A DNA stretch of 49,231 bases from Clostridiales bacterium (GTDB taxonomy: Bacteria; Bacillota; Clostridia; Lachnospirales; Lachnospiraceae): NCBI GenBank assembly GCA_021204085.1, contig JAJPZY010000106.1, positions 1 to 49,231 on the forward strand. Reading direction: 5' to 3'. The notes below the pieces were generated by a model. It did no database searches and had not been told where the DNA came from. It saw only the letters and a list, made by a program, of their open reading frames with translations. The first letter of the stretch is position 1, and each line of letters opens with the position of its first letter. The translations under genes and the position numbers were made by a program. Shown piece by piece: positions 1 to 49,231 of this stretch.

Positions 1-52
1 GAAATCACGCACTTTAACAATTTACAAAAGCAAGGTCTTTCCTATGATATAA

Positions 53-130
53 AAAATGCCGGGATACCTGTTTTATACAGCTGTACAGGGGCGCTGCCCC
101 GACTGCATAAAACAGGTATCCCGGCATTTT
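53..130 (-). terminator. Long hairpin terminator of the leftward cupin gene
   Basis: The arms 53-76 and 107-130 are perfectly complementary over 24 bases. A smaller GGGGC/GCCCC hairpin sits in the loop. Read leftward, the stem is followed by a run of T, as expected for intrinsic termination of the cupin transcript. The stem is much longer than a usual terminator. Confidence 0.85.
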
Positions 131-169
131 GTGTATCCGTTTGAATGAAATCGAATAAACAGATGTATT

Positions 170-526
170 TTACTTTGCCGGAGGCAGAAGAATTACAAGC
201 ATCTGAGCTGTTGTCGGTCCGATATTCTTTACACACTTGCCGTAGTTGGAAGCGATATGAACACTGTCGCCTGCGTTCAGAACTGTCTCAACGCCATCTT
301 CACCTTTGAAAAGCATGGTGCCTTCGATGATATAGTAGATGGATTCTGAAGGGTTTTTACCCATCTCTGTGCCGCCGCCGCTCGGAAGGAAGTGGGAAAG
401 TCCGTTGATCAGCTGGCCGCCGTCGACATCTGCGGGATCATGAAGTCTGCATAATTTGCACTCTGAATGTCCCGGAGCAGTGTAAGTATAGTACTCGTCT
501 TTTTTGGTAATTTTATAGCCTGCCAT
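170..526 (-). CDS. Small single-domain cupin protein
   Basis: This 118-residue protein has a cupin-type beta-barrel pattern: a GGGTEMGKNPSESIYYIIEG block, then a glycine turn and a GDSVHIASN block near the second cupin motif. The usual metal-binding histidine pattern is only partly kept, so catalysis or ligand binding cannot be decided. The start was placed at 526 because an AGGTGG ribosome site lies 8 bases upstream (535-540); longer readings have no such site. The gene is divergent from the dehydrogenase-hydrolase-lyase operon and shares its regulatory gap, which includes the motif also found near hxlR. A role as sensor or accessory enzyme for the catabolic cluster is inference. It ends at a very strong hairpin. 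Confidence 0.8.
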   Translation of the reverse strand: MAGYKITKKDEYYTYTAPGHSECKLCRLHDPADVDGGQLINGLSHFLPSGGGTEMGKNPSESIYYIIEGTMLFKGEDGVETVLNAGDSVHIASNYGKCVKNIGPTTAQMLVILLPPAK

Positions 527-563
527 AAAAAAAACCACCTTTCTTAATTTTTTTTCAATGAAC

Positions 564-592
564 AGTATACACCCTGTAAAAAAAGAAATCAA
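564..592 (-). promoter_or_regulatory. Sigma-A-type promoter of the cupin gene
   Basis: On the minus strand a TTGATT -35 box (587-592) is followed after exactly 17 bases by a TATACT -10 box (564-569). The start codon lies about 30 bases further on. Confidence 0.75.
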
Positions 593-658
593 TTATTTTG
601 ACCGAAAAACACTTTTTTTCAATGCTTTTCTTGTAAGATTTGACCCGGAAGGCAAGGG

Positions 659-684
659 GGTTACCATGAGGTTACTTAATAACA
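659..684 (+). promoter_or_regulatory. Putative operator shared with hxlR
   Basis: The site reads GGTTACCAT, five bases, then TACTTAATAAC. The same two blocks with the same spacing occur on the minus strand at 6421-6446, upstream of hxlR. Here the site ends 13 bases before the -35 box of the catabolic promoter, a position typical of an activator. It also contains a direct repeat of GGTTAC 11 bases apart. Confidence 0.65.
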
Positions 685-696
685 TTTTTGTATGTA

Positions 697-725
697 TTGC
701 ATAAAAAACCATGATGTTTTATACT
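697..725 (+). promoter_or_regulatory. Promoter of the catabolic operon
   Basis: A TTGCAT -35 (697-702) and a TATACT -10 (720-725) are separated by 17 bases. The predicted transcript has a leader of roughly 115 bases before the dehydrogenase start. The rest of the 320-base gap between the cupin and the dehydrogenase is AT-rich and shows no other clear element. Confidence 0.75.
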
Positions 726-848
726 GAGAATGATGAATTTAAACAAAGGCGTTTTCATGCGTTTTTTCGTCGATTTTTCTTATGATTTCAGTCGCTGCCC
801 GGCGATGATGAAATAAATATTTCTATATTTACAAGGAGGATTTTGACA

Positions 849-1652
849 ATGGGAAAGTTAGTTAATCTGGAGAAGTCTTATGTTGATAATATGTTCTCCA
901 TCGAAGGCAAAGTTGCTCTGGTTACTGGTGCTACAGGCGCTCTCGGCAAGACAATTGCAAAAGCTTACGGGTATGCAGGCGCGAAAGTTATGCTGACCGG
1001 CCGTAATGCGAAGAAGCTTGAGGCTCTGGTTGACGAGTTCAAGTCCGAGGACATCGATTGCGCATATGCAGTCGCTGATCCCGCTCAGGTTGATCAGGTT
1101 GAGGCTCTGATCAAGACTACCGTTGATACATATGGCGAGATCAATATTCTGGCGATTGCTCACGGATACAACAAGCCGCAGAATATTCTGGATCAGTCTG
1201 TAGAGGATTGGCAGTACATCATGGATGCTGACTGCAAATCCGTATATATCGTTCTGAAGTATGTGGCTCATCAGATGGTGGCTCAGGGCAAGGGCGGCGC
1301 GATCGTTGTTGTTACTTCCCAGCGTTCCAAGCGCGGTATGGCTGGCTATACCGGATACTGCACATCCAAGGGCGGCGCGGATCTGATGATTTCCTCTATG
1401 GCCTGCGATCTTACCGCGAAGTATGGCATTCGTGTAAACTCCATTCTTCCGACTGTATTCCGCAGCGAGCTGACTGAGTGGATGTTTGATCCGGAATCTG
1501 AAGTTTATAAGAACTTCTTGAAGAGACAGCCGATCGGACGTCTCGGCGAGCCGGATGATTTCGTTGGAATGGCTATTTACCTTGCTTCTGACGCGTCCAA
1601 GTTTATGACCGGCGGCAACTATGACTGCTCCGGCGGATATTTGGTCTGCTAA
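849..1652 (+). CDS. Short-chain dehydrogenase/reductase, candidate phloroglucinol reductase
   Basis: This 267-residue classical SDR has the Rossmann glycine motif TGATGALG at 26-33 and catalytic Ser157, Tyr170 and Lys174 (YCTSK). The usual NNAG structural motif is replaced by an IAHG-type sequence. The start is ATG 849, eight bases after AAGGAGGA; an in-frame TTG at 843 is too close to that site. It is first in an operon with a cyclase-family hydrolase and a BKACE enzyme. By analogy with anaerobic phloroglucinol degradation, its job would be NADPH-dependent reduction of phloroglucinol to dihydrophloroglucinol. SDR membership is certain from motifs; the substrate is inferred from context only, and another cyclic polyketone or alcohol is possible. 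Codon use is strongly biased, suggesting high expression. Confidence 0.9.
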
Positions 1653-1749
1653 TCATAATCATTTTTGTTTACAGCACCGGATGCCCATCCCCGGCGTCCG
1701 GTGTGTGAAATAATATCAACAATTCATTTATTACAGGAGGTAATGAACA

Positions 1750-2760
1750 ATGGGAAAGAAAATCTGGGTAGACCTTACTCATCCTTTCAGCGCTGAGATT
1801 CCGCGTTGGCCTTATTTTGACAAACCGGTGATCGACAGCAAGCATTCCATGGCAAAGGGCGGCGTTTTGACTCAGTACATCGGCTGCACCATGCATACAG
1901 GTACACATTGTGATGCTCCGCGTCACGTAATGGAGCGCGAGTTTGACGGCAGAAGAGCTCGTTATACACATGAGATGCCGGTTGACGCTTACACAGGCGA
2001 TGCAGTATGTCTGGATCTTCACTTTGTAAAGCGTTGGGAGCTGATCACAGCAGAGCATCTTGACAAGGCTTGCCGCAACATGGGCATTGACCCGGATTCT
2101 GATTATTTAAAGGATAAGGTGCTTTGCCTCTGCACAGGTATGCATCTGAAGTTTGATGATTCCAAAGAGTATTATCATTATTCCTGCGGTACAGGCCGTT
2201 CCGCTGGTATCTGGTTTGTAAAGCACGGCGTAAAGTGCGTTGCTATGGATATGCAGGCTCTGGATCATCCGCTTCACACCGCGATGGGCAACAACGGTAT
2301 GACCAGAATGAACCTTCTCGGCGCATCCGGCAGACCGATTATCGAGGAGTTCATCGAGGAGTTCGGTGAGGAAGCTTATGCTCCGTTCGAGAAAGAGTAT
2401 TATGTGAAGTATTACGGTGAGGAAGCTTATGAGGAGTTCTACGGACCGCTTGAGGCGATCGGCAACTGGGGTACCTGGGAGCCTTGCCACAAGACCATGC
2501 TTGGTCACGGCATCGTAGGCGTTGAGAACCTGGGCGGCGACCTTGAGAAGGTTTGCGGCAAAGAGTTCGAGTTCTTCTGCTTCCCGCTTCGCTGGTACAT
2601 GGGTGATGGTTCCATGGCTCGCTGCGTAGCACGTATCGATGAGGACGACATCAATGATGTTCCGGAGAGAACATATCTGTACTGCGGCACAGGCGCTCAG
2701 GACAGAGAGCATTTCGGTTTCGATGACTATGAGAAGTTTGCAGCGGATCCGGCTATTTAA
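1750..2760 (+). CDS. Cyclase-family (PF04199) metal hydrolase, candidate dihydrophloroglucinol cyclohydrolase
   Basis: This 336-residue protein carries HTGTHCDAPRH at 49-59, the HxGTHxDxPxH metal-binding signature of the cyclase/kynurenine formamidase/isatin hydrolase family. It is longer than a typical formamidase (about 210-270 residues), with extra acidic and aromatic sequence after residue 200. The start follows AGGAGG closely. It lies 97 bases after the SDR and 27 before the BKACE gene, so one transcript is likely. Family members hydrolyse C-N or C-C bonds of cyclic or acyl substrates. Ring opening of dihydrophloroglucinol to 3-hydroxy-5-oxohexanoate would fit the neighbouring enzymes, but this is inference. 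Confidence 0.88.
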   Translation: MGKKIWVDLTHPFSAEIPRWPYFDKPVIDSKHSMAKGGVLTQYIGCTMHTGTHCDAPRHVMEREFDGRRARYTHEMPVDAYTGDAVCLDLHFVKRWELITAEHLDKACRNMGIDPDSDYLKDKVLCLCTGMHLKFDDSKEYYHYSCGTGRSAGIWFVKHGVKCVAMDMQALDHPLHTAMGNNGMTRMNLLGASGRPIIEEFIEEFGEEAYAPFEKEYYVKYYGEEAYEEFYGPLEAIGNWGTWEPCHKTMLGHGIVGVENLGGDLEKVCGKEFEFFCFPLRWYMGDGSMARCVARIDEDDINDVPERTYLYCGTGAQDREHFGFDDYEKFAADPAI

Positions 2761-2787
2761 TAATCAGAGAAAGTAAGGAGAACCCAA

Positions 2788-3642
2788 ATGGCGAAGAAGA
2801 CAATTATCACGGTTGCCACCACTGGTGCATGGCCGAAGAAAGAGAACAACCCGAATGTACCGATGACTCCGTCAGAGATCGCGGATGACATCTATGACTG
2901 CTGGAAAGCGGGCGCTGCGATTGCTCATATTCATATGAGAGACGACGAAGGCAATGGCGTTATGGATCCGGCAAAGTTTGCTGAGACAGTGAAGCTTCTG
3001 AATGAGAGATATCCGGAGTGCGATATTGTAATCAACATGACCACATCCGGTGATATCCATGCAGATGACGACATCCGTGTACAGCACGTGAAGGATCTGA
3101 AGCCGGAGATGGCTTCCTATGACTGCGGTTCCATGAACTGGTTAAACAGCGGACTGTTCATCAACTCTCCGAAGTTCCTGACAGATTGCGGACTCCTTTT
3201 CCAGGAGACCAACACCAAGCCTGAGATTGAGGCTTTTGATCCCGGTATGATCGGCAATGCTGCTTATTATATCAAGAAAGGGGTTTTAAAGACTCCGGTA
3301 CATTTCCAGTTCTGCATGGGCTGTGCGAATGGTATCGCCGGCACGATGAAGAACCTGATCTTCATGAAGGAGACAGCAGAAGAACTGGTTGGCAAAGGCA
3401 ATTTCACATGGTCCTGCTTCGGCGTTGGCCACAGTGCAATGGAGATGCTTTATGGTGCAGTAGCACTTGGCGGACATATCCGTGTTGGTATGGAAGACAA
3501 TGTTATGTATGCGAAGGGGCAGCTTGCTGACAGCAACCGTCAGTTCGTAGAGAGAGCAGTTCGTGTCATCAAAGAGTATGGCAATGAAGTTGCTACTCCG
3601 GCTGAGGCTCGTGAGATGCTTGGTCTTGCACCGAAGAACTAA
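2788..3642 (+). CDS. BKACE/DUF849 beta-keto acid cleavage enzyme, candidate triacetate acetoacetate-lyase
   Basis: This 284-residue TIM-barrel protein has the metal-ligand HIHMRD segment at 47-52, an ETNTKPE block and a GGHIRVGMEDN block near the C-terminus, all typical of the BKACE (3-keto-5-aminohexanoate cleavage) family. Family enzymes exchange acetyl-CoA with a beta-keto acid to give acetoacetate and a new CoA ester. With triacetate (3,5-dioxohexanoate) the products would be acetoacetate and acetoacetyl-CoA. The latter suits the Ptb-like enzyme downstream and the former suits the AtoE-type carrier at 19342. The ribosome site AAGGAG precedes ATG 2788. A perfect hairpin follows the stop. 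Family assignment is firm; substrate is inferred. Confidence 0.9.
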   Translation: MAKKTIITVATTGAWPKKENNPNVPMTPSEIADDIYDCWKAGAAIAHIHMRDDEGNGVMDPAKFAETVKLLNERYPECDIVINMTTSGDIHADDDIRVQHVKDLKPEMASYDCGSMNWLNSGLFINSPKFLTDCGLLFQETNTKPEIEAFDPGMIGNAAYYIKKGVLKTPVHFQFCMGCANGIAGTMKNLIFMKETAEELVGKGNFTWSCFGVGHSAMEMLYGAVALGGHIRVGMEDNVMYAKGQLADSNRQFVERAVRVIKEYGNEVATPAEAREMLGLAPKN

Positions 3643-3664
3643 ACAAATTCATCGACAGTATCTT

Positions 3665-3694
3665 ATGCCGGATACCCTTTGCGGTATCCGGCAT
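3665..3694 (+). terminator. Hairpin after the BKACE gene
   Basis: A perfect 12-base stem (ATGCCGGATACC with its complement) closes a 6-base loop and is followed by a T-rich stretch. It probably terminates or attenuates the first three genes before the small zinc-ribbon gene. Confidence 0.7.
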
Positions 3695-3807
3695 CTGTTT
3701 GTTGCACAGGGGTGCGTAAGGAGTTTGACAGCTATGCTGTCCGCACACCATGCGAGGCGAATATGAGGTAAAAATTGCCTCATACTCGATTTACAAGGAG
3801 GTTTCTT

Positions 3808-3996
3808 ATGACGTGGGGAGCGTTGTACATGTATTATTACTGCCCGAAATGCGGACTGAAGTTTGAATACGCTCTGGATGTGATGCCGGAGTTCGGCGAC
3901 AAGTTTGGCTATTGTCCGGAGTGTCAGGTTGCCGGTGTATATGAAAAAGAAGGCGCGCGTCAGTTGGACGATAATGATTACTTTGAGGTGGAGTAG
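3808..3996 (+). CDS. Small two-CxxC zinc-ribbon protein
   Basis: This 62-residue protein has two knuckles, YCPKCG near residue 10 and YCPEC near residue 36, and an acidic tail. The start ATG 3808 has AAGGAGG eight bases upstream; a second possible start is the methionine beginning MYYYCPKC at 3829. I do not recognise a specific family. It could bind zinc, or iron in a rubredoxin-like way, although rubredoxin spacing and surrounding residues are not seen. It lies between the BKACE gene and the GntR regulator, downstream of a hairpin, and has its own good ribosome site, so it is likely a real part of the catabolic locus. Function unknown. Confidence 0.7.
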   Translation: MTWGALYMYYYCPKCGLKFEYALDVMPEFGDKFGYCPECQVAGVYEKEGARQLDDNDYFEVE

Positions 3997-4005
3997 AATT
4001 CTCTG

Positions 4006-4070
4006 TTGCAAATCAAAAAATCCTGTAGCATAATAATCATAGATTATGTTTTTGACATTATGCAAAATGT
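4006..4070 (+). promoter_or_regulatory. gntR promoter with overlapping palindromes
   Basis: TTGCAA (4006-4011) and CATAAT (4029-4034) are spaced by 17 bases. Two short inverted repeats overlap and follow the -10 box: CATAAT/ATTATG (4029-4048) and ACATT/AATGT (4056-4070). Their position suits autoregulation by the GntR protein encoded just downstream. Confidence 0.5.
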
Positions 4071-4104
4071 GATATTTTTAAAATCTCAAAAGGCAGGATA
4101 AGAG

Positions 4105-4785
4105 ATGGAAGTGATCAGAAGATTATCGTTGGTAGATCAGGTTTATGAGAAGCTGCGTGAGCGGATTATTACGCTTGAGATTCCGTTTGGCAGTAAGCTG
4201 AATGTCAGCAAACTGCAGGAAGAATATGGTGTGAGTTCTACACCGGTGCGCGAGGCGCTGAATCGTCTGCTGAATGACGGGCTGATTGAGTTTGAGAATA
4301 ATGTCGGGGCGAGGGTGATTGATTTCACTCCGGATGATGTCCGTCAGATACAGGAGCTGTCTTACGCTTATGAGATTGTTGCTGCACGCAACGCGCTTCG
4401 CAGCGGGAACATTCAGGCGATGGCGGATGAGATTGAGCAATATATCGAGGAGTATCGCCATTCGACGAATGTTGTAGACAGCTGCAGGTGTATCAAGGAT
4501 ATTCTGGATGTCTTTTATAAGAATGCGGACAATGACCGGCTTCTTGCCGGAGTGTCGTCCATAAACGGTCTGGACAGCATCCTGCATTCCCTTTTTGCTA
4601 TTCCGCGTGAGCAGGGCGGAAGCGGCGGACAGTATCATTCCGGTATTGTATATTTTGAGCGGATTCACGAGGCGGTGCTGGCCGGCGATTTTACAAGAGT
4701 CTGCGATGCTTTGGAGGAGCACCAGCTCTGGTCCAGAGAGTATATTCTGAAGAATATGGAGATGGTCAAGAATAAGGGAGCCTGA
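4105..4785 (+). CDS. GntR-family transcriptional regulator, FCD-type
   Basis: This 226-residue regulator has an N-terminal winged helix (residues 8-75, with the characteristic SSTPVREALNRLLNDGL recognition region) and an all-helical C-terminal effector domain of the FCD/FadR sort. Such proteins usually bind carboxylic acids or aromatic metabolites and repress local catabolic genes. It sits between the zinc-ribbon gene and the Ptb-like gene. Candidate operators occur in its own promoter (4029-4070) and before the Ptb gene (ATTGTG-n7-CACAAT at 4830-4848). Its regulon within the locus is inferred from position; the ligand is not predictable from sequence. Confidence 0.88.
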   Translation: MEVIRRLSLVDQVYEKLRERIITLEIPFGSKLNVSKLQEEYGVSSTPVREALNRLLNDGLIEFENNVGARVIDFTPDDVRQIQELSYAYEIVAARNALRSGNIQAMADEIEQYIEEYRHSTNVVDSCRCIKDILDVFYKNADNDRLLAGVSSINGLDSILHSLFAIPREQGGSGGQYHSGIVYFERIHEAVLAGDFTRVCDALEEHQLWSREYILKNMEMVKNKGA

Positions 4786-4829
4786 CGGCTGACGTTGGTT
4801 TTGCGAAAAACCGGCGGGTGATGAATACG

Positions 4830-4848
4830 ATTGTGATAAAACCACAAT
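4830..4848. promoter_or_regulatory. Inverted repeat ahead of the Ptb-like gene
   Basis: ATTGTG and CACAAT are separated by seven bases, about 35 bases before the Ptb-like start codon. The size and symmetry suit a GntR dimer. A weak hairpin GGTTTT/AAAACC at 4797-4812 lies just after the gntR stop. Confidence 0.4.
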
Positions 4849-4882
4849 AGATTATTTTTTCAGGGTGAAGGAGGAGATTCCA

Positions 4883-5794
4883 ATGGTATTGACAAATTTT
4901 GATGTTCTGGTGGAGAAAGTAAAGAGTTTCCCGGAGCCGAAGAGGGTAATTGTTGCAGCGGCGGGCGATGCTCATACGCTTGAGGCGATCAAAGAAGCGG
5001 TAGATGAAGGTATCGTTGTTCCGGTTCTGGTTGGTGAGAAGGCAAAAATCACGGAGATCGCGGCTGAGATCGGCCTTGCGGTTGCGGAAGAGGATATCTA
5101 TGATGTTGCGGATGTAAACGAAGCGGCGCAGAAGGCGGTTGCACTGGTTCATGAAGGTAAGGGCGACTTCATTATGAAGGGCAAGATGGAGACTGCTCAG
5201 ATCTTAAAGCCGGTTGTAAATAAGGAGACCGGACTCGGAACCGGGCGTGTGATGTCCCACTTTGTGCTGGATGAGATTCCGAACTACCACAAGCTGATCG
5301 TTACTACAGACGGCGGTATGATGACATATCCGACGCTGGAGCAGAAGAAGGATATTATTGTCAACACGGTTGAGACACTGAAGGCTCTCGGATATGAGAA
5401 TCCGAAGGTTGCCTGCGTGGCGGCTGTAGAAAAAGTGAATCCGAAGATGCCGGAGACCGTTGAGGCGGATGCGCTGAAGCAGATGAATTTAAACGGAGAG
5501 ATTAAGGACTGCATCGTAGAGGGACCGATTTCACTGGATATCGCGCTCAGCAAAGAGATTGCTGACATCAAGGGATTTGACAGCCCGGTAGCCGGCGACG
5601 CAGATGTTATTCTGGTTCCGAATATTCAGGTGGGGAATATCCTCGGAAAGTCCATCACAGTAATTGCGGGCGGCAATATGGCCGGATTTATCGTTGGCGC
5701 ACAGGTGCCGATTGTTATGACTTCCAGAGGTTCTTCCGCAAAGGAGAAGTATCTTTCTCTGGTGCTGGCTGCAGCTGCGACAGCGGGGAAATAA
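4883..5794 (+). CDS. Phosphate acetyl/butyryltransferase-family enzyme (Ptb-like)
   Basis: This 303-residue protein has the PTA/PTB family pattern: an N-terminal AAAGDAHTLEAI segment, GKGDFIMKGKMETAQ, GRVMSHFVLDEIP, and a C-terminal block ending in SRGSSAKEKYLSL. It would convert an acyl-CoA and phosphate to acyl phosphate and CoA. Length fits phosphate butyryltransferase (about 300). ATG 4883 follows AAGGAGGA by seven bases. No butyrate kinase gene lies beside it, unlike common ptb-buk pairs, so the kinase must be elsewhere or another acyl phosphate is made. In context it could draw energy from the CoA ester produced by the BKACE enzyme. A convergent terminator follows. Confidence 0.85.
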   Translation: MVLTNFDVLVEKVKSFPEPKRVIVAAAGDAHTLEAIKEAVDEGIVVPVLVGEKAKITEIAAEIGLAVAEEDIYDVADVNEAAQKAVALVHEGKGDFIMKGKMETAQILKPVVNKETGLGTGRVMSHFVLDEIPNYHKLIVTTDGGMMTYPTLEQKKDIIVNTVETLKALGYENPKVACVAAVEKVNPKMPETVEADALKQMNLNGEIKDCIVEGPISLDIALSKEIADIKGFDSPVAGDADVILVPNIQVGNILGKSITVIAGGNMAGFIVGAQVPIVMTSRGSSAKEKYLSLVLAAAATAGK

Positions 5795-5891
5795 AGAACA
5801 GAGAATACAGTATTTCATGGATCGCATGATTGTGAATAACTGTATCAGAGTGATGCGTATTGTCATAGAGATGATAAACAGAAATAGGAAA

Positions 5892-5920
5892 AGCGGTGTG
5901 TCTGTATCGGACACGCCGCT
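5892..5920. terminator. Bidirectional terminator between ptb-like and hxlR
   Basis: AGCGGTGTGTC (5892-5902) pairs with GGACACGCCGCT (5909-5920) around a short loop, with A-rich sequence before and T-rich sequence after. It lies in the gap between convergent genes. Confidence 0.75.
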
Positions 5921-5936
5921 TTCTGTGAGTCAGCAG

Positions 5937-6347
5937 TCAGCTGATTTTGTTTTGCATATATTCATCCATGATATCCTGTAACTGCTCGTGATATTTTTTC
6001 TCTGTGTGAACCTTAAAAGCATCCGGGTCGATGGGCAGGTTCAGGTCGTTTAACCGCCGGATACTCCATACATAGAGGATATCCAGTGCGGGAATCAGGT
6101 CTTCGCCCAGAGGAGTCAGGATGTACTCGACTTTTAAGGGAATGGTATTGTACTGGATGCGCTCCACCAGTCCGTCTCTGGTCAGTTCTTTCAGCTGTTG
6201 ACTGAGCACTTTTTCGCTGACCTTTAACGTCTTTTTTGTCTCATTAAAACGAATCTTTCCATAGTGATGAATATGATGTAATAACGTCATTTTCCATTTG
6301 CCGGAAATGCAGTTTGTTACGAAATGATAAGGATTTACTGCTTCCAC
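5937..6347 (-). CDS. HxlR-family winged-helix regulator
   Basis: This 136-residue protein matches the HxlR layout: CISGKWKMTLLHHI at the start, KTLKVSEKVLSQQLKELTRDGLV as recognition helix region, and a beta wing ending in KVEYILTPLGEDL. A cysteine near residue 13 is at the position often redox-active or ligand-sensing in this family. The start is a GTG, nine bases after an AAGGAGG site. HxlR proteins are often activators of aldehyde or aromatic catabolism. Upstream lie a 10-base inverted repeat (6384-6411) and a motif (6421-6446) also found at the catabolic operon promoter (659-684). It therefore probably controls itself, the SDR operon and possibly the cupin. Confidence 0.88.
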   Translation of the reverse strand: MEAVNPYHFVTNCISGKWKMTLLHHIHHYGKIRFNETKKTLKVSEKVLSQQLKELTRDGLVERIQYNTIPLKVEYILTPLGEDLIPALDILYVWSIRRLNDLNLPIDPDAFKVHTEKKYHEQLQDIMDEYMQNKIS

Positions 6348-6383
6348 TTAAAGATGACACCTCCTTAATTTTCAATGAAAAAT

Positions 6384-6411
6384 GTAAGTAACTGACAAAA
6401 TAGTTTCTTAC
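6384..6411. promoter_or_regulatory. Inverted repeat in the hxlR promoter region
   Basis: GTAAGTAACT and AGTTTCTTAC are separated by eight bases and match in 9 of 10 positions as an inverted repeat. A TTGTCA -35-like box on the minus strand overlaps the centre, but no good -10 box was found, so the hxlR promoter may depend on an activator. Confidence 0.5.
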
Positions 6412-6420
6412 TGTGCGTAA

Positions 6421-6446
6421 GGTTATTAAGTATCGAAATGGTAACC
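6421..6446 (-). promoter_or_regulatory. Second copy of the shared operator
   Basis: Read on the minus strand it has GGTTACCAT, five bases, then TACTTAATAACC, matching 659-684 in both conserved blocks and spacing. In this copy the outer ends GGTTA and TAACC are symmetrical. The remaining gap up to spoIVA (6447-6669) holds no recognised gene; a CATAGAAA sequence near 6586 is a weak candidate for a sporulation -10 box. Confidence 0.65.
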
Positions 6447-6669
6447 AACCAAACATATTGTATCAGGTCAGATACTGTTTGGCAATCATTATTTTCTTTT
6501 AAACAATAAAAATTTCTAATTACAAAAAATGGAAAAGAACCGTTTTTTTTCTGATCACCGGCAGTTCTAAGTGCGTTTATTCTCTCATAGAAATGTAGAA
6601 AAGAGTACAGCCGGCATTTTTATGCGGCGGACTTTTTTATCAAAATAAATCAGGGAGGATGCGTTATAT

Positions 6670-8142
6670 ATGCCGGATACCAGTGTTTATCAGAATATAG
6701 CCGCGAGAACCGGAGGGGAGATCTATGTGGGGGTGGTCGGCCCGGTACGAACCGGAAAATCAACATTTATCAAACGTTTCATGGATCTGATGGTTCTTTC
6801 GCGGATGGAAGAGGGGGAAGAAAAGAAACGGACGGTGGATGAGCTTCCTCAGTCGGCGCAGGGAAGGACGATTATGACGACTGAGCCGAAGTTTATTCCG
6901 AAAGACGCGGTGGAGGTGATGCTGGAGGAAAACCTTCCGGTTCGCGTCCGCTTGATTGATTGTGTCGGTTTTCTGATTGACGGCGTAAACGGACATATGG
7001 AAGACGGAAAAGAACGGATGGTTAAAACGCCCTGGTATGAGTATGAGATTCCGTTTGCAAAGGCTGCCATGGTAGGAACCCAGAAAGTCATTCGAGATCA
7101 TTCAACGATAGGAGTAGTGGTGACCACGGATGGAAGTTTTACGGATATTCCGAGGGAAAGCTATCTGCCGGCGGAGGAGCGGACAATCGCAGAACTGAAA
7201 GCGATCGGCAAGCCGTTTGTTATTCTTTTAAATACACCGAAGCCCTATAGCGAACAGACTGCTGATCTGGTGAACAGACTTCGGGAAAAATATCAGGCTT
7301 CCGTTCTTCCAGTAAACTGTGAACAGATGAAAATTGAAGATATTCAGAAGATACTCCGACAGGTGATTTATGAGTTTCCGGTGGATAAAATGGAGTTCTG
7401 GCTGCCCGGATGGGTGGAGATGCTTGCACCGGAGCATCCGGTAAAAAGAGCGGCCATCGAGGAGACCGTGAGGCTTTTGAAAGTTGCTGATCGGATGAAG
7501 GATATTGTTGATCTGGAGTGGAAATCGGAACACGAGGAAATTGCGGAAGTAAAGGCAGAACAGATTGATCTGTCTATGGGGAGTGCGCGGTTTCGCATGA
7601 GGGTGGGGGAATATTTATATTATGAGAATCTGAGTGAGCTGACCGGCGTGCCGATTCGTGATGAATATGAGATGATTTCGATTTTTCGGGATATGGCAAA
7701 ACAGAAACAGAAGTATGAGCAGGTAGAGGCGGCTCTGGACAGTGTACACAGTACAGGATACGGAGTAGTATCTCCTTCCATGAGTGAAATCTCCGTCGAG
7801 GAACCTGTTTTGATGAAACACGGAAATAAATATGGCGTTAAAGTCAGGGCGAGTTCGCCCTCCATTCATATGATACGGGCAACTATTGAGACGGAGATCG
7901 CGCCGATCATCGGCAGCGAAGAACAGGCGCAGGATCTTATTGATTATATTAAAGAAAATCAGGGCGACGCGGATGGCCTGTGGAAGACGAAGATTTTCGG
8001 GAAATCGGTCGGAGAGCTGGTGGAGGATGGCATTCGCCGCAAGATTACGATGATGGATGAGGAGAGCCAGATGAAACTGCAGGACACGATGCAGAAGATT
8101 GTCAATGACAGCAATGGCGGGCTGGTGTGCATCATCATCTAG
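6670..8142 (+). CDS. spoIVA: Stage IV sporulation protein A (spore coat morphogenetic ATPase)
   Basis: The 490-residue product is close to the usual SpoIVA length. It has the Walker A-like GPVRTGKST at 24-32, the RLIDCVGFLIDGVNGH block, and the conserved C-terminus ending in hydrophobic residues. SpoIVA hydrolyses ATP to polymerise on the outer forespore membrane and forms the base of the spore coat. GGGAGGA lies upstream of ATG 6670. It appears monocistronic, with a 320-base gap to hxlR in front and a repeat element behind. A mother-cell sigma-E promoter is expected, but I could not identify a convincing one. Confidence 0.97.
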   Translation: MPDTSVYQNIAARTGGEIYVGVVGPVRTGKSTFIKRFMDLMVLSRMEEGEEKKRTVDELPQSAQGRTIMTTEPKFIPKDAVEVMLEENLPVRVRLIDCVGFLIDGVNGHMEDGKERMVKTPWYEYEIPFAKAAMVGTQKVIRDHSTIGVVVTTDGSFTDIPRESYLPAEERTIAELKAIGKPFVILLNTPKPYSEQTADLVNRLREKYQASVLPVNCEQMKIEDIQKILRQVIYEFPVDKMEFWLPGWVEMLAPEHPVKRAAIEETVRLLKVADRMKDIVDLEWKSEHEEIAEVKAEQIDLSMGSARFRMRVGEYLYYENLSELTGVPIRDEYEMISIFRDMAKQKQKYEQVEAALDSVHSTGYGVVSPSMSEISVEEPVLMKHGNKYGVKVRASSPSIHMIRATIETEIAPIIGSEEQAQDLIDYIKENQGDADGLWKTKIFGKSVGELVEDGIRRKITMMDEESQMKLQDTMQKIVNDSNGGLVCIII

Positions 8143-8160
8143 TGTTTTAAGTTGGCGGAA

Positions 8161-8232
8161 GGATGTGACAGATGAGTGAAAAACACCCCTACAAAGTTGC
8201 CTGAAAATATGTTGACGGCATCTGTCGCATCC
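8161..8232. repeat. Inverted-repeat element, short copy
   Basis: GGATGTGACAGATG (8161-8174) and CATCTGTCGCATCC (8219-8232) form a 14-base stem with one G-T pair. Inside is a 21-base core at 8186-8206 (CCCCTACAAAGTTGCCTG then AAA) that occurs exactly, inverted, at 23120-23140. The element is followed by TGACCG here and in the copy at 23088-23455 read on the minus strand. Confidence 0.7.
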
Positions 8233-8301
8233 TGACCGTACATCCAGCGATGATATAAGACGATGCAGAATATAGAGATATGCAAACGAAGAAATATGCA
8301 A

Positions 8302-8330
8302 TTGAGTCATTTCGTTTCTTATGTTAAGAT
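8302..8330 (+). promoter_or_regulatory. punA promoter
   Basis: TTGAGT (8302-8307) and TAAGAT (8325-8330) are 17 bases apart, ending 28 bases before the punA start. Confidence 0.55.
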
Positions 8331-8358
8331 ATTATCCAACGAACAGGAGGAAATTTCC

Positions 8359-9198
8359 ATGAGCGAAGTATATGATAAACTGATGAGGTGTTATGAAAGT
8401 GTGCGTGCGAAAACGGATTTTCACCCGGAGATAGCGATTGTTTTAGGCTCCGGTCTGGGCGATTATGCGGAGCATATTCAGACGAAACAGGTGATTGATT
8501 ATCATGAGATTGAGGACTTCCCGGTGTCGACGGTTCTGGGACACGCCGGGAGGTTTGTGTTCGGGTATGTGCAGGATATTCCGGTGGTAATCATGCAGGG
8601 GAGAGTTCACTATTATGAAGGATATCCTATGTCGGATGTGGTTCTGCCGACAAGACTGATGGGACTTCTCGGTGCAAAGGCTTTACTGCTGACGAATGCT
8701 TCCGGCGGAATTCAGGAGGGAATGCAGGCGGGAGACCTGATGCTGATTACGGATCAGATTTCGGATTTTGTGCCCTCGCCGCTGGTTGGTCCGAATTTGG
8801 ACGGGCTTGGCGTGCGGTTCCCGGATATGAGCCATATCTATGACGAGCTGCTTCAAAATGCGGTGAGGAATGCGGCAAAACGATTGGGGATTTCCTTAAA
8901 GGAGGGGGTCTATATTCAACTGACCGGACCGAATTATGAATCGCCGGCGGAGATTCGTATGTGCAAGGCAATCGGCGCGGATGCTGTGGGTATGAGCACG
9001 GCCTGTGAAGCAATTGCGGCGAATCATATGGGAATGAAGGTCTGCGGCATTTCCTGTATTTCGAATCTTGCGGCGGGAATTTCAAAGCGGCCGCTGACAC
9101 ATGCGGAGGTGCAGGAGTCAGCGGATCGGGTGGCGCCGCTGTTTCAGAAACTGGTGACGGAGAGTGTTCTCGAAATATCAAAAGTGATTAATGCATAG
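8359..9198 (+). CDS. punA: Purine-nucleoside phosphorylase
   Basis: This 279-residue enzyme of the trimeric (PNP/MTAP) family phosphorolyses purine nucleosides to base and ribose 1-phosphate. Diagnostic segments are VLGSGLGDYAE, VLGHAGRF, MQGRVHYYEGYPM, LTNASGGI, TGPNYESPAEIRM and VGMSTACEAIAANHMGM. The start ATG 8359 follows CAGGAGGA by eight bases; upstream in-frame codons lack a ribosome site. The next gene encodes an amidohydrolase of nucleoside metabolism, so the pair is probably a purine salvage unit, although the 212-base gap between them contains a long inverted repeat and they may be separately transcribed. Confidence 0.95.
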   Translation: MSEVYDKLMRCYESVRAKTDFHPEIAIVLGSGLGDYAEHIQTKQVIDYHEIEDFPVSTVLGHAGRFVFGYVQDIPVVIMQGRVHYYEGYPMSDVVLPTRLMGLLGAKALLLTNASGGIQEGMQAGDLMLITDQISDFVPSPLVGPNLDGLGVRFPDMSHIYDELLQNAVRNAAKRLGISLKEGVYIQLTGPNYESPAEIRMCKAIGADAVGMSTACEAIAANHMGMKVCGISCISNLAAGISKRPLTHAEVQESADRVAPLFQKLVTESVLEISKVINA

Positions 9199-9220
9199 GA
9201 GAACCCGATTTACGTTGAAT

Positions 9221-9343
9221 TGCATGTGTACACAAAACAATTTTAACTCAGGCACGGGAAAGTGCCTTCGTTTAAAATGTTTTGCGCACACATGAGGCGA
9301 AGGGGTTGGAGCGGGTTTTCCAAAAGTTTTGTGTACACCTGCA
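9221..9343. repeat. Long imperfect hairpin with a third inverted arm
   Basis: Arms 9223-9255 and 9262-9294 match at 27 of 33 positions around the six-base loop GGGAAA. A third arm at 9326-9343 matches the inverted 9221-9238 sequence at 17 of 18 positions. Each outer arm contains the palindrome GTGTACAC. No T-tract follows the hairpin, so a simple terminator is unlikely. Confidence 0.65.
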
Positions 9344-9410
9344 TCCGGGGATTGAGAAAAGTTCTCTCGTGACTGTATGGAGATTTTTACTAAAGGAGAA
9401 AGAAGTATAC

Positions 9411-10715
9411 ATGAATATCAGATTTTATAACGCCAGAATATTGACTTTGAATGACAGTGAGGATTTCGAGATCGTCTCCGGCGAGTTATGGGTGTCGGGC
9501 GACCGGATTCTCTATGCGGGCGATGGCGCGCAGCCGGACCGGATCCTGGAGAGCCTGGGTATGCATATGATCCTCTGGGAAAGGGAGATTGACTGCGGCG
9601 GGAATCTTCTGATGCCCGGTTTTAAGAACGCACATGCGCACACTTATATGACGTTTTTGCGCTCTTATGCGGATGACTTGCCGCTGCAGGAGTGGCTCTA
9701 TCAGATGTGTTTCCCGAAGGAGGACCAGCTGGATACGGAGAATATCCGCCCGTTGGAAGTGCTGGGGATTATGGAATACCTGACCGGCGGGATTACCACC
9801 AGTTTTGATATGTGTTATTTTCCGCCTGTTTACGCACAGGTGGCGGCGGACTGCGGATTCCGGGCGGTACAGGTGTCCGGCGTCAATAGTTTTGGCGGCG
9901 ACCTCGGTGTGGTGGAGGAGAATTATTTAAAAGTAAATGAAACCAGTGACCTGACAACTTTTTTCATCGGATTTCACGCTGAATACACGACGAAGATGGA
10001 AATGATGCAGGGTATTGCAAAGCTGGCGCAGAAGTATAAGTCTCCTTTGTACATGCACAATTCTGAGACGGCGAAGGAAGTCGCAGAGTGTGTGGAGAGA
10101 TACGGGAAGACACCGACGCAGATTACGGACGAGCTTGGAATGTATGAATACGGCGGCGGTGGTTTTCACTGCGTGTATTTTGATGATCAGGATTTTGAAA
10201 TCTTTAAGAAACGGGGACTGACGGCGGTAACCTGTCCGGCGTCCAATTTAAAGCTGGCCAGCGGCATTGCGCCGTTGAAGCGGTTTTACGATGAGGGAAT
10301 CAATTTGGCAATCGGCACGGACGGCCCGGCCAGCAATAACAGCCTGGATATGTTTAAGGAGATGTATCTGGCTTCCACGCTGGCGAAAGTGCGGGAGATG
10401 GACGCGGAGTGCATCAGCGCAGACCGTATCCTTTATATGGCGACGACCGGCGGCGCGAAGGCGATGAATCTTTCGGACTGTGACCGGCTGGCGGCGGGAA
10501 AGAAGGCGGATCTGATTTTGATTGACCTGAAACAGCCGAATATGCAGCCGGAAAACAATATTGTGAAAAATCTGGTTTACGGCGGCGGGAAGCAGAATGT
10601 AAAGCTGACGATGGTGAACGGAAGGATTCTCTATGAAGACGGGAAATTTCATATAGGGGCGGAGCCGGAGGATATCTATAAAGAAGCGAACCGGATTATC
10701 CGGGGGATGAAGTGA
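9411..10715 (+). CDS. mtaD: 5-methylthioadenosine/S-adenosylhomocysteine deaminase-type amidohydrolase
   Basis: This 434-residue metal-dependent amidohydrolase has GFKNAHAHTYM (the HxH metal motif), GFHAEYT, MHNSET and the GTDGPASNNSLDMF segment with the catalytic aspartate. These are the pattern of MtaD/SsnA-like deaminases acting on adenosine-type nucleosides. Start ATG 9411 follows AAAGGAGAA; longer readings would cross the inverted repeat upstream and lack a ribosome site. Placement beside punA suits conversion of S-adenosylhomocysteine or methylthioadenosine to inosine analogues followed by phosphorolysis, which is inference. Other substrates such as guanine are possible because the family is broad. 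Confidence 0.85.
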   Translation: MNIRFYNARILTLNDSEDFEIVSGELWVSGDRILYAGDGAQPDRILESLGMHMILWEREIDCGGNLLMPGFKNAHAHTYMTFLRSYADDLPLQEWLYQMCFPKEDQLDTENIRPLEVLGIMEYLTGGITTSFDMCYFPPVYAQVAADCGFRAVQVSGVNSFGGDLGVVEENYLKVNETSDLTTFFIGFHAEYTTKMEMMQGIAKLAQKYKSPLYMHNSETAKEVAECVERYGKTPTQITDELGMYEYGGGGFHCVYFDDQDFEIFKKRGLTAVTCPASNLKLASGIAPLKRFYDEGINLAIGTDGPASNNSLDMFKEMYLASTLAKVREMDAECISADRILYMATTGGAKAMNLSDCDRLAAGKKADLILIDLKQPNMQPENNIVKNLVYGGGKQNVKLTMVNGRILYEDGKFHIGAEPEDIYKEANRIIRGMK

Positions 10716-10826
10716 TGATGAGGATTGCGAGATAAGAGAGATAGGATATCTTAGATTTCCGTAATCGAACTTATGCACAGCGGTGATTTTTACGGAGCAA
10801 TCCGTAGGTATCATCAGTTGTAAGGA
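10715..10826. repeat. Mosaic intergenic repeat, copy between mtaD and rnhA
   Basis: It begins GATGATGAGGATTGCG and ends GCAATCC...TATCATCAG, a broken inverted repeat. The same ends occur at 17971-18032 with the interior missing. The interior (10729-10784) is roughly 80 percent identical to 23192-23245, including CGAACTTATGC. Confidence 0.65.
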
Positions 10827-10854
10827 TATATCAGTATCAAGACGGGAGAGAACC

Positions 10855-11328
10855 ATGAAAGTGACAATTTATACTGACGGCGCGGCCCGCGGCAACCCGG
10901 ACGGCCCCGGCGGGTACGGTGCGGTCCTGCAGTTTACGGACGAAGCGGGTACCTTACATGAAAAAGAACTCAGCGCCGGATACGAAAAAACGACCAACAA
11001 CCGCATGGAGCTTATGGCAGCGATTGCCGGGTTGGAGGTCTTAAAAAAGCCCTGTCAGGTTGAACTGTACTCAGATTCGAAATATCTGACGGATGCCTTT
11101 AATCAGCACTGGATTTACGGGTGGATGAAGCGCGGCTGGAAGAAAGCGGACAAGTCCCCGGTAAAAAATATTGACTTGTGGAAGCGGCTGCTGGCAGCGA
11201 TGGAGCCGCATGAGGTTACCTGGCACTGGGTGAAGGGGCATGACGGGCACCCGGAAAATGAGCGCTGCGACCGGCTGGCTACGACGGCGGCAGACGGGGA
11301 TGAGCTCCTGGAGGATGTGATGAGGTGA
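10855..11328 (+). CDS. rnhA: Ribonuclease HI
   Basis: This 157-residue protein has the full RNase HI catalytic set: Asp8 ([12 protein letters not shown]), Glu52 (NNRMELMA), Asp74 (LYSDSKYL) and Asp139, plus the His128 loop ([15 protein letters not shown]). It degrades RNA in RNA-DNA hybrids. Length matches the bacterial enzyme of about 155. The start ATG 10855 has GGGAGAG just upstream. It follows a repeat element and precedes alaS, which has its own promoter, so it may be transcribed alone or with mtaD. Confidence 0.97.
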
Positions 11329-11394
11329 AGGGATTTTTTGTTGAAATGTAGCCTTGTTTTGCATTTTTGTGAATAGCTTAAAGATGATAATATC

Positions 11395-11423
11395 TTGTAA
11401 ACATAAGAATTCTATGATACTAT
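11395..11423 (+). promoter_or_regulatory. alaS promoter
   Basis: TTGTAA (11395-11400) and TACTAT (11418-11423) are separated by 17 bases in an AT-rich 146-base gap. The gap is too short for, and has no sign of, a T-box leader. Confidence 0.45.
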
Positions 11424-11474
11424 ATTTTTCTGCGAGATAAAATTTATTTTTAAAATATAACGGAGGAACAGATC

Positions 11475-14147
11475 GTGAAAGCATATGGAGTGAATGAGTT
11501 ACGCCGGATGTATCTGGATTTTTTTAAGAGCAAAGATCATCTGGCGATGAAAAGTTTTTCTCTGATTCCGCATAATGACAACAGCCTGCTTCTGATCAAT
11601 GCGGGGATGGCGCCCTTAAAGCCGTACTTTACCGGAGCGGAGATTCCGCCGAAGCGGAGGGTGACCACCTGCCAGAAGTGTGTTCGCACCGGCGATATCG
11701 AGAATGTGGGAAAGACCGCGCGTCATCTGACCTTTTTTGAGATGCTGGGCAATTTCTCGTTTGGAGATTATTTTAAGCATGAGGCGATTGCCTGGTCCTG
11801 GGAGTTTCTGACAGAGACGCTGGGTATGGATCCGGAGCGGCTGTACCCGTCCATTTACGGTGAGGATGAGGAGGCTTTTGAAATTTGGACGAAGGAAGTC
11901 GGCGTTCCGGCGGAGAAGATTACCCGTTTTTACCGTGATCCTGAGACTGGGGAGTGCGATAACTTCTGGGAGCACGGCGCAGGTCCCTGCGGTCCCTGTT
12001 CGGAGATTTATTATGACCGCGGCGAAAAGTATGGCTGCGGATCGCCGGATTGTAAGGTGGGCTGCGACTGCGACCGCTATATGGAAGTCTGGAATAATGT
12101 TTTTACGCAGTTTGACGGCGACGGAAAAGGCGGCTATACCGAGCTGGAGAATAAGAATATCGACACCGGCATGGGGCTGGAGCGTCTTGCCGTAGTGATG
12201 CAGGATGTGGACTCTGTCTTTGATATCGATACCATGAAGGCGATCCGCGATAAGATCTGCGAGCTTTCCGGCAAAAAATATCATATGGATGCGCTGGATG
12301 ATGTTTCCATCCGTGTGATTACCGATCATATCCGTTCTTCGACATTTATGGTTTCTGACGGAATCATGCCTTCAAACGAGGGCAGAGGATACGTGCTGCG
12401 CCGGATTATCCGCCGTGCGGCCCGTCACGGCCGGATGCTGGGCATCGAGGGGACGTTCCTGGCGGATGTGGCGATGACGGTCATTCATGAGAGCAAGGAC
12501 GGCTACCCGGAACTGGACGAGAAAAAAGATTTTATCCTGAAGGTTCTGACGCAGGAGGAAGAGCGTTTTGCGAAGACGCTGGATCTGGGTCTTGCAATCC
12601 TTGCGGATATGGAAGAGGAGATGACGCAGGCCGGTAAGAAGGTTCTCTCCGGAGAAAATGCGTTCAAATTATATGACACGTACGGATTCCCGGTTGACCT
12701 GACGGAGGAGATTCTGGCGGAAAAAGGATTTACTTATGATGCGGACGGATTCAAAGCTGCCATGGAGAATCAGCGGCAGATGGCCCGCAGCAGCCGGAAG
12801 ACTACGAATTACACCGGACATGAGGCGACCGTGTATGATGAGATTGATCCGGCGATCACTTCTGTGTTTACCGGCTATGACCGTCTGGATGATCAGGGGA
12901 AAGTGATGGTTCTCGTGAAGAACGCGGCGGATGGAGAAGAAGACGAGATTATTGAGGTTCTTGCTGACGGAGATCAGGGAACGATTATCACGGACCGCAC
13001 GCCTTTTTATGCTACCATGGGCGGACAGATCGGCGATCACGGAGTGATCTCCACGGCGGACGGTTCGTTTGAAGTTACGGATACCGTGAAGCTCGCGGGC
13101 GGGCGTGTCGGTCATGTCGGACGGATGACTTCGGGTCTGATCAAATCCGGAGATACGGTGACGCTTACTGTTGACCGTAAACGGCGTACGGCGACCTGCA
13201 AGAATCATTCCGCAACGCATTTGCTTCAGAAGGCGCTGCGTGAGGTGCTCGGCACCCACGTGGAGCAGGCAGGTTCCTATCAGGATGCAGACCGCACACG
13301 GTTTGATTTTTCGCACTTCCAGGCGATGACGGAGGACGAGCTTGCAAAAGTAGAAGCCATTGTCAATGAGAAGATTGCGGAGGGGATCCCCGTTTGCACG
13401 GATGTCATGACGGTGGAGGAAGCCAGGAAGACCGGCGCAATGGCGCTCTTCGGTGAAAAGTACGGGGAGACGGTCCGCGTGGTTTCGATGGGGGATTTTT
13501 CAAAAGAATTCTGCGGCGGTACCCATGTGGCGAACACAGCGGATATTACGGCGTTTAAGATCGTATCGGAGGGCGGCGTGGCGGCAGGCGTCCGTCGGAT
13601 TGAGGCCCTGACCGGCGCCAATGTGTTTGCGTATTATAAAAATATAGAAAATGAGCTGGCAGAGGCGGCGAAAGCGGCGAAGGCAGCTCCGGCGGATCTG
13701 GTGGCGAAGATTGCGCATATGCAGGCGGAGATTAAGACACTGCAGTCTGAAAATGAATCTTTAAAGAGCCGGATCGCACAGTCCTCCATGGGCGACGTGA
13801 TGGATCAGGTTGTTGAGGTCAAGGGCGTGAAGCTTCTGGCTGCCAGTGTTCCCGGCGTAGATATGAACGGTTTGCGTGATCTTGGGGATCAGCTGAAAGA
13901 GAAGCTGGGCGAGGGCGTGATCCTTCTGGCGAGTGAGAACGGCGGAAAGGTCAGCCTGATGGCTATGGCGACAGACGGAGCGATGAAGCAGGGCGCTCAT
14001 GCGGGCAATCTGATCAAGGCGGCGGCAAAGAAAGTTGGCGGAGGCGGAGGCGGCCGTCCGAATATGGCGCAGGCCGGCGGAAAGAACCCGGCCGGTATCC
14101 CTGACGCCCTGGCTGCGGCAAAGGAGACGCTGGCGGAGCAGTTATAA
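11475..14147 (+). CDS. alaS: Alanine-tRNA ligase
   Basis: The 890-residue protein is a full-length AlaRS. The class II aminoacylation domain opens with ELRRMYLDFFKSKDH, and residues near 40-110 carry the TCQKCVRTGDIENVG block. The editing domain has the two metal-binding sites NHSATHLL and FCGGTHVANT. A coiled coil follows around 725-775, and the C-terminal C-Ala domain ends in a glycine-rich GGGGGG stretch with DALAAAKE. It charges tRNA-Ala and removes mischarged Ser or Gly. The start is a GTG seven bases after GGAGGA. No clear terminator follows before the hydrogenase promoter at 14196. Confidence 0.98.
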   Translation: MKAYGVNELRRMYLDFFKSKDHLAMKSFSLIPHNDNSLLLINAGMAPLKPYFTGAEIPPKRRVTTCQKCVRTGDIENVGKTARHLTFFEMLGNFSFGDYFKHEAIAWSWEFLTETLGMDPERLYPSIYGEDEEAFEIWTKEVGVPAEKITRFYRDPETGECDNFWEHGAGPCGPCSEIYYDRGEKYGCGSPDCKVGCDCDRYMEVWNNVFTQFDGDGKGGYTELENKNIDTGMGLERLAVVMQDVDSVFDIDTMKAIRDKICELSGKKYHMDALDDVSIRVITDHIRSSTFMVSDGIMPSNEGRGYVLRRIIRRAARHGRMLGIEGTFLADVAMTVIHESKDGYPELDEKKDFILKVLTQEEERFAKTLDLGLAILADMEEEMTQAGKKVLSGENAFKLYDTYGFPVDLTEEILAEKGFTYDADGFKAAMENQRQMARSSRKTTNYTGHEATVYDEIDPAITSVFTGYDRLDDQGKVMVLVKNAADGEEDEIIEVLADGDQGTIITDRTPFYATMGGQIGDHGVISTADGSFEVTDTVKLAGGRVGHVGRMTSGLIKSGDTVTLTVDRKRRTATCKNHSATHLLQKALREVLGTHVEQAGSYQDADRTRFDFSHFQAMTEDELAKVEAIVNEKIAEGIPVCTDVMTVEEARKTGAMALFGEKYGETVRVVSMGDFSKEFCGGTHVANTADITAFKIVSEGGVAAGVRRIEALTGANVFAYYKNIENELAEAAKAAKAAPADLVAKIAHMQAEIKTLQSENESLKSRIAQSSMGDVMDQVVEVKGVKLLAASVPGVDMNGLRDLGDQLKEKLGEGVILLASENGGKVSLMAMATDGAMKQGAHAGNLIKAAAKKVGGGGGGRPNMAQAGGKNPAGIPDALAAAKETLAEQL

Positions 14148-14195
14148 CATTTTTTTGACTGTTGATTAGCAAAAAATATCCTGTCATTTGAAAAA

Positions 14196-14224
14196 TTGAC
14201 TTGTGATTATGTCGAATGTATGAT
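14196..14224 (+). promoter_or_regulatory. Promoter of the hydrogenase operon
   Basis: TTGACT (14196-14201) and TATGAT (14219-14224) are exactly 17 bases apart, a strong sigma-A match. Confidence 0.75.
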
Positions 14225-14231
14225 AACATAA

Positions 14232-14294
14232 ATTGTACGTATTCGAAAACAATCTTATTTTAAAGATAAGGGCCGACGTATTTGTACGCCGGCC
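14232..14294 (+). promoter_or_regulatory. Structured leader of the hydrogenase operon
   Basis: Three consecutive stem-loops follow the predicted transcription start: ATTGT/ACAAT (about 14232-14253), CTTAT/ATAAG (about 14253-14270) and GGCCGACGTA/TACGCCGGCC (14271-14294). The last is followed by ATTTATTTT, a weak terminator-like tail, then 110 bases to the start codon. An attenuator is possible. Confidence 0.45.
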
Positions 14295-14409
14295 ATTTAT
14301 TTTAAAAATGATAAGGCGGGAACGATAAGGGTGTCATTGATTCTGTATGCTCGATTGATTTTCGGATTATTACAATATAATTATATCTATTAAGGAGGAG
14401 GAGTTTACT

Positions 14410-16242
14410 ATGAGCAGATTATCAGTGGTTGAGACCGGTAAGATGCGCAAAGCCGGCGAGGATCTGCGCCTGCAGGTCGCCTCGCGCATCGCGGCGAACC
14501 CACCCGGGGTCTGTGCGGTGGAGCAGCAGCTTGCGATTTTGCAGGTCTGTCATGCTCAGAGCTGCGGCAAGTGTGTACCCTGCCGTGTCGGATTGGGGAG
14601 GCTTGCACAGCTTCTGGAGGATGTCCTGGATGACAGAGCTACGATGGACACGCTGGATTTGATTCGCGAGACCGCAGAAAATATTCGTGTGTCCGCAGAC
14701 TGCGCCATCGGCTTTGAGGCGGCGAATATGGTGCTGAAAGGTTTGGAAGGATTTGAGGAGGACTATCTTTCACATATACAGAAGCATGCCTGTTCCGGTT
14801 CCTTCGAACAGCCGATTCCCTGCGTTACGCTCTGTCCCGCGAATGTGGATGTGCCGGGTTATATTGCTTTGGCGGCAGAGGGAAGGGCGGACGATGCAAT
14901 TCGCCTGATCCGCAAGGACAATCCGTTCCCTACCGCCTGCGCACTGATCTGTGAGCATCCCTGTGAGAAGAGATGCCGCCGCAGGATGATTGATGATGCG
15001 GTCAATATCCGCGGCTTAAAGCGCTTCGTGGTGGATCACGCTTCGGCAGATTCTGTTCCCACACCGCCGTGCAATCCGTCTACGGGTAAGAGAGTGGCTG
15101 TGGTCGGCAGCGGACCGAGCGGTCTGACGGCAGCTTATTTCCTGCAGCTGATGGGACATCAGTGCACGGTATTTGAGGAGAAGAAACAGCTGGGCGGTAT
15201 GCTTCGCTATGGTATTCCGAATTACCGCTTCCCGAGAGAGCGTCTCCAGCAGGATCTGGACGCCATTCTTTCAACCGGCATTGAGGTGAAGACAGAGGCA
15301 AAAATCGGCGCAGAAGAGATGAAGCAGCTTCATGAGGAGTATGACGCTGTTTATGTGGCGATCGGTGCGCACACAGATAAAAAGCTTCGAATCGAGGGTG
15401 AGGACAGTGAGAATGTAGTTTCGGCTGTCAAGATGCTTCGGGAGATCGGAGATGACAACTATCCGGATTATATCGGAAAGGATATTATCGTAGTTGGCGG
15501 CGGCAACGTTGCGATGGACTGCGCAAGAACGGCAATCCGCTGCCATGCAGCTTCGGTGAAGGTGGTTTACCGGAGACGGCAGGAGGATATGACGGCGCTT
15601 CCCGCAGAAGTCGAGAGCGCACTCGCTGAGGGCGTGGAGATGGTAACACTCAATGCACCGATGCGGATTGAGGCGGATGATGAAGGAAAAGCGGTTGCTC
15701 TCTGGGTACAGCCTCAGGTCATTGGTCAGGTGAAGAACGGACGTCCTGCTCCGCACAATGCGAATAAGCCTGAAGAGCGGATGGCCTGCGATATTGTTCT
15801 GGTCGCAGTCGGACAGGATATCGTGTCCGGACCGTTTGCTGAATTTGGTATGCCTGTAAACCGCGGAAAGATCGTTGCCGATAAGTCCGGCGCGGTTGCA
15901 ATGGACGGTATTTTTGCCGGCGGTGAATGTGTCCTCGGAGCAGCGACGGTGATTCGTTCTATCGAGGGCGGTAAGGTTGCTGCGGCAAATATTGATGAGT
16001 ATCTGGGCGGCCATCATATGGTTACCTGCGATGTGAAGATCCCGGAGCCTATGCTCAATGACAAGGTAGCCAGCGGAAGAGTAAACATTCGTGAAGTGGA
16101 AGCCTGCACACGTAAGCTGAGCTTTGACGGTGTGGAACTGCCGATGAGTGAAGAGGAAGCACTCAATGAGGCCAGCCGGTGCCTGCGCTGCGATCATCAT
16201 GGATGCAGTGTGCTGAGAGGAGGTCGTCAGGAGATATGGTAA
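14410..16242 (+). CDS. Hydrogenase-associated flavin/iron-sulfur subunit (NuoF 4Fe-4S domain fused to GltD-like oxidoreductase)
   Basis: The 610-residue protein has three parts. Residues about 40-115 match the NuoF C-terminal 4Fe-4S domain (SCGKCVPCR plus a later SADC). Residues about 130-215 match the GltD N-terminal double-cluster domain (CVTLCPANVDVPGYI and CALICEHPCEKRC). Residues about 225-580 form the FAD/NAD(P)H module with VVGSGPSGLTAAYF and VVGGGNVAMDCARTA, ending with SRCLRCDHHGC. It overlaps the hydrogenase start by seven bases, indicating coupled translation. GltD relatives use NADPH, so this subunit may link H2 to NADP; NAD is not excluded. Such pairs resemble glutamate-synthase-linked [FeFe]-hydrogenases (group A). 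Start ATG 14410 follows AAGGAGGAGGAG. Confidence 0.85.
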   Translation: MSRLSVVETGKMRKAGEDLRLQVASRIAANPPGVCAVEQQLAILQVCHAQSCGKCVPCRVGLGRLAQLLEDVLDDRATMDTLDLIRETAENIRVSADCAIGFEAANMVLKGLEGFEEDYLSHIQKHACSGSFEQPIPCVTLCPANVDVPGYIALAAEGRADDAIRLIRKDNPFPTACALICEHPCEKRCRRRMIDDAVNIRGLKRFVVDHASADSVPTPPCNPSTGKRVAVVGSGPSGLTAAYFLQLMGHQCTVFEEKKQLGGMLRYGIPNYRFPRERLQQDLDAILSTGIEVKTEAKIGAEEMKQLHEEYDAVYVAIGAHTDKKLRIEGEDSENVVSAVKMLREIGDDNYPDYIGKDIIVVGGGNVAMDCARTAIRCHAASVKVVYRRRQEDMTALPAEVESALAEGVEMVTLNAPMRIEADDEGKAVALWVQPQVIGQVKNGRPAPHNANKPEERMACDIVLVAVGQDIVSGPFAEFGMPVNRGKIVADKSGAVAMDGIFAGGECVLGAATVIRSIEGGKVAAANIDEYLGGHHMVTCDVKIPEPMLNDKVASGRVNIREVEACTRKLSFDGVELPMSEEEALNEASRCLRCDHHGCSVLRGGRQEIW

Positions 16243-17969
16243 ATTTAAAGATTAATAATAAAGAAGTACAGGTTAAAGAGGGGACGACGATTCTTGAGGC
16301 GGCCGCTATGGTCGGTATCAAGATTCCGACGCTCTGTTATCTGAAGGATATCAATGAGATCGGAGCCTGTCGTGTCTGTTCCGTAGAGTTAAAGGGTAAG
16401 GATACCCTGGTAGCTGCCTGCAATACAAAAGTGCAGGAAGGCATGGAAGTCATCACCAACAGCAAAAAAGTGCAGCATGCGAGACGGATGAATGTAGAGT
16501 TTATCCTCTCCCAGCATAACACGGACTGTACTTCCTGTACACGGAGCGGAAACTGTACGCTTCAGGAAGTGGCGAATACGCTGAATATCGGACATCTGCG
16601 TTTCCCGCGGACGCCGGAAAAGAAGCCATGGAACCCGGATTTCCCGCTGATCCGTGATACCGACAAGTGTATTAAGTGCATGCGCTGCGTCCAGATCTGT
16701 GAAAAGGTTCAGAGCCTTGGGATCTGGGATATGGTAAACACCGGAAAGCGTACCAGCGTGAATGTCGGTGACAACAAAAAGATTGAGGAGACTGATTGTG
16801 CCGTCTGCGGCCAGTGTGTGACGCACTGCCCGGTTGGCGCCCTTTATGAAAGAGATGACTGCGAGATTTTTATGGATGCAATCCGTGATCCGGAGAAGAT
16901 CGTGGTTGTGCAGATCGCGCCGGCTGTCCGTGCAGCCTGGGGCGAAGGAATCGGGCTGCCGAAGCAGATGGCGACCGAAAAGCGCATGGCCGCAGCGGTT
17001 CGTCTTCTTGGTGCTGACTATGTCTTTGATACAAATTTCTCGGCAGATCTGACGATTATGGAGGAGGGAACGGAGTTCATTGAGCGGATGCAGCATCCGG
17101 ACGATTACCAGTGGCCGATGTTTACCTCCTGCTGTCCCGGCTGGGTGCGGTTCCTGAAATCCCAGTATCCGGATATGACGCCGAACCTGTCGACGGCGAA
17201 GTCGCCCCAGCAGATGTTCGGCGCGGTGGTGAAGTCTTATTATGCAAAGCTTCTGGACGTGGATCCGTCCCGGATCTTCTGCGCATCAATTATGCCGTGC
17301 ATGGCGAAAAAGCATGAATGTGCGATTCCGGTGATGAATGATGCGGGCGCCGGACAGGATGTGGATCTGGCTCTGACGACACGCGAACTTGACCGGATTA
17401 TCAAGGCGGAAATGATCATTCCCGAGCTTCTGCCGGAGGAAGAGTTTGATATGCCGCTCGGCGTCGGTACCGGCGCGGCCGTGATTTTCGGTGCGACCGG
17501 CGGAGTTATGGAGGCTGCGCTTCGTACTGCTTCCTATGTTCTGGAAGGACACAATCCGGATCCGGATGCCTTTAAAGTGGTTCGCGGCATGGAGGGCATC
17601 AGGGAAGCGGAGATCGAGATTGCGGGCATCAAGGTGAAGGCTGCCGTTGCACACGGTCTCGGAAATGCCAGAAAGCTGATTGAGAAGTGCCGTTCCGGCG
17701 AGGCGGATTATCATTTCGTAGAGATTATGGCCTGCCCCGGCGGCTGTGCCGGCGGCGGCGGACAGCCGATTCACGACGGCGTGGAGATGGCGGACGTCCG
17801 CGGGGCGCAGCTCTATGAGCTGGATCGCAACAATCCGCTGCGTTTCTCCCATGAGAATCCCTCTGTCATTCAGGCATATAAGGATTATTTTGAGGAGCCG
17901 CTTTCCCATAAGTCTCATGAGCTGTTACATACGGATCATGACGCATGGAAGATGCCCGGCGAGGCATAA
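16236..17969 (+). CDS. hydA: [FeFe]-hydrogenase catalytic subunit
   Basis: This 577-residue M3-type hydrogenase has an N-terminal 2Fe-2S plant-type domain, the His/Cys 4Fe-4S site (HNTDCTSCTRSGNC), two ferredoxin 4Fe-4S motifs (CIKCMRCVQIC, CAVCGQCVTHCPVG) and the H-cluster domain. The H-cluster motifs are intact: TSCCPGW with Cys299-Cys300, MPCMAKKHE with Cys355, and MACPGGCAGGGGQP with Cys500 and Cys504. The proton-relay cysteine (299) is present, so the enzyme should be active once the maturases, not found in this window, have built the H-cluster. ATG 16236 overlaps the upstream stop as ATGGTAA. It probably takes up or evolves H2 with the preceding flavoprotein. A terminator follows at 18068. 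Confidence 0.96.
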   Translation: MVNLKINNKEVQVKEGTTILEAAAMVGIKIPTLCYLKDINEIGACRVCSVELKGKDTLVAACNTKVQEGMEVITNSKKVQHARRMNVEFILSQHNTDCTSCTRSGNCTLQEVANTLNIGHLRFPRTPEKKPWNPDFPLIRDTDKCIKCMRCVQICEKVQSLGIWDMVNTGKRTSVNVGDNKKIEETDCAVCGQCVTHCPVGALYERDDCEIFMDAIRDPEKIVVVQIAPAVRAAWGEGIGLPKQMATEKRMAAAVRLLGADYVFDTNFSADLTIMEEGTEFIERMQHPDDYQWPMFTSCCPGWVRFLKSQYPDMTPNLSTAKSPQQMFGAVVKSYYAKLLDVDPSRIFCASIMPCMAKKHECAIPVMNDAGAGQDVDLALTTRELDRIIKAEMIIPELLPEEEFDMPLGVGTGAAVIFGATGGVMEAALRTASYVLEGHNPDPDAFKVVRGMEGIREAEIEIAGIKVKAAVAHGLGNARKLIEKCRSGEADYHFVEIMACPGGCAGGGGQPIHDGVEMADVRGAQLYELDRNNPLRFSHENPSVIQAYKDYFEEPLSHKSHELLHTDHDAWKMPGEA

Positions 17970-17970
17970 A

Positions 17971-18032
17971 ATGATGATGAGGATTGCGGGAGCGGTTTTT
18001 GCGGAGCAATCCGTGGGTATCATCATCTGTAA
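17971..18032. repeat. Mosaic intergenic repeat, short copy after hydA
   Basis: It starts GATGATGAGGATTGCGG and ends GCAATCCGTGGGTATCATCATC, so the two ends are complementary in two blocks. It is homologous to 10715-10826 but lacks the interior of that copy. Confidence 0.65.
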
Positions 18033-18067
18033 AGGCTTTTGACTCCAACATCATGATGATAAAGAAT

Positions 18068-18113
18068 CAGCCATCTTGCTGTTACCCAGTTTGGTTGACA
18101 GTGAGGTGGCTGT
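18068..18113 (+). terminator. Terminator of the hydrogenase operon
   Basis: AGCCATCTTGCTGT and ACAGTGAGGTGGCT pair over 14 positions allowing G-T pairs, followed by a T-rich tail. Confidence 0.75.
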
Positions 18114-18130
18114 TTATATTTTTTAATTTT

Positions 18131-18182
18131 TATTAATTCTTGTTTTGTTTTTATTAATTCTTTTTTTGCGATATTAATTCTT
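18131..18182. repeat. Three helically phased TATTAATTCTT repeats
   Basis: The sequence TATTAATTC followed by T occurs at 18131, 18152 and 18172, spaced 21 and 20 bases, which is two turns of the helix. The block is extremely AT-rich and ends 16 bases before the -35 box of the next promoter. It may be a UP-like or protein-binding element. Confidence 0.55.
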
Positions 18183-18197
18183 TTTTCGAATTTGCAC

Positions 18198-18225
18198 TTG
18201 TTACTCTTTGATTTTGTGGTAAAAT
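18198..18225 (+). promoter_or_regulatory. Promoter of the dehydrogenase-carrier genes
   Basis: TTGTTA (18198-18203) and TAAAAT (18220-18225) are 16 bases apart, with an extended -10 TG one base before the box. The leader is about 135 bases and has no recognised riboswitch. Confidence 0.65.
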
Positions 18226-18368
18226 AGACTATGAGTTTACTCGGGCGGAACCCTGCATTGTGGAAATTTTTTAATTCTATCGAGAGGAGGTCGGGGCTGA
18301 TGTGAGTTTTGCCCAGGTTTACGGAATTATGCAACAAAAAATATGCATGAAAGGAAGGATAATGAAAA

Positions 18369-19310
18369 ATGAAAGAAGTTAAAAACATTACGATCTGCGG
18401 CGGCGGCATGATGGGCAGCGCGATTGCTCAGGTCATGGCCGGTCTCGGCGATGTGAGCATCATTGTTTATGATAAGTTCCCGGTTGATGTGGCAGCGAAG
18501 ATTCGCAGCAACATGAAGCTTCTGGTCGAGAAAGAGATCGTGACCGAGCAGGATGTTGATGATGTTGTCGCGAAGGTCAGTTTTACACAGGATATCAACG
18601 ATGTGAAGGATGCAGATCTGGTTGTGGAAGCAGTTCTGGAAGACATGCAGATGAAGCAGGATCTGTTCACACAGCTGGAAGAGATCGTAGCGGATGACTG
18701 CATTTTCTGCACGAACACCTCCGTTATGAGCCCGACAGAGATTTTCTCAAAGTGCGCACATAAAGATAGAGTTGTCGGCACCCATTTCTGGAATCCGGGA
18801 TTCTTGATTCCGCTGGTAGAGGTCGTTAAGACCGATGCGACGAGCGATGAAGTTGCCGATACCGTGATGGATGTTTTGACAAGAGCAGGCAAGAAGCCGG
18901 TTCTGTGCAAGAAGGATGTTCCGGGATTTATCGCAAACCGTATGCAGCATGCGCTGTGGCGTGAAGCAATCTCCATCGTTGAGAGAGGAATCGCTGACGC
19001 GAAGACGGTAGACGACGCCTGCAAGTACAGCTTCGGCCTTCGTCTCCCGTACCTGCCTCCGCTTGTGAATTCCGATATGGTCGGAACACAGCTGACTTAT
19101 AACATTCACAACTATGTTCTGGCTGATCTGGAAGACAGACATGAGGCTTCCCCGCTGCTCGGCGAAATGCTTGAGAAGGGTGAGCTTGGCTTCCGCGCGG
19201 AGACCAAGGACGGCGTGAAGACCGGCTTTATGTCTTATACAGAGGAAGAGATCGCAGAGATCAACTCCGGTTTGAATGAGTATCTGATCAAGATGCTGTA
19301 TGGAAAATAA
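18369..19310 (+). CDS. 3-hydroxyacyl-CoA-dehydrogenase-like NAD-dependent enzyme, candidate 3-hydroxy-5-oxohexanoate dehydrogenase
   Basis: The 313-residue protein has an N-terminal Rossmann motif CGGGMMGSAIAQ (residues 10-21), the catalytic-histidine segment VVGTHFWNPGFLIPLVEVV and the VPGFIANRMQHAL helix. Ordinary Hbd proteins read THFFNPAPVMKLVEVI and PLxLxDxxGLD; here these become HFWNPGFLIPL and PPLVNSDMVGTQ, closer to family members that act on free hydroxy acids such as carnitine dehydrogenase. Oxidation of 3-hydroxy-5-oxohexanoate to triacetate would complete the pathway begun at 849, and the next gene is an acetoacetate-type carrier. A conventional (S)-3-hydroxybutyryl-CoA role remains possible. 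GGAAGGA lies nine bases before ATG 18369. Codon bias is strong. Confidence 0.8.
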   Translation: MKEVKNITICGGGMMGSAIAQVMAGLGDVSIIVYDKFPVDVAAKIRSNMKLLVEKEIVTEQDVDDVVAKVSFTQDINDVKDADLVVEAVLEDMQMKQDLFTQLEEIVADDCIFCTNTSVMSPTEIFSKCAHKDRVVGTHFWNPGFLIPLVEVVKTDATSDEVADTVMDVLTRAGKKPVLCKKDVPGFIANRMQHALWREAISIVERGIADAKTVDDACKYSFGLRLPYLPPLVNSDMVGTQLTYNIHNYVLADLEDRHEASPLLGEMLEKGELGFRAETKDGVKTGFMSYTEEEIAEINSGLNEYLIKMLYGK

Positions 19311-19341
19311 AATAGGGAAAAGTTATGAGAGGTTAAAAGTT

Positions 19342-20732
19342 ATGAATGCAAAAGAAATTAGAAGAGAAAAAGGAACCGTTTTGTGGCGGCTCAGTAAGCA
19401 TTTCAATTTTGCTGCTGAAAAATAATTCCTGATTCGTTCGTATTCTGTGTAATCCTGACAATTGTAGTATTTGTTCTGTCACTGTTCTGTGGCAAGGGAC
19501 CGTTGGAACTGCTGATCGCATGGTGGGACGGTCTGAGCAGCCAGTTCACACTTGCGTTCCAGATGGGCCTGATGGTTGTCGTGTGTGCGACCTGCGCCCG
19601 CAGCCCTCAGGTTGCCAGGTTGCTGGATAAGCTGGCGACACTGGTACATACGCGTATTGCAGCCCTGATTCTGCTCATGGCGTTCGGTTATGTATCGTCC
19701 ATGCTGAACTGGGCGTTCTGCACAATCGTTACTCCGATTCTTGCAATGCATCTGGCGAAGAAGATCAAAGGCCTGCATTTTCCGATGATGGTGGCCGGCG
19801 GCTATTCCTGCATGATCCTCGGCCAGTGTCTTGGGCCATCCGCGACTCTGTACTCCACTCTGGCGACAGAGGGAAGTTCCTACGCGGAGATCGTCGGTGA
19901 GTCCATGAGCGTTGCTGAGACCTGCTACAATCCGATGAATATCATTTTGTGGGTTATCCTTGCAGTTGTGTTTGTAGCAATCGTTTTACTTACACAGCCG
20001 GGTGAGAAGGAACTCGTAGAACTCGGCGATATCGCGACAGAGGCGGATGCGATTCCGAAGGATTATCAGAGCCATGAGAAAGCAGAGACCCCGGCAGAGA
20101 AGATGAACACCTGCAGACCGATTATGTACATCGTCGGCGCGGCAATCTTTATCTATGTCATCTGGACATTTATCACAAACGGCATACTGCCCAGCCTGAA
20201 CATGAATCTGGTTATTTTCTGTTTTGTCGGCGTCAACTGCTTCCTGTTCCCGCAGCCTCATTCCTGGATTGAGGCGCACGCGGACAGCATGCATCTGGCG
20301 ACGGATATCATGCTCCAGTTCCCGTTCTACGGCGCGATCATGGGTATGATGTATGTAGAGGGTGGTCTCGGTGAGGCACTCGTAAACGCAATCGTATCTG
20401 TTGCAAACGCTCGTACAATGCCGATCTTCAGCTTCCTGTCTGCAGCAGTTGTAAACCTGTTCATCCCGTCTCAGGGCGGTCAGTTTACCGTACAGGGTCC
20501 GTTGATCGTAGAAGCAGCGAAGTCCATCGAGGGTACCAATCTTGTAAACTGCCTGAACGCTTTTGTTTACGGCGACGAGTGCACCAACCTGTTGCAGCCG
20601 CTGTATGTCATTCCGGCGCTGTCTGTAGTAGGAATGAAGTTGAAGGATGTATGGGGATTCATGGCATTCATCTGCGTATTCTGGATCGTCATTGTTTGCC
20701 TGGGACTTTACTTTATCCCGATGTTCATTTAG
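19342..20732 (+). pseudogene. AtoE-type short-chain fatty acid/acetoacetate carrier, frame broken by one base
   Basis: From ATG 19342 the reading gives 27 residues and stops at TAA 19423-19425. Shifting back one base in the run of five A (19418-19422) restores an uninterrupted reading to 20732, beginning with a normal hydrophobic segment (IIPDSFVFCVILTIVVFV). The joined protein would be about 463 residues, matching the SCFA_trans/AtoE family (about 440-460), with many membrane helices and PQGGQFTVQGP-like loop SQGGQFTVQGP. The downstream frame alone has no start with a credible ribosome site. Options are a real inactivating deletion, a sequencing error in the A run, or -1 frameshifting. The coding sequence is otherwise intact and biased like its neighbour, so loss must be recent if real. 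Confidence 0.85.
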
Positions 20733-20795
20733 GTGTAAAAGATTTGTTTGCGGGCAGGCCGTCAGGCAGCTCAGCATGAAAACCGAATCAAAATG

Positions 20796-20833
20796 GCGCA
20801 GCTTTCTCTGAAAAGTTGCGCTGTTTTTGTTTT
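20796..20833 (+). terminator. Terminator after the carrier gene
   Basis: GCGCAGCTTT pairs with AAAGTTGCGC (one G-T pair) and is followed by a long T-rich tail. Confidence 0.8.
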
Positions 20834-20861
20834 TGTTGTGCTATTTTTGCTGAAATTTTGC

Positions 20862-20889
20862 TTGACGGATGGCAAATCCATGCTATAAT
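20862..20889 (+). promoter_or_regulatory. rpsU promoter
   Basis: TTGACG (20862-20867) and a perfect TATAAT (20884-20889) are spaced by 16 bases. The leader is about 105 bases. Confidence 0.85.
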
Positions 20890-20999
20890 GAGTATCGATG
20901 CAGTGAATATTACCCAAACAGTTGGATAGGCGTGACTGTGAAGGGACACAGTTGCGAATAGGCACAATATGCAGCTGGAGGGAGGTTAGGAGTGTTTCT

Positions 21000-21176
21000 A
21001 TGTCGAATGTAATCGTGAAAGAGAACGAGAGCTTGGACAGCGCTTTACGCAGATTTAAGAGAAACTGTGCGAAGGCCGGTATTCAGCAGGAGATTCGTAA
21101 GAGAGAGCATTACGAGAAGCCGAGCGTAAAACGCAAAAAGAAATCCGAAGCAGCTAGAAAAAGAAAATATAACTAG
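21000..21176 (+). CDS. rpsU: 30S ribosomal protein S21
   Basis: This 58-residue basic protein matches S21: it opens [20 protein letters not shown], continues with [15 protein letters not shown], and has the normal length. S21 binds near the anti-Shine-Dalgarno region of the small subunit. ATG 21000 is preceded by GGAGGGAGGTTAGG. It has its own strong promoter and terminator and is monocistronic here. Confidence 0.98.
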
Positions 21177-21184
21177 TGAGAGAA

Positions 21185-21214
21185 CCTGTCATGAAAATGG
21201 CAGGTTTTTCTGTT
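21185..21214 (+). terminator. rpsU terminator
   Basis: AACCTG and CAGGTT form a stem extended inward by CAT/ATG, followed by TTTTTCT. Confidence 0.8.
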
Positions 21215-21269
21215 ATAAGGAAAACATTATATGATTTCCTTCTGACTGTTATCCGTGCGAATAAGAAAA

Positions 21270-21303
21270 CCGCGGGCTGCGTATGATATTGCAGTCCACG
21301 GTG
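21270..21303 (-). terminator. argG terminator
   Basis: ACCGCGGGCTGC and GCAGTCCACGGT pair with two G-T pairs. Read leftward from argG, the stem is followed by TTTTCTT. Confidence 0.7.
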
Positions 21304-21338
21304 AAATATAATTCGGGATAATCGCTGATTATGTATTT

Positions 21339-22562
21339 TTACTGCTCGGCTTTCTCGAGCTCTGCCATCTTCATGGCGCGTACTTTTAACGGCAGGCCGA
21401 AGAGTGTGATGAAGCCCTCGGCATCGTGGTGATCATAGAGATCGCCGGTAGTGAAGCTTGCCAGAGATTCACTGTACAGAGAGTAGGGTGATGTGGTGCC
21501 GGCCTTAATGATATTGCCTTTGTAAAGTTTGAACTTTACGGTACCGGTCACATACTTCTGAGTGGATTCCACAAATGCCTGTACAGCCTCACGCAGAGGT
21601 GTAAACCATTTTCCTTCGTATACGATCTGCGCCATGAGGTTACCCATGTCTTTCTTGGTATCCATGGTGGCGCGATCTAACACCAGCTCTTCCAACTGGT
21701 CATGAGCTTCCATGAGGATGGTGCCGCCGGGAGTCTCGTAGACGCCGCGGGATTTCATGCCGACCACACGGTTCTCCACGATATCAACAATACCGATGCC
21801 GTGTTTGCCGCCGAGACGGTTCAACTCGCGGATGATATCGGAAACTTTCATTTCTTTGCCGTTGACGGACTTCGGAACACCAGCTTCAAAAGTCATGGTG
21901 ACATATTCGCCCTCATCGGGAGCCTTTTCGGGTGTCACACCCAGAACAAGAAGGTGATCATAATTCGGTTCATTGGCCGGATCCTCGAGCTCCAGACCCT
22001 CATGGCTGATGTGCCACAGGTTGCGGTCACGGCTATAGCTCTGATCTGCGGAGAACGGCAGGTCGATGCCGTGAGCTTTGCAGTACTCAATCTCAGATTC
22101 ACGGCTGTCCATCGTCCATTTGTCGTCACGCCATGCAGCAATGATCTTCAGGTCGGGAGCAAGCGCTTTAATTCCCAGCTCGAAGCGGATCTGATCGTTG
22201 CCCTTTCCGGTTGCACCGTGGCAGATTGCTGTCGCGCCTTCCTTCCGTGCGATCTCAACCAGCTTTTTCGCGATGCCCGGACGAGCCATGGAAGTGCCGA
22301 GGAGATATTTGTTCTCATATACAGCGCCTGCCTGTACGCAGGGAACGATGTAATCGTCGCAGAACTCATCGGTGATGTCCTCAATATATAATTTGGAAGC
22401 GCCGGAATAAGCGGCTCTCTCCTCAAGACCGTCCAGTTCAGATTCCTGTCCGCAGTCTACGCAGCAGCAGATTACCTCGTAATCATAGTTCTCCTTCAGC
22501 CACGGGATGATGGCGGTAGTATCCAATCCGCCGGAATACGCAAGAATTACTTTTTCTTTCAT
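21339..22562 (-). CDS. argG: Argininosuccinate synthase
   Basis: This 407-residue enzyme joins citrulline and aspartate with ATP in arginine synthesis. It has the N-terminal PP-loop AYSGGLDTTAIIPWL, the CVDCGQE segment, GATGKGNDQIRFE and SADQSYSRDRNLWHIS, all typical of ArgG. The length is normal. The start ATG (22560-22562) follows an AAAGGA site. It is transcribed away from the argJBD cluster by a strong minus-strand promoter at 22764-22792 and carries an unusually folded 195-base leader. argH was not found in this window. Confidence 0.98.
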   Translation of the reverse strand: MKEKVILAYSGGLDTTAIIPWLKENYDYEVICCCVDCGQESELDGLEERAAYSGASKLYIEDITDEFCDDYIVPCVQAGAVYENKYLLGTSMARPGIAKKLVEIARKEGATAICHGATGKGNDQIRFELGIKALAPDLKIIAAWRDDKWTMDSRESEIEYCKAHGIDLPFSADQSYSRDRNLWHISHEGLELEDPANEPNYDHLLVLGVTPEKAPDEGEYVTMTFEAGVPKSVNGKEMKVSDIIRELNRLGGKHGIGIVDIVENRVVGMKSRGVYETPGGTILMEAHDQLEELVLDRATMDTKKDMGNLMAQIVYEGKWFTPLREAVQAFVESTQKYVTGTVKFKLYKGNIIKAGTTSPYSLYSESLASFTTGDLYDHHDAEGFITLFGLPLKVRAMKMAELEKAEQ

Positions 22563-22605
22563 AATAGATGTATCCTTTCCTGTTATCTTTTAAAAAATCG
22601 TAACT

Positions 22606-22737
22606 ATTCAGAATCAGGTTCGAAAATGCTGCGCATTTCCTCACTGTCGCGTTCTCGCCAGATGAATTTGTACGAAAAACAGCTTACGGATGCAAGCATC
22701 CGACACTGCATTCCTACAAATTTGCCTGGTTCTGAAT
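22606..22737 (-). promoter_or_regulatory. Nested-hairpin leader of argG
   Basis: The outer arms ATTCAGAATCAGG (22606-22618) and CCTGGTTCTGAAT (22725-22737) pair at 12 of 13 positions. Inside are AATTTGTA/TACAAATT (22665-22672 with 22715-22722), a perfect 16-base palindrome CGGATGCAAGCATCCG (22687-22702) and AAATGC/GCATTT (22624-22638). The whole fold lies between the argG promoter and start codon. Confidence 0.6.
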
Positions 22738-22763
22738 CAATTACAAATTCGCCTTTATCGGAG

Positions 22764-22792
22764 ATTATACTACATTGAAACCTGCCTTTCAA
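22764..22792 (-). promoter_or_regulatory. argG promoter
   Basis: On the minus strand TTGAAA (22787-22792) and a perfect TATAAT (22764-22769) are exactly 17 bases apart. Confidence 0.85.
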
Positions 22793-23093
22793 GTGAAAAA
22801 ATATAAATAAAAAACTAATAAAAATACATAAATTGCGAAAATGTGTATGTAAGAGAAAAAAAGAGTTGATTATTTAAAAGAGTGTGATATTATGGAAAAG
22901 GTATTTTCTTATTTGCGCGGTAATGAATTTTCTGTTATTGATATATTGTTATAAATTAGAATTAATATATTTGTAGATGCGTGCATAAATATACATTATT
23001 GGTGAATATTTGGATATTTCGGGTGTCGGTGATAGTCAGAGCCTTATAAATTTTTTGCAGAACAGTCAGAGAACAGTCAGTGAAGTTCGGTCA
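22793..23093. other. AT-rich intergenic stretch with no supported gene
   Basis: This 300-base stretch between the argG promoter and the repeat element is very AT-rich. It contains imperfect ATACAT/ATGTAT symmetries (about 22823-22850) and a TGCATAAATATACATTA sequence near 22982 that loosely resembles an arginine-repressor box. The only small reading (20 codons from 22892) has no ribosome site. Confidence 0.4.
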
Positions 23094-23451
23094 GGTTCTT
23101 CCAGGTGGTTTTGATATGATTTCAGGCAACTTTGTAGGGGCGGTTTTAGCTGAGACGAAATCCATCGGTTACAATGAAAGCCCAAGAAGCGGATAAGTGA
23201 GACAGGAAATCTCTGATTTCTGTAGTCGAACTTATGCAAAGCAGTCATCGACGAACGCTGATTGGTTGCTTTCATGTATGCATGCGGTGCTTAGCGAAAT
23301 GGAGCCGTCGGCGAACATTGAGCTTAGCAGAGTCGTATACGAAGCCTTAGGCGCGAAGGCATTCCTGAGCGTCTTAGTCGTAGTTAGCGATTAGTTTGGC
23401 GAAGCGTTGCCCCGGTTGCCTGAAATCATATCGAAACCACCTGAAAGAACC
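23094..23451. repeat. 358-base element with 37-base terminal inverted repeats
   Basis: The ends 23094-23130 and 23415-23451 are inverted copies matching at 35 of 37 positions (GGTTCTT, CAGGTGGTTT, GATATGATTTCAGGCAAC blocks). There is no transposase. The interior holds the 21-base core shared with 8186-8206, a 24-base tag shared with 38932-38955, and a stretch like 10729-10784, plus many short CGAA-containing repeats. No convincing flanking target duplication was seen. It ends 28 bases before the GNAT start. Confidence 0.75.
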
Positions 23452-23478
23452 GTCCGTATAACTATGGAGGTTTTACAG

Positions 23479-23931
23479 ATGGATGTTTTCATTCGTCCGA
23501 TGACAATTGAAGATTATGACGGCGTCTACGCCCTCTGGAAGACCATCCGCGGATTCGGCCTCCGCAGCATCGATGATTCCCGCGAGGGTACGGCGCGTTT
23601 TCTGAGGCGCAATCCGACGACCAGCGTAGTGGCAGAGCTGGATGGGCAGATTATCGGTTCCATCCTCTGCGGGCATGACGGGCGGACCGGATGCTTTTAT
23701 CATGTCTGTGTGGATGAGCGGTATCGCCGACGCGGTATCGGAAAGCAGATGGCGACGGCTGCCATGCGGGCACTCCAGGATGAGAAAATCAATAAGGTCA
23801 GTTTAATCGCATTTAAAAGCAATGAGATCGGCAACCAATTCTGGAATGGTTTTGGGTGGACGAGACGATCCGATGCGAACCGTTATGAATTTGTATTAAA
23901 TGAAGAGAATATTACGCGCTTTAATGAGTAG
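23479..23931 (+). CDS. GNAT-family N-acetyltransferase
   Basis: This 150-residue protein shows the acetyl-CoA-binding motif A, VCVDERYRRRGIGKQMATAAM (arginine/glycine loop RRRGIG), after a typical GNAT N-terminal strand and a GSILCGHDGRTG turn. The start ATG 23479 lies eight bases after GGAGG (23466-23470); an ATG at 23464 overlaps that site. It precedes argJ by 150 bases. A role in arginine biosynthesis, for example as an N-acetylglutamate synthase of the short type, is possible from position but not shown by sequence; acetylation of another small molecule or protein is equally open. Confidence 0.8.
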   Translation: MDVFIRPMTIEDYDGVYALWKTIRGFGLRSIDDSREGTARFLRRNPTTSVVAELDGQIIGSILCGHDGRTGCFYHVCVDERYRRRGIGKQMATAAMRALQDEKINKVSLIAFKSNEIGNQFWNGFGWTRRSDANRYEFVLNEENITRFNE

Positions 23932-24081
23932 TGGAGTTGCTCCGTTTGCAAAGTTTTTGGAGAGGCGTGTACGGAAATGATTTCAAACGGGGCACGGCAG
24001 AGTGCACACTTTGCTGAGGGAATGAAAGCGGGGCATTTAGAGAATGGTTTCGATAAAAGGGAAAGGAAGAGGATAATAGTT

Positions 24082-25305
24082 ATGGAAAAAATTCAGGGCG
24101 GCGTTACGGCCGCGAAAGGTTTTCTGGCGGCGGCGACGGCAGCCGGGATTAAATATAAAGATCGGACGGACATGGCGATAATCTACAGTGAGAAGCCATG
24201 CCGGGCGGCAGGAACATTTACGACGAACGTGGTGAAGGCAGCGCCGGTACTCTGGGACCGGCGAATTACAGAGGAAGTCGGACAGGCGCAGGTTGTGGTG
24301 GTCAATTCCGGTATCGCGAATGCCTGCACCGGTGAGGAGGGCCTCAGGTACTGCCAGGAGACGTCCGCGGAGGTCGAGAAAACGATCGGTGTCCCTGCCA
24401 ATCAGGTGCTGGTGGCGTCCACCGGCGTGATCGGCATGCAGCTTCCAATCGATCGGATTCGTACAGGGGTGCAGACTATGGCTCCAATGCTTAACGGGAG
24501 CCTGGAAGCGGGCAATGCAGCGGCGAAAGCAATCATGACGACGGACACCCATGAGAAAGAGGTGGCGGTTCAGTTTGAAGTTGACGGTAAAACCGTGACG
24601 CTTGGCGGTATGTGCAAGGGTTCCGGAATGATTCATCCAAATATGTGTACCATGCTGGCGTTTCTTACGACGGACCTGGCAATTTCGGAAGAACTCCTTT
24701 TTGAGGCGCTGCGTGCAGATATTCCCGACACCTATAATATGATTTCGGTTGACGGGGATACTTCCACGAACGATACTGTGCTTTTGCTTGCAAACGGCAT
24801 GGCGGGCAATGCAGAGATCACGGAAAAAAATGCGGACTATGAAGAATTCTGCAAAGCACTTCGTTTTGTAAATACGGAGCTTGCGAAGATGATGGCCGGA
24901 GACGGCGAGGGCGCCACCGCACTGTTTGAGGTGAAAGTGATTCATGCACGGACAAAGAAGGACGCGAAGATTTTAAGCAAATCCGTGGTATGCTCCAGCC
25001 TGACAAAGGCGATGATCTTCGGACATGATGCGAACTTCGGCCGAATCCTCTGCGCACTTGGGTACTCCGGCGCACAGTTTGACCCGGAACAGGTGGAGCT
25101 GCATTTTGAAAGTGCGGCAGGGAAGCTGCTGATATTTAAAGACGGCGTTGCAGTTGATTACAGTGAAGAGGAGGCGACCCGAATCTTATCTGAACCCGCA
25201 GTTACGGTTATTGCGGATATGAAGATGGGTGATGCCGAGGCGACGGCCTGGGGCTGCGACCTCAGTTATGACTATATTAAAATTAATGCGGACTATCGTT
25301 CGTAA
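24082..25305 (+). CDS. argJ: Bifunctional glutamate N-acetyltransferase/ornithine acetyltransferase
   Basis: The 407-residue proenzyme transfers the acetyl group of N-acetylornithine to glutamate in the cyclic arginine pathway. The self-cleavage region reads KGSGMIHPNMCTMLAF, with Thr190 as the expected nucleophile; the residue before it is Cys, where most ArgJ proteins have Ala. The C-terminal ends SYDYIKINADYRS as usual. ATG 24082 follows GGAAGAGGA. It heads an argJ-argB-argD run with 9-base and overlapping junctions. argC is not in the window. Confidence 0.97.
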   Translation: MEKIQGGVTAAKGFLAAATAAGIKYKDRTDMAIIYSEKPCRAAGTFTTNVVKAAPVLWDRRITEEVGQAQVVVVNSGIANACTGEEGLRYCQETSAEVEKTIGVPANQVLVASTGVIGMQLPIDRIRTGVQTMAPMLNGSLEAGNAAAKAIMTTDTHEKEVAVQFEVDGKTVTLGGMCKGSGMIHPNMCTMLAFLTTDLAISEELLFEALRADIPDTYNMISVDGDTSTNDTVLLLANGMAGNAEITEKNADYEEFCKALRFVNTELAKMMAGDGEGATALFEVKVIHARTKKDAKILSKSVVCSSLTKAMIFGHDANFGRILCALGYSGAQFDPEQVELHFESAAGKLLIFKDGVAVDYSEEEATRILSEPAVTVIADMKMGDAEATAWGCDLSYDYIKINADYRS

Positions 25306-25314
25306 GGAGGATAT

Positions 25315-26211
25315 ATGGCAGACAGAATTGATGAATTAAAAGCTAAGGCGGAGGTGCTGATTGAAGCGCTTCCTTATATTCAGCGTTTTAATCGTCGTAT
25401 TATAGTAGTAAAATATGGCGGGAGCGCAATGCTGGATGAGAAACTGAAAAAGAGCGTGATTCAGGACGTAACACTTTTAAAGCTGGTTGGTTTTAAACCG
25501 ATTATCGTCCACGGCGGCGGAAAAGAAATCAATCGGTGGGTAGAAAAGTCAGGGATTGACCCCGTGTTTATCAATGGACTTCGAAAAACGGATGCGGAGA
25601 CGATGGAGATTGCCGAAATGGTTCTCGGAAAAGTGGGAAAATCCCTGGTTTCTCTGGTTGAGAGTCTCGGTGTTCGTGCGGTAAGTATCAGCGGCAAAGA
25701 CGGCGGCCTTTTGAAGGTTAAGAAAAAATATTCAAACGGTGAAGATATCGGCTTTGTCGGTGAGATCACGGACGTAGATCCGAAGATTCTTTTTGACCTG
25801 TTGGAGAAAGATTTCCTGCCGATCGTCTGCCCCATCGGGCTGGATGATTCCTTCCGGACTTACAATATTAATGCGGACGATGCGGCCTGTGCGATTGCAA
25901 GCGCGGTAAACGCTGAAAAACTGGCGTTTCTGACGGATATCGAAGGAGTACGCCGGGATCCCGATGACCCGTCTACGCTGATTTCCGAGCTGACGGTTAC
26001 GGAGGCAGAGGAACTTTTGCAGAGCGGTTATGTGGTAGGCGGTATGTTGCCGAAGCTTGGAAATTGCATAAACGCGGTGAAAAACGGTGTTTCCAGAGTG
26101 CATATTCTGGATGGCCGTCTGGCGCACTGCCTGCTTTTGGAAATCTTTACCAACAAGGGAATCGGAACAGCAATCTTAAACGAAAGTGAGGTTCGTTATT
26201 ATCATGAATAA
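25315..26211 (+). CDS. argB: N-acetylglutamate kinase
   Basis: This 298-residue amino acid kinase phosphorylates N-acetylglutamate. The VVKYGGSAM and [10 protein letters not shown] loops bind ATP phosphates, and VGGMLPKL lies near the C-terminus. An N-terminal helix containing [11 protein letters not shown] is present, a mark of arginine-inhibited, hexameric NAGK enzymes; with an ArgJ-type cycle, feedback at this step is expected. It starts nine bases after argJ with AAGGAGG immediately upstream and overlaps argD by eight bases. Confidence 0.97.
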
Positions 26212-27397
26212 AGAAGATTATATGAGTGGGGCGGAACATGCGCTTTTGCATACCTATAACCGGTTTCCGGTAGTGTTAGAGAAAGGTGAGGGTGTTTATC
26301 TTTATGATACCGATGGGAAAAAATATCTGGATTTTGCAGCCGGGATTGCGGTTTGTGCTTTAGGATACGGCAATCAGGAATATGAGAATGCTTTAAAGGA
26401 GCAGGTCGGGAAACTGGTTCATACCTCAAACCTGTATTACAACGTTCCGATTTCGGAAGCGGCGCAAAAGGCGCTGGCAGCTGCTGACATGGATCGGATT
26501 TTTTTTACGAACAGCGGAACCGAGGCAATTGAGGGAGCGTTGAAAGCAGCGAAAAAGTATGCGTATTCCAGAGACGGACACGCGGGGCATGAGGTGATTG
26601 CGATGGAGCATTCCTTCCATGGCAGGAGTCTCGGCGCTTTGTCTGTAACCGGGACAAAGCATTACCAGGAGCCGTTTGAACCGCTGATTCCGGGCATCCG
26701 TTTTGCGAAATTTAATAATCTGGACAGCGTAAAAGAGCAGATTACGGATAAAACCTGCGCAATCATTATGGAAACCGTTCAGGGGGAGGGCGGTATTTAC
26801 CCGGCGGATCCGGCTTTTCTGATGGGAGTCCGGGAGATTTGCGATGAGCGGGATATTCTGCTGATCCTCGATGAGATCCAGTGTGGCATGGGGCGGACAG
26901 GCGCGATGTTTGCATGGCAGCAGTACGGCGTGAAACCGGATATCATGACGGTGGCGAAAGCTCTTGGCTGCGGTGTCCCGGTTGGAGCTTTTATGATGAC
27001 GCAGCATGTGGCGAATCAGTCTCTGGTGCCGGGGGATCACGGCACGACATACGGCGGCAATCCTCTGGTAGGTGCGGCTGTCAGTACGGTTTTTGATATT
27101 TTTGAGAAAAATAACATTGTAGCGCATGTCAATGAGATTGCTTTATATTTGGAACTTGCACTTGAGAGGCTGAAGGATAAATATTCTTTTATCATTGACC
27201 GCAGAGGCTTAGGCCTGATGCAGGGACTTGAGATGGAGGTTCCTGTGGGACAGGTTGCAGCAAGGGCATTGGACGAGGGGCTGCTTGTGATCACGGCAGG
27301 AAGTAATGTCGTTCGCTTTGTGCCGCCGCTTATCATTGAAAAGCAGCATGTAGATGAAATGGTTGAAAAGCTGGATACGGTGCTGGCTTCATTCTGA
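26204..27397 (+). CDS. argD: Acetylornithine aminotransferase
   Basis: The 397-residue class III PLP aminotransferase has [47 protein letters not shown] and the PLP lysine in [10 protein letters not shown]. It converts N-acetylglutamate semialdehyde to N-acetylornithine; related members also use 4-aminobutyrate, but the argJB context decides. ATG 26204 overlaps the end of argB, so translation is probably coupled; an alternative start is ATG 26222. Confidence 0.95.
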
Positions 27398-27475
27398 CAG
27401 TTCGTTTGATACCGGCCTGATGAATTACTGATCAGACTCGGCGGAAATTGCGCAGTTCTTCCGAATGATTCTCTA

Positions 27476-27484
27476 TGGCATAAT
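27476..27484 (+). promoter_or_regulatory. Extended -10 promoter of the YdcZ-like gene
   Basis: TGGCATAAT is an extended -10 element; the -35 region is weak. It gives a leader of about 130 bases. Confidence 0.45.
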
Positions 27485-27535
27485 GTTTATTGAATAATTA
27501 CAGCATAAGGGGGTATCCTTACGGTATAAAGTCTT

Positions 27536-27602
27536 CCGAACCGATATCTGTATCGGTTCGGGAAAAGAGCCATCGTCCGGGTATGGACGAAACGGAGACG
27601 AT
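27536..27602 (+). promoter_or_regulatory. Structured leader with alternative hairpins before the YdcZ-like gene
   Basis: A perfect 11-base stem CCGAACCGATA/TATCGGTTCGG (27536-27561) with a four-base loop is followed by mutually exclusive pairings. TCGTCC (27573-27578) can pair with GGACGA (27585-27590), or ATCGTC (27572-27577) with GACGAT (27597-27602). No known riboswitch consensus was recognised. Confidence 0.5.
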
Positions 27603-27622
27603 AGATTGAAGGATGATAAGCC

Positions 27623-28063
27623 ATGATGGGAATTTTGATTGCTGTAATGTCGGGAGTTCTGATGAGTGTGCAGGGAGTGTTCAATACGAATGTGACAGAG
27701 CATAGCAGTCTCTGGGTGGCGAACACCTGGGTACAGATGACGGCTTTGGCTGTTTGTCTTGCAGTTTGGGGTGCTGTGGATCGGAGTTCTTTTGCTCTGT
27801 TGTTTGATTTTCGGCCGAAATATGTGCTTTTAGGAGGCGTAATCGGTGCTTTTATTACGATGACTGTGGTAAAAAGCATGGATCTCATGGGGCCGGCACA
27901 GGCGGTACTGTTTATCGTTGTTGCACAGATGATCAGTGCTTATCTGATCGAACTGGCCGGCCTTTTCGGTACGGAAAAAGCAGACTGGTCTGTGCAGAAG
28001 CTGATCGGTATGGCGGCCGCCATCGTCGGAGTGATTATTTTTCAGTGGGAGAGAAGCGCGTAA
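27623..28063 (+). CDS. YdcZ/DUF606-type small membrane transporter
   Basis: This 146-residue hydrophobic protein has about five membrane segments and the DUF606 pattern: an N-terminal segment MMGILIAVMSGVLMSVQGVFNT, a central GGVIGAFITMTVVKSMDLMGPAQAV and a final IGMAAAIVGVIIFQ. YdcZ-type proteins are half-size members of the drug/metabolite transporter superfamily that often act in pairs; no partner lies next to it. Substrate unknown. AAGGATG precedes ATG 27623 (ATG 27626 is an alternative). The structured leader suggests conditional expression. Confidence 0.8.
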   Translation: MMGILIAVMSGVLMSVQGVFNTNVTEHSSLWVANTWVQMTALAVCLAVWGAVDRSSFALLFDFRPKYVLLGGVIGAFITMTVVKSMDLMGPAQAVLFIVVAQMISAYLIELAGLFGTEKADWSVQKLIGMAAAIVGVIIFQWERSA

Positions 28064-28208
28064 GTTCTGGAATTTTGAAATATGAAAGTAAACGATTTTA
28101 CGAATCTAAATGGAAAAACAGCACAAATTTCAGGCCTGTTTTCTGTTGGACTCTGACAAAGAAAATTTTATAAAATCCTCTGTATTTCACGAAAAAATAT
28201 TTGAGTAT

Positions 28209-28259
28209 AGATAAGCTTTGGCTGGTATGCTAAGATACCGTCCAAAGCTTATCTTTTTT
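28209..28259 (+). terminator. Strong terminator after the YdcZ-like gene
   Basis: AGATAAGCTTTGG (28209-28221) and CCAAAGCTTATCT (28242-28254) form a perfect stem. An inner GGTAT/ATACC stem extends it, and seven T follow. Confidence 0.9.
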
Positions 28260-28277
28260 AAAAATTTATTAATAGGG

Positions 28278-28305
28278 TTGTAATATTTTTTCAGAATGCT
28301 AAAAT
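28278..28305 (+). promoter_or_regulatory. Promoter of the ComEA-like gene
   Basis: TTGTAA (28278-28283) and TAAAAT (28300-28305) are 16 bases apart, with an extended -10 TGC. Confidence 0.6.
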
Positions 28306-28355
28306 TGATGTAAGGTGTCAGAACTTTACATCCATACATGAAAGGGATGCATTGG

Positions 28356-29015
28356 ATGAAGAGATGGATGATATCGATATTGACTGCTTCGGCGATGTTT
28401 TTATCCGCCTGTAGCGCGGAACCGGATCTGATTCTGCAGAATGACGAATCGGCGGAAGAAGAGATTTCTTCGGGGGATGGAGCAGCACAGGCTGAGTCCG
28501 CAGCGGGAGAAGAGGAGTCTTCAAACGCAGATCCGGCGATAACGTCCGGAGATGAAGATCCGGCTGCTTCTGTGGTCTTTGTTTATATTTGCGGGGCAGT
28601 GAACAGTCCGGGCGTTTATGAACTGGAGGAAGGCGAGCGCATCTACCGGTTAGTAGAGCTGGCCGGCGGCTTATCGGAGGATGCAGATGAGCGGAGCGTG
28701 AATCTGGCGCAGACTGTTGAAGACGGAGAGATGGTCTATATACCGACGGTGGAGGAGAGTGAGGCTGCGGCTGAGATCGGATCGGAAACTGCAGAAGCTG
28801 CGGCGCAGGCAGAAGAATCGGCCGGAAAAGTGAATATCAACACGGCCACCGCAGACGAACTTACCGTATTAAACGGTATCGGGGAAATGAAGGCAGCCGC
28901 TATTGTCGCTTACCGTGAGGAGCATGGTTCTTTTCAGAGTATTGAGGAGATTATGCAGGTTGATGGGATTGCGGAGGCAACATACAACAAAATAAAAGAC
29001 GAGATTACCGTATAG
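28356..29015 (+). CDS. comEA: ComEA-like DNA-binding lipoprotein (SLBB plus helix-hairpin-helix)
   Basis: The 219-residue protein begins with a lipoprotein signal (MKRWMISILTASAMFLSAC, lipidated Cys19), then an acidic, alanine/glutamate-rich linker, an SLBB domain (about 68-132, VFVYICGAVNSPGVYEL) and a C-terminal double HhH domain (VNINTATADELTVLNGIGEMKA, about 158-219). ComEA binds incoming DNA at the cell surface for uptake through ComEC, found at 32331. Classic ComEA is anchored by a membrane helix; a lipid anchor is seen in some Clostridia-type proteins. The start at 28356 was chosen for an AAAGGG site nine bases upstream; ATG 28338 lacks one. Confidence 0.88.
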   Translation: MKRWMISILTASAMFLSACSAEPDLILQNDESAEEEISSGDGAAQAESAAGEEESSNADPAITSGDEDPAASVVFVYICGAVNSPGVYELEEGERIYRLVELAGGLSEDADERSVNLAQTVEDGEMVYIPTVEESEAAAEIGSETAEAAAQAEESAGKVNINTATADELTVLNGIGEMKAAAIVAYREEHGSFQSIEEIMQVDGIAEATYNKIKDEITV

Positions 29016-29132
29016 CTGTAATTGCCCGGTCTTCGGACAGATATGAGATATAACTGTGTGAGCGCACAGGCAGTTACGTTATGCGGAATAAAGCAGTTAT
29101 GTTATATCGGAGAAAGGACCGTACGTGACAAA

Positions 29133-29825
29133 ATGGCGAGACAGGTTTTGGTTGTTGATGATGAGAAACTGATTGTAAAGGGAATCCGCTTCAGCCTGAT
29201 GCAGGAAGGGATGGAGGTGGATTGTGCGTATGACGGAGAAGAAGCGCTGGAGATGGTGCGCGGGAAGGAATACGATATTATTTTGCTTGATATCATGCTT
29301 CCGAAGATGAGTGGTTTGGAGGTTTGCCAGACGATTCGTGAATTCTCCGATGTACCGATTATCATGCTGACAGCCAAAGGGGAGGATATGGACAAGATTC
29401 TCGGCCTGGAATACGGGGCAGACGATTACATTACAAAGCCGTTTAATATTCTGGAGGTGAAGGCCAGAATCAAGGCGATCATGCGCAGGACAGCGCATAC
29501 AAAGGAAATTCAGAATCCGAACCTCGTTATCGACGGCGATCTGAAGATCGACTGCGACAGCCGACGCCTGTTTATCCGCGGAAAGGAGATCAAACTGACT
29601 GCCAAGGAGTTTGATCTGATGGAGCTGCTGGTCAAGACGCCGAATAAAGTATACAGCAGAGAACGTCTTCTGAATCTTGTCTGGGGATATGAGTACCCCG
29701 GAGATTTTCGTACTGTGGATGTCCATGTGCGCAGACTCAGGGAGAAGGTGGAGGAGAATCCCAGCGACCCGAAATATATTCACACAAAATGGGGTGTGGG
29801 ATATTTTTATCATTCTGATAGATAG
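29133..29825 (+). CDS. OmpR/PhoB-family response regulator
   Basis: The 231-residue regulator has a receiver domain with Asp9, Asp10, phospho-acceptor Asp53, Thr80 and Lys102, and a C-terminal winged helix of the OmpR type ending in RTVDVHVRRLREKVEENP and KWGVGYFYH. It is followed 11 bases later by its histidine kinase and a GerMN lipoprotein gene. The ribosome site AAAGGA is 14 bases from ATG 29133, which is loose. Located between comEA and comEC, it may regulate envelope or competence functions; targets are not visible. Confidence 0.95.
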   Translation: MARQVLVVDDEKLIVKGIRFSLMQEGMEVDCAYDGEEALEMVRGKEYDIILLDIMLPKMSGLEVCQTIREFSDVPIIMLTAKGEDMDKILGLEYGADDYITKPFNILEVKARIKAIMRRTAHTKEIQNPNLVIDGDLKIDCDSRRLFIRGKEIKLTAKEFDLMELLVKTPNKVYSRERLLNLVWGYEYPGDFRTVDVHVRRLREKVEENPSDPKYIHTKWGVGYFYHSDR

Positions 29826-29836
29826 AGGGAGTCAGC

Positions 29837-31282
29837 TTGAAAAAAGTAGTCGAATTTTTAAAAAGTCTGAGATTTCGTATTTTTTTATTATTGCTTGTGT
29901 TTGGAATCGCCCCCGGTTTTGTACTGAGGGCGGGTCTTTTATATGCATATGAAAACCGTGCCGTCTCTGTTCGTGACGCTGAGATTACCAGTCAGGCAAA
30001 GCTGCTGGCGACACAGATCGCTTCAACAGATTATTTGAATACCGGCAGTTCAGAATCTATCTCCGTGCAGCTGGATCAGATGTCTACCATCTATGACGGC
30101 CGCATTATATTGATTGACCAGACATTTCGTATTGTTGATGACAGCTATGACATGGATCTGGGGAAGATGATTTTGACAGAAGATGTCATTCTTGCTTTTC
30201 AGGGAGAAACTCAGCACACATATGATGATAAATATCATTATATTGAAGTGGTGATTCCTATTGTGGATGCGGGTTCTCTGGAAACAGTTGGTGTAATGCT
30301 GATCAGCGTTTCTACAGATAGTATAGAGTTGAACCTGGATTACCTCAGACAATGGTTTTTACTAATCGGTCTGATTCTGGATGTGGCGATTATTGTTGCA
30401 GCTCTGTTTGTTACCACGCATCTGACGAAGCCACTGAAGCGTCTGACCAAGTCGATTTATGATGTTAAGGATGGATATGAAAATGATTTTGAAAGTGTAA
30501 CAACGTATTCTGAGACAGAGATGATTTCCTCGGCCTGCGCTGATATGCTGAAGCGCCTTCAGATTCTGGATCAGTCCCGCCAGGAGTTTGTGTCAAATGT
30601 ATCACATGAACTGAAAACGCCTCTGACATCTATGAAGGTATTGGCGGATTCCCTGATTATGCAGGAGTGTGCGCCTGTAGAGGTTTATCGGGAATTTATG
30701 GCAGATATCGGTGCGGAGATCGATCGGGAGAATCAGATTATCAATGACCTGCTGTCTCTGGTAAAAATGGACAGGACTTCTCCGGATTTGAATATTGAAC
30801 AGGCAAATTTGAATGATCTGTTGGAGCTGATTATGAAGAGGCTTCGGCCAATTGCCCGCAAGCAAAATGTGGATCTTGTTCTCGAGAGTATTCGTCCGGT
30901 AACAGCTGATATTGATGAAGTGAAGCTGACGCTGGCTCTGTCAAATCTGATTGAGAATGCGATAAAGTATAACCGGCCGGAAGGCTGGGTTCATGTCACG
31001 CTGGATGCGGATCATCAGAGTTTTACTGTCAGGGTGGAGGATAATGGAATTGGAATTCCGGAAGATTCGCTGGATCGTATTTTTGAAAGGTTTTATCGGG
31101 TGGATAAGTCTCATTCTAACGAGATCGGAGGAACAGGTCTGGGTCTGGCAATTACCAGAAATGCAGTAATCCTGCATCGTGGTTCGATTAATGTGGAAAG
31201 TGTTCCCGGAGAGGGTACTGTATTCACAGTGCGGATTCCTCTGACCTATGCGGTGGGTGATTCGCGAGGCAGAAGAAAGTAG
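29837..31282 (+). CDS. Membrane sensor histidine kinase
   Basis: The 481-residue kinase has a membrane helix at about 14-32, an extracellular sensor region of about 140 residues (Cache-like in size), a second helix at about 173-198, a HAMP domain (TTHLTKPLKRLTKSI), the H box SHELKTPL with His257, and a CA domain with N box NLIENAIKYN, DNGIGIP and GGTGLGLAI. The start is TTG 29837 after a GAGGGAG site. It pairs with the regulator just upstream and the lipoprotein just downstream. Confidence 0.95.
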   Translation: MKKVVEFLKSLRFRIFLLLLVFGIAPGFVLRAGLLYAYENRAVSVRDAEITSQAKLLATQIASTDYLNTGSSESISVQLDQMSTIYDGRIILIDQTFRIVDDSYDMDLGKMILTEDVILAFQGETQHTYDDKYHYIEVVIPIVDAGSLETVGVMLISVSTDSIELNLDYLRQWFLLIGLILDVAIIVAALFVTTHLTKPLKRLTKSIYDVKDGYENDFESVTTYSETEMISSACADMLKRLQILDQSRQEFVSNVSHELKTPLTSMKVLADSLIMQECAPVEVYREFMADIGAEIDRENQIINDLLSLVKMDRTSPDLNIEQANLNDLLELIMKRLRPIARKQNVDLVLESIRPVTADIDEVKLTLALSNLIENAIKYNRPEGWVHVTLDADHQSFTVRVEDNGIGIPEDSLDRIFERFYRVDKSHSNEIGGTGLGLAITRNAVILHRGSINVESVPGEGTVFTVRIPLTYAVGDSRGRRK

Positions 31283-31321
31283 CAGCACCAGACAGCATCG
31301 CTGTTTTTGGGAGGGAATCTA

Positions 31322-32347
31322 TTGAATATCTATAATATTGAACATCGAAATCACAGACATATTTTTTTATACTTTATCGTTCTGGCGGCGGTTTTTTCGT
31401 GCCTTGTTATTGGTTGCGGCAATAGAAAGGCGGAAACATCTGAGTATTATATTTATTATCTGAATCAGGACAATACCGGGCTTGAACTGGTGGGTTACGA
31501 ACCGGAAACAGAAGCGGATGACACAGAAGGGCTGATTGAGGAATTTCTTGCTCTGATTGATGAGGGGACAGATCGTGTCGAGTATCAGAAGTTATATCCG
31601 GAAAAGGTAGAACTGGACCGGTATGAATACAGTGAAAACAGGCTGAACCTGTACTTTAATGCATATTATTCGCAGATGGATGTGGTACAGGAAGCTCTTT
31701 GCAGAGAAGCTATTGTGGAGACAATGCTGCAGATTACGGGGATTACGGGGGTTTCCTTCTTTGTGGATAATGAGCCGCTTTGTGATGCAAATGGAAGCGT
31801 GGTCGGTGTCATGACGCTCGATTCTTTTGTGGATAATCCGGGGGAGGAGCTGAATGATATTCAGGTGGCAGACCTGACTTTGTATTTTGCTTCATTGGAC
31901 GGTACCAGTCTGGTCAGTGAGACGCAGCATGTTCATTACTATTCCAGTAACATTTCTGCAGAAAAGCTGGTTATGGAGCAGCTTCTGAAAGGGCCGGTGT
32001 CGGACAATGCGCAGTCCGCAATTCCGGACAATACCGGTCTGATCGGGGTATCTGTACTCGACGGAGCCTGTATGGTGAATCTGGATGAAAATTTTCTGAG
32101 CCAAAATTATGATATTCAGGAGGAAGTGGTAATTTATTCCATCGTCAATTCTCTCTCTGAACTGTCAACCGTTGATACGGTGCAGATTGCAGTGAATGGA
32201 GAAAACAATATAGTGTATCGCCAGGATTTGTCTCTGCAGGAGTTTTACACGGCAGACTCGGATCTCGTCACGCAGGAAGTAGAAGAAGTTGATGTTGACC
32301 AGGAAGAACAGTCGGAGAAGGAGGGGTTGCTTGATACTGGAAAATAA
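31322..32347 (+). CDS. GerMN-domain lipoprotein
   Basis: The 341-residue protein has an N-terminal signal ending in a lipobox (CLVIGC) and two GerMN-type domains at about 40-165 and 180-300. GerMN domains occur in spore germination protein GerM and in actinobacterial LpqB. The start is TTG 31322, six bases after GGGAGGG. It lies 39 bases after a histidine kinase, and its acidic tail overlaps comEC by 17 bases. The regulator-kinase-GerMN lipoprotein order matches MtrA-MtrB-LpqB, so a role in modulating the kinase at the membrane is likely by analogy; a germination role is the alternative. Confidence 0.85.
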   Translation: MNIYNIEHRNHRHIFLYFIVLAAVFSCLVIGCGNRKAETSEYYIYYLNQDNTGLELVGYEPETEADDTEGLIEEFLALIDEGTDRVEYQKLYPEKVELDRYEYSENRLNLYFNAYYSQMDVVQEALCREAIVETMLQITGITGVSFFVDNEPLCDANGSVVGVMTLDSFVDNPGEELNDIQVADLTLYFASLDGTSLVSETQHVHYYSSNISAEKLVMEQLLKGPVSDNAQSAIPDNTGLIGVSVLDGACMVNLDENFLSQNYDIQEEVVIYSIVNSLSELSTVDTVQIAVNGENNIVYRQDLSLQEFYTADSDLVTQEVEEVDVDQEEQSEKEGLLDTGK

Positions 32348-34895
32348 AAGACTGGTCTGTTTGCCTGTATTGTCATTTCTCTTCGGAATTATTCTTTATG
32401 TCAGAAAAGAAGATGTCTGGTGGGCGCTGCTTATTGTCCTTGGCATGTCGCTGGCGTTCCTTCTTCTTACCGGAAGGAACAGAACGGAGGTGATAATTGC
32501 CGCTTTGCTTTCGGCGGTTACTGCCTGCACAGCATTTTTTCTTTGCAGATATCAGGATCTAAGCTATCTGCAGGTTCAGAAAGAGATTACATATGGGGCA
32601 GATACAGAAATTTGTGGTACTATATATCAGAAAGAGTGTAAATCTGACAGTTATCTTTATTATCTGAGAACAGAATATAAAAAAGTTCTTATCTATTATG
32701 AAACAGATGAGATTCCTATCGGTTCTTCGGTGATGGTATGCGGGGAGGCGGAAGCATTTTCCCATGCGGTCAATGACGGGAATTTTGATCTGGCTGATTA
32801 TTATCAATACAAAAACATTTCATTTCGTATTTTTCCAGATACGATTTCCATTCAAAATGAACCGGAGTTCAGTTTCCGGGAATGCCTGTATCAGGTACAA
32901 AAAAGAATATCGGCTGTGTTCGACGCGGAACTGAATGAATATGATGCGGGCGTTCTTTCAACGCTGGTAACCGGCAATAAGGGTTTGCTGGATCAGGAAG
33001 TGAAAGACCTGTATCAGGATGCCGGCATTTCTCATATTCTGGCGATTTCGGGCATGCATATTTCTATATTGGGCATGGGAATTTTTCGGTTTTTACGAAA
33101 GCTTCGCTGGCCGTATCCGGCGGCAGCCGGAGTCGGAAGTATGGCTGTTCTGTGTTTTGTGATCATGAGCGGCATGGGTGTTTCTGCACGGCGTGCGCTG
33201 ATTATGTACCTGATTCTGATGGGAGCGGAAGTTCTGGGGAGAGCGTATGATATGCTGAATGCGCTGGCTTTGGCCGCACTGGTAATTTTGGCTGCAAACC
33301 CTATGGAACTGTATCAGAGTGGTTTTGAATTTTCCTTCCTGGCAATGGCGGCGATTGTGCTCTCCGAAAGAGTGATGGCGAAATTTCGGGAAGAACAAGT
33401 TGAGAAAGAGGGAAGAGTTCGTTTTTCAAAATGTAAGCGTAAGGAGAAGCATACAGGAACGAAAAATGATGTGGTAAAAGGAGAGAAAATTGGAACAAAG
33501 ATAAAGGGAAAGCTGGTGGAAAATCTCCTGTTCGGGGCGTTCCTGCAATTATTTCTTATGCCGCTTACCGCATGGTTATATTATGAAGTGCCAATCTATG
33601 CGTTATTTTTAAACCTGTTGGTGATTCCGCTGTGCAGTTGGCTGTTGGGATTCGGTCTGCTCGGCGGTATCACGGGATTATTTTGGCCGAGACTTTCCAA
33701 GTGGATTCTGGTCGTCTGTCATTTCATTCTCCTGCTTTATAAGAAAGCGATCGGTCTGGTAAGCCTGCTGCCGTGCAGCGAGGTGATTACGGGGAAACCG
33801 TTGGTATGGGTGATGCTGTTATATTATGGAATACTGGTGAGTGCCTGTTTGTGGTATCTGTATGAAAAGGAATTCCGGGAGGAACGTACGTATCTTTTGA
33901 AGAAGATGCGTAAAATTTTAACATGTGATGACAGGAGGCAGACATTGTCGAAACGGGAGGTAAAGTCAGAAAACAGGAATCAAAAGGAGAATTTCAGGAA
34001 AAGTGAATGTTGTATATTTGGGAACCGAAAAAGGGATTTTCCAATTTCCTGTGTTGTCAGGATTTACAGGCTGATTCCCATATTCATTTTGGCCTGGATT
34101 CTTTTTATACCAAAGAGGGAGGCCTGCACGATTTCTTTTCTCGACGTTGGACAGGGAGACGGTATCTACCTGACAGATGGTGCAGGGACACATGTCATGA
34201 TTGACGAAGGGAGCAGTTCCGTAAATGAGGTGGGTGAGTATCGAATTGAGCCGTTTCTGAAATATCATGGTGTGCGAAAAGTGGATGTCTGGATTTTGAC
34301 ACACTCCGATTCCGATCATTATTTCGGATTACTGGAATTGCTGGAGGATGGTTACCCGGTGGAGTATCTCCTGTTTTCACAATCTATGCCCCGGGATGAG
34401 ACCTGGGAATCTCTTACAACGGCGGCTGCAGAGAACGGTACGGAGATTGTTTACGTGGAGGCGAGAGACGCGATTCGCCTTAGCGACTGTGACATGACAT
34501 GCATCTATCCGACTGCGGAGGACACCAGTGAGGATAGCAATGATTTATCACAGGTATGGCTGTTTGAAAAAGACGAGATGTCGATTCTTTTCACCGGAGA
34601 TCTTGGGGAGGAGCAGGAGCAGCTGCTTCTGGAGCGGGGGCTTCTTGGCGATGTTGATGTGCTGAAGGTCGCTCATCATGGTTCCAAATACTCTTCCTGT
34701 GAAGAGTTCCTGAAGGCGGTGTCGCCGGAGTATGCTGTTATTTCATGCGGAGAAGGAAACAGCTACGGCCACCCGCACGCGGAGACTCTGGAACGGCTGG
34801 GAGAGGTCGGGTGCGACATTTTGCAGACACAGGAGAGCGGACAGATTACGTTTTCCTGCGAGCGCGGAGTGTGGAGATTGAATATGTATCAATAA
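32331..34895 (+). CDS. comEC: ComEC/Rec2-family DNA uptake channel
   Basis: The 854-residue protein has an N-terminal pair of membrane helices, a soluble OB-like region, the Competence membrane domain (ISHILAISGMHISILGMGIF near residue 240) with multiple helices, and a C-terminal metallo-beta-lactamase domain (FLDVGQGDGIYLTDG, THSDSDHYFG, VAHHGSKYS). It carries single-stranded DNA across the membrane. A charged lysine-rich loop (about 355-395) and a second one (about 525-575) flank the helices and are longer than usual. The start TTG 32331 follows AAGGAGGGG and overlaps the lipoprotein gene. Together with the ComEA-like gene it implies natural competence or a remnant of it. Confidence 0.93.
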   Translation: MILENKRLVCLPVLSFLFGIILYVRKEDVWWALLIVLGMSLAFLLLTGRNRTEVIIAALLSAVTACTAFFLCRYQDLSYLQVQKEITYGADTEICGTIYQKECKSDSYLYYLRTEYKKVLIYYETDEIPIGSSVMVCGEAEAFSHAVNDGNFDLADYYQYKNISFRIFPDTISIQNEPEFSFRECLYQVQKRISAVFDAELNEYDAGVLSTLVTGNKGLLDQEVKDLYQDAGISHILAISGMHISILGMGIFRFLRKLRWPYPAAAGVGSMAVLCFVIMSGMGVSARRALIMYLILMGAEVLGRAYDMLNALALAALVILAANPMELYQSGFEFSFLAMAAIVLSERVMAKFREEQVEKEGRVRFSKCKRKEKHTGTKNDVVKGEKIGTKIKGKLVENLLFGAFLQLFLMPLTAWLYYEVPIYALFLNLLVIPLCSWLLGFGLLGGITGLFWPRLSKWILVVCHFILLLYKKAIGLVSLLPCSEVITGKPLVWVMLLYYGILVSACLWYLYEKEFREERTYLLKKMRKILTCDDRRQTLSKREVKSENRNQKENFRKSECCIFGNRKRDFPISCVVRIYRLIPIFILAWILFIPKREACTISFLDVGQGDGIYLTDGAGTHVMIDEGSSSVNEVGEYRIEPFLKYHGVRKVDVWILTHSDSDHYFGLLELLEDGYPVEYLLFSQSMPRDETWESLTTAAAENGTEIVYVEARDAIRLSDCDMTCIYPTAEDTSEDSNDLSQVWLFEKDEMSILFTGDLGEEQEQLLLERGLLGDVDVLKVAHHGSKYSSCEEFLKAVSPEYAVISCGEGNSYGHPHAETLERLGEVGCDILQTQESGQITFSCERGVWRLNMYQ

Positions 34896-34924
34896 AAATC
34901 TTGTAGTTTGGCAATTCGCTGTTG

Positions 34925-34952
34925 TATAATGGTTTTCATGAAAACCATTATA
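34925..34952. promoter_or_regulatory. Perfect 28-bp palindrome across the holA -10 box and start codon
   Basis: The left half is TATAATGGTTTTCA and the right half its exact complement. The left end is a perfect -10 box, with TTGTAG 18 bases upstream (34901-34906) as a possible -35. The holA ATG (34938) is at the centre. No ribosome site precedes that ATG, and the predicted transcription start coincides with it, so a leaderless message is likely. Confidence 0.7.
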
Positions 34953-35915
34953 GAAGATATCAAAACCAGACAATTTAAGCATGTTTACCTTCTTTACGGG
35001 GAGGAGACTTATCTTCTGCATCAATACCGGGACAAGTTGCGTGACGCCCTGTCCGATGGGGACGATACGATGAACACCGCTTTTTTTTGGGGGAAAGCCA
35101 TTGACCCGAAGCAGCTGATTGACCTGGCGGAAACCATGCCTTTTTTTGCAGATCATCGATGCATCTTTATTGACGGAAGCGGATTTTTTAAAAAAGCGCC
35201 GGAGGAACTGGTTTCCTATATGGAAGAAATTCCGGAGAGCACGTATTTTGTCTTTGCGGAAACAGAAGTAGATAAACGAAACAAGTTGTTTAAGCAGGTA
35301 AAAAAAATCGGCCGTGCGGTGGAATTTCAGAGGCAAAAAGAAAATGTGCTGATGCAGTGGATTCTCGGCCGTTTGAAAAAAGAGGGGAAGAAGATTACCC
35401 GCCCGGTGATGGAACTGTTCTTAAGTAAGACCGGAGACGATATGGAGGTGATTGACCGGGAACTGGAAAAACTGCTCTGCTATTGTATGGATCAGGATGT
35501 GATCGGTGCAGAGGATGTAGAAGCGGTCTGTGTTAACCCGGTTTCAAACCGCATTTTTGAAATGGTAGATGCGATTGCCGGAAAACAGCAGAGGCGGGCT
35601 TTGGAATTATATGATGATCTCCTGATGCTGAAAGAGGCGCCCATGCGGATTCTTTTTCTGGTGACAAGGCAATTTCAGATTCTGATGCAGCTAAAAGAGC
35701 TGGCAGACCGGGGTTTTGACTACAGGGATATGGCAGAGAAGGCGGGTGTGCCGGAGTTTGCTGTTCGTAAATATGTCGGTCAGGCGAGAAGGTTTTCTGC
35801 AGGCCAGCTTCGCGCAGCTGTGCAGGACGGTGTACAGACAGAGGAAGAGATTAAGACCGGTCAGATTACAGACCGTCTTGCTGTGGAGTTGTATATTATC
35901 CGATACAGCAGTTAA
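34938..35915 (+). CDS. holA: DNA polymerase III delta subunit
   Basis: The 325-residue protein matches HolA/YqeN: it opens MKTIIEDIKTRQFKHVYLLYGEETYLL, has RPVMELFLSKTGDDMEVIDRELEKL in the middle and the C-terminal collar domain ending TDRLAVELYIIRYS. It is the clamp-loader wrench that opens the beta clamp. Its position between comEC and rpsT is conserved in Firmicutes. Two in-frame ATG codons (34929, 34938) exist, neither with a Shine-Dalgarno; 34938 is favoured by family length and by the promoter position. The start codon lies in a perfect palindrome. Confidence 0.93.
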   Translation: MKTIIEDIKTRQFKHVYLLYGEETYLLHQYRDKLRDALSDGDDTMNTAFFWGKAIDPKQLIDLAETMPFFADHRCIFIDGSGFFKKAPEELVSYMEEIPESTYFVFAETEVDKRNKLFKQVKKIGRAVEFQRQKENVLMQWILGRLKKEGKKITRPVMELFLSKTGDDMEVIDRELEKLLCYCMDQDVIGAEDVEAVCVNPVSNRIFEMVDAIAGKQQRRALELYDDLLMLKEAPMRILFLVTRQFQILMQLKELADRGFDYRDMAEKAGVPEFAVRKYVGQARRFSAGQLRAAVQDGVQTEEEIKTGQITDRLAVELYIIRYSS

Positions 35916-35996
35916 GATATCCTGTCAATATTTTCATAATATTATAGGAAAACCAATACTTTAACACATTACAACAAGGTGTTTCTGTGACATAAA

Positions 35997-36032
35997 AAAC
36001 CCCCGCAGGATGACGGTCTGCAGGGGTTTGAA
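35997..36032 (-). terminator. rpsT terminator
   Basis: AAACCCCCGCAG and CTGCAGGGGTTT pair with one mismatch. Read leftward the stem ends in seven T; read rightward it may also serve holA. Confidence 0.85.
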
Positions 36033-36056
36033 AATTCGTTCATATAAAATCAAAAA

Positions 36057-36320
36057 CTACGCGATACTGTTTACCATCTTAGCTAAGCGGGCAACTTTCC
36101 GGGAAGCATTATTCTTATGGTAAACGCCTTTGGACGCAGCTTTGTTGATTTTAGAAGTAGCGGCGGTCAGGGCTGCCTCGGCGGCCTCTTTATCATTTGC
36201 TGCAACGGCTGCTTCTACCTTTTTAATGGAAGTCTTCACCGCAGAACGGATGGCCTTATTGCGGTCTGTTCTGTTCTGAGCAACTAAAATCCTTTTCTTT
36301 GCTGATTTAATATTAGCCAA
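36057..36320 (-). CDS. rpsT: 30S ribosomal protein S20
   Basis: The 87-residue basic protein is S20, with ANIKSAKKRILVAQNRTDRNKAIRSAVKT and the C-terminal KASRKVARLAKMVN-type helix. S20 binds 16S rRNA early in assembly. The start is TTG (36318-36320), six bases after GGGGAGGTG; a TTG or other weak start codon is a known feature linked to S20 autoregulation in other bacteria. A perfect consensus promoter lies upstream. Confidence 0.97.
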   Translation of the reverse strand: MANIKSAKKRILVAQNRTDRNKAIRSAVKTSIKKVEAAVAANDKEAAEAALTAATSKINKAASKGVYHKNNASRKVARLAKMVNSIA

Positions 36321-36404
36321 TCTGTACACCTCCCCTGCAAGAGAATAATCATAATCGTTTCATTAAAGCCGGACACGGACGTTCTAATGCAAACATACTA
36401 ATGT

Positions 36405-36433
36405 ATTATAAGGCGGAGGGGGAGAATTGTCAA
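36405..36433 (-). promoter_or_regulatory. rpsT promoter, perfect consensus
   Basis: On the minus strand TTGACA (36428-36433) and TATAAT (36405-36410) are separated by exactly 17 bases. The leader is about 80 bases. Confidence 0.92.
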
Positions 36434-36499
36434 TAGTGATTCCGCAAAATTTTATGGAATTCTTCTGCCGCATTTTGTTATATTGTATGAATTTTGAAC

Positions 36500-36506
36500 C
36501 ATACTA
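36500..36506 (+). promoter_or_regulatory. Possible sigma-G/F -10 element of gpr
   Basis: CATACTA fits the forespore sigma-G -10 consensus and lies 26 bases before gpr. The -35 side (TTATA at 36478-36482) is a poor match. Confidence 0.35.
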
Positions 36507-36532
36507 TCCCTGTAAAAAGGAGTGTGGAATCT

Positions 36533-37492
36533 ATGTTTGATGTAAGAACTGATCTGGCAGTAGAGGAGACGGAGCGGGTTTGCGGTCAGCAGGGACTGTC
36601 TCACGGAATCTCTGTTCATGAAGAAGAGTATGAGAACGAGTGCATAAAAGTTACAACCGTTTGCATTGAAACGGAAAATGCAGGAAAGTCTTTGGGAAAA
36701 CCGAAGGGAACTTATATTACGCTGGAAGCACCGCGGATGGCAGAGGAGGCGGCAGATTATCACCGGGAGATTTCCGAAAAAATAGCGGAATTACTGCATC
36801 GGCTGATTCCGGAGAAAAAAGAGGTGCAGACGGTTCTGGCGGCCGGGTTGGGAAATCGCAGTGTGACGCCGGACGCATTGGGTCCGCAGGTGGTGGATAA
36901 TCTGTGTATTACCAGACATATTCTGAAGGAGTACGGTAATCTGGCCTTTGAAGGCGGAGATGTTACCTCGCTTTGTGCGGTTGCCCCGGGGGTTATGGCT
37001 CAGACAGGTATGGAAACAAGGGAGATTCTTGCTGGTGTGATTCGTCAGGTAAAGCCGGATTATCTGATTGCAATTGACTCGCTTGTGGCCAGAAGCCTGA
37101 AACGGCTCTGCCGGACGATACAGATTACAGATACCGGTGTTTGCCCGGGCTCGGGTATCGGAAACTATCGGCACAGCCTTACGGAAAAATCTTTGGGGGT
37201 GCCCGTTATTGTGATTGGGATTCCGACGGTTGTGGAGGCTGCAACGATCATTCAGGATTCGATTGGAGATTTCCTTCACGAAATATCCGCAGATAATGCA
37301 ACGGCGGAGCGAGACGGTTCCGGGAAAAAGCTGGAGGAGATTCAACATCTGGAACTGACCAGGAAAATTCTGCCCCCTCAGTTAAACCAGATGTTTGTCA
37401 CATCAAAGGATATTGATGCCCAGATCAAACAGATGAGTTATATGATTTCGGAGGGAATCAATATTACGCTTGGCAGTTTGACTGCCGTATAG
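36533..37492 (+). CDS. gpr: Germination protease GPR
   Basis: The 319-residue zymogen degrades small acid-soluble spore proteins on germination. It starts MFDVRTDLAVEE, where the prodomain and auto-cleavage site lie, and contains AAGLGNRSVTPDALGPQ, the PDYLIAIDSLVARSL block and CPGSGIGN. ATG 36533 follows AAAAAGGAG. The order rpsT-gpr-spoIIP is conserved in spore formers. Expression in the forespore is expected. Confidence 0.97.
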   Translation: MFDVRTDLAVEETERVCGQQGLSHGISVHEEEYENECIKVTTVCIETENAGKSLGKPKGTYITLEAPRMAEEAADYHREISEKIAELLHRLIPEKKEVQTVLAAGLGNRSVTPDALGPQVVDNLCITRHILKEYGNLAFEGGDVTSLCAVAPGVMAQTGMETREILAGVIRQVKPDYLIAIDSLVARSLKRLCRTIQITDTGVCPGSGIGNYRHSLTEKSLGVPVIVIGIPTVVEAATIIQDSIGDFLHEISADNATAERDGSGKKLEEIQHLELTRKILPPQLNQMFVTSKDIDAQIKQMSYMISEGINITLGSLTAV

Positions 37493-37589
37493 GCTGTGAT
37501 CATACATGATTATGAGAATTACACAGTTATGGTTTTTGCCGGTATTTGTATTTTGAGCATAAGTTCGGAGAAAGCTTCATATCTTAGAT

Positions 37590-38765
37590 ATGGGGCGTTT
37601 CAAAGCGATGATGCGAGTGACAAAAAGACGGCGGAAAAGAGAAAGATACGTAAAGGTGAGAATTACTTTTTTGATGGGAATTCTTATCCTGCTACCGGCT
37701 ATCCTTTTTTTTAATTCATTACGCAGCGGATTAGAAACAAGAAAACTGAGTTATCAGCTCTGCAGCATGATACTGCGGCAGATTTCGCCGAATCTTTATG
37801 AGGAGGCAGCGGTGGAGTATTATGAGGATTCAGAGGAACTCTATGAAACCCGGTCGGAAAGCAGTCTGACCTACGAAAAGATCCTGGAGCAGAATGTGTC
37901 TGCGGGTGAAAATGGATCGGCTGACGATGTGGCGGATGAGGCGGCTGCCGGGAAAGCTGAAGATAATGCGGATGAGGAGGAGAGCAGTGCTAATACTGTC
38001 GCAGCGGTATCGCTGGAAAAACTGAATGATTTTGACTATCTGATTCAAAATTTTTATACCGTGGACAGCACGACGACGATCAACAGTTCACAGCTGAATG
38101 CGGCGGAATTGCTGGCAATTGACTGCAGTGTTTCTGAAAATGCCGGTGAGGAACCGCAAATCTTGATTTATCATACACATGCCTCTGAGGGATATAGTGA
38201 TTCCGTGGAAAACGATTACTCCACAACGGTGGTCGGAGTAGGTGCGTACCTGACGGAAATTCTGGAGGATACATATGGGTATTCCGTCCTCCATGATATC
38301 GGTGTCTATGACAGCGACCGGGATCGGGCTTACAGTGTGGCAAAGCCGTACATAGAGAAAATTCTGGAGGATAATCCTTCTATTGAGGTGGTGATTGACC
38401 TGCATCGGGACGGCGTTTCGAGCGGGACGCGGCTGGTCACGGAGCAGGAGGGTGTGCAGATGGCGCAGATTATGTTTTTTAACGGGTTGAGCCGCACAAC
38501 CGCCATGGGAGATATCGAATATCTGGAAAATCCTTATATTACGGAGAATCTTGCGTTTTCCCTGCAGATACAGATTGCGGCAAAGGAACTTTATCCGGAT
38601 TTTGCACGAAAAATTTATCTGAAAGGATACCGATATAATATGCATTTGATGCCGAAATCTCTTCTGATCGAGGTGGGTGCGCAGACTAACACGTTGGAGG
38701 AGGCCATGAATGCCATGGAGCCGCTGGCAGAGATCCTGGACCGGGTGTTGTCTGCGGATGAATGA
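37590..38765 (+). CDS. spoIIP: Stage II sporulation protein P (peptidoglycan amidase/endopeptidase)
   Basis: The protein of about 391 residues has a basic N-terminus, one membrane helix (about 27-45), a long acidic linker and the SpoIIP catalytic domain with ILIYHTHASEGY, VVIDLHRDG and LIEVGAQTNTLEEA. With SpoIID and SpoIIM it thins septal peptidoglycan to drive engulfment. The start is uncertain: ATG 37590 has GGAGAAAG 14 bases away, and ATG 37608 or 37611 are alternatives that keep the membrane helix. Confidence 0.93.
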   Translation: MGRFKAMMRVTKRRRKRERYVKVRITFLMGILILLPAILFFNSLRSGLETRKLSYQLCSMILRQISPNLYEEAAVEYYEDSEELYETRSESSLTYEKILEQNVSAGENGSADDVADEAAAGKAEDNADEEESSANTVAAVSLEKLNDFDYLIQNFYTVDSTTTINSSQLNAAELLAIDCSVSENAGEEPQILIYHTHASEGYSDSVENDYSTTVVGVGAYLTEILEDTYGYSVLHDIGVYDSDRDRAYSVAKPYIEKILEDNPSIEVVIDLHRDGVSSGTRLVTEQEGVQMAQIMFFNGLSRTTAMGDIEYLENPYITENLAFSLQIQIAAKELYPDFARKIYLKGYRYNMHLMPKSLLIEVGAQTNTLEEAMNAMEPLAEILDRVLSADE

Positions 38766-38846
38766 TGCATCCATGAATCCGTGAAACGAAGTCACAGGCA
38801 GTTGCCCGGGTGATCCATAAAGCAGCAGCGCTTCCCGGAAAACATA

Positions 38847-38874
38847 TTGAAAATAAGGCGCAATCTGGTATAAT
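38847..38874 (+). promoter_or_regulatory. lepA promoter
   Basis: TTGAAA (38847-38852) and perfect TATAAT (38869-38874) are 16 bases apart with an extended -10 TGG. The leader contains a hairpin AAAGCA..TCAT/ATGA..TGCTTT (38895-38926) followed by only four T. Confidence 0.8.
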
Positions 38875-38931
38875 TAATTCGGAGACTGCTGAATAAAGCA
38901 TTTCATTATTTATTATGAGGTGCTTTTGCTA

Positions 38932-38955
38932 TGAAAGTCCAAGAAGCGGATAAGA
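38932..38955 (+). repeat. 24-base repeat tag in the lepA leader
   Basis: ATGAAAG, one variable base, CCAAGAAGCGGATAAG matches 23173-23196 at 23 of 24 positions. It lies 25 bases before the lepA start. Confidence 0.6.
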
Positions 38956-38979
38956 TACTATGAAGTGAGGAAATATATT

Positions 38980-40788
38980 TTGACAGACCAGAGTAATATC
39001 AGAAATTTTTGTATTATAGCGCATATTGATCACGGAAAGTCCACCCTTGCAGATCGGATTATTGAGATAACGGGACTGCTGACCAGCAGAGAGATGCAGG
39101 CGCAGGTTCTGGATAATATGGATCTGGAGCGGGAGAGAGGCATTACGATCAAGGCACAGACTGTCCGCATCATTTATCAGGCGAAGGACGGGGAGGAGTA
39201 TATCTTTAATCTGATTGATACGCCCGGTCATGTGGATTTTAACTATGAGGTATCACGGAGTCTGGCGGCCTGCGACGGCGCGATTCTGGTCGTAGACGCG
39301 GCACAGGGGATTGAAGCACAGACGCTGGCGAATGTGTATCTGGCGCTTGATCATGATCTGGATGTCATGCCGGTAATTAATAAGATTGATCTGCCGAGCG
39401 CGGATCCGGATCGTGTTGTAAATGAAATTGAGGATGTGATCGGCATTGAAGCACAGGATGCACCGAGGATTTCTGCAAAAACCGGTCAGAATGTGGAGGA
39501 AGTATTAGAACAGATTGTAAAAAAAATCCCGGCTCCGGGAGGAGATCCGTCTGCGCCGCTTCAGGCGCTGATTTTTGATTCGGTTTATGATTCTTATAAA
39601 GGTGTGATCGTTTTTTGCCGGATTATGGAGGGCACAGTGCGGACAGGCACATCCATCCGTATGATGGCGACCGGCGCGTCGGCAGATGTTGTGGAGGTTG
39701 GATATTTCGGCCCCGGACAGTTTATTCCCTGTGAGGAGCTTTCTGCCGGCATGGTCGGATATATCACGGCGAGTATCAAAAATGTCCGTGATACCCGTGT
39801 GGGCGATACAATCACGAACAGGCTTACGCCCTGCAGTGAGCCCCTTCCCGGTTATAAAAAGGTAAATCCCATGGTGTACTGCGGCATGTATCCTGCGGAC
39901 GGAGCAAAGTATCCGGATTTGCGGGATGCCTTAGAAAAGCTGCAGTTAAATGATGCATCGCTGTTTTTTGAACCGGAGACATCCATCGCTTTGGGCTTTG
40001 GGTTCCGCTGCGGATTCTTAGGACTTTTGCATCTGGAGATTATTCAGGAACGGCTGGAGCGGGAATACAATCTTGATCTGGTAACGACGGCGCCCAGCGT
40101 GGTCTACCGTGTGTATAAGACGGACGGGACGATGATCGAACTGACGAACCCGTCGAATCTGCCGGAACCGACACAGATTGAATATATGGAGGAGCCCATG
40201 GTCAGCGCGGAGATCATGGTGACCAGCGAGTATATCGGTGCGATCATGGATCTCTGCCAGGAGCGCCGGGGCACTTATATCAGCATGGAGTACATGGAGG
40301 AGACCCGCGCGCTTTTGAAATATGACCTTCCCTTAAATGAGATTATTTATGACTTTTTTGATGCCTTAAAGTCCCGTTCCAGAGGATATGCGTCTTTTGA
40401 TTATGAGTTGAAGGGCTATGCCAGATCAGAGCTGGTAAAGCTGGATATCCTGATCAATCACGAAGAGGTGGACGCGCTTTCCTTTATCGTCTTTGCCGGG
40501 AGCGCGTATGAGCGCGGGCGCAAGATGTGCGAGAAGCTGAAAGCGGAGATTCCGAGACACCTTTTTGAAATCCCGATTCAGGCGGCGGTTGGAGGAAAGA
40601 TCATCGCCAGAGAGACGGTAAAAGCCATGCGCAAGGATGTTCTGGCGAAGTGCTACGGGGGCGATATTTCCCGTAAGAAAAAGCTTCTGGAAAAGCAAAA
40701 GGAGGGAAAGAAGCGGATGCGCCAGATCGGTAATGTGGAAATTCCGCAGAAGGCTTTTATGAGTGTGCTGAAGCTGGACGATAACTGA
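38980..40788 (+). CDS. lepA: Elongation factor 4
   Basis: The 602-residue translational GTPase has G1 [10 protein letters not shown]2 RGITIKAQ, G3 DTPGH, G4 NKID and the LepA-specific C-terminal domain with [21 protein letters not shown]. It back-translocates or assists ribosomes under stress and helps assembly of the small subunit. The TTG at 38980 was chosen because GAGGAAA is nine bases away; a GTG at 38965 would overlap that site. Location before hemW is conserved in Firmicutes. Confidence 0.96.
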
Positions 40789-40927
40789 TACAGAGTTCAT
40801 ATATTTTCCTGTCACTAATGCGGCCGCGCCCGGCGCGAGAATGCATGGGACGCATTTTTCGAATGATTACGTAATTCAGCCAGGGGTGCTGTGGCCGGGA
40901 AGGCAGAAAAAAGAGGGGGATACGATT

Positions 40928-42079
40928 GTGCGTGATCTGGAATTGTATGTACATATTCCTTTTTGTGTGAAAAAATGTGAATATTGTGATTTCCTGTCAG
41001 CTCCGGCGGCACCATCGATACAGAGTGCCTATGTTGACCGGTTGGTGGAGGAAATCTGTACGCTGGCGCCGGAGTACACGGACTGTCAGGTCTCGAGTGT
41101 TTTTATCGGCGGCGGAACGCCGTCCATTCTGGAACCGATTCAGATTGCGCGGATTATGGGGGCGATATCCGGAGGGTTCCATATGCAAAAAGATGCCGAA
41201 ATTACGATGGAATGCAATCCGGGCACGCTGAACGGAGAAAATACAAGGGCGTTTTATGCGCTTGGGATTAACCGTTTGAGCATCGGCCTTCAGTCCGCAA
41301 AAGAAAAGGAATTAAAGCTTTTGGGCCGGATTCACTCCTATGATGATTTTCTGAAAAGCTTTGACGAGGCGAGGAAGGCCGGCTTTACTAATATAAACGT
41401 GGATCTGATGTCTGCGCTGCCCTGCCAGACGGTAAAAAGCTGGGAAGATACTTTGCGGCAGGTGACGATGCTGAAGCCAGAGCACATCTCCGCGTACAGT
41501 CTGATCATTGAGGAGGGAACGCCGTTTTATCTGCGGTTTCATGAGGATGAAGCGGTACGGGAGCGGGGAGGACGGCCGTTGTTTCTTCCATCGGAAGAGG
41601 ATGAGCGCAGGATGTATGAGATAACGGAAGAAATTCTGTCTTCACGAGGATATCAGAAATATGAGATTTCCAATTATGCGCGGCCGGGATATGAGTGCCG
41701 GCATAATATCGGATACTGGACCGGGAAGGAATATCTGGGTCTGGGTCTGGGTTCCTCTTCATTGATGAAACATGTCCGTTTTAAAAATACTTCCGTGCTT
41801 CAGGAATATATGGACATGCCCTTTGCCCGATGTGAAGAGGAGCCGCTTGATCAAAAGGAACAGATGGAAGAGTTTATGTTTCTCGGCCTTCGGATGACGA
41901 AAGGGATTTCCCGCCGGAAGTTCTCCGGACGTTTTCAGAAGGAGCTGGAGAGCATTTACGGGCCGGTGATTCAGAAGCTCGAGCAGGAAGGGCTGATCGC
42001 GCAGAGCGAGGGACGCATTTTTCTGACGCCCAGAGGCGTGGATGTAAGTAATGTAGTGTTTGAGGAGTTTTTGCTGTAA
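40928..42079 (+). CDS. hemW: HemW-type radical SAM protein (heme chaperone family)
   Basis: The 383-residue protein has the radical SAM motif HIPFCVKKCEYCDF (Cys13, Cys17, Cys20), the IGGGTPS motif and the C-terminal HemN domain (GLRMTKGISRRKF). The length and position after lepA fit HemW rather than the coproporphyrinogen dehydrogenase HemN. HemW inserts or carries heme in other bacteria. The start GTG 40928 follows AAGAGGGGG by eight bases; ATG 40841 lacks a ribosome site. Confidence 0.93.
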   Translation: MRDLELYVHIPFCVKKCEYCDFLSAPAAPSIQSAYVDRLVEEICTLAPEYTDCQVSSVFIGGGTPSILEPIQIARIMGAISGGFHMQKDAEITMECNPGTLNGENTRAFYALGINRLSIGLQSAKEKELKLLGRIHSYDDFLKSFDEARKAGFTNINVDLMSALPCQTVKSWEDTLRQVTMLKPEHISAYSLIIEEGTPFYLRFHEDEAVRERGGRPLFLPSEEDERRMYEITEEILSSRGYQKYEISNYARPGYECRHNIGYWTGKEYLGLGLGSSSLMKHVRFKNTSVLQEYMDMPFARCEEEPLDQKEQMEEFMFLGLRMTKGISRRKFSGRFQKELESIYGPVIQKLEQEGLIAQSEGRIFLTPRGVDVSNVVFEEFLL

Positions 42080-42102
42080 AGAAGAACATCTTTGATTTCA
42101 CG

Positions 42103-42131
42103 TTGACGAATGAATGAAAAAAGCTTACAAT
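42103..42131 (+). promoter_or_regulatory. Promoter of the LVIVD-propeller gene
   Basis: TTGACG (42103-42108) and TACAAT (42126-42131) are exactly 17 bases apart. A leader of about 37 bases ends in a strong AAGGAGG site. Confidence 0.8.
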
Positions 42132-42174
42132 AGCATTATGTAAAATATAAAATATAAGAAGGAGGTATTTTACT

Positions 42175-43575
42175 ATGGCAGATATGTTTTATGCCAAAGG
42201 TCCCGGGAACAACGGTTATATAAAGAACCTGGAAGTTCTTGATTTTAACCCCTGGAACGGGAAAAGCGGCGCTTTCCAGATGCAGGTTTACAAGACTGCT
42301 GAAGGCAAGTATTATATCTACGGTTCCTGCTTCGGCGGCACCCAGACCGGCGTTCTGATCGCAGATATTACAGACCCGTGCCACACCAGATTCGTAAAGC
42401 ACCTGCAGCTTCTGGATCCGGATGAGTATCCGACGACATCCACCCCGAAGATTCAGGTGGCGGATGATCTTCTGATCTGTGCGATGACCGCGGGTTCCGG
42501 CCCCGGCGCACTGGTAAACCAGAGCGAGCTGATGGATATGAAGTGTCAGGCCGGCATCCAGATCTGGAGCCTGAAAGAGGACCCGGAGAACCCGAAGTAC
42601 CTGGGTTACTGGGACTGCGGCGTTCCGCATTCCATCGGTGTGCATCGTTTTATGTATAACGGTGGCCCTTATGTTTATCTTTCCTGCGAGAGCATGCGTT
42701 TTGAGGGCATGATCATGAGAATCATCGACATCTCCGATCCGACCAATCCTCATGAAGTGGGGAACTGGTGGTCTCCGGAGCAGTTTGTGGACGGCTATTG
42801 CGGCAGGACAGTCGATCACCATGCGGGACATGTTCCGTCCTTCATGGACAAGGGCTGGATGCACGGACCGCCATTCCGCCGCGACGACGGCATTATGTTC
42901 TGCGGTTACTGCGGCGACGGACTTTATGTACTTGATACGACAGATGTTACCCGTCCGAGAGCAATCGGACATCTGGAGTTTATGCCGGCGTTCTGCAGCC
43001 ATCTGGCCGGAGCGCGTACCCATACAGCACTTCCTCTTCCGGGCCGCGATCTTGTGGTGGTGACCAATGAGGGAGAGCGGTTCCAGTTCTTCCCGCCCGG
43101 CTCGATCAAGGAAGCGCAGGCGATGAACAACCTGCACATGGTTGACGTCAGCGATCCGATAAAGCCGACATTGATCGCGGAGTTCCCGTATCCGGAAGTC
43201 CCCGAGGATTTCCCATATCCGAACTTCAATGTAATGAACCTTGGTTGTCAGGGACCGTTCGGACCGCACAACTTGCATGAGCCGATGAGCAATAAGCCCT
43301 GGCTGGAGCAGCGCGGCGACCGCGTATATTGCTGCTACTTTGCAGCAGGTCTCCGTATCTTTGACGTATCTGATCCTTATTATATCAAGGAGCTGGCATA
43401 CTTTATTCCGCCGAATCCGAATAAGGATCCGAAGGATTCCTTCTTCCCGGATCTGCCGGGTCCGCGCAATGCGATGACAGAGGATTGCTGTGTTGACGAC
43501 AGAGGATATATCTACGTAACCTGCTTTGATGACGGTTTCTATGTACTGAAACGCACCGGAGCGGCTGATAATTAA
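42175..43575 (+). CDS. LVIVD-repeat beta-propeller protein of unknown function
   Basis: The 466-residue protein has repeated blade-like units with D-[IV]-[ST]-DP-x-x-P signatures (DITDPCHTRF, DISDPTNPHEV, DTTDVTRPRAI, DVSDPIKPTLI, DVSDPYYIKEL). This is the LVIVD-repeat family, related in fold to selenium-binding/methanethiol oxidase proteins. Histidines conserved in loop-like positions (PHSIGVH, DHHAGH, GPHNLHEP) could form a metal site at the propeller centre. There is no signal peptide, so it is probably cytoplasmic. It is monocistronic with a strong promoter and ribosome site, and its codon bias is as strong as that of the catabolic cluster, suggesting abundance and an enzymatic role. Substrate not known. 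Confidence 0.8.
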   Translation: MADMFYAKGPGNNGYIKNLEVLDFNPWNGKSGAFQMQVYKTAEGKYYIYGSCFGGTQTGVLIADITDPCHTRFVKHLQLLDPDEYPTTSTPKIQVADDLLICAMTAGSGPGALVNQSELMDMKCQAGIQIWSLKEDPENPKYLGYWDCGVPHSIGVHRFMYNGGPYVYLSCESMRFEGMIMRIIDISDPTNPHEVGNWWSPEQFVDGYCGRTVDHHAGHVPSFMDKGWMHGPPFRRDDGIMFCGYCGDGLYVLDTTDVTRPRAIGHLEFMPAFCSHLAGARTHTALPLPGRDLVVVTNEGERFQFFPPGSIKEAQAMNNLHMVDVSDPIKPTLIAEFPYPEVPEDFPYPNFNVMNLGCQGPFGPHNLHEPMSNKPWLEQRGDRVYCCYFAAGLRIFDVSDPYYIKELAYFIPPNPNKDPKDSFFPDLPGPRNAMTEDCCVDDRGYIYVTCFDDGFYVLKRTGAADN

Positions 43576-43637
43576 GGAATTCAGGGGATAAAGGTTTTTA
43601 TGTTGAATCCCTGTGTCAGAAAAGAATTTTGAAAAAA

Positions 43638-43667
43638 CAGAAAACCCCGCGTATGCGGGGTTTTCTG
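43638..43667 (+). terminator. Terminator of the propeller gene
   Basis: CAGAAAACCCCGC and its exact complement form a 13-base stem with a GTAT loop and TTTTCTG tail. Confidence 0.9.
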
Positions 43668-43818
43668 CTGAAAAAGGGAGGTTAAATATATGAAAAATCT
43701 ACAAATAATAGATGAATTGTTTGTCGCCTCCAAAAACGTTGATTGCCTTCTCCTTGTTTTGTAATCTTCCAGGTCGTGATCAGCTGTCCCCGGAGGCATT
43801 TCCTTTGACGGTTTTTAT

Positions 43819-43850
43819 CTTACACATGAAATGTGTACAAATTGTGTAAG
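43819..43850. promoter_or_regulatory. Clustered ACACA half-sites before the GTPase-NYN gene
   Basis: Inner inverted repeat ACACAT/ATGTGT (43822-43836) is nested in an outer one, CTTACACA/TGTGTAAG (43819-43826 with 43843-43850). They overlap the downstream side of a possible promoter, TTGACG (43804-43809) with TGAAAT 17 bases on. The rest of the 324-base gap holds the propeller-gene terminator and nothing else recognised. Confidence 0.5.
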
Positions 43851-43899
43851 GCTTATTAAGATAAAATGAAAGAAAAATGAAAAAAGAGGAAGTTCGTTC

Positions 43900-46749
43900 A
43901 TGAAAAAGAAGATAACGACAGGAATTGTCGCTCATGTAGACGCCGGAAAAACAACGCTTTCGGAGGCCCTTCTTTATCTGGCCGGAAGCATTCGGACATT
44001 GGGAAAAGTGGATAAAAAGGATGCTTTTCTGGATACGAATCAACTGGAACGTGCCAGGGGAATCACGATTTTTTCAAAACAGGCAGGACTTGTATGGAAT
44101 GATACAAAAATCACGCTGCTGGACACTCCGGGACACGTGGATTTCTCCGCGGAAATGGAACGTGTGCTTTCTGTTCTGGATTACGCGATTCTGGTGATCA
44201 GCGGTGCGGATGGCGTTCAGGGGCATACCCGTACTCTCTGGGATTTGTTGAGAACATACGATGTGCCTGTGTTTCTTTTCGTGAATAAAATGGATCAGCC
44301 GGGGACGGATCGCGGGCGGCTGATGGAAGAGTTAAAGACACAGCTGGACAATGCCTGTGTGGATTTTACCGAAGTATTGCCTGCAAAGGGTTCGGACAAC
44401 ATGCGCTCCGATAATTTTACAAAAGGAAAAACAGTTTTCCCGTCAAAGGCGGTTCGGCAGGAGGCGATCGTCTGTGAGGAGTCGGTCATGGAAGATATCG
44501 CGGCCTGTGATGAAACAGTTATGGAGTCTTACTTTGAGACCGGAATGGTGACGGAGACTCAGGTACAAAGATTGATCTGGGATAGAAAACTGTTTCCGTG
44601 TTTTTTCGGATCGGCGCTCAAACTGACGGGTGTGGAAGGGTTCCTGCAGGGATTTGCCCGTTTTTCATTATCAAAAGTATATCCGGCGGATTTTGGCGCG
44701 CGTGTGTTTAAGATTACCCGGGATCCGCAGGGAAACCGTCTGACACATATGAAAATTACCGGAGGGAAACTTAGCGTCAGGGAGGTGCTCTCAAATCGAA
44801 GGCTTGAGTCTGATGCCCGGGAGAACGTCTGGGAGGAAAAAATCAGTCAGATCCGGATTTATAATGGCGATAGGTTTGAGGCAGTGCCGGAAGTTTGTGC
44901 AGGAGAGATCTGTGCGGTGGCCGGCCTTACGAAAACGTATCCCGGACAGGGATTCGGATTTGAATCGGAGACCGGGGCGCCGGTCCTCGAACCGGTGCTT
45001 TCAAGACAGATTCGGTTGCCGGAGGGCGTGGATGCCGGCATTATTCTGCCAAAGCTGCGAATGCTGGAGGAAGAACAGCCGGAGCTTCACATTGTCTGGG
45101 ATGAACGCCTGCAGGAGATTCGGGTGCAGGTGATGGGAGAGGTACAGATTGAAATTTTAAGCAGTCTGATTTCGGAACGTTTTGGTGTTGAAGTTACATT
45201 TGGCCCGGCAAATATTGTGTATAAGGAGACGATTCAAAATACGGTTGAGGGGGTCGGACATTTTGAGCCGCTCCGGCATTATGCGGAAGTTCATCTGCTC
45301 CTGGAGCCTTTGCCGGCGGGAAGCGGATTGGAATTTGCGGCAGATTGCAGTGAAGATATTCTGGATAAGAACTGGCAGCGCCTGGTTTTGACCCATCTGG
45401 GGGAAAAGACACATCGCGGCGTCCTGACCGGTTCCGCCATCACGGATATGCGGATTACGCTTATTGCCGGGCGGGCACATCCAAAGCATACCGAGGGCGG
45501 CGATTTTCGAAAGGCAACCTATCGTGCAGTTCGCCAGGGACTTATGGAGGCTGACAGCCGATTATTGGAGCCCTACTATAATTTCCGCCTGGAGCTTCCG
45601 GAGCAGGCAGTCGGCCGGGCAATGACCGATATTGAGAAAATGCACGGACACTTTGAAGCGCCGGAAAGGGAAGGGGACAACTGTATTCTTACCGGCTATG
45701 CGCCGGTGGTAACCATGCAGGATTATAAGCAGGAGGTCAGCGCTTATACGAAAGGATTCGGACATCTGTCATTTTCACTGCGTGGGTATGAGGTTTGTCA
45801 TAATGAGGAGGACGTTATAGCTGCATGCGGCTATGATCCGGAGGCGGACATTCATAATACGCCGGATTCCGTTTTCTGCGCCCATGGTTCCGGATTTATA
45901 GTACCGTGGTATGAGGTCAGGAAGTATATGCACGTGGAGAGCCCGCTGTCTGCCCATTCGGTTTCTCCGCAGCAGGAGGCCGATCAGGCAAAGCGTCAGG
46001 CGCGCACGGTGTCAGACGTTTGGTTAGGAACCGAGGAAGTAGATGCTATCTTGGAACAGGCGACACATGCGAATCGTGGAAAAAGCTCTGCATCTCGGAA
46101 AGGTGTAGTCAGACGAAGCCGGTCGGACAGATCCGGAGATCCGTTAAGCAAATCATTCCGCAGGGAGGAAAACGACCGCCCTGCTGTTGAATCTACGGAT
46201 GTGAATGGAGCGAATCTTTCAAAAAGAAAGTTCTCCGGCCGCGAAAAGGCAAAAGAAGAATATCTCCTCGTGGATGGTTACAACATCATCTATGCCTGGG
46301 ATGACTTAAACGAGCTGGCGCGCATCAACATGGACGGCGCCAGAGGAAAGTTGCTGGATGAACTCTGCAGTTATCAGGCCATGAAGGGCGTCAACCTGAT
46401 CGTCGTATTCGATGCGTATCGGGTCGCAGGACACACCACCGAGTGTCTGGATTACCATAACATCCATGTGGTGTATACAAAAGAAGCAGAGACCGCCGAC
46501 CAGTATATTGAAAAATTCGCGCACACAAACGCAAAAAAATACGCGGTCACCGTGGCAACCTCCGACGGTCTCGAACAGATCATCATCCGCGGGGAGGGCT
46601 GCCGGCTGTTCTCCGCGAGAGACCTGAAGGAAGATGTAGAGCGGACGAAAGAGTTAGTACGAGAGTTATATACAGATAACAGCATTTCCGGACGCAGTGA
46701 CGAATTTCGAAACGCGGTAGTAGAAGCAGTACGAAAAATAAGCCAGTAG
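43900..46749 (+). CDS. TetM-like translational GTPase fused to a Rae1/YacP-type NYN ribonuclease domain
   Basis: The 949-residue protein begins with an EF-G/TetM-type GTPase: G1 AHVDAGKTT (11-19), RGITI (53-57), DTPGH (75-79), NKMD (129-132), then domains II-V to about 690. The domain IV tip reads AHPKHTEGGDFRK instead of the tetracycline-protection YSPVST pattern. A basic, serine-rich linker (about 705-785) leads to a NYN/PIN-like domain (788-949) resembling B. subtilis Rae1, with acidic residues Asp792 (VDGYNII), Asp838 (VFDAYR), Asp867 (ETADQYIE) and Asp889 (ATSDGLE). Rae1 cleaves mRNA in the ribosomal A site. The fusion suggests a factor that binds stalled ribosomes and cuts message. Drug resistance is not supported. 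Confidence 0.9.
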   Translation: MKKKITTGIVAHVDAGKTTLSEALLYLAGSIRTLGKVDKKDAFLDTNQLERARGITIFSKQAGLVWNDTKITLLDTPGHVDFSAEMERVLSVLDYAILVISGADGVQGHTRTLWDLLRTYDVPVFLFVNKMDQPGTDRGRLMEELKTQLDNACVDFTEVLPAKGSDNMRSDNFTKGKTVFPSKAVRQEAIVCEESVMEDIAACDETVMESYFETGMVTETQVQRLIWDRKLFPCFFGSALKLTGVEGFLQGFARFSLSKVYPADFGARVFKITRDPQGNRLTHMKITGGKLSVREVLSNRRLESDARENVWEEKISQIRIYNGDRFEAVPEVCAGEICAVAGLTKTYPGQGFGFESETGAPVLEPVLSRQIRLPEGVDAGIILPKLRMLEEEQPELHIVWDERLQEIRVQVMGEVQIEILSSLISERFGVEVTFGPANIVYKETIQNTVEGVGHFEPLRHYAEVHLLLEPLPAGSGLEFAADCSEDILDKNWQRLVLTHLGEKTHRGVLTGSAITDMRITLIAGRAHPKHTEGGDFRKATYRAVRQGLMEADSRLLEPYYNFRLELPEQAVGRAMTDIEKMHGHFEAPEREGDNCILTGYAPVVTMQDYKQEVSAYTKGFGHLSFSLRGYEVCHNEEDVIAACGYDPEADIHNTPDSVFCAHGSGFIVPWYEVRKYMHVESPLSAHSVSPQQEADQAKRQARTVSDVWLGTEEVDAILEQATHANRGKSSASRKGVVRRSRSDRSGDPLSKSFRREENDRPAVESTDVNGANLSKRKFSGREKAKEEYLLVDGYNIIYAWDDLNELARINMDGARGKLLDELCSYQAMKGVNLIVVFDAYRVAGHTTECLDYHNIHVVYTKEAETADQYIEKFAHTNAKKYAVTVATSDGLEQIIIRGEGCRLFSARDLKEDVERTKELVRELYTDNSISGRSDEFRNAVVEAVRKISQ

Positions 46750-46828
46750 CCTGATTTACACGTATCCTATTCCTGACAAACGGTCTCATCCGTCCAAAAA
46801 GGAAAATGCAGGAACTTTCAATTTCCGC

Positions 46829-46857
46829 TTGCAAAATCCGAAGAAATGGTATATGAT
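46829..46857 (+). promoter_or_regulatory. lon promoter
   Basis: TTGCAA (46829-46834) and TATGAT (46852-46857) are exactly 17 bases apart. Confidence 0.8.
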
Positions 46858-46864
46858 ACGTTTA

Positions 46865-46891
46865 CTAGCACTCAAACGACTAGATTGCTAA
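46865..46891. promoter_or_regulatory. CIRCE element (HrcA operator) before lon
   Basis: CTAGCACTC, nine bases, GATTGCTAA matches the CIRCE consensus TTAGCACTC-N9-GAGTGCTAA at 16 of 18 positions. It lies just after the predicted transcription start of lon and before AGGAGGA. Confidence 0.85.
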
Positions 46892-46908
46892 CAATCAGGA
46901 GGAATGAT

Positions 46909-49203
46909 ATGATCGTTTTACCTACTTATGATATGCTGCTTTTGCCGGGAGTAAATTTCTATTTTAAACGAGATGTGATCGCCTCCATGGCAGCCGGAGA
47001 TTTTCCCGACGGAGAAGACGTCTTATTTTTGATCCAGAAGGAAAACAAACAGAAGCCGGAGCTGTCGCCGGAGGATTTTTATGAAAAAGGGCTGATCGGT
47101 AAAGTTCAAAATACGGATGATGAGGGAAATGTCAGTATTCGCGTGATGAATCGAGTAGTTATTACAGATATTGAAATGGAAGACGGAATGATTACTGCAT
47201 CCGCCACAATTTCACCGCTTGTCGAGGATTTGAATGAAGAGGAACGCAGGCAGATTTACCGTGAGACGCGCGGAAGGCTGTTGAAGTTTGTTCAGTCTTT
47301 CCAGTGGGGCGCGGTAGCCCGCTCATTTATTCAGCATTGGCATTCACTGCAGGAGATTATCTGCGCGCTTTCATCTTATATGAATCTGTCGCCGGAGGAT
47401 AAATATGCATTTGTTAATATCAGTTCTCAGCGTGAAGAGGCAGAGATGATCCGGCATTCGATTTTTGAATTCCTGGAGCTGATGAAGGTCAGCGGGGAAG
47501 CGGCGACTGCCCAGCAGGAGACAAATGAAAAGGCTTATCGGGAAGCGGCGCTGAAAAAACAGATTTCGTTTTTACAGCAGGAACTGGACGAAATGCATCC
47601 GGAAAATATTTCTGACGTGCGTAAGTTTGAGAAAAAAATTGAAGAAGCCGGGATGAATCCGGAGGCAAAAGCTGAGGCTCAGAAAGTTCTGAACCGTATG
47701 AAGCAGGAGGGGAAGGACAGCCATGAGTACGGCATGCTTTATGATTACCTGGATTTCATCACTTCTCTGAAGTGGGAGAAGGCAGAGCCTCAGGAGATTG
47801 ACCTGAGTGAAGCGGAAGAGATTCTGGATGAGGATCATTATGGCCTGGAGAAAGTCAAGGAGCGCATCATTCAGCAGATTGCGGTGATGGCGCTGAAGAA
47901 GCAGCAGTCAGGGTCGATTTTGCTGTTTGTCGGCGCACCCGGTACAGGAAAGACCAGCATCGGCCAGAGCATTGCCCGTGCATTGCACCGGGAATATGTT
48001 CGGATCAGTCTGGGTGGCATCCGGGATGAGGCGGAGATTCGAGGGCATCGCAGAACTTATATCGGCGCCATGCCCGGGCGAATTATGGAGGGCGTAAAGC
48101 GCAGCGGCGCTTCCAATCCGGTGATCGTCCTGGATGAGGTGGATAAGCTGGCGCGGGAGTACAACGGTGATCCGGCCAGCGCACTGCTGGAGGTTCTGGA
48201 TCCGGAGCAGAATTTCAGTTTTACGGACCATTATATGAACGTGCCGTATGATCTTTCGGATGTGCTTTTTGTGTGCACTGCAAACGCGACAGATACCATA
48301 CCGGAGCCGCTGTTGAACCGGATGGAAGTCATTCAGTTTCCCGGTTATACTGAGACAGAGAAGTTCCATATCGCGAGAAAGCACCTGCTTCCGAAGGCGA
48401 TGGAAAGCATGGGAATTAAGAAATCTTCCCTGAAGGTGACGGATGAGGCAATACATAAGATAATTGCTGAATATACAGCGGAATCCGGTGTTCGGGGCTT
48501 AAAAAAGCAGCTGGATGTTCTCTGCAGGCATGCGGCCGTGATGCTTGTCCGCGGAGATCAGAAGAGCATTACCGTCGGTGTGAAGAAAGTACCGGAATTT
48601 TTAAACGGACATGGCATCCGTCACGATAAGCGGATGAAAAAAGCTCCTTCGGGCGTTGTGACCGGGCTGGCCTGGACAAGAGCCGGAGGAGAGATTCTCT
48701 TTATTGAGACTTCGGCGACTGACGGAAGCGGAAAGCTCAATGTGACGGGACAGCTGGGAGATGTCATGAAAGAGTCCATTCAGATTGCGATGACGCTGGT
48801 TCGCTCTATGTTTCCGCGTGAGACAAAGAAATGGGAAAAACAGAATATTCATGTTCATGTACCGGCGGGCGCTGTTCCCAAGGATGGCCCTTCCGCGGGT
48901 ATTACGATTACAACAGCCCTTGTTTCACTGGCTCTGAGAAAGTCAGTTCCCACAGACGTGGCTATGACGGGAGAGATTTCCCTCCGCGGCGGTGTGATGC
49001 CGATCGGCGGACTTCCGGAAAAGCTGATGGCGGCACAGCGTGCCGGGATTCGTCGGGTGTTTATTCCCTTTGATAATAAGGAAGATCTGGACGATGTTGC
49101 AGAGGAAGTAAAAACCGACCTGGAGATCATTCCTGTGAAACGGGTGGAAGAGGTGCTGAAAGCGACGGGGCTTACTGAGGAGTGTGTGAATTTATTTCTG
49201 TAA
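46909..49203 (+). CDS. lon: ATP-dependent protease Lon
   Basis: The 764-residue protease has an N-terminal substrate-recognition domain, a coiled coil (about 215-270), the AAA+ module with Walker A GAPGTGKTS (342-350) and VIVLDEVDKL, and the protease domain with Ser662 (PKDGPSAG) and Lys705. The N-terminal region is divergent from typical Lon, but the length is normal. ATG 46909 follows AGGAGGA. The CIRCE element indicates HrcA-controlled heat-shock expression. It follows the GTPase-NYN gene by 159 bases, both plausibly acting on failed translation. Confidence 0.97.
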   Translation: MIVLPTYDMLLLPGVNFYFKRDVIASMAAGDFPDGEDVLFLIQKENKQKPELSPEDFYEKGLIGKVQNTDDEGNVSIRVMNRVVITDIEMEDGMITASATISPLVEDLNEEERRQIYRETRGRLLKFVQSFQWGAVARSFIQHWHSLQEIICALSSYMNLSPEDKYAFVNISSQREEAEMIRHSIFEFLELMKVSGEAATAQQETNEKAYREAALKKQISFLQQELDEMHPENISDVRKFEKKIEEAGMNPEAKAEAQKVLNRMKQEGKDSHEYGMLYDYLDFITSLKWEKAEPQEIDLSEAEEILDEDHYGLEKVKERIIQQIAVMALKKQQSGSILLFVGAPGTGKTSIGQSIARALHREYVRISLGGIRDEAEIRGHRRTYIGAMPGRIMEGVKRSGASNPVIVLDEVDKLAREYNGDPASALLEVLDPEQNFSFTDHYMNVPYDLSDVLFVCTANATDTIPEPLLNRMEVIQFPGYTETEKFHIARKHLLPKAMESMGIKKSSLKVTDEAIHKIIAEYTAESGVRGLKKQLDVLCRHAAVMLVRGDQKSITVGVKKVPEFLNGHGIRHDKRMKKAPSGVVTGLAWTRAGGEILFIETSATDGSGKLNVTGQLGDVMKESIQIAMTLVRSMFPRETKKWEKQNIHVHVPAGAVPKDGPSAGITITTALVSLALRKSVPTDVAMTGEISLRGGVMPIGGLPEKLMAAQRAGIRRVFIPFDNKEDLDDVAEEVKTDLEIIPVKRVEEVLKATGLTEECVNLFL

Positions 49204-49231
49204 ATATATCAGATCTTCTATGATAAGTTGA

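Follow-up and report, generated by a model that had tools for sequence, protein, structure and literature searches.

When a drug has stalled a ribosome that holds a P-site tRNA, TetM competes for the A site, and GTP hydrolysis appears to be needed for its departure (PMC8161019). The ribonuclease Rae1 is able to attack mRNA in the A site (PMC12320835) and has been proposed to enter stalled ribosomes (PMC10100781). Atkinson 2015 (PMC4342817) described a Tet-NYN architecture in ten Clostridiales species and suggested for it a role in resistance, and database records name such proteins either translation factor GTPase family protein or TetM/TetW/TetO/TetS family. Within the literature we searched, a scope that leaves the main Rae1 papers outside, we found the architecture described only in Atkinson 2015 and found no described function for the fusion.

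Here we analyse such a protein, encoded in a 49,231-nucleotide stretch of DNA (the whole of which we call the window). We propose, with a probability of roughly 0.58, that it is this organism's Rae1, carried on the tail of a dedicated translational GTPase, domain IV of which would probe before the NYN domain cuts the A-site codon.

A translational GTPase and a NYN_YacP domain share one reading frame

The fusion is encoded by a single uninterrupted frame of 949 aa on the forward strand (Table 1). Pfam places GTP_EFTU at residues 4-251, EF-G domains II-V up to residue 636, and NYN_YacP at residues 789-938, all above their cut-offs. An EF-G-type GTPase of five domains thus occupies residues 1-684, and a disordered linker joins it to a NYN nuclease domain of the Rae1/YacP kind at residues 787-938. 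No Pfam domain was found in residues 639-787. The C-terminal extension (residues 637-684) is common to the unfused GTPases described below, whose end it forms. The initial annotation had read GTPase and Rae1-type NYN domain as one protein and had called for a survey of genomes; the intact frame and the Pfam scores bear out the former, and the survey, once run, found the architecture in 136 of the 391 genomes sampled from the class. This recurrence rules out an assembly chimaera.

Table 1. Features of the fusion gene, with positions in the window
Feature	Position	Strand	Basis
Whole ORF, GTPase-NYN_YacP fusion, 949 aa	43900..46749	+	
G domain, GTP_EFTU, residues 4-251; D14, K17, T56, D75, H79, K130, D132 kept	43909..44652	+	Pfam, alignment
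EF-G domain II, residues 265-345	44692..44934	+	Pfam
EF-G domain III, residues 364-435	44989..45204	+	Pfam
EF-G domain IV, residues 439-551; best conserved of the family	45214..45552	+	Pfam, alignments
Domain IV loop I, VGHFEPLRHYAEVHL, residues 452-466	45253..45297	+	alignment
Domain IV loop III, GRAHPKHTEGGDFR, residues 524-537; K529 in the column of TetM Pro509	45469..45510	+	alignment
EF-G domain V, residues 554-636	45559..45807	+	Pfam
C-terminal extension SVFCxHGxGF..W..V..YMH, residues 637-684; mostly well predicted	45808..45951	+	alignment, predicted model
Disordered linker, residues 685-786	45952..46257	+	pLDDT, conservation, length spread
Conserved short linker helix, residues 711-725, consensus E-L-x-x-I-F-x-R-T-Y-G	46030..46074	+	alignment, model
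NYN_YacP (Rae1-type) nuclease domain, residues 787-938; D792, D838, D867, D889	46258..46713	+	Pfam, alignment, model

The gene lies in a housekeeping stretch, with comEC, holA, gpr, spoIIP, lepA and hemW upstream and lon downstream. Among 99 fusion loci no gene neighbours are conserved (even the most frequent cluster of neighbours was seen at 14 loci, in varying places), and the neighbourhood adds no support for the proposed function. A search for an RNA leader upstream of the fusion gave 11 Rfam matches, every one below its gathering score. Promoter-like sites numbered 3 against 3.3 expected, and terminator-like sites 7 against 4.0 (sd 2.1) expected.

The NYN domain keeps the acidic residues of Rae1

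The NYN_YacP match scores 160.9 bits against a curated cut-off of 24.6, and among solved chains this part of the protein matches only 5mq8 and 5mq9 (E 2e-23), both titled 'Uncharacterized protein YacP', which we take to be Bacillus subtilis Rae1. For mrnC there was no NCBIfam match at E 1e-15. Counted along the alignment, residues D7, D53, D81 and D104 of 5mq8/5mq9 correspond to D792, D838, D867 and D889 of the fusion; mutants of Rae1 at D7 and D81 have reportedly been made. All four are present in every one of 112 distinct complete fusions and, in a second, overlapping set, in 47/47 fused and 34/34 standalone NYN domains, just as the initial annotation, which had the NYN domain keeping the acidic residues of Rae1, would have it. 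On the GTPase side, K17 and D75 are kept in 112/112 fusions, and T56 and His79 each in 111/112. To judge from these residues, there is no sign of a dead enzyme in either the GTPase or the NYN domain. Since the VIA structure comparison spans residues 1-669 of the model, the NYN fold is assigned from the sequence match to 5mq8/5mq9 together with the secondary structure of the predicted model.

Conservation also bears on what the domain would cut. Three positions that are near-fixed in standalone Rae1 (892, 903 and 908) are relaxed in the fusions, and the contacts of the NYN domain may therefore differ in the fused form. Such a difference would suit an arrangement in which the GTPase docks the nuclease onto ribosomes to cut tRNA or rRNA, for maturation or to inactivate damaged ribosomes, rather than the A-site codon; an earlier proposal, cited in PMC4342817, did give the YacP-like NYN domain a part in the maturation of rRNA and tRNA. 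We consider this quite improbable, because fused and standalone domains have the same residue, fixed to 90% or more in each, at 25 NYN positions, and because the fusion takes the place of rae1, which reportedly acts on A-site mRNA.

The fusion seems to take the place of a separate rae1 gene

That the fusion replaces Rae1 is suggested by its distribution. In the class sample (391 genomes, GTPase family called at E 1e-50) a NYN_YacP match occurs in 248 genomes and the GTPase family in 161, which divide into 136 with the fused form, 24 with unfused forms only and one (G220) with a fragment lacking the NYN domain. About ten of the 136 fused genomes are cut or frame-shifted at contig level, and in two (G047 and G319) the frame is broken between GTPase and NYN. 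The first survey listed no NYN place for 50 of the 136; one of these is the window's own genome, and a second search of the remaining 49 showed, in every case, one long open frame that holds both the GTPase and the NYN domain. A second NYN match is present in 4/136 fused genomes, but three of these fall below the cut-off (21 bits) and only that of G308 is real. A separate NYN_YacP above the cut-off is thus found in 1/136 fused genomes versus 95/230 genomes without the GTPase family (Fisher p 3e-22, uncorrected for kinship; a few of the 95, such as G168, may be contig-cut fusions). The phylum sample gave a match in 32 of 398 genomes: 25 have the fused form and 6 the unfused one, and the remaining match, in G732, is weak and divergent. 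Seventeen of the fused genomes lie outside the class, and in each of them the fused NYN domain is the only NYN match.

The place where rae1 would be expected points in the same direction. In four genomes with a separate Rae1 (G112, G348, G280 and G308) the gene order is rlmB-rae1-sigH, with RlmB and SigH of G308 and SigH of G112 scoring above the NCBIfam cut-offs. In the window's genome rlmB (246.7 bits, above its cut-off) is followed 86 bp further on by a gene for a SigH-like sigma factor (196.3 bits, slightly below the cut-off of 208), and rae1 is absent between them; G260 likewise has rlmB and then a SigH-like gene (206.3 bits) with no rae1 between. The fusion carries the sole NYN_YacP match of the window's genome, at 46258-46713 rather than behind rlmB, a position that is usual but not strictly defining for Rae1. 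In eight further fused genomes we saw no Rae1 behind rlmB: another gene follows in six, the contig ends in one (G081), and in one (G154) rlmB was left unlabelled by ORF picking. In many of the related bacteria, then, a free-standing rae1 seems to have given way to the joined form.

The GTPase belongs to a sister family of the tetracycline-protection proteins

Membership of the GTPase part in the EF-G superfamily is plain from its G motifs, its catalytic His and EF-G domains II-V, seen by Pfam, in alignment and in the model. A profile of 48 fusions matches TetO (392 bits) and an EF-G (4m1k, 391 bits) equally closely. On the NCBI tet_protect model the fusion scores 438.1-439.6 bits, against a cut-off of 775; proteins of 697-707 aa taken for EF-G, with the loops examined in two of them, reach 419-426 bits, and true tetracycline-protection proteins (RPPs) above the cut-off, present in 7/398 phylum genomes, 819-876 bits. 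On the EF-G equivalog model it reaches 281.5 bits, short of the cut-off of 659.4, and is not a member by that model. In an EF-G-rooted tree, a clade of seven RPP or RPP-like proteins (99/95) has as its sister the present family, made up of fused and unfused members together with one divergent relative (100/99). On sequence, then, the GTPase family is the sister of the tetracycline-protection proteins and lies outside their clade. The label 'TetM-like' given in the initial annotation is a loose one, with the family sister to the RPP clade and TetO and EF-G equally close. The same annotation had also described an altered domain IV tip, and here it was right.

Loop I of domain IV reads GHFEPLRHYAEVHL in this family, versus PPNPFWASIGL in RPPs and GRGQYG in EF-G, and loop III reads HxKHTxGGDFR, versus YYSPVSTPADFR in RPPs and YHxVDSSEMAFK in EF-G. 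The loop III feature of RPPs, YSPVSTP with Pro509, is absent from the fusion: K529 aligns with TetM Pro509, and the column holds Lys in 108/112 fusions and Pro in none. In TetM, Pro509 sits in the tetracycline site (PMC8161019). Domain IV is the most conserved domain of the family, with a mean pairwise identity of 0.69 among 35 fused proteins (G domain 0.56), 0.66 within 28 unfused ones and 0.60 between fused and unfused; it ranks highest in both forms. Among 17 RPP and RPP-like proteins it does not (0.52, against 0.53 for the G domain). The part expected to reach the decoding centre is therefore under the strongest constraint, and it is common to the unfused form.

These features also bear on the resistance role suggested in 2015, which some record annotations repeat. 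The view that the fusion is a tetracycline-resistance protein with an added nuclease can draw on its ~29-30% identity to relatives on plasmids that bear the names Tet(M), Tet(O) and Tet(Q), on the sister position of the family to the RPP clade, and on one record that places the fusion in the TetM/TetW/TetO/TetS family; moreover, a chromosomal TetM-like protein of Bacillus toyonensis confers resistance (PMC5209696). We nonetheless hold this to be very improbable. Besides the low tet_protect score, the unlike tip loops and the housekeeping setting of the gene, two genomes (G025 and G031) carry a true RPP (819 bits) beside the fusion, and the family is present in all 17 sampled genomes of the window's own family, fused in 16 and as a split pair in one (G226). 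Judged from these comparisons, a factor for stalled ribosomes is more likely than a tetracycline-resistance gene.

Linker, unfused relatives and origin of the fusion

The linker is the least conserved part of the fusion among the 112 distinct complete proteins, and between residues 678 and 788 it varies from 63 to 147 residues in length (median 80). In the predicted model pLDDT is below 50 at residues 686-710 and 719-782. Between these two runs, residues 711-725 are helical in the model and conserved, with E713 in 105/112 and I717 in 108/112 fusions, and the unfused GTPases stop short of this helix. For the motif we rely on these aligned counts, since our first pattern, which required D or E ahead of E713, was too strict (28/119 fusions, 0/26 unfused).

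The unfused relatives show how far the two parts can exist separately. Among the 24 unfused class genomes, 17 have a separate NYN_YacP (including the freed domain of G226, below) and 7 have none, which suggests that the GTPase tip has a job of its own. Co-occurrence of an unfused GTPase with a separate NYN_YacP (17/24 versus 95/230, p 0.008) counts for little here, since a single family (f39) contributes 12 of the 17 genomes. Of the 6 unfused phylum genomes, 4 have a separate NYN and 2 do not; G732 has none. Where the unfused GTPase and the separate Rae1 share a contig, in five class genomes (G112, G157, G231, G249 and G360), they are >300 kb apart.

For the history of the fusion we rely on a GTPase tree of 22 fused and 21 unfused rows in which the EF-G rows were replaced and the family members reduced in number; an earlier tree, with every eighth named fused locus, was set aside because its EF-G branches were very long and its own EF-G row was half empty. 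A single clade holds the fused GTPases (100/99), and 20 unfused ones group separately (97/90). Within the fused clade lies one member without a NYN domain, a Ligilactobacillus salivarius megaplasmid protein, which probably lost it. In a tree of NYN domains, whose 34 standalone members are part of the survey's standalone set, 33 of the 34 fall on one side of a branch supported at 97/98. The exception is a 190-aa frame of G226, which nests among the fused domains: the 22 fused rows next to it are supported at 100/96, and the group with G226 added at 97/85. It lies away from rlmB with no family GTPase within the surrounding 14 kb, and G226 additionally carries an unfused GTPase of the other clade; from its position in the tree, the frame is best read as a domain freed from a fusion. 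Taken together, the trees fit a single origin of the fusion.

Such separations raise the question of whether the tether is a loose one, with the NYN domain doing ordinary Rae1 work, cleavage proceeding without a GTP step, and the GTPase doing a separate job on the ribosome, for example clearing or resetting the A site. The tip loops shared by the unfused GTPases, the seven unfused class genomes without NYN_YacP, the freed domain of G226, the NYN-less protein of L. salivarius and the length and disorder of the linker could all be accommodated in this way. Yet separation is rare: beside the 136 fused genomes of the class sample we recognised a single freed NYN, with part of the standalone domains placed in the tree. 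The conserved linker helix, too, suggests a coupled geometry. Independent action of the two halves is therefore, in our view, rather unlikely.

A possible GTP-timed nuclease for stalled ribosomes

How, then, might this organism's Rae1 work on the tail of a translational GTPase? Since TetM and Rae1 both act at a stalled A site, GTPase and NYN domain would recognise the same state of the ribosome. The GTPase would bind ribosomes whose P site holds a tRNA and whose A site is empty, as recognised by TetM, and place its family-specific domain IV tip in the decoding centre. GTP hydrolysis would release domain IV, whereupon the flexibly tethered NYN domain would occupy the vacated A site and cut the codon there, like B. 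subtilis Rae1. The shortened message would be dealt with by tmRNA, which is present in the window's genome (154.5 bits). Domain IV and the NYN domain would hardly fit the decoding centre together, which suggests the order of probing, hydrolysis and cutting and obliges the proposal to assume a handover; the linker may be long enough for one, and its helix may set the geometry. The initial annotation had put forward a GTPase-coupled nuclease of the A site, and this idea gains from the fusion being the only NYN_YacP match and from the loss of rae1 from its usual place. Its further parts we infer, namely entry into and binding to the ribosome, dependence on GTP, probing before cutting, cleavage itself and the stalls targeted.

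A wider version of this proposal, for which we would put the odds a little short of even, is that a GTP-timed rescue factor that inspects the stalled decoding centre and cuts the A-site codon has replaced free Rae1 in much of Clostridia, and that the unfused sister is an as yet unnamed A-site GTPase acting on the same stalls without cutting. If so, about a third of the sampled class (136/391) would destroy messages on stalled ribosomes by a GTP-dependent machine, and the fusion would be a natural tool for asking how an A-site nuclease is licensed. Some chromosomal 'tetracycline resistance' genes would then be translation-quality factors, which matters for resistome counts, and the unfused sister family would become a directly testable A-site factor.

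Comparison with known systems

The Tet-NYN proteins of Atkinson 2015 (PMC4342817) have the same architecture as the fusion, which is therefore known; their function was guessed, as a new resistance mechanism, and the passages of that paper on them are silent on replacement of Rae1, on the tip loops and on origin. What appears to be new is the evidence for the fusion as the Rae1 of these bacteria: the replacement of rae1, the class-wide counts, the placement in a sister family, a tip of its own, the intact acidic residues and trees that fit one origin.

Compared with EF-G, the fusion lacks GRGQYG in loop I and VDSSEMAFK in loop III and falls below the EF-G cut-off. With the Tet RPPs (TetM, TetO, TetQ) it shares the EF-G-like domain order, ~30% identity and a sister clade, but it differs in loops I and III, in the absence of Pro509, in a score below the tet_protect cut-off, and in its added C-terminal extension and NYN tail. 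The unfused sister GTPases (frames of ~620-730 aa; for example L079 and L086, of about 650 aa) have the same tip loops and a SVFC..W..V..MH-type extension as in the fusion, yet they stop at that extension, with no linker and no NYN domain, and form a separate clade (97/90). Finally, the fusion shares with Rae1/YacP a NYN_YacP domain with the same four acidic residues, but here the domain is joined by a disordered linker to a five-domain translational GTPase, and three positions that are near-fixed in the standalone protein are relaxed.

Free-standing relatives of the two fused domains

The NYN tree placed the domain of a standalone 190-aa frame, found in a genome of the window's own family (G226), within the fused NYN clade. 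Judged from sequence, this frame is best read as a Rae1 released from a fusion. It lies distant from rlmB, and a search of the 14 kb surrounding it found no GTPase of the fusion's family.

GTPases of the family also occur without NYN. That of the L. salivarius CECT 5713 megaplasmid belongs to the fused GTPase clade, lies near rpsN and has a loop III, ASNVHTVGGDF, that deviates from that of the fusions. A 726-aa GTPase opens two viral-collection contigs, L264 and L265; because lysin-like genes, read by eye, come next in L264, its stretch there probably represents host DNA flanking a prophage.

Within the window, a 466-aa protein had no NCBIfam match at E 1e-30; by its look it may be an LVIVD-type repeat protein.

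Coordinates of the features
Feature	Location	Strand	Remarks
466-aa protein	window 42175-43575	+	flanked by hemW and fusion gene
Conserved linker helix, ELxxIFxRTYG	window 46030-46074		in fusions; linker disordered elsewhere
Standalone NYN frame, G226	L211 6790-7359	-	
Unfused GTPase, L. salivarius	L198 5968-7902	+	
726-aa GTPase	L264 and L265, 1-2181	+	
933-aa fusion-type protein, Agathobacter rectalis	L200 3968-6769	+	plasmid record

Resemblance to tetracycline resistance proteins

An additional RPP-like group in genomes of the phylum (L226-L229) scores 580-602 bits on tet_protect, and its loop III, of the HHVWHTHPxDF type, is different again. The L. salivarius GTPase is annotated in its record as tetracycline resistance, and the A. 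rectalis protein as "TetM/TetW/TetO/TetS family tetracycline resistance protein"; Tet-type names on fusion-type proteins such as the latter may inflate resistance counts.
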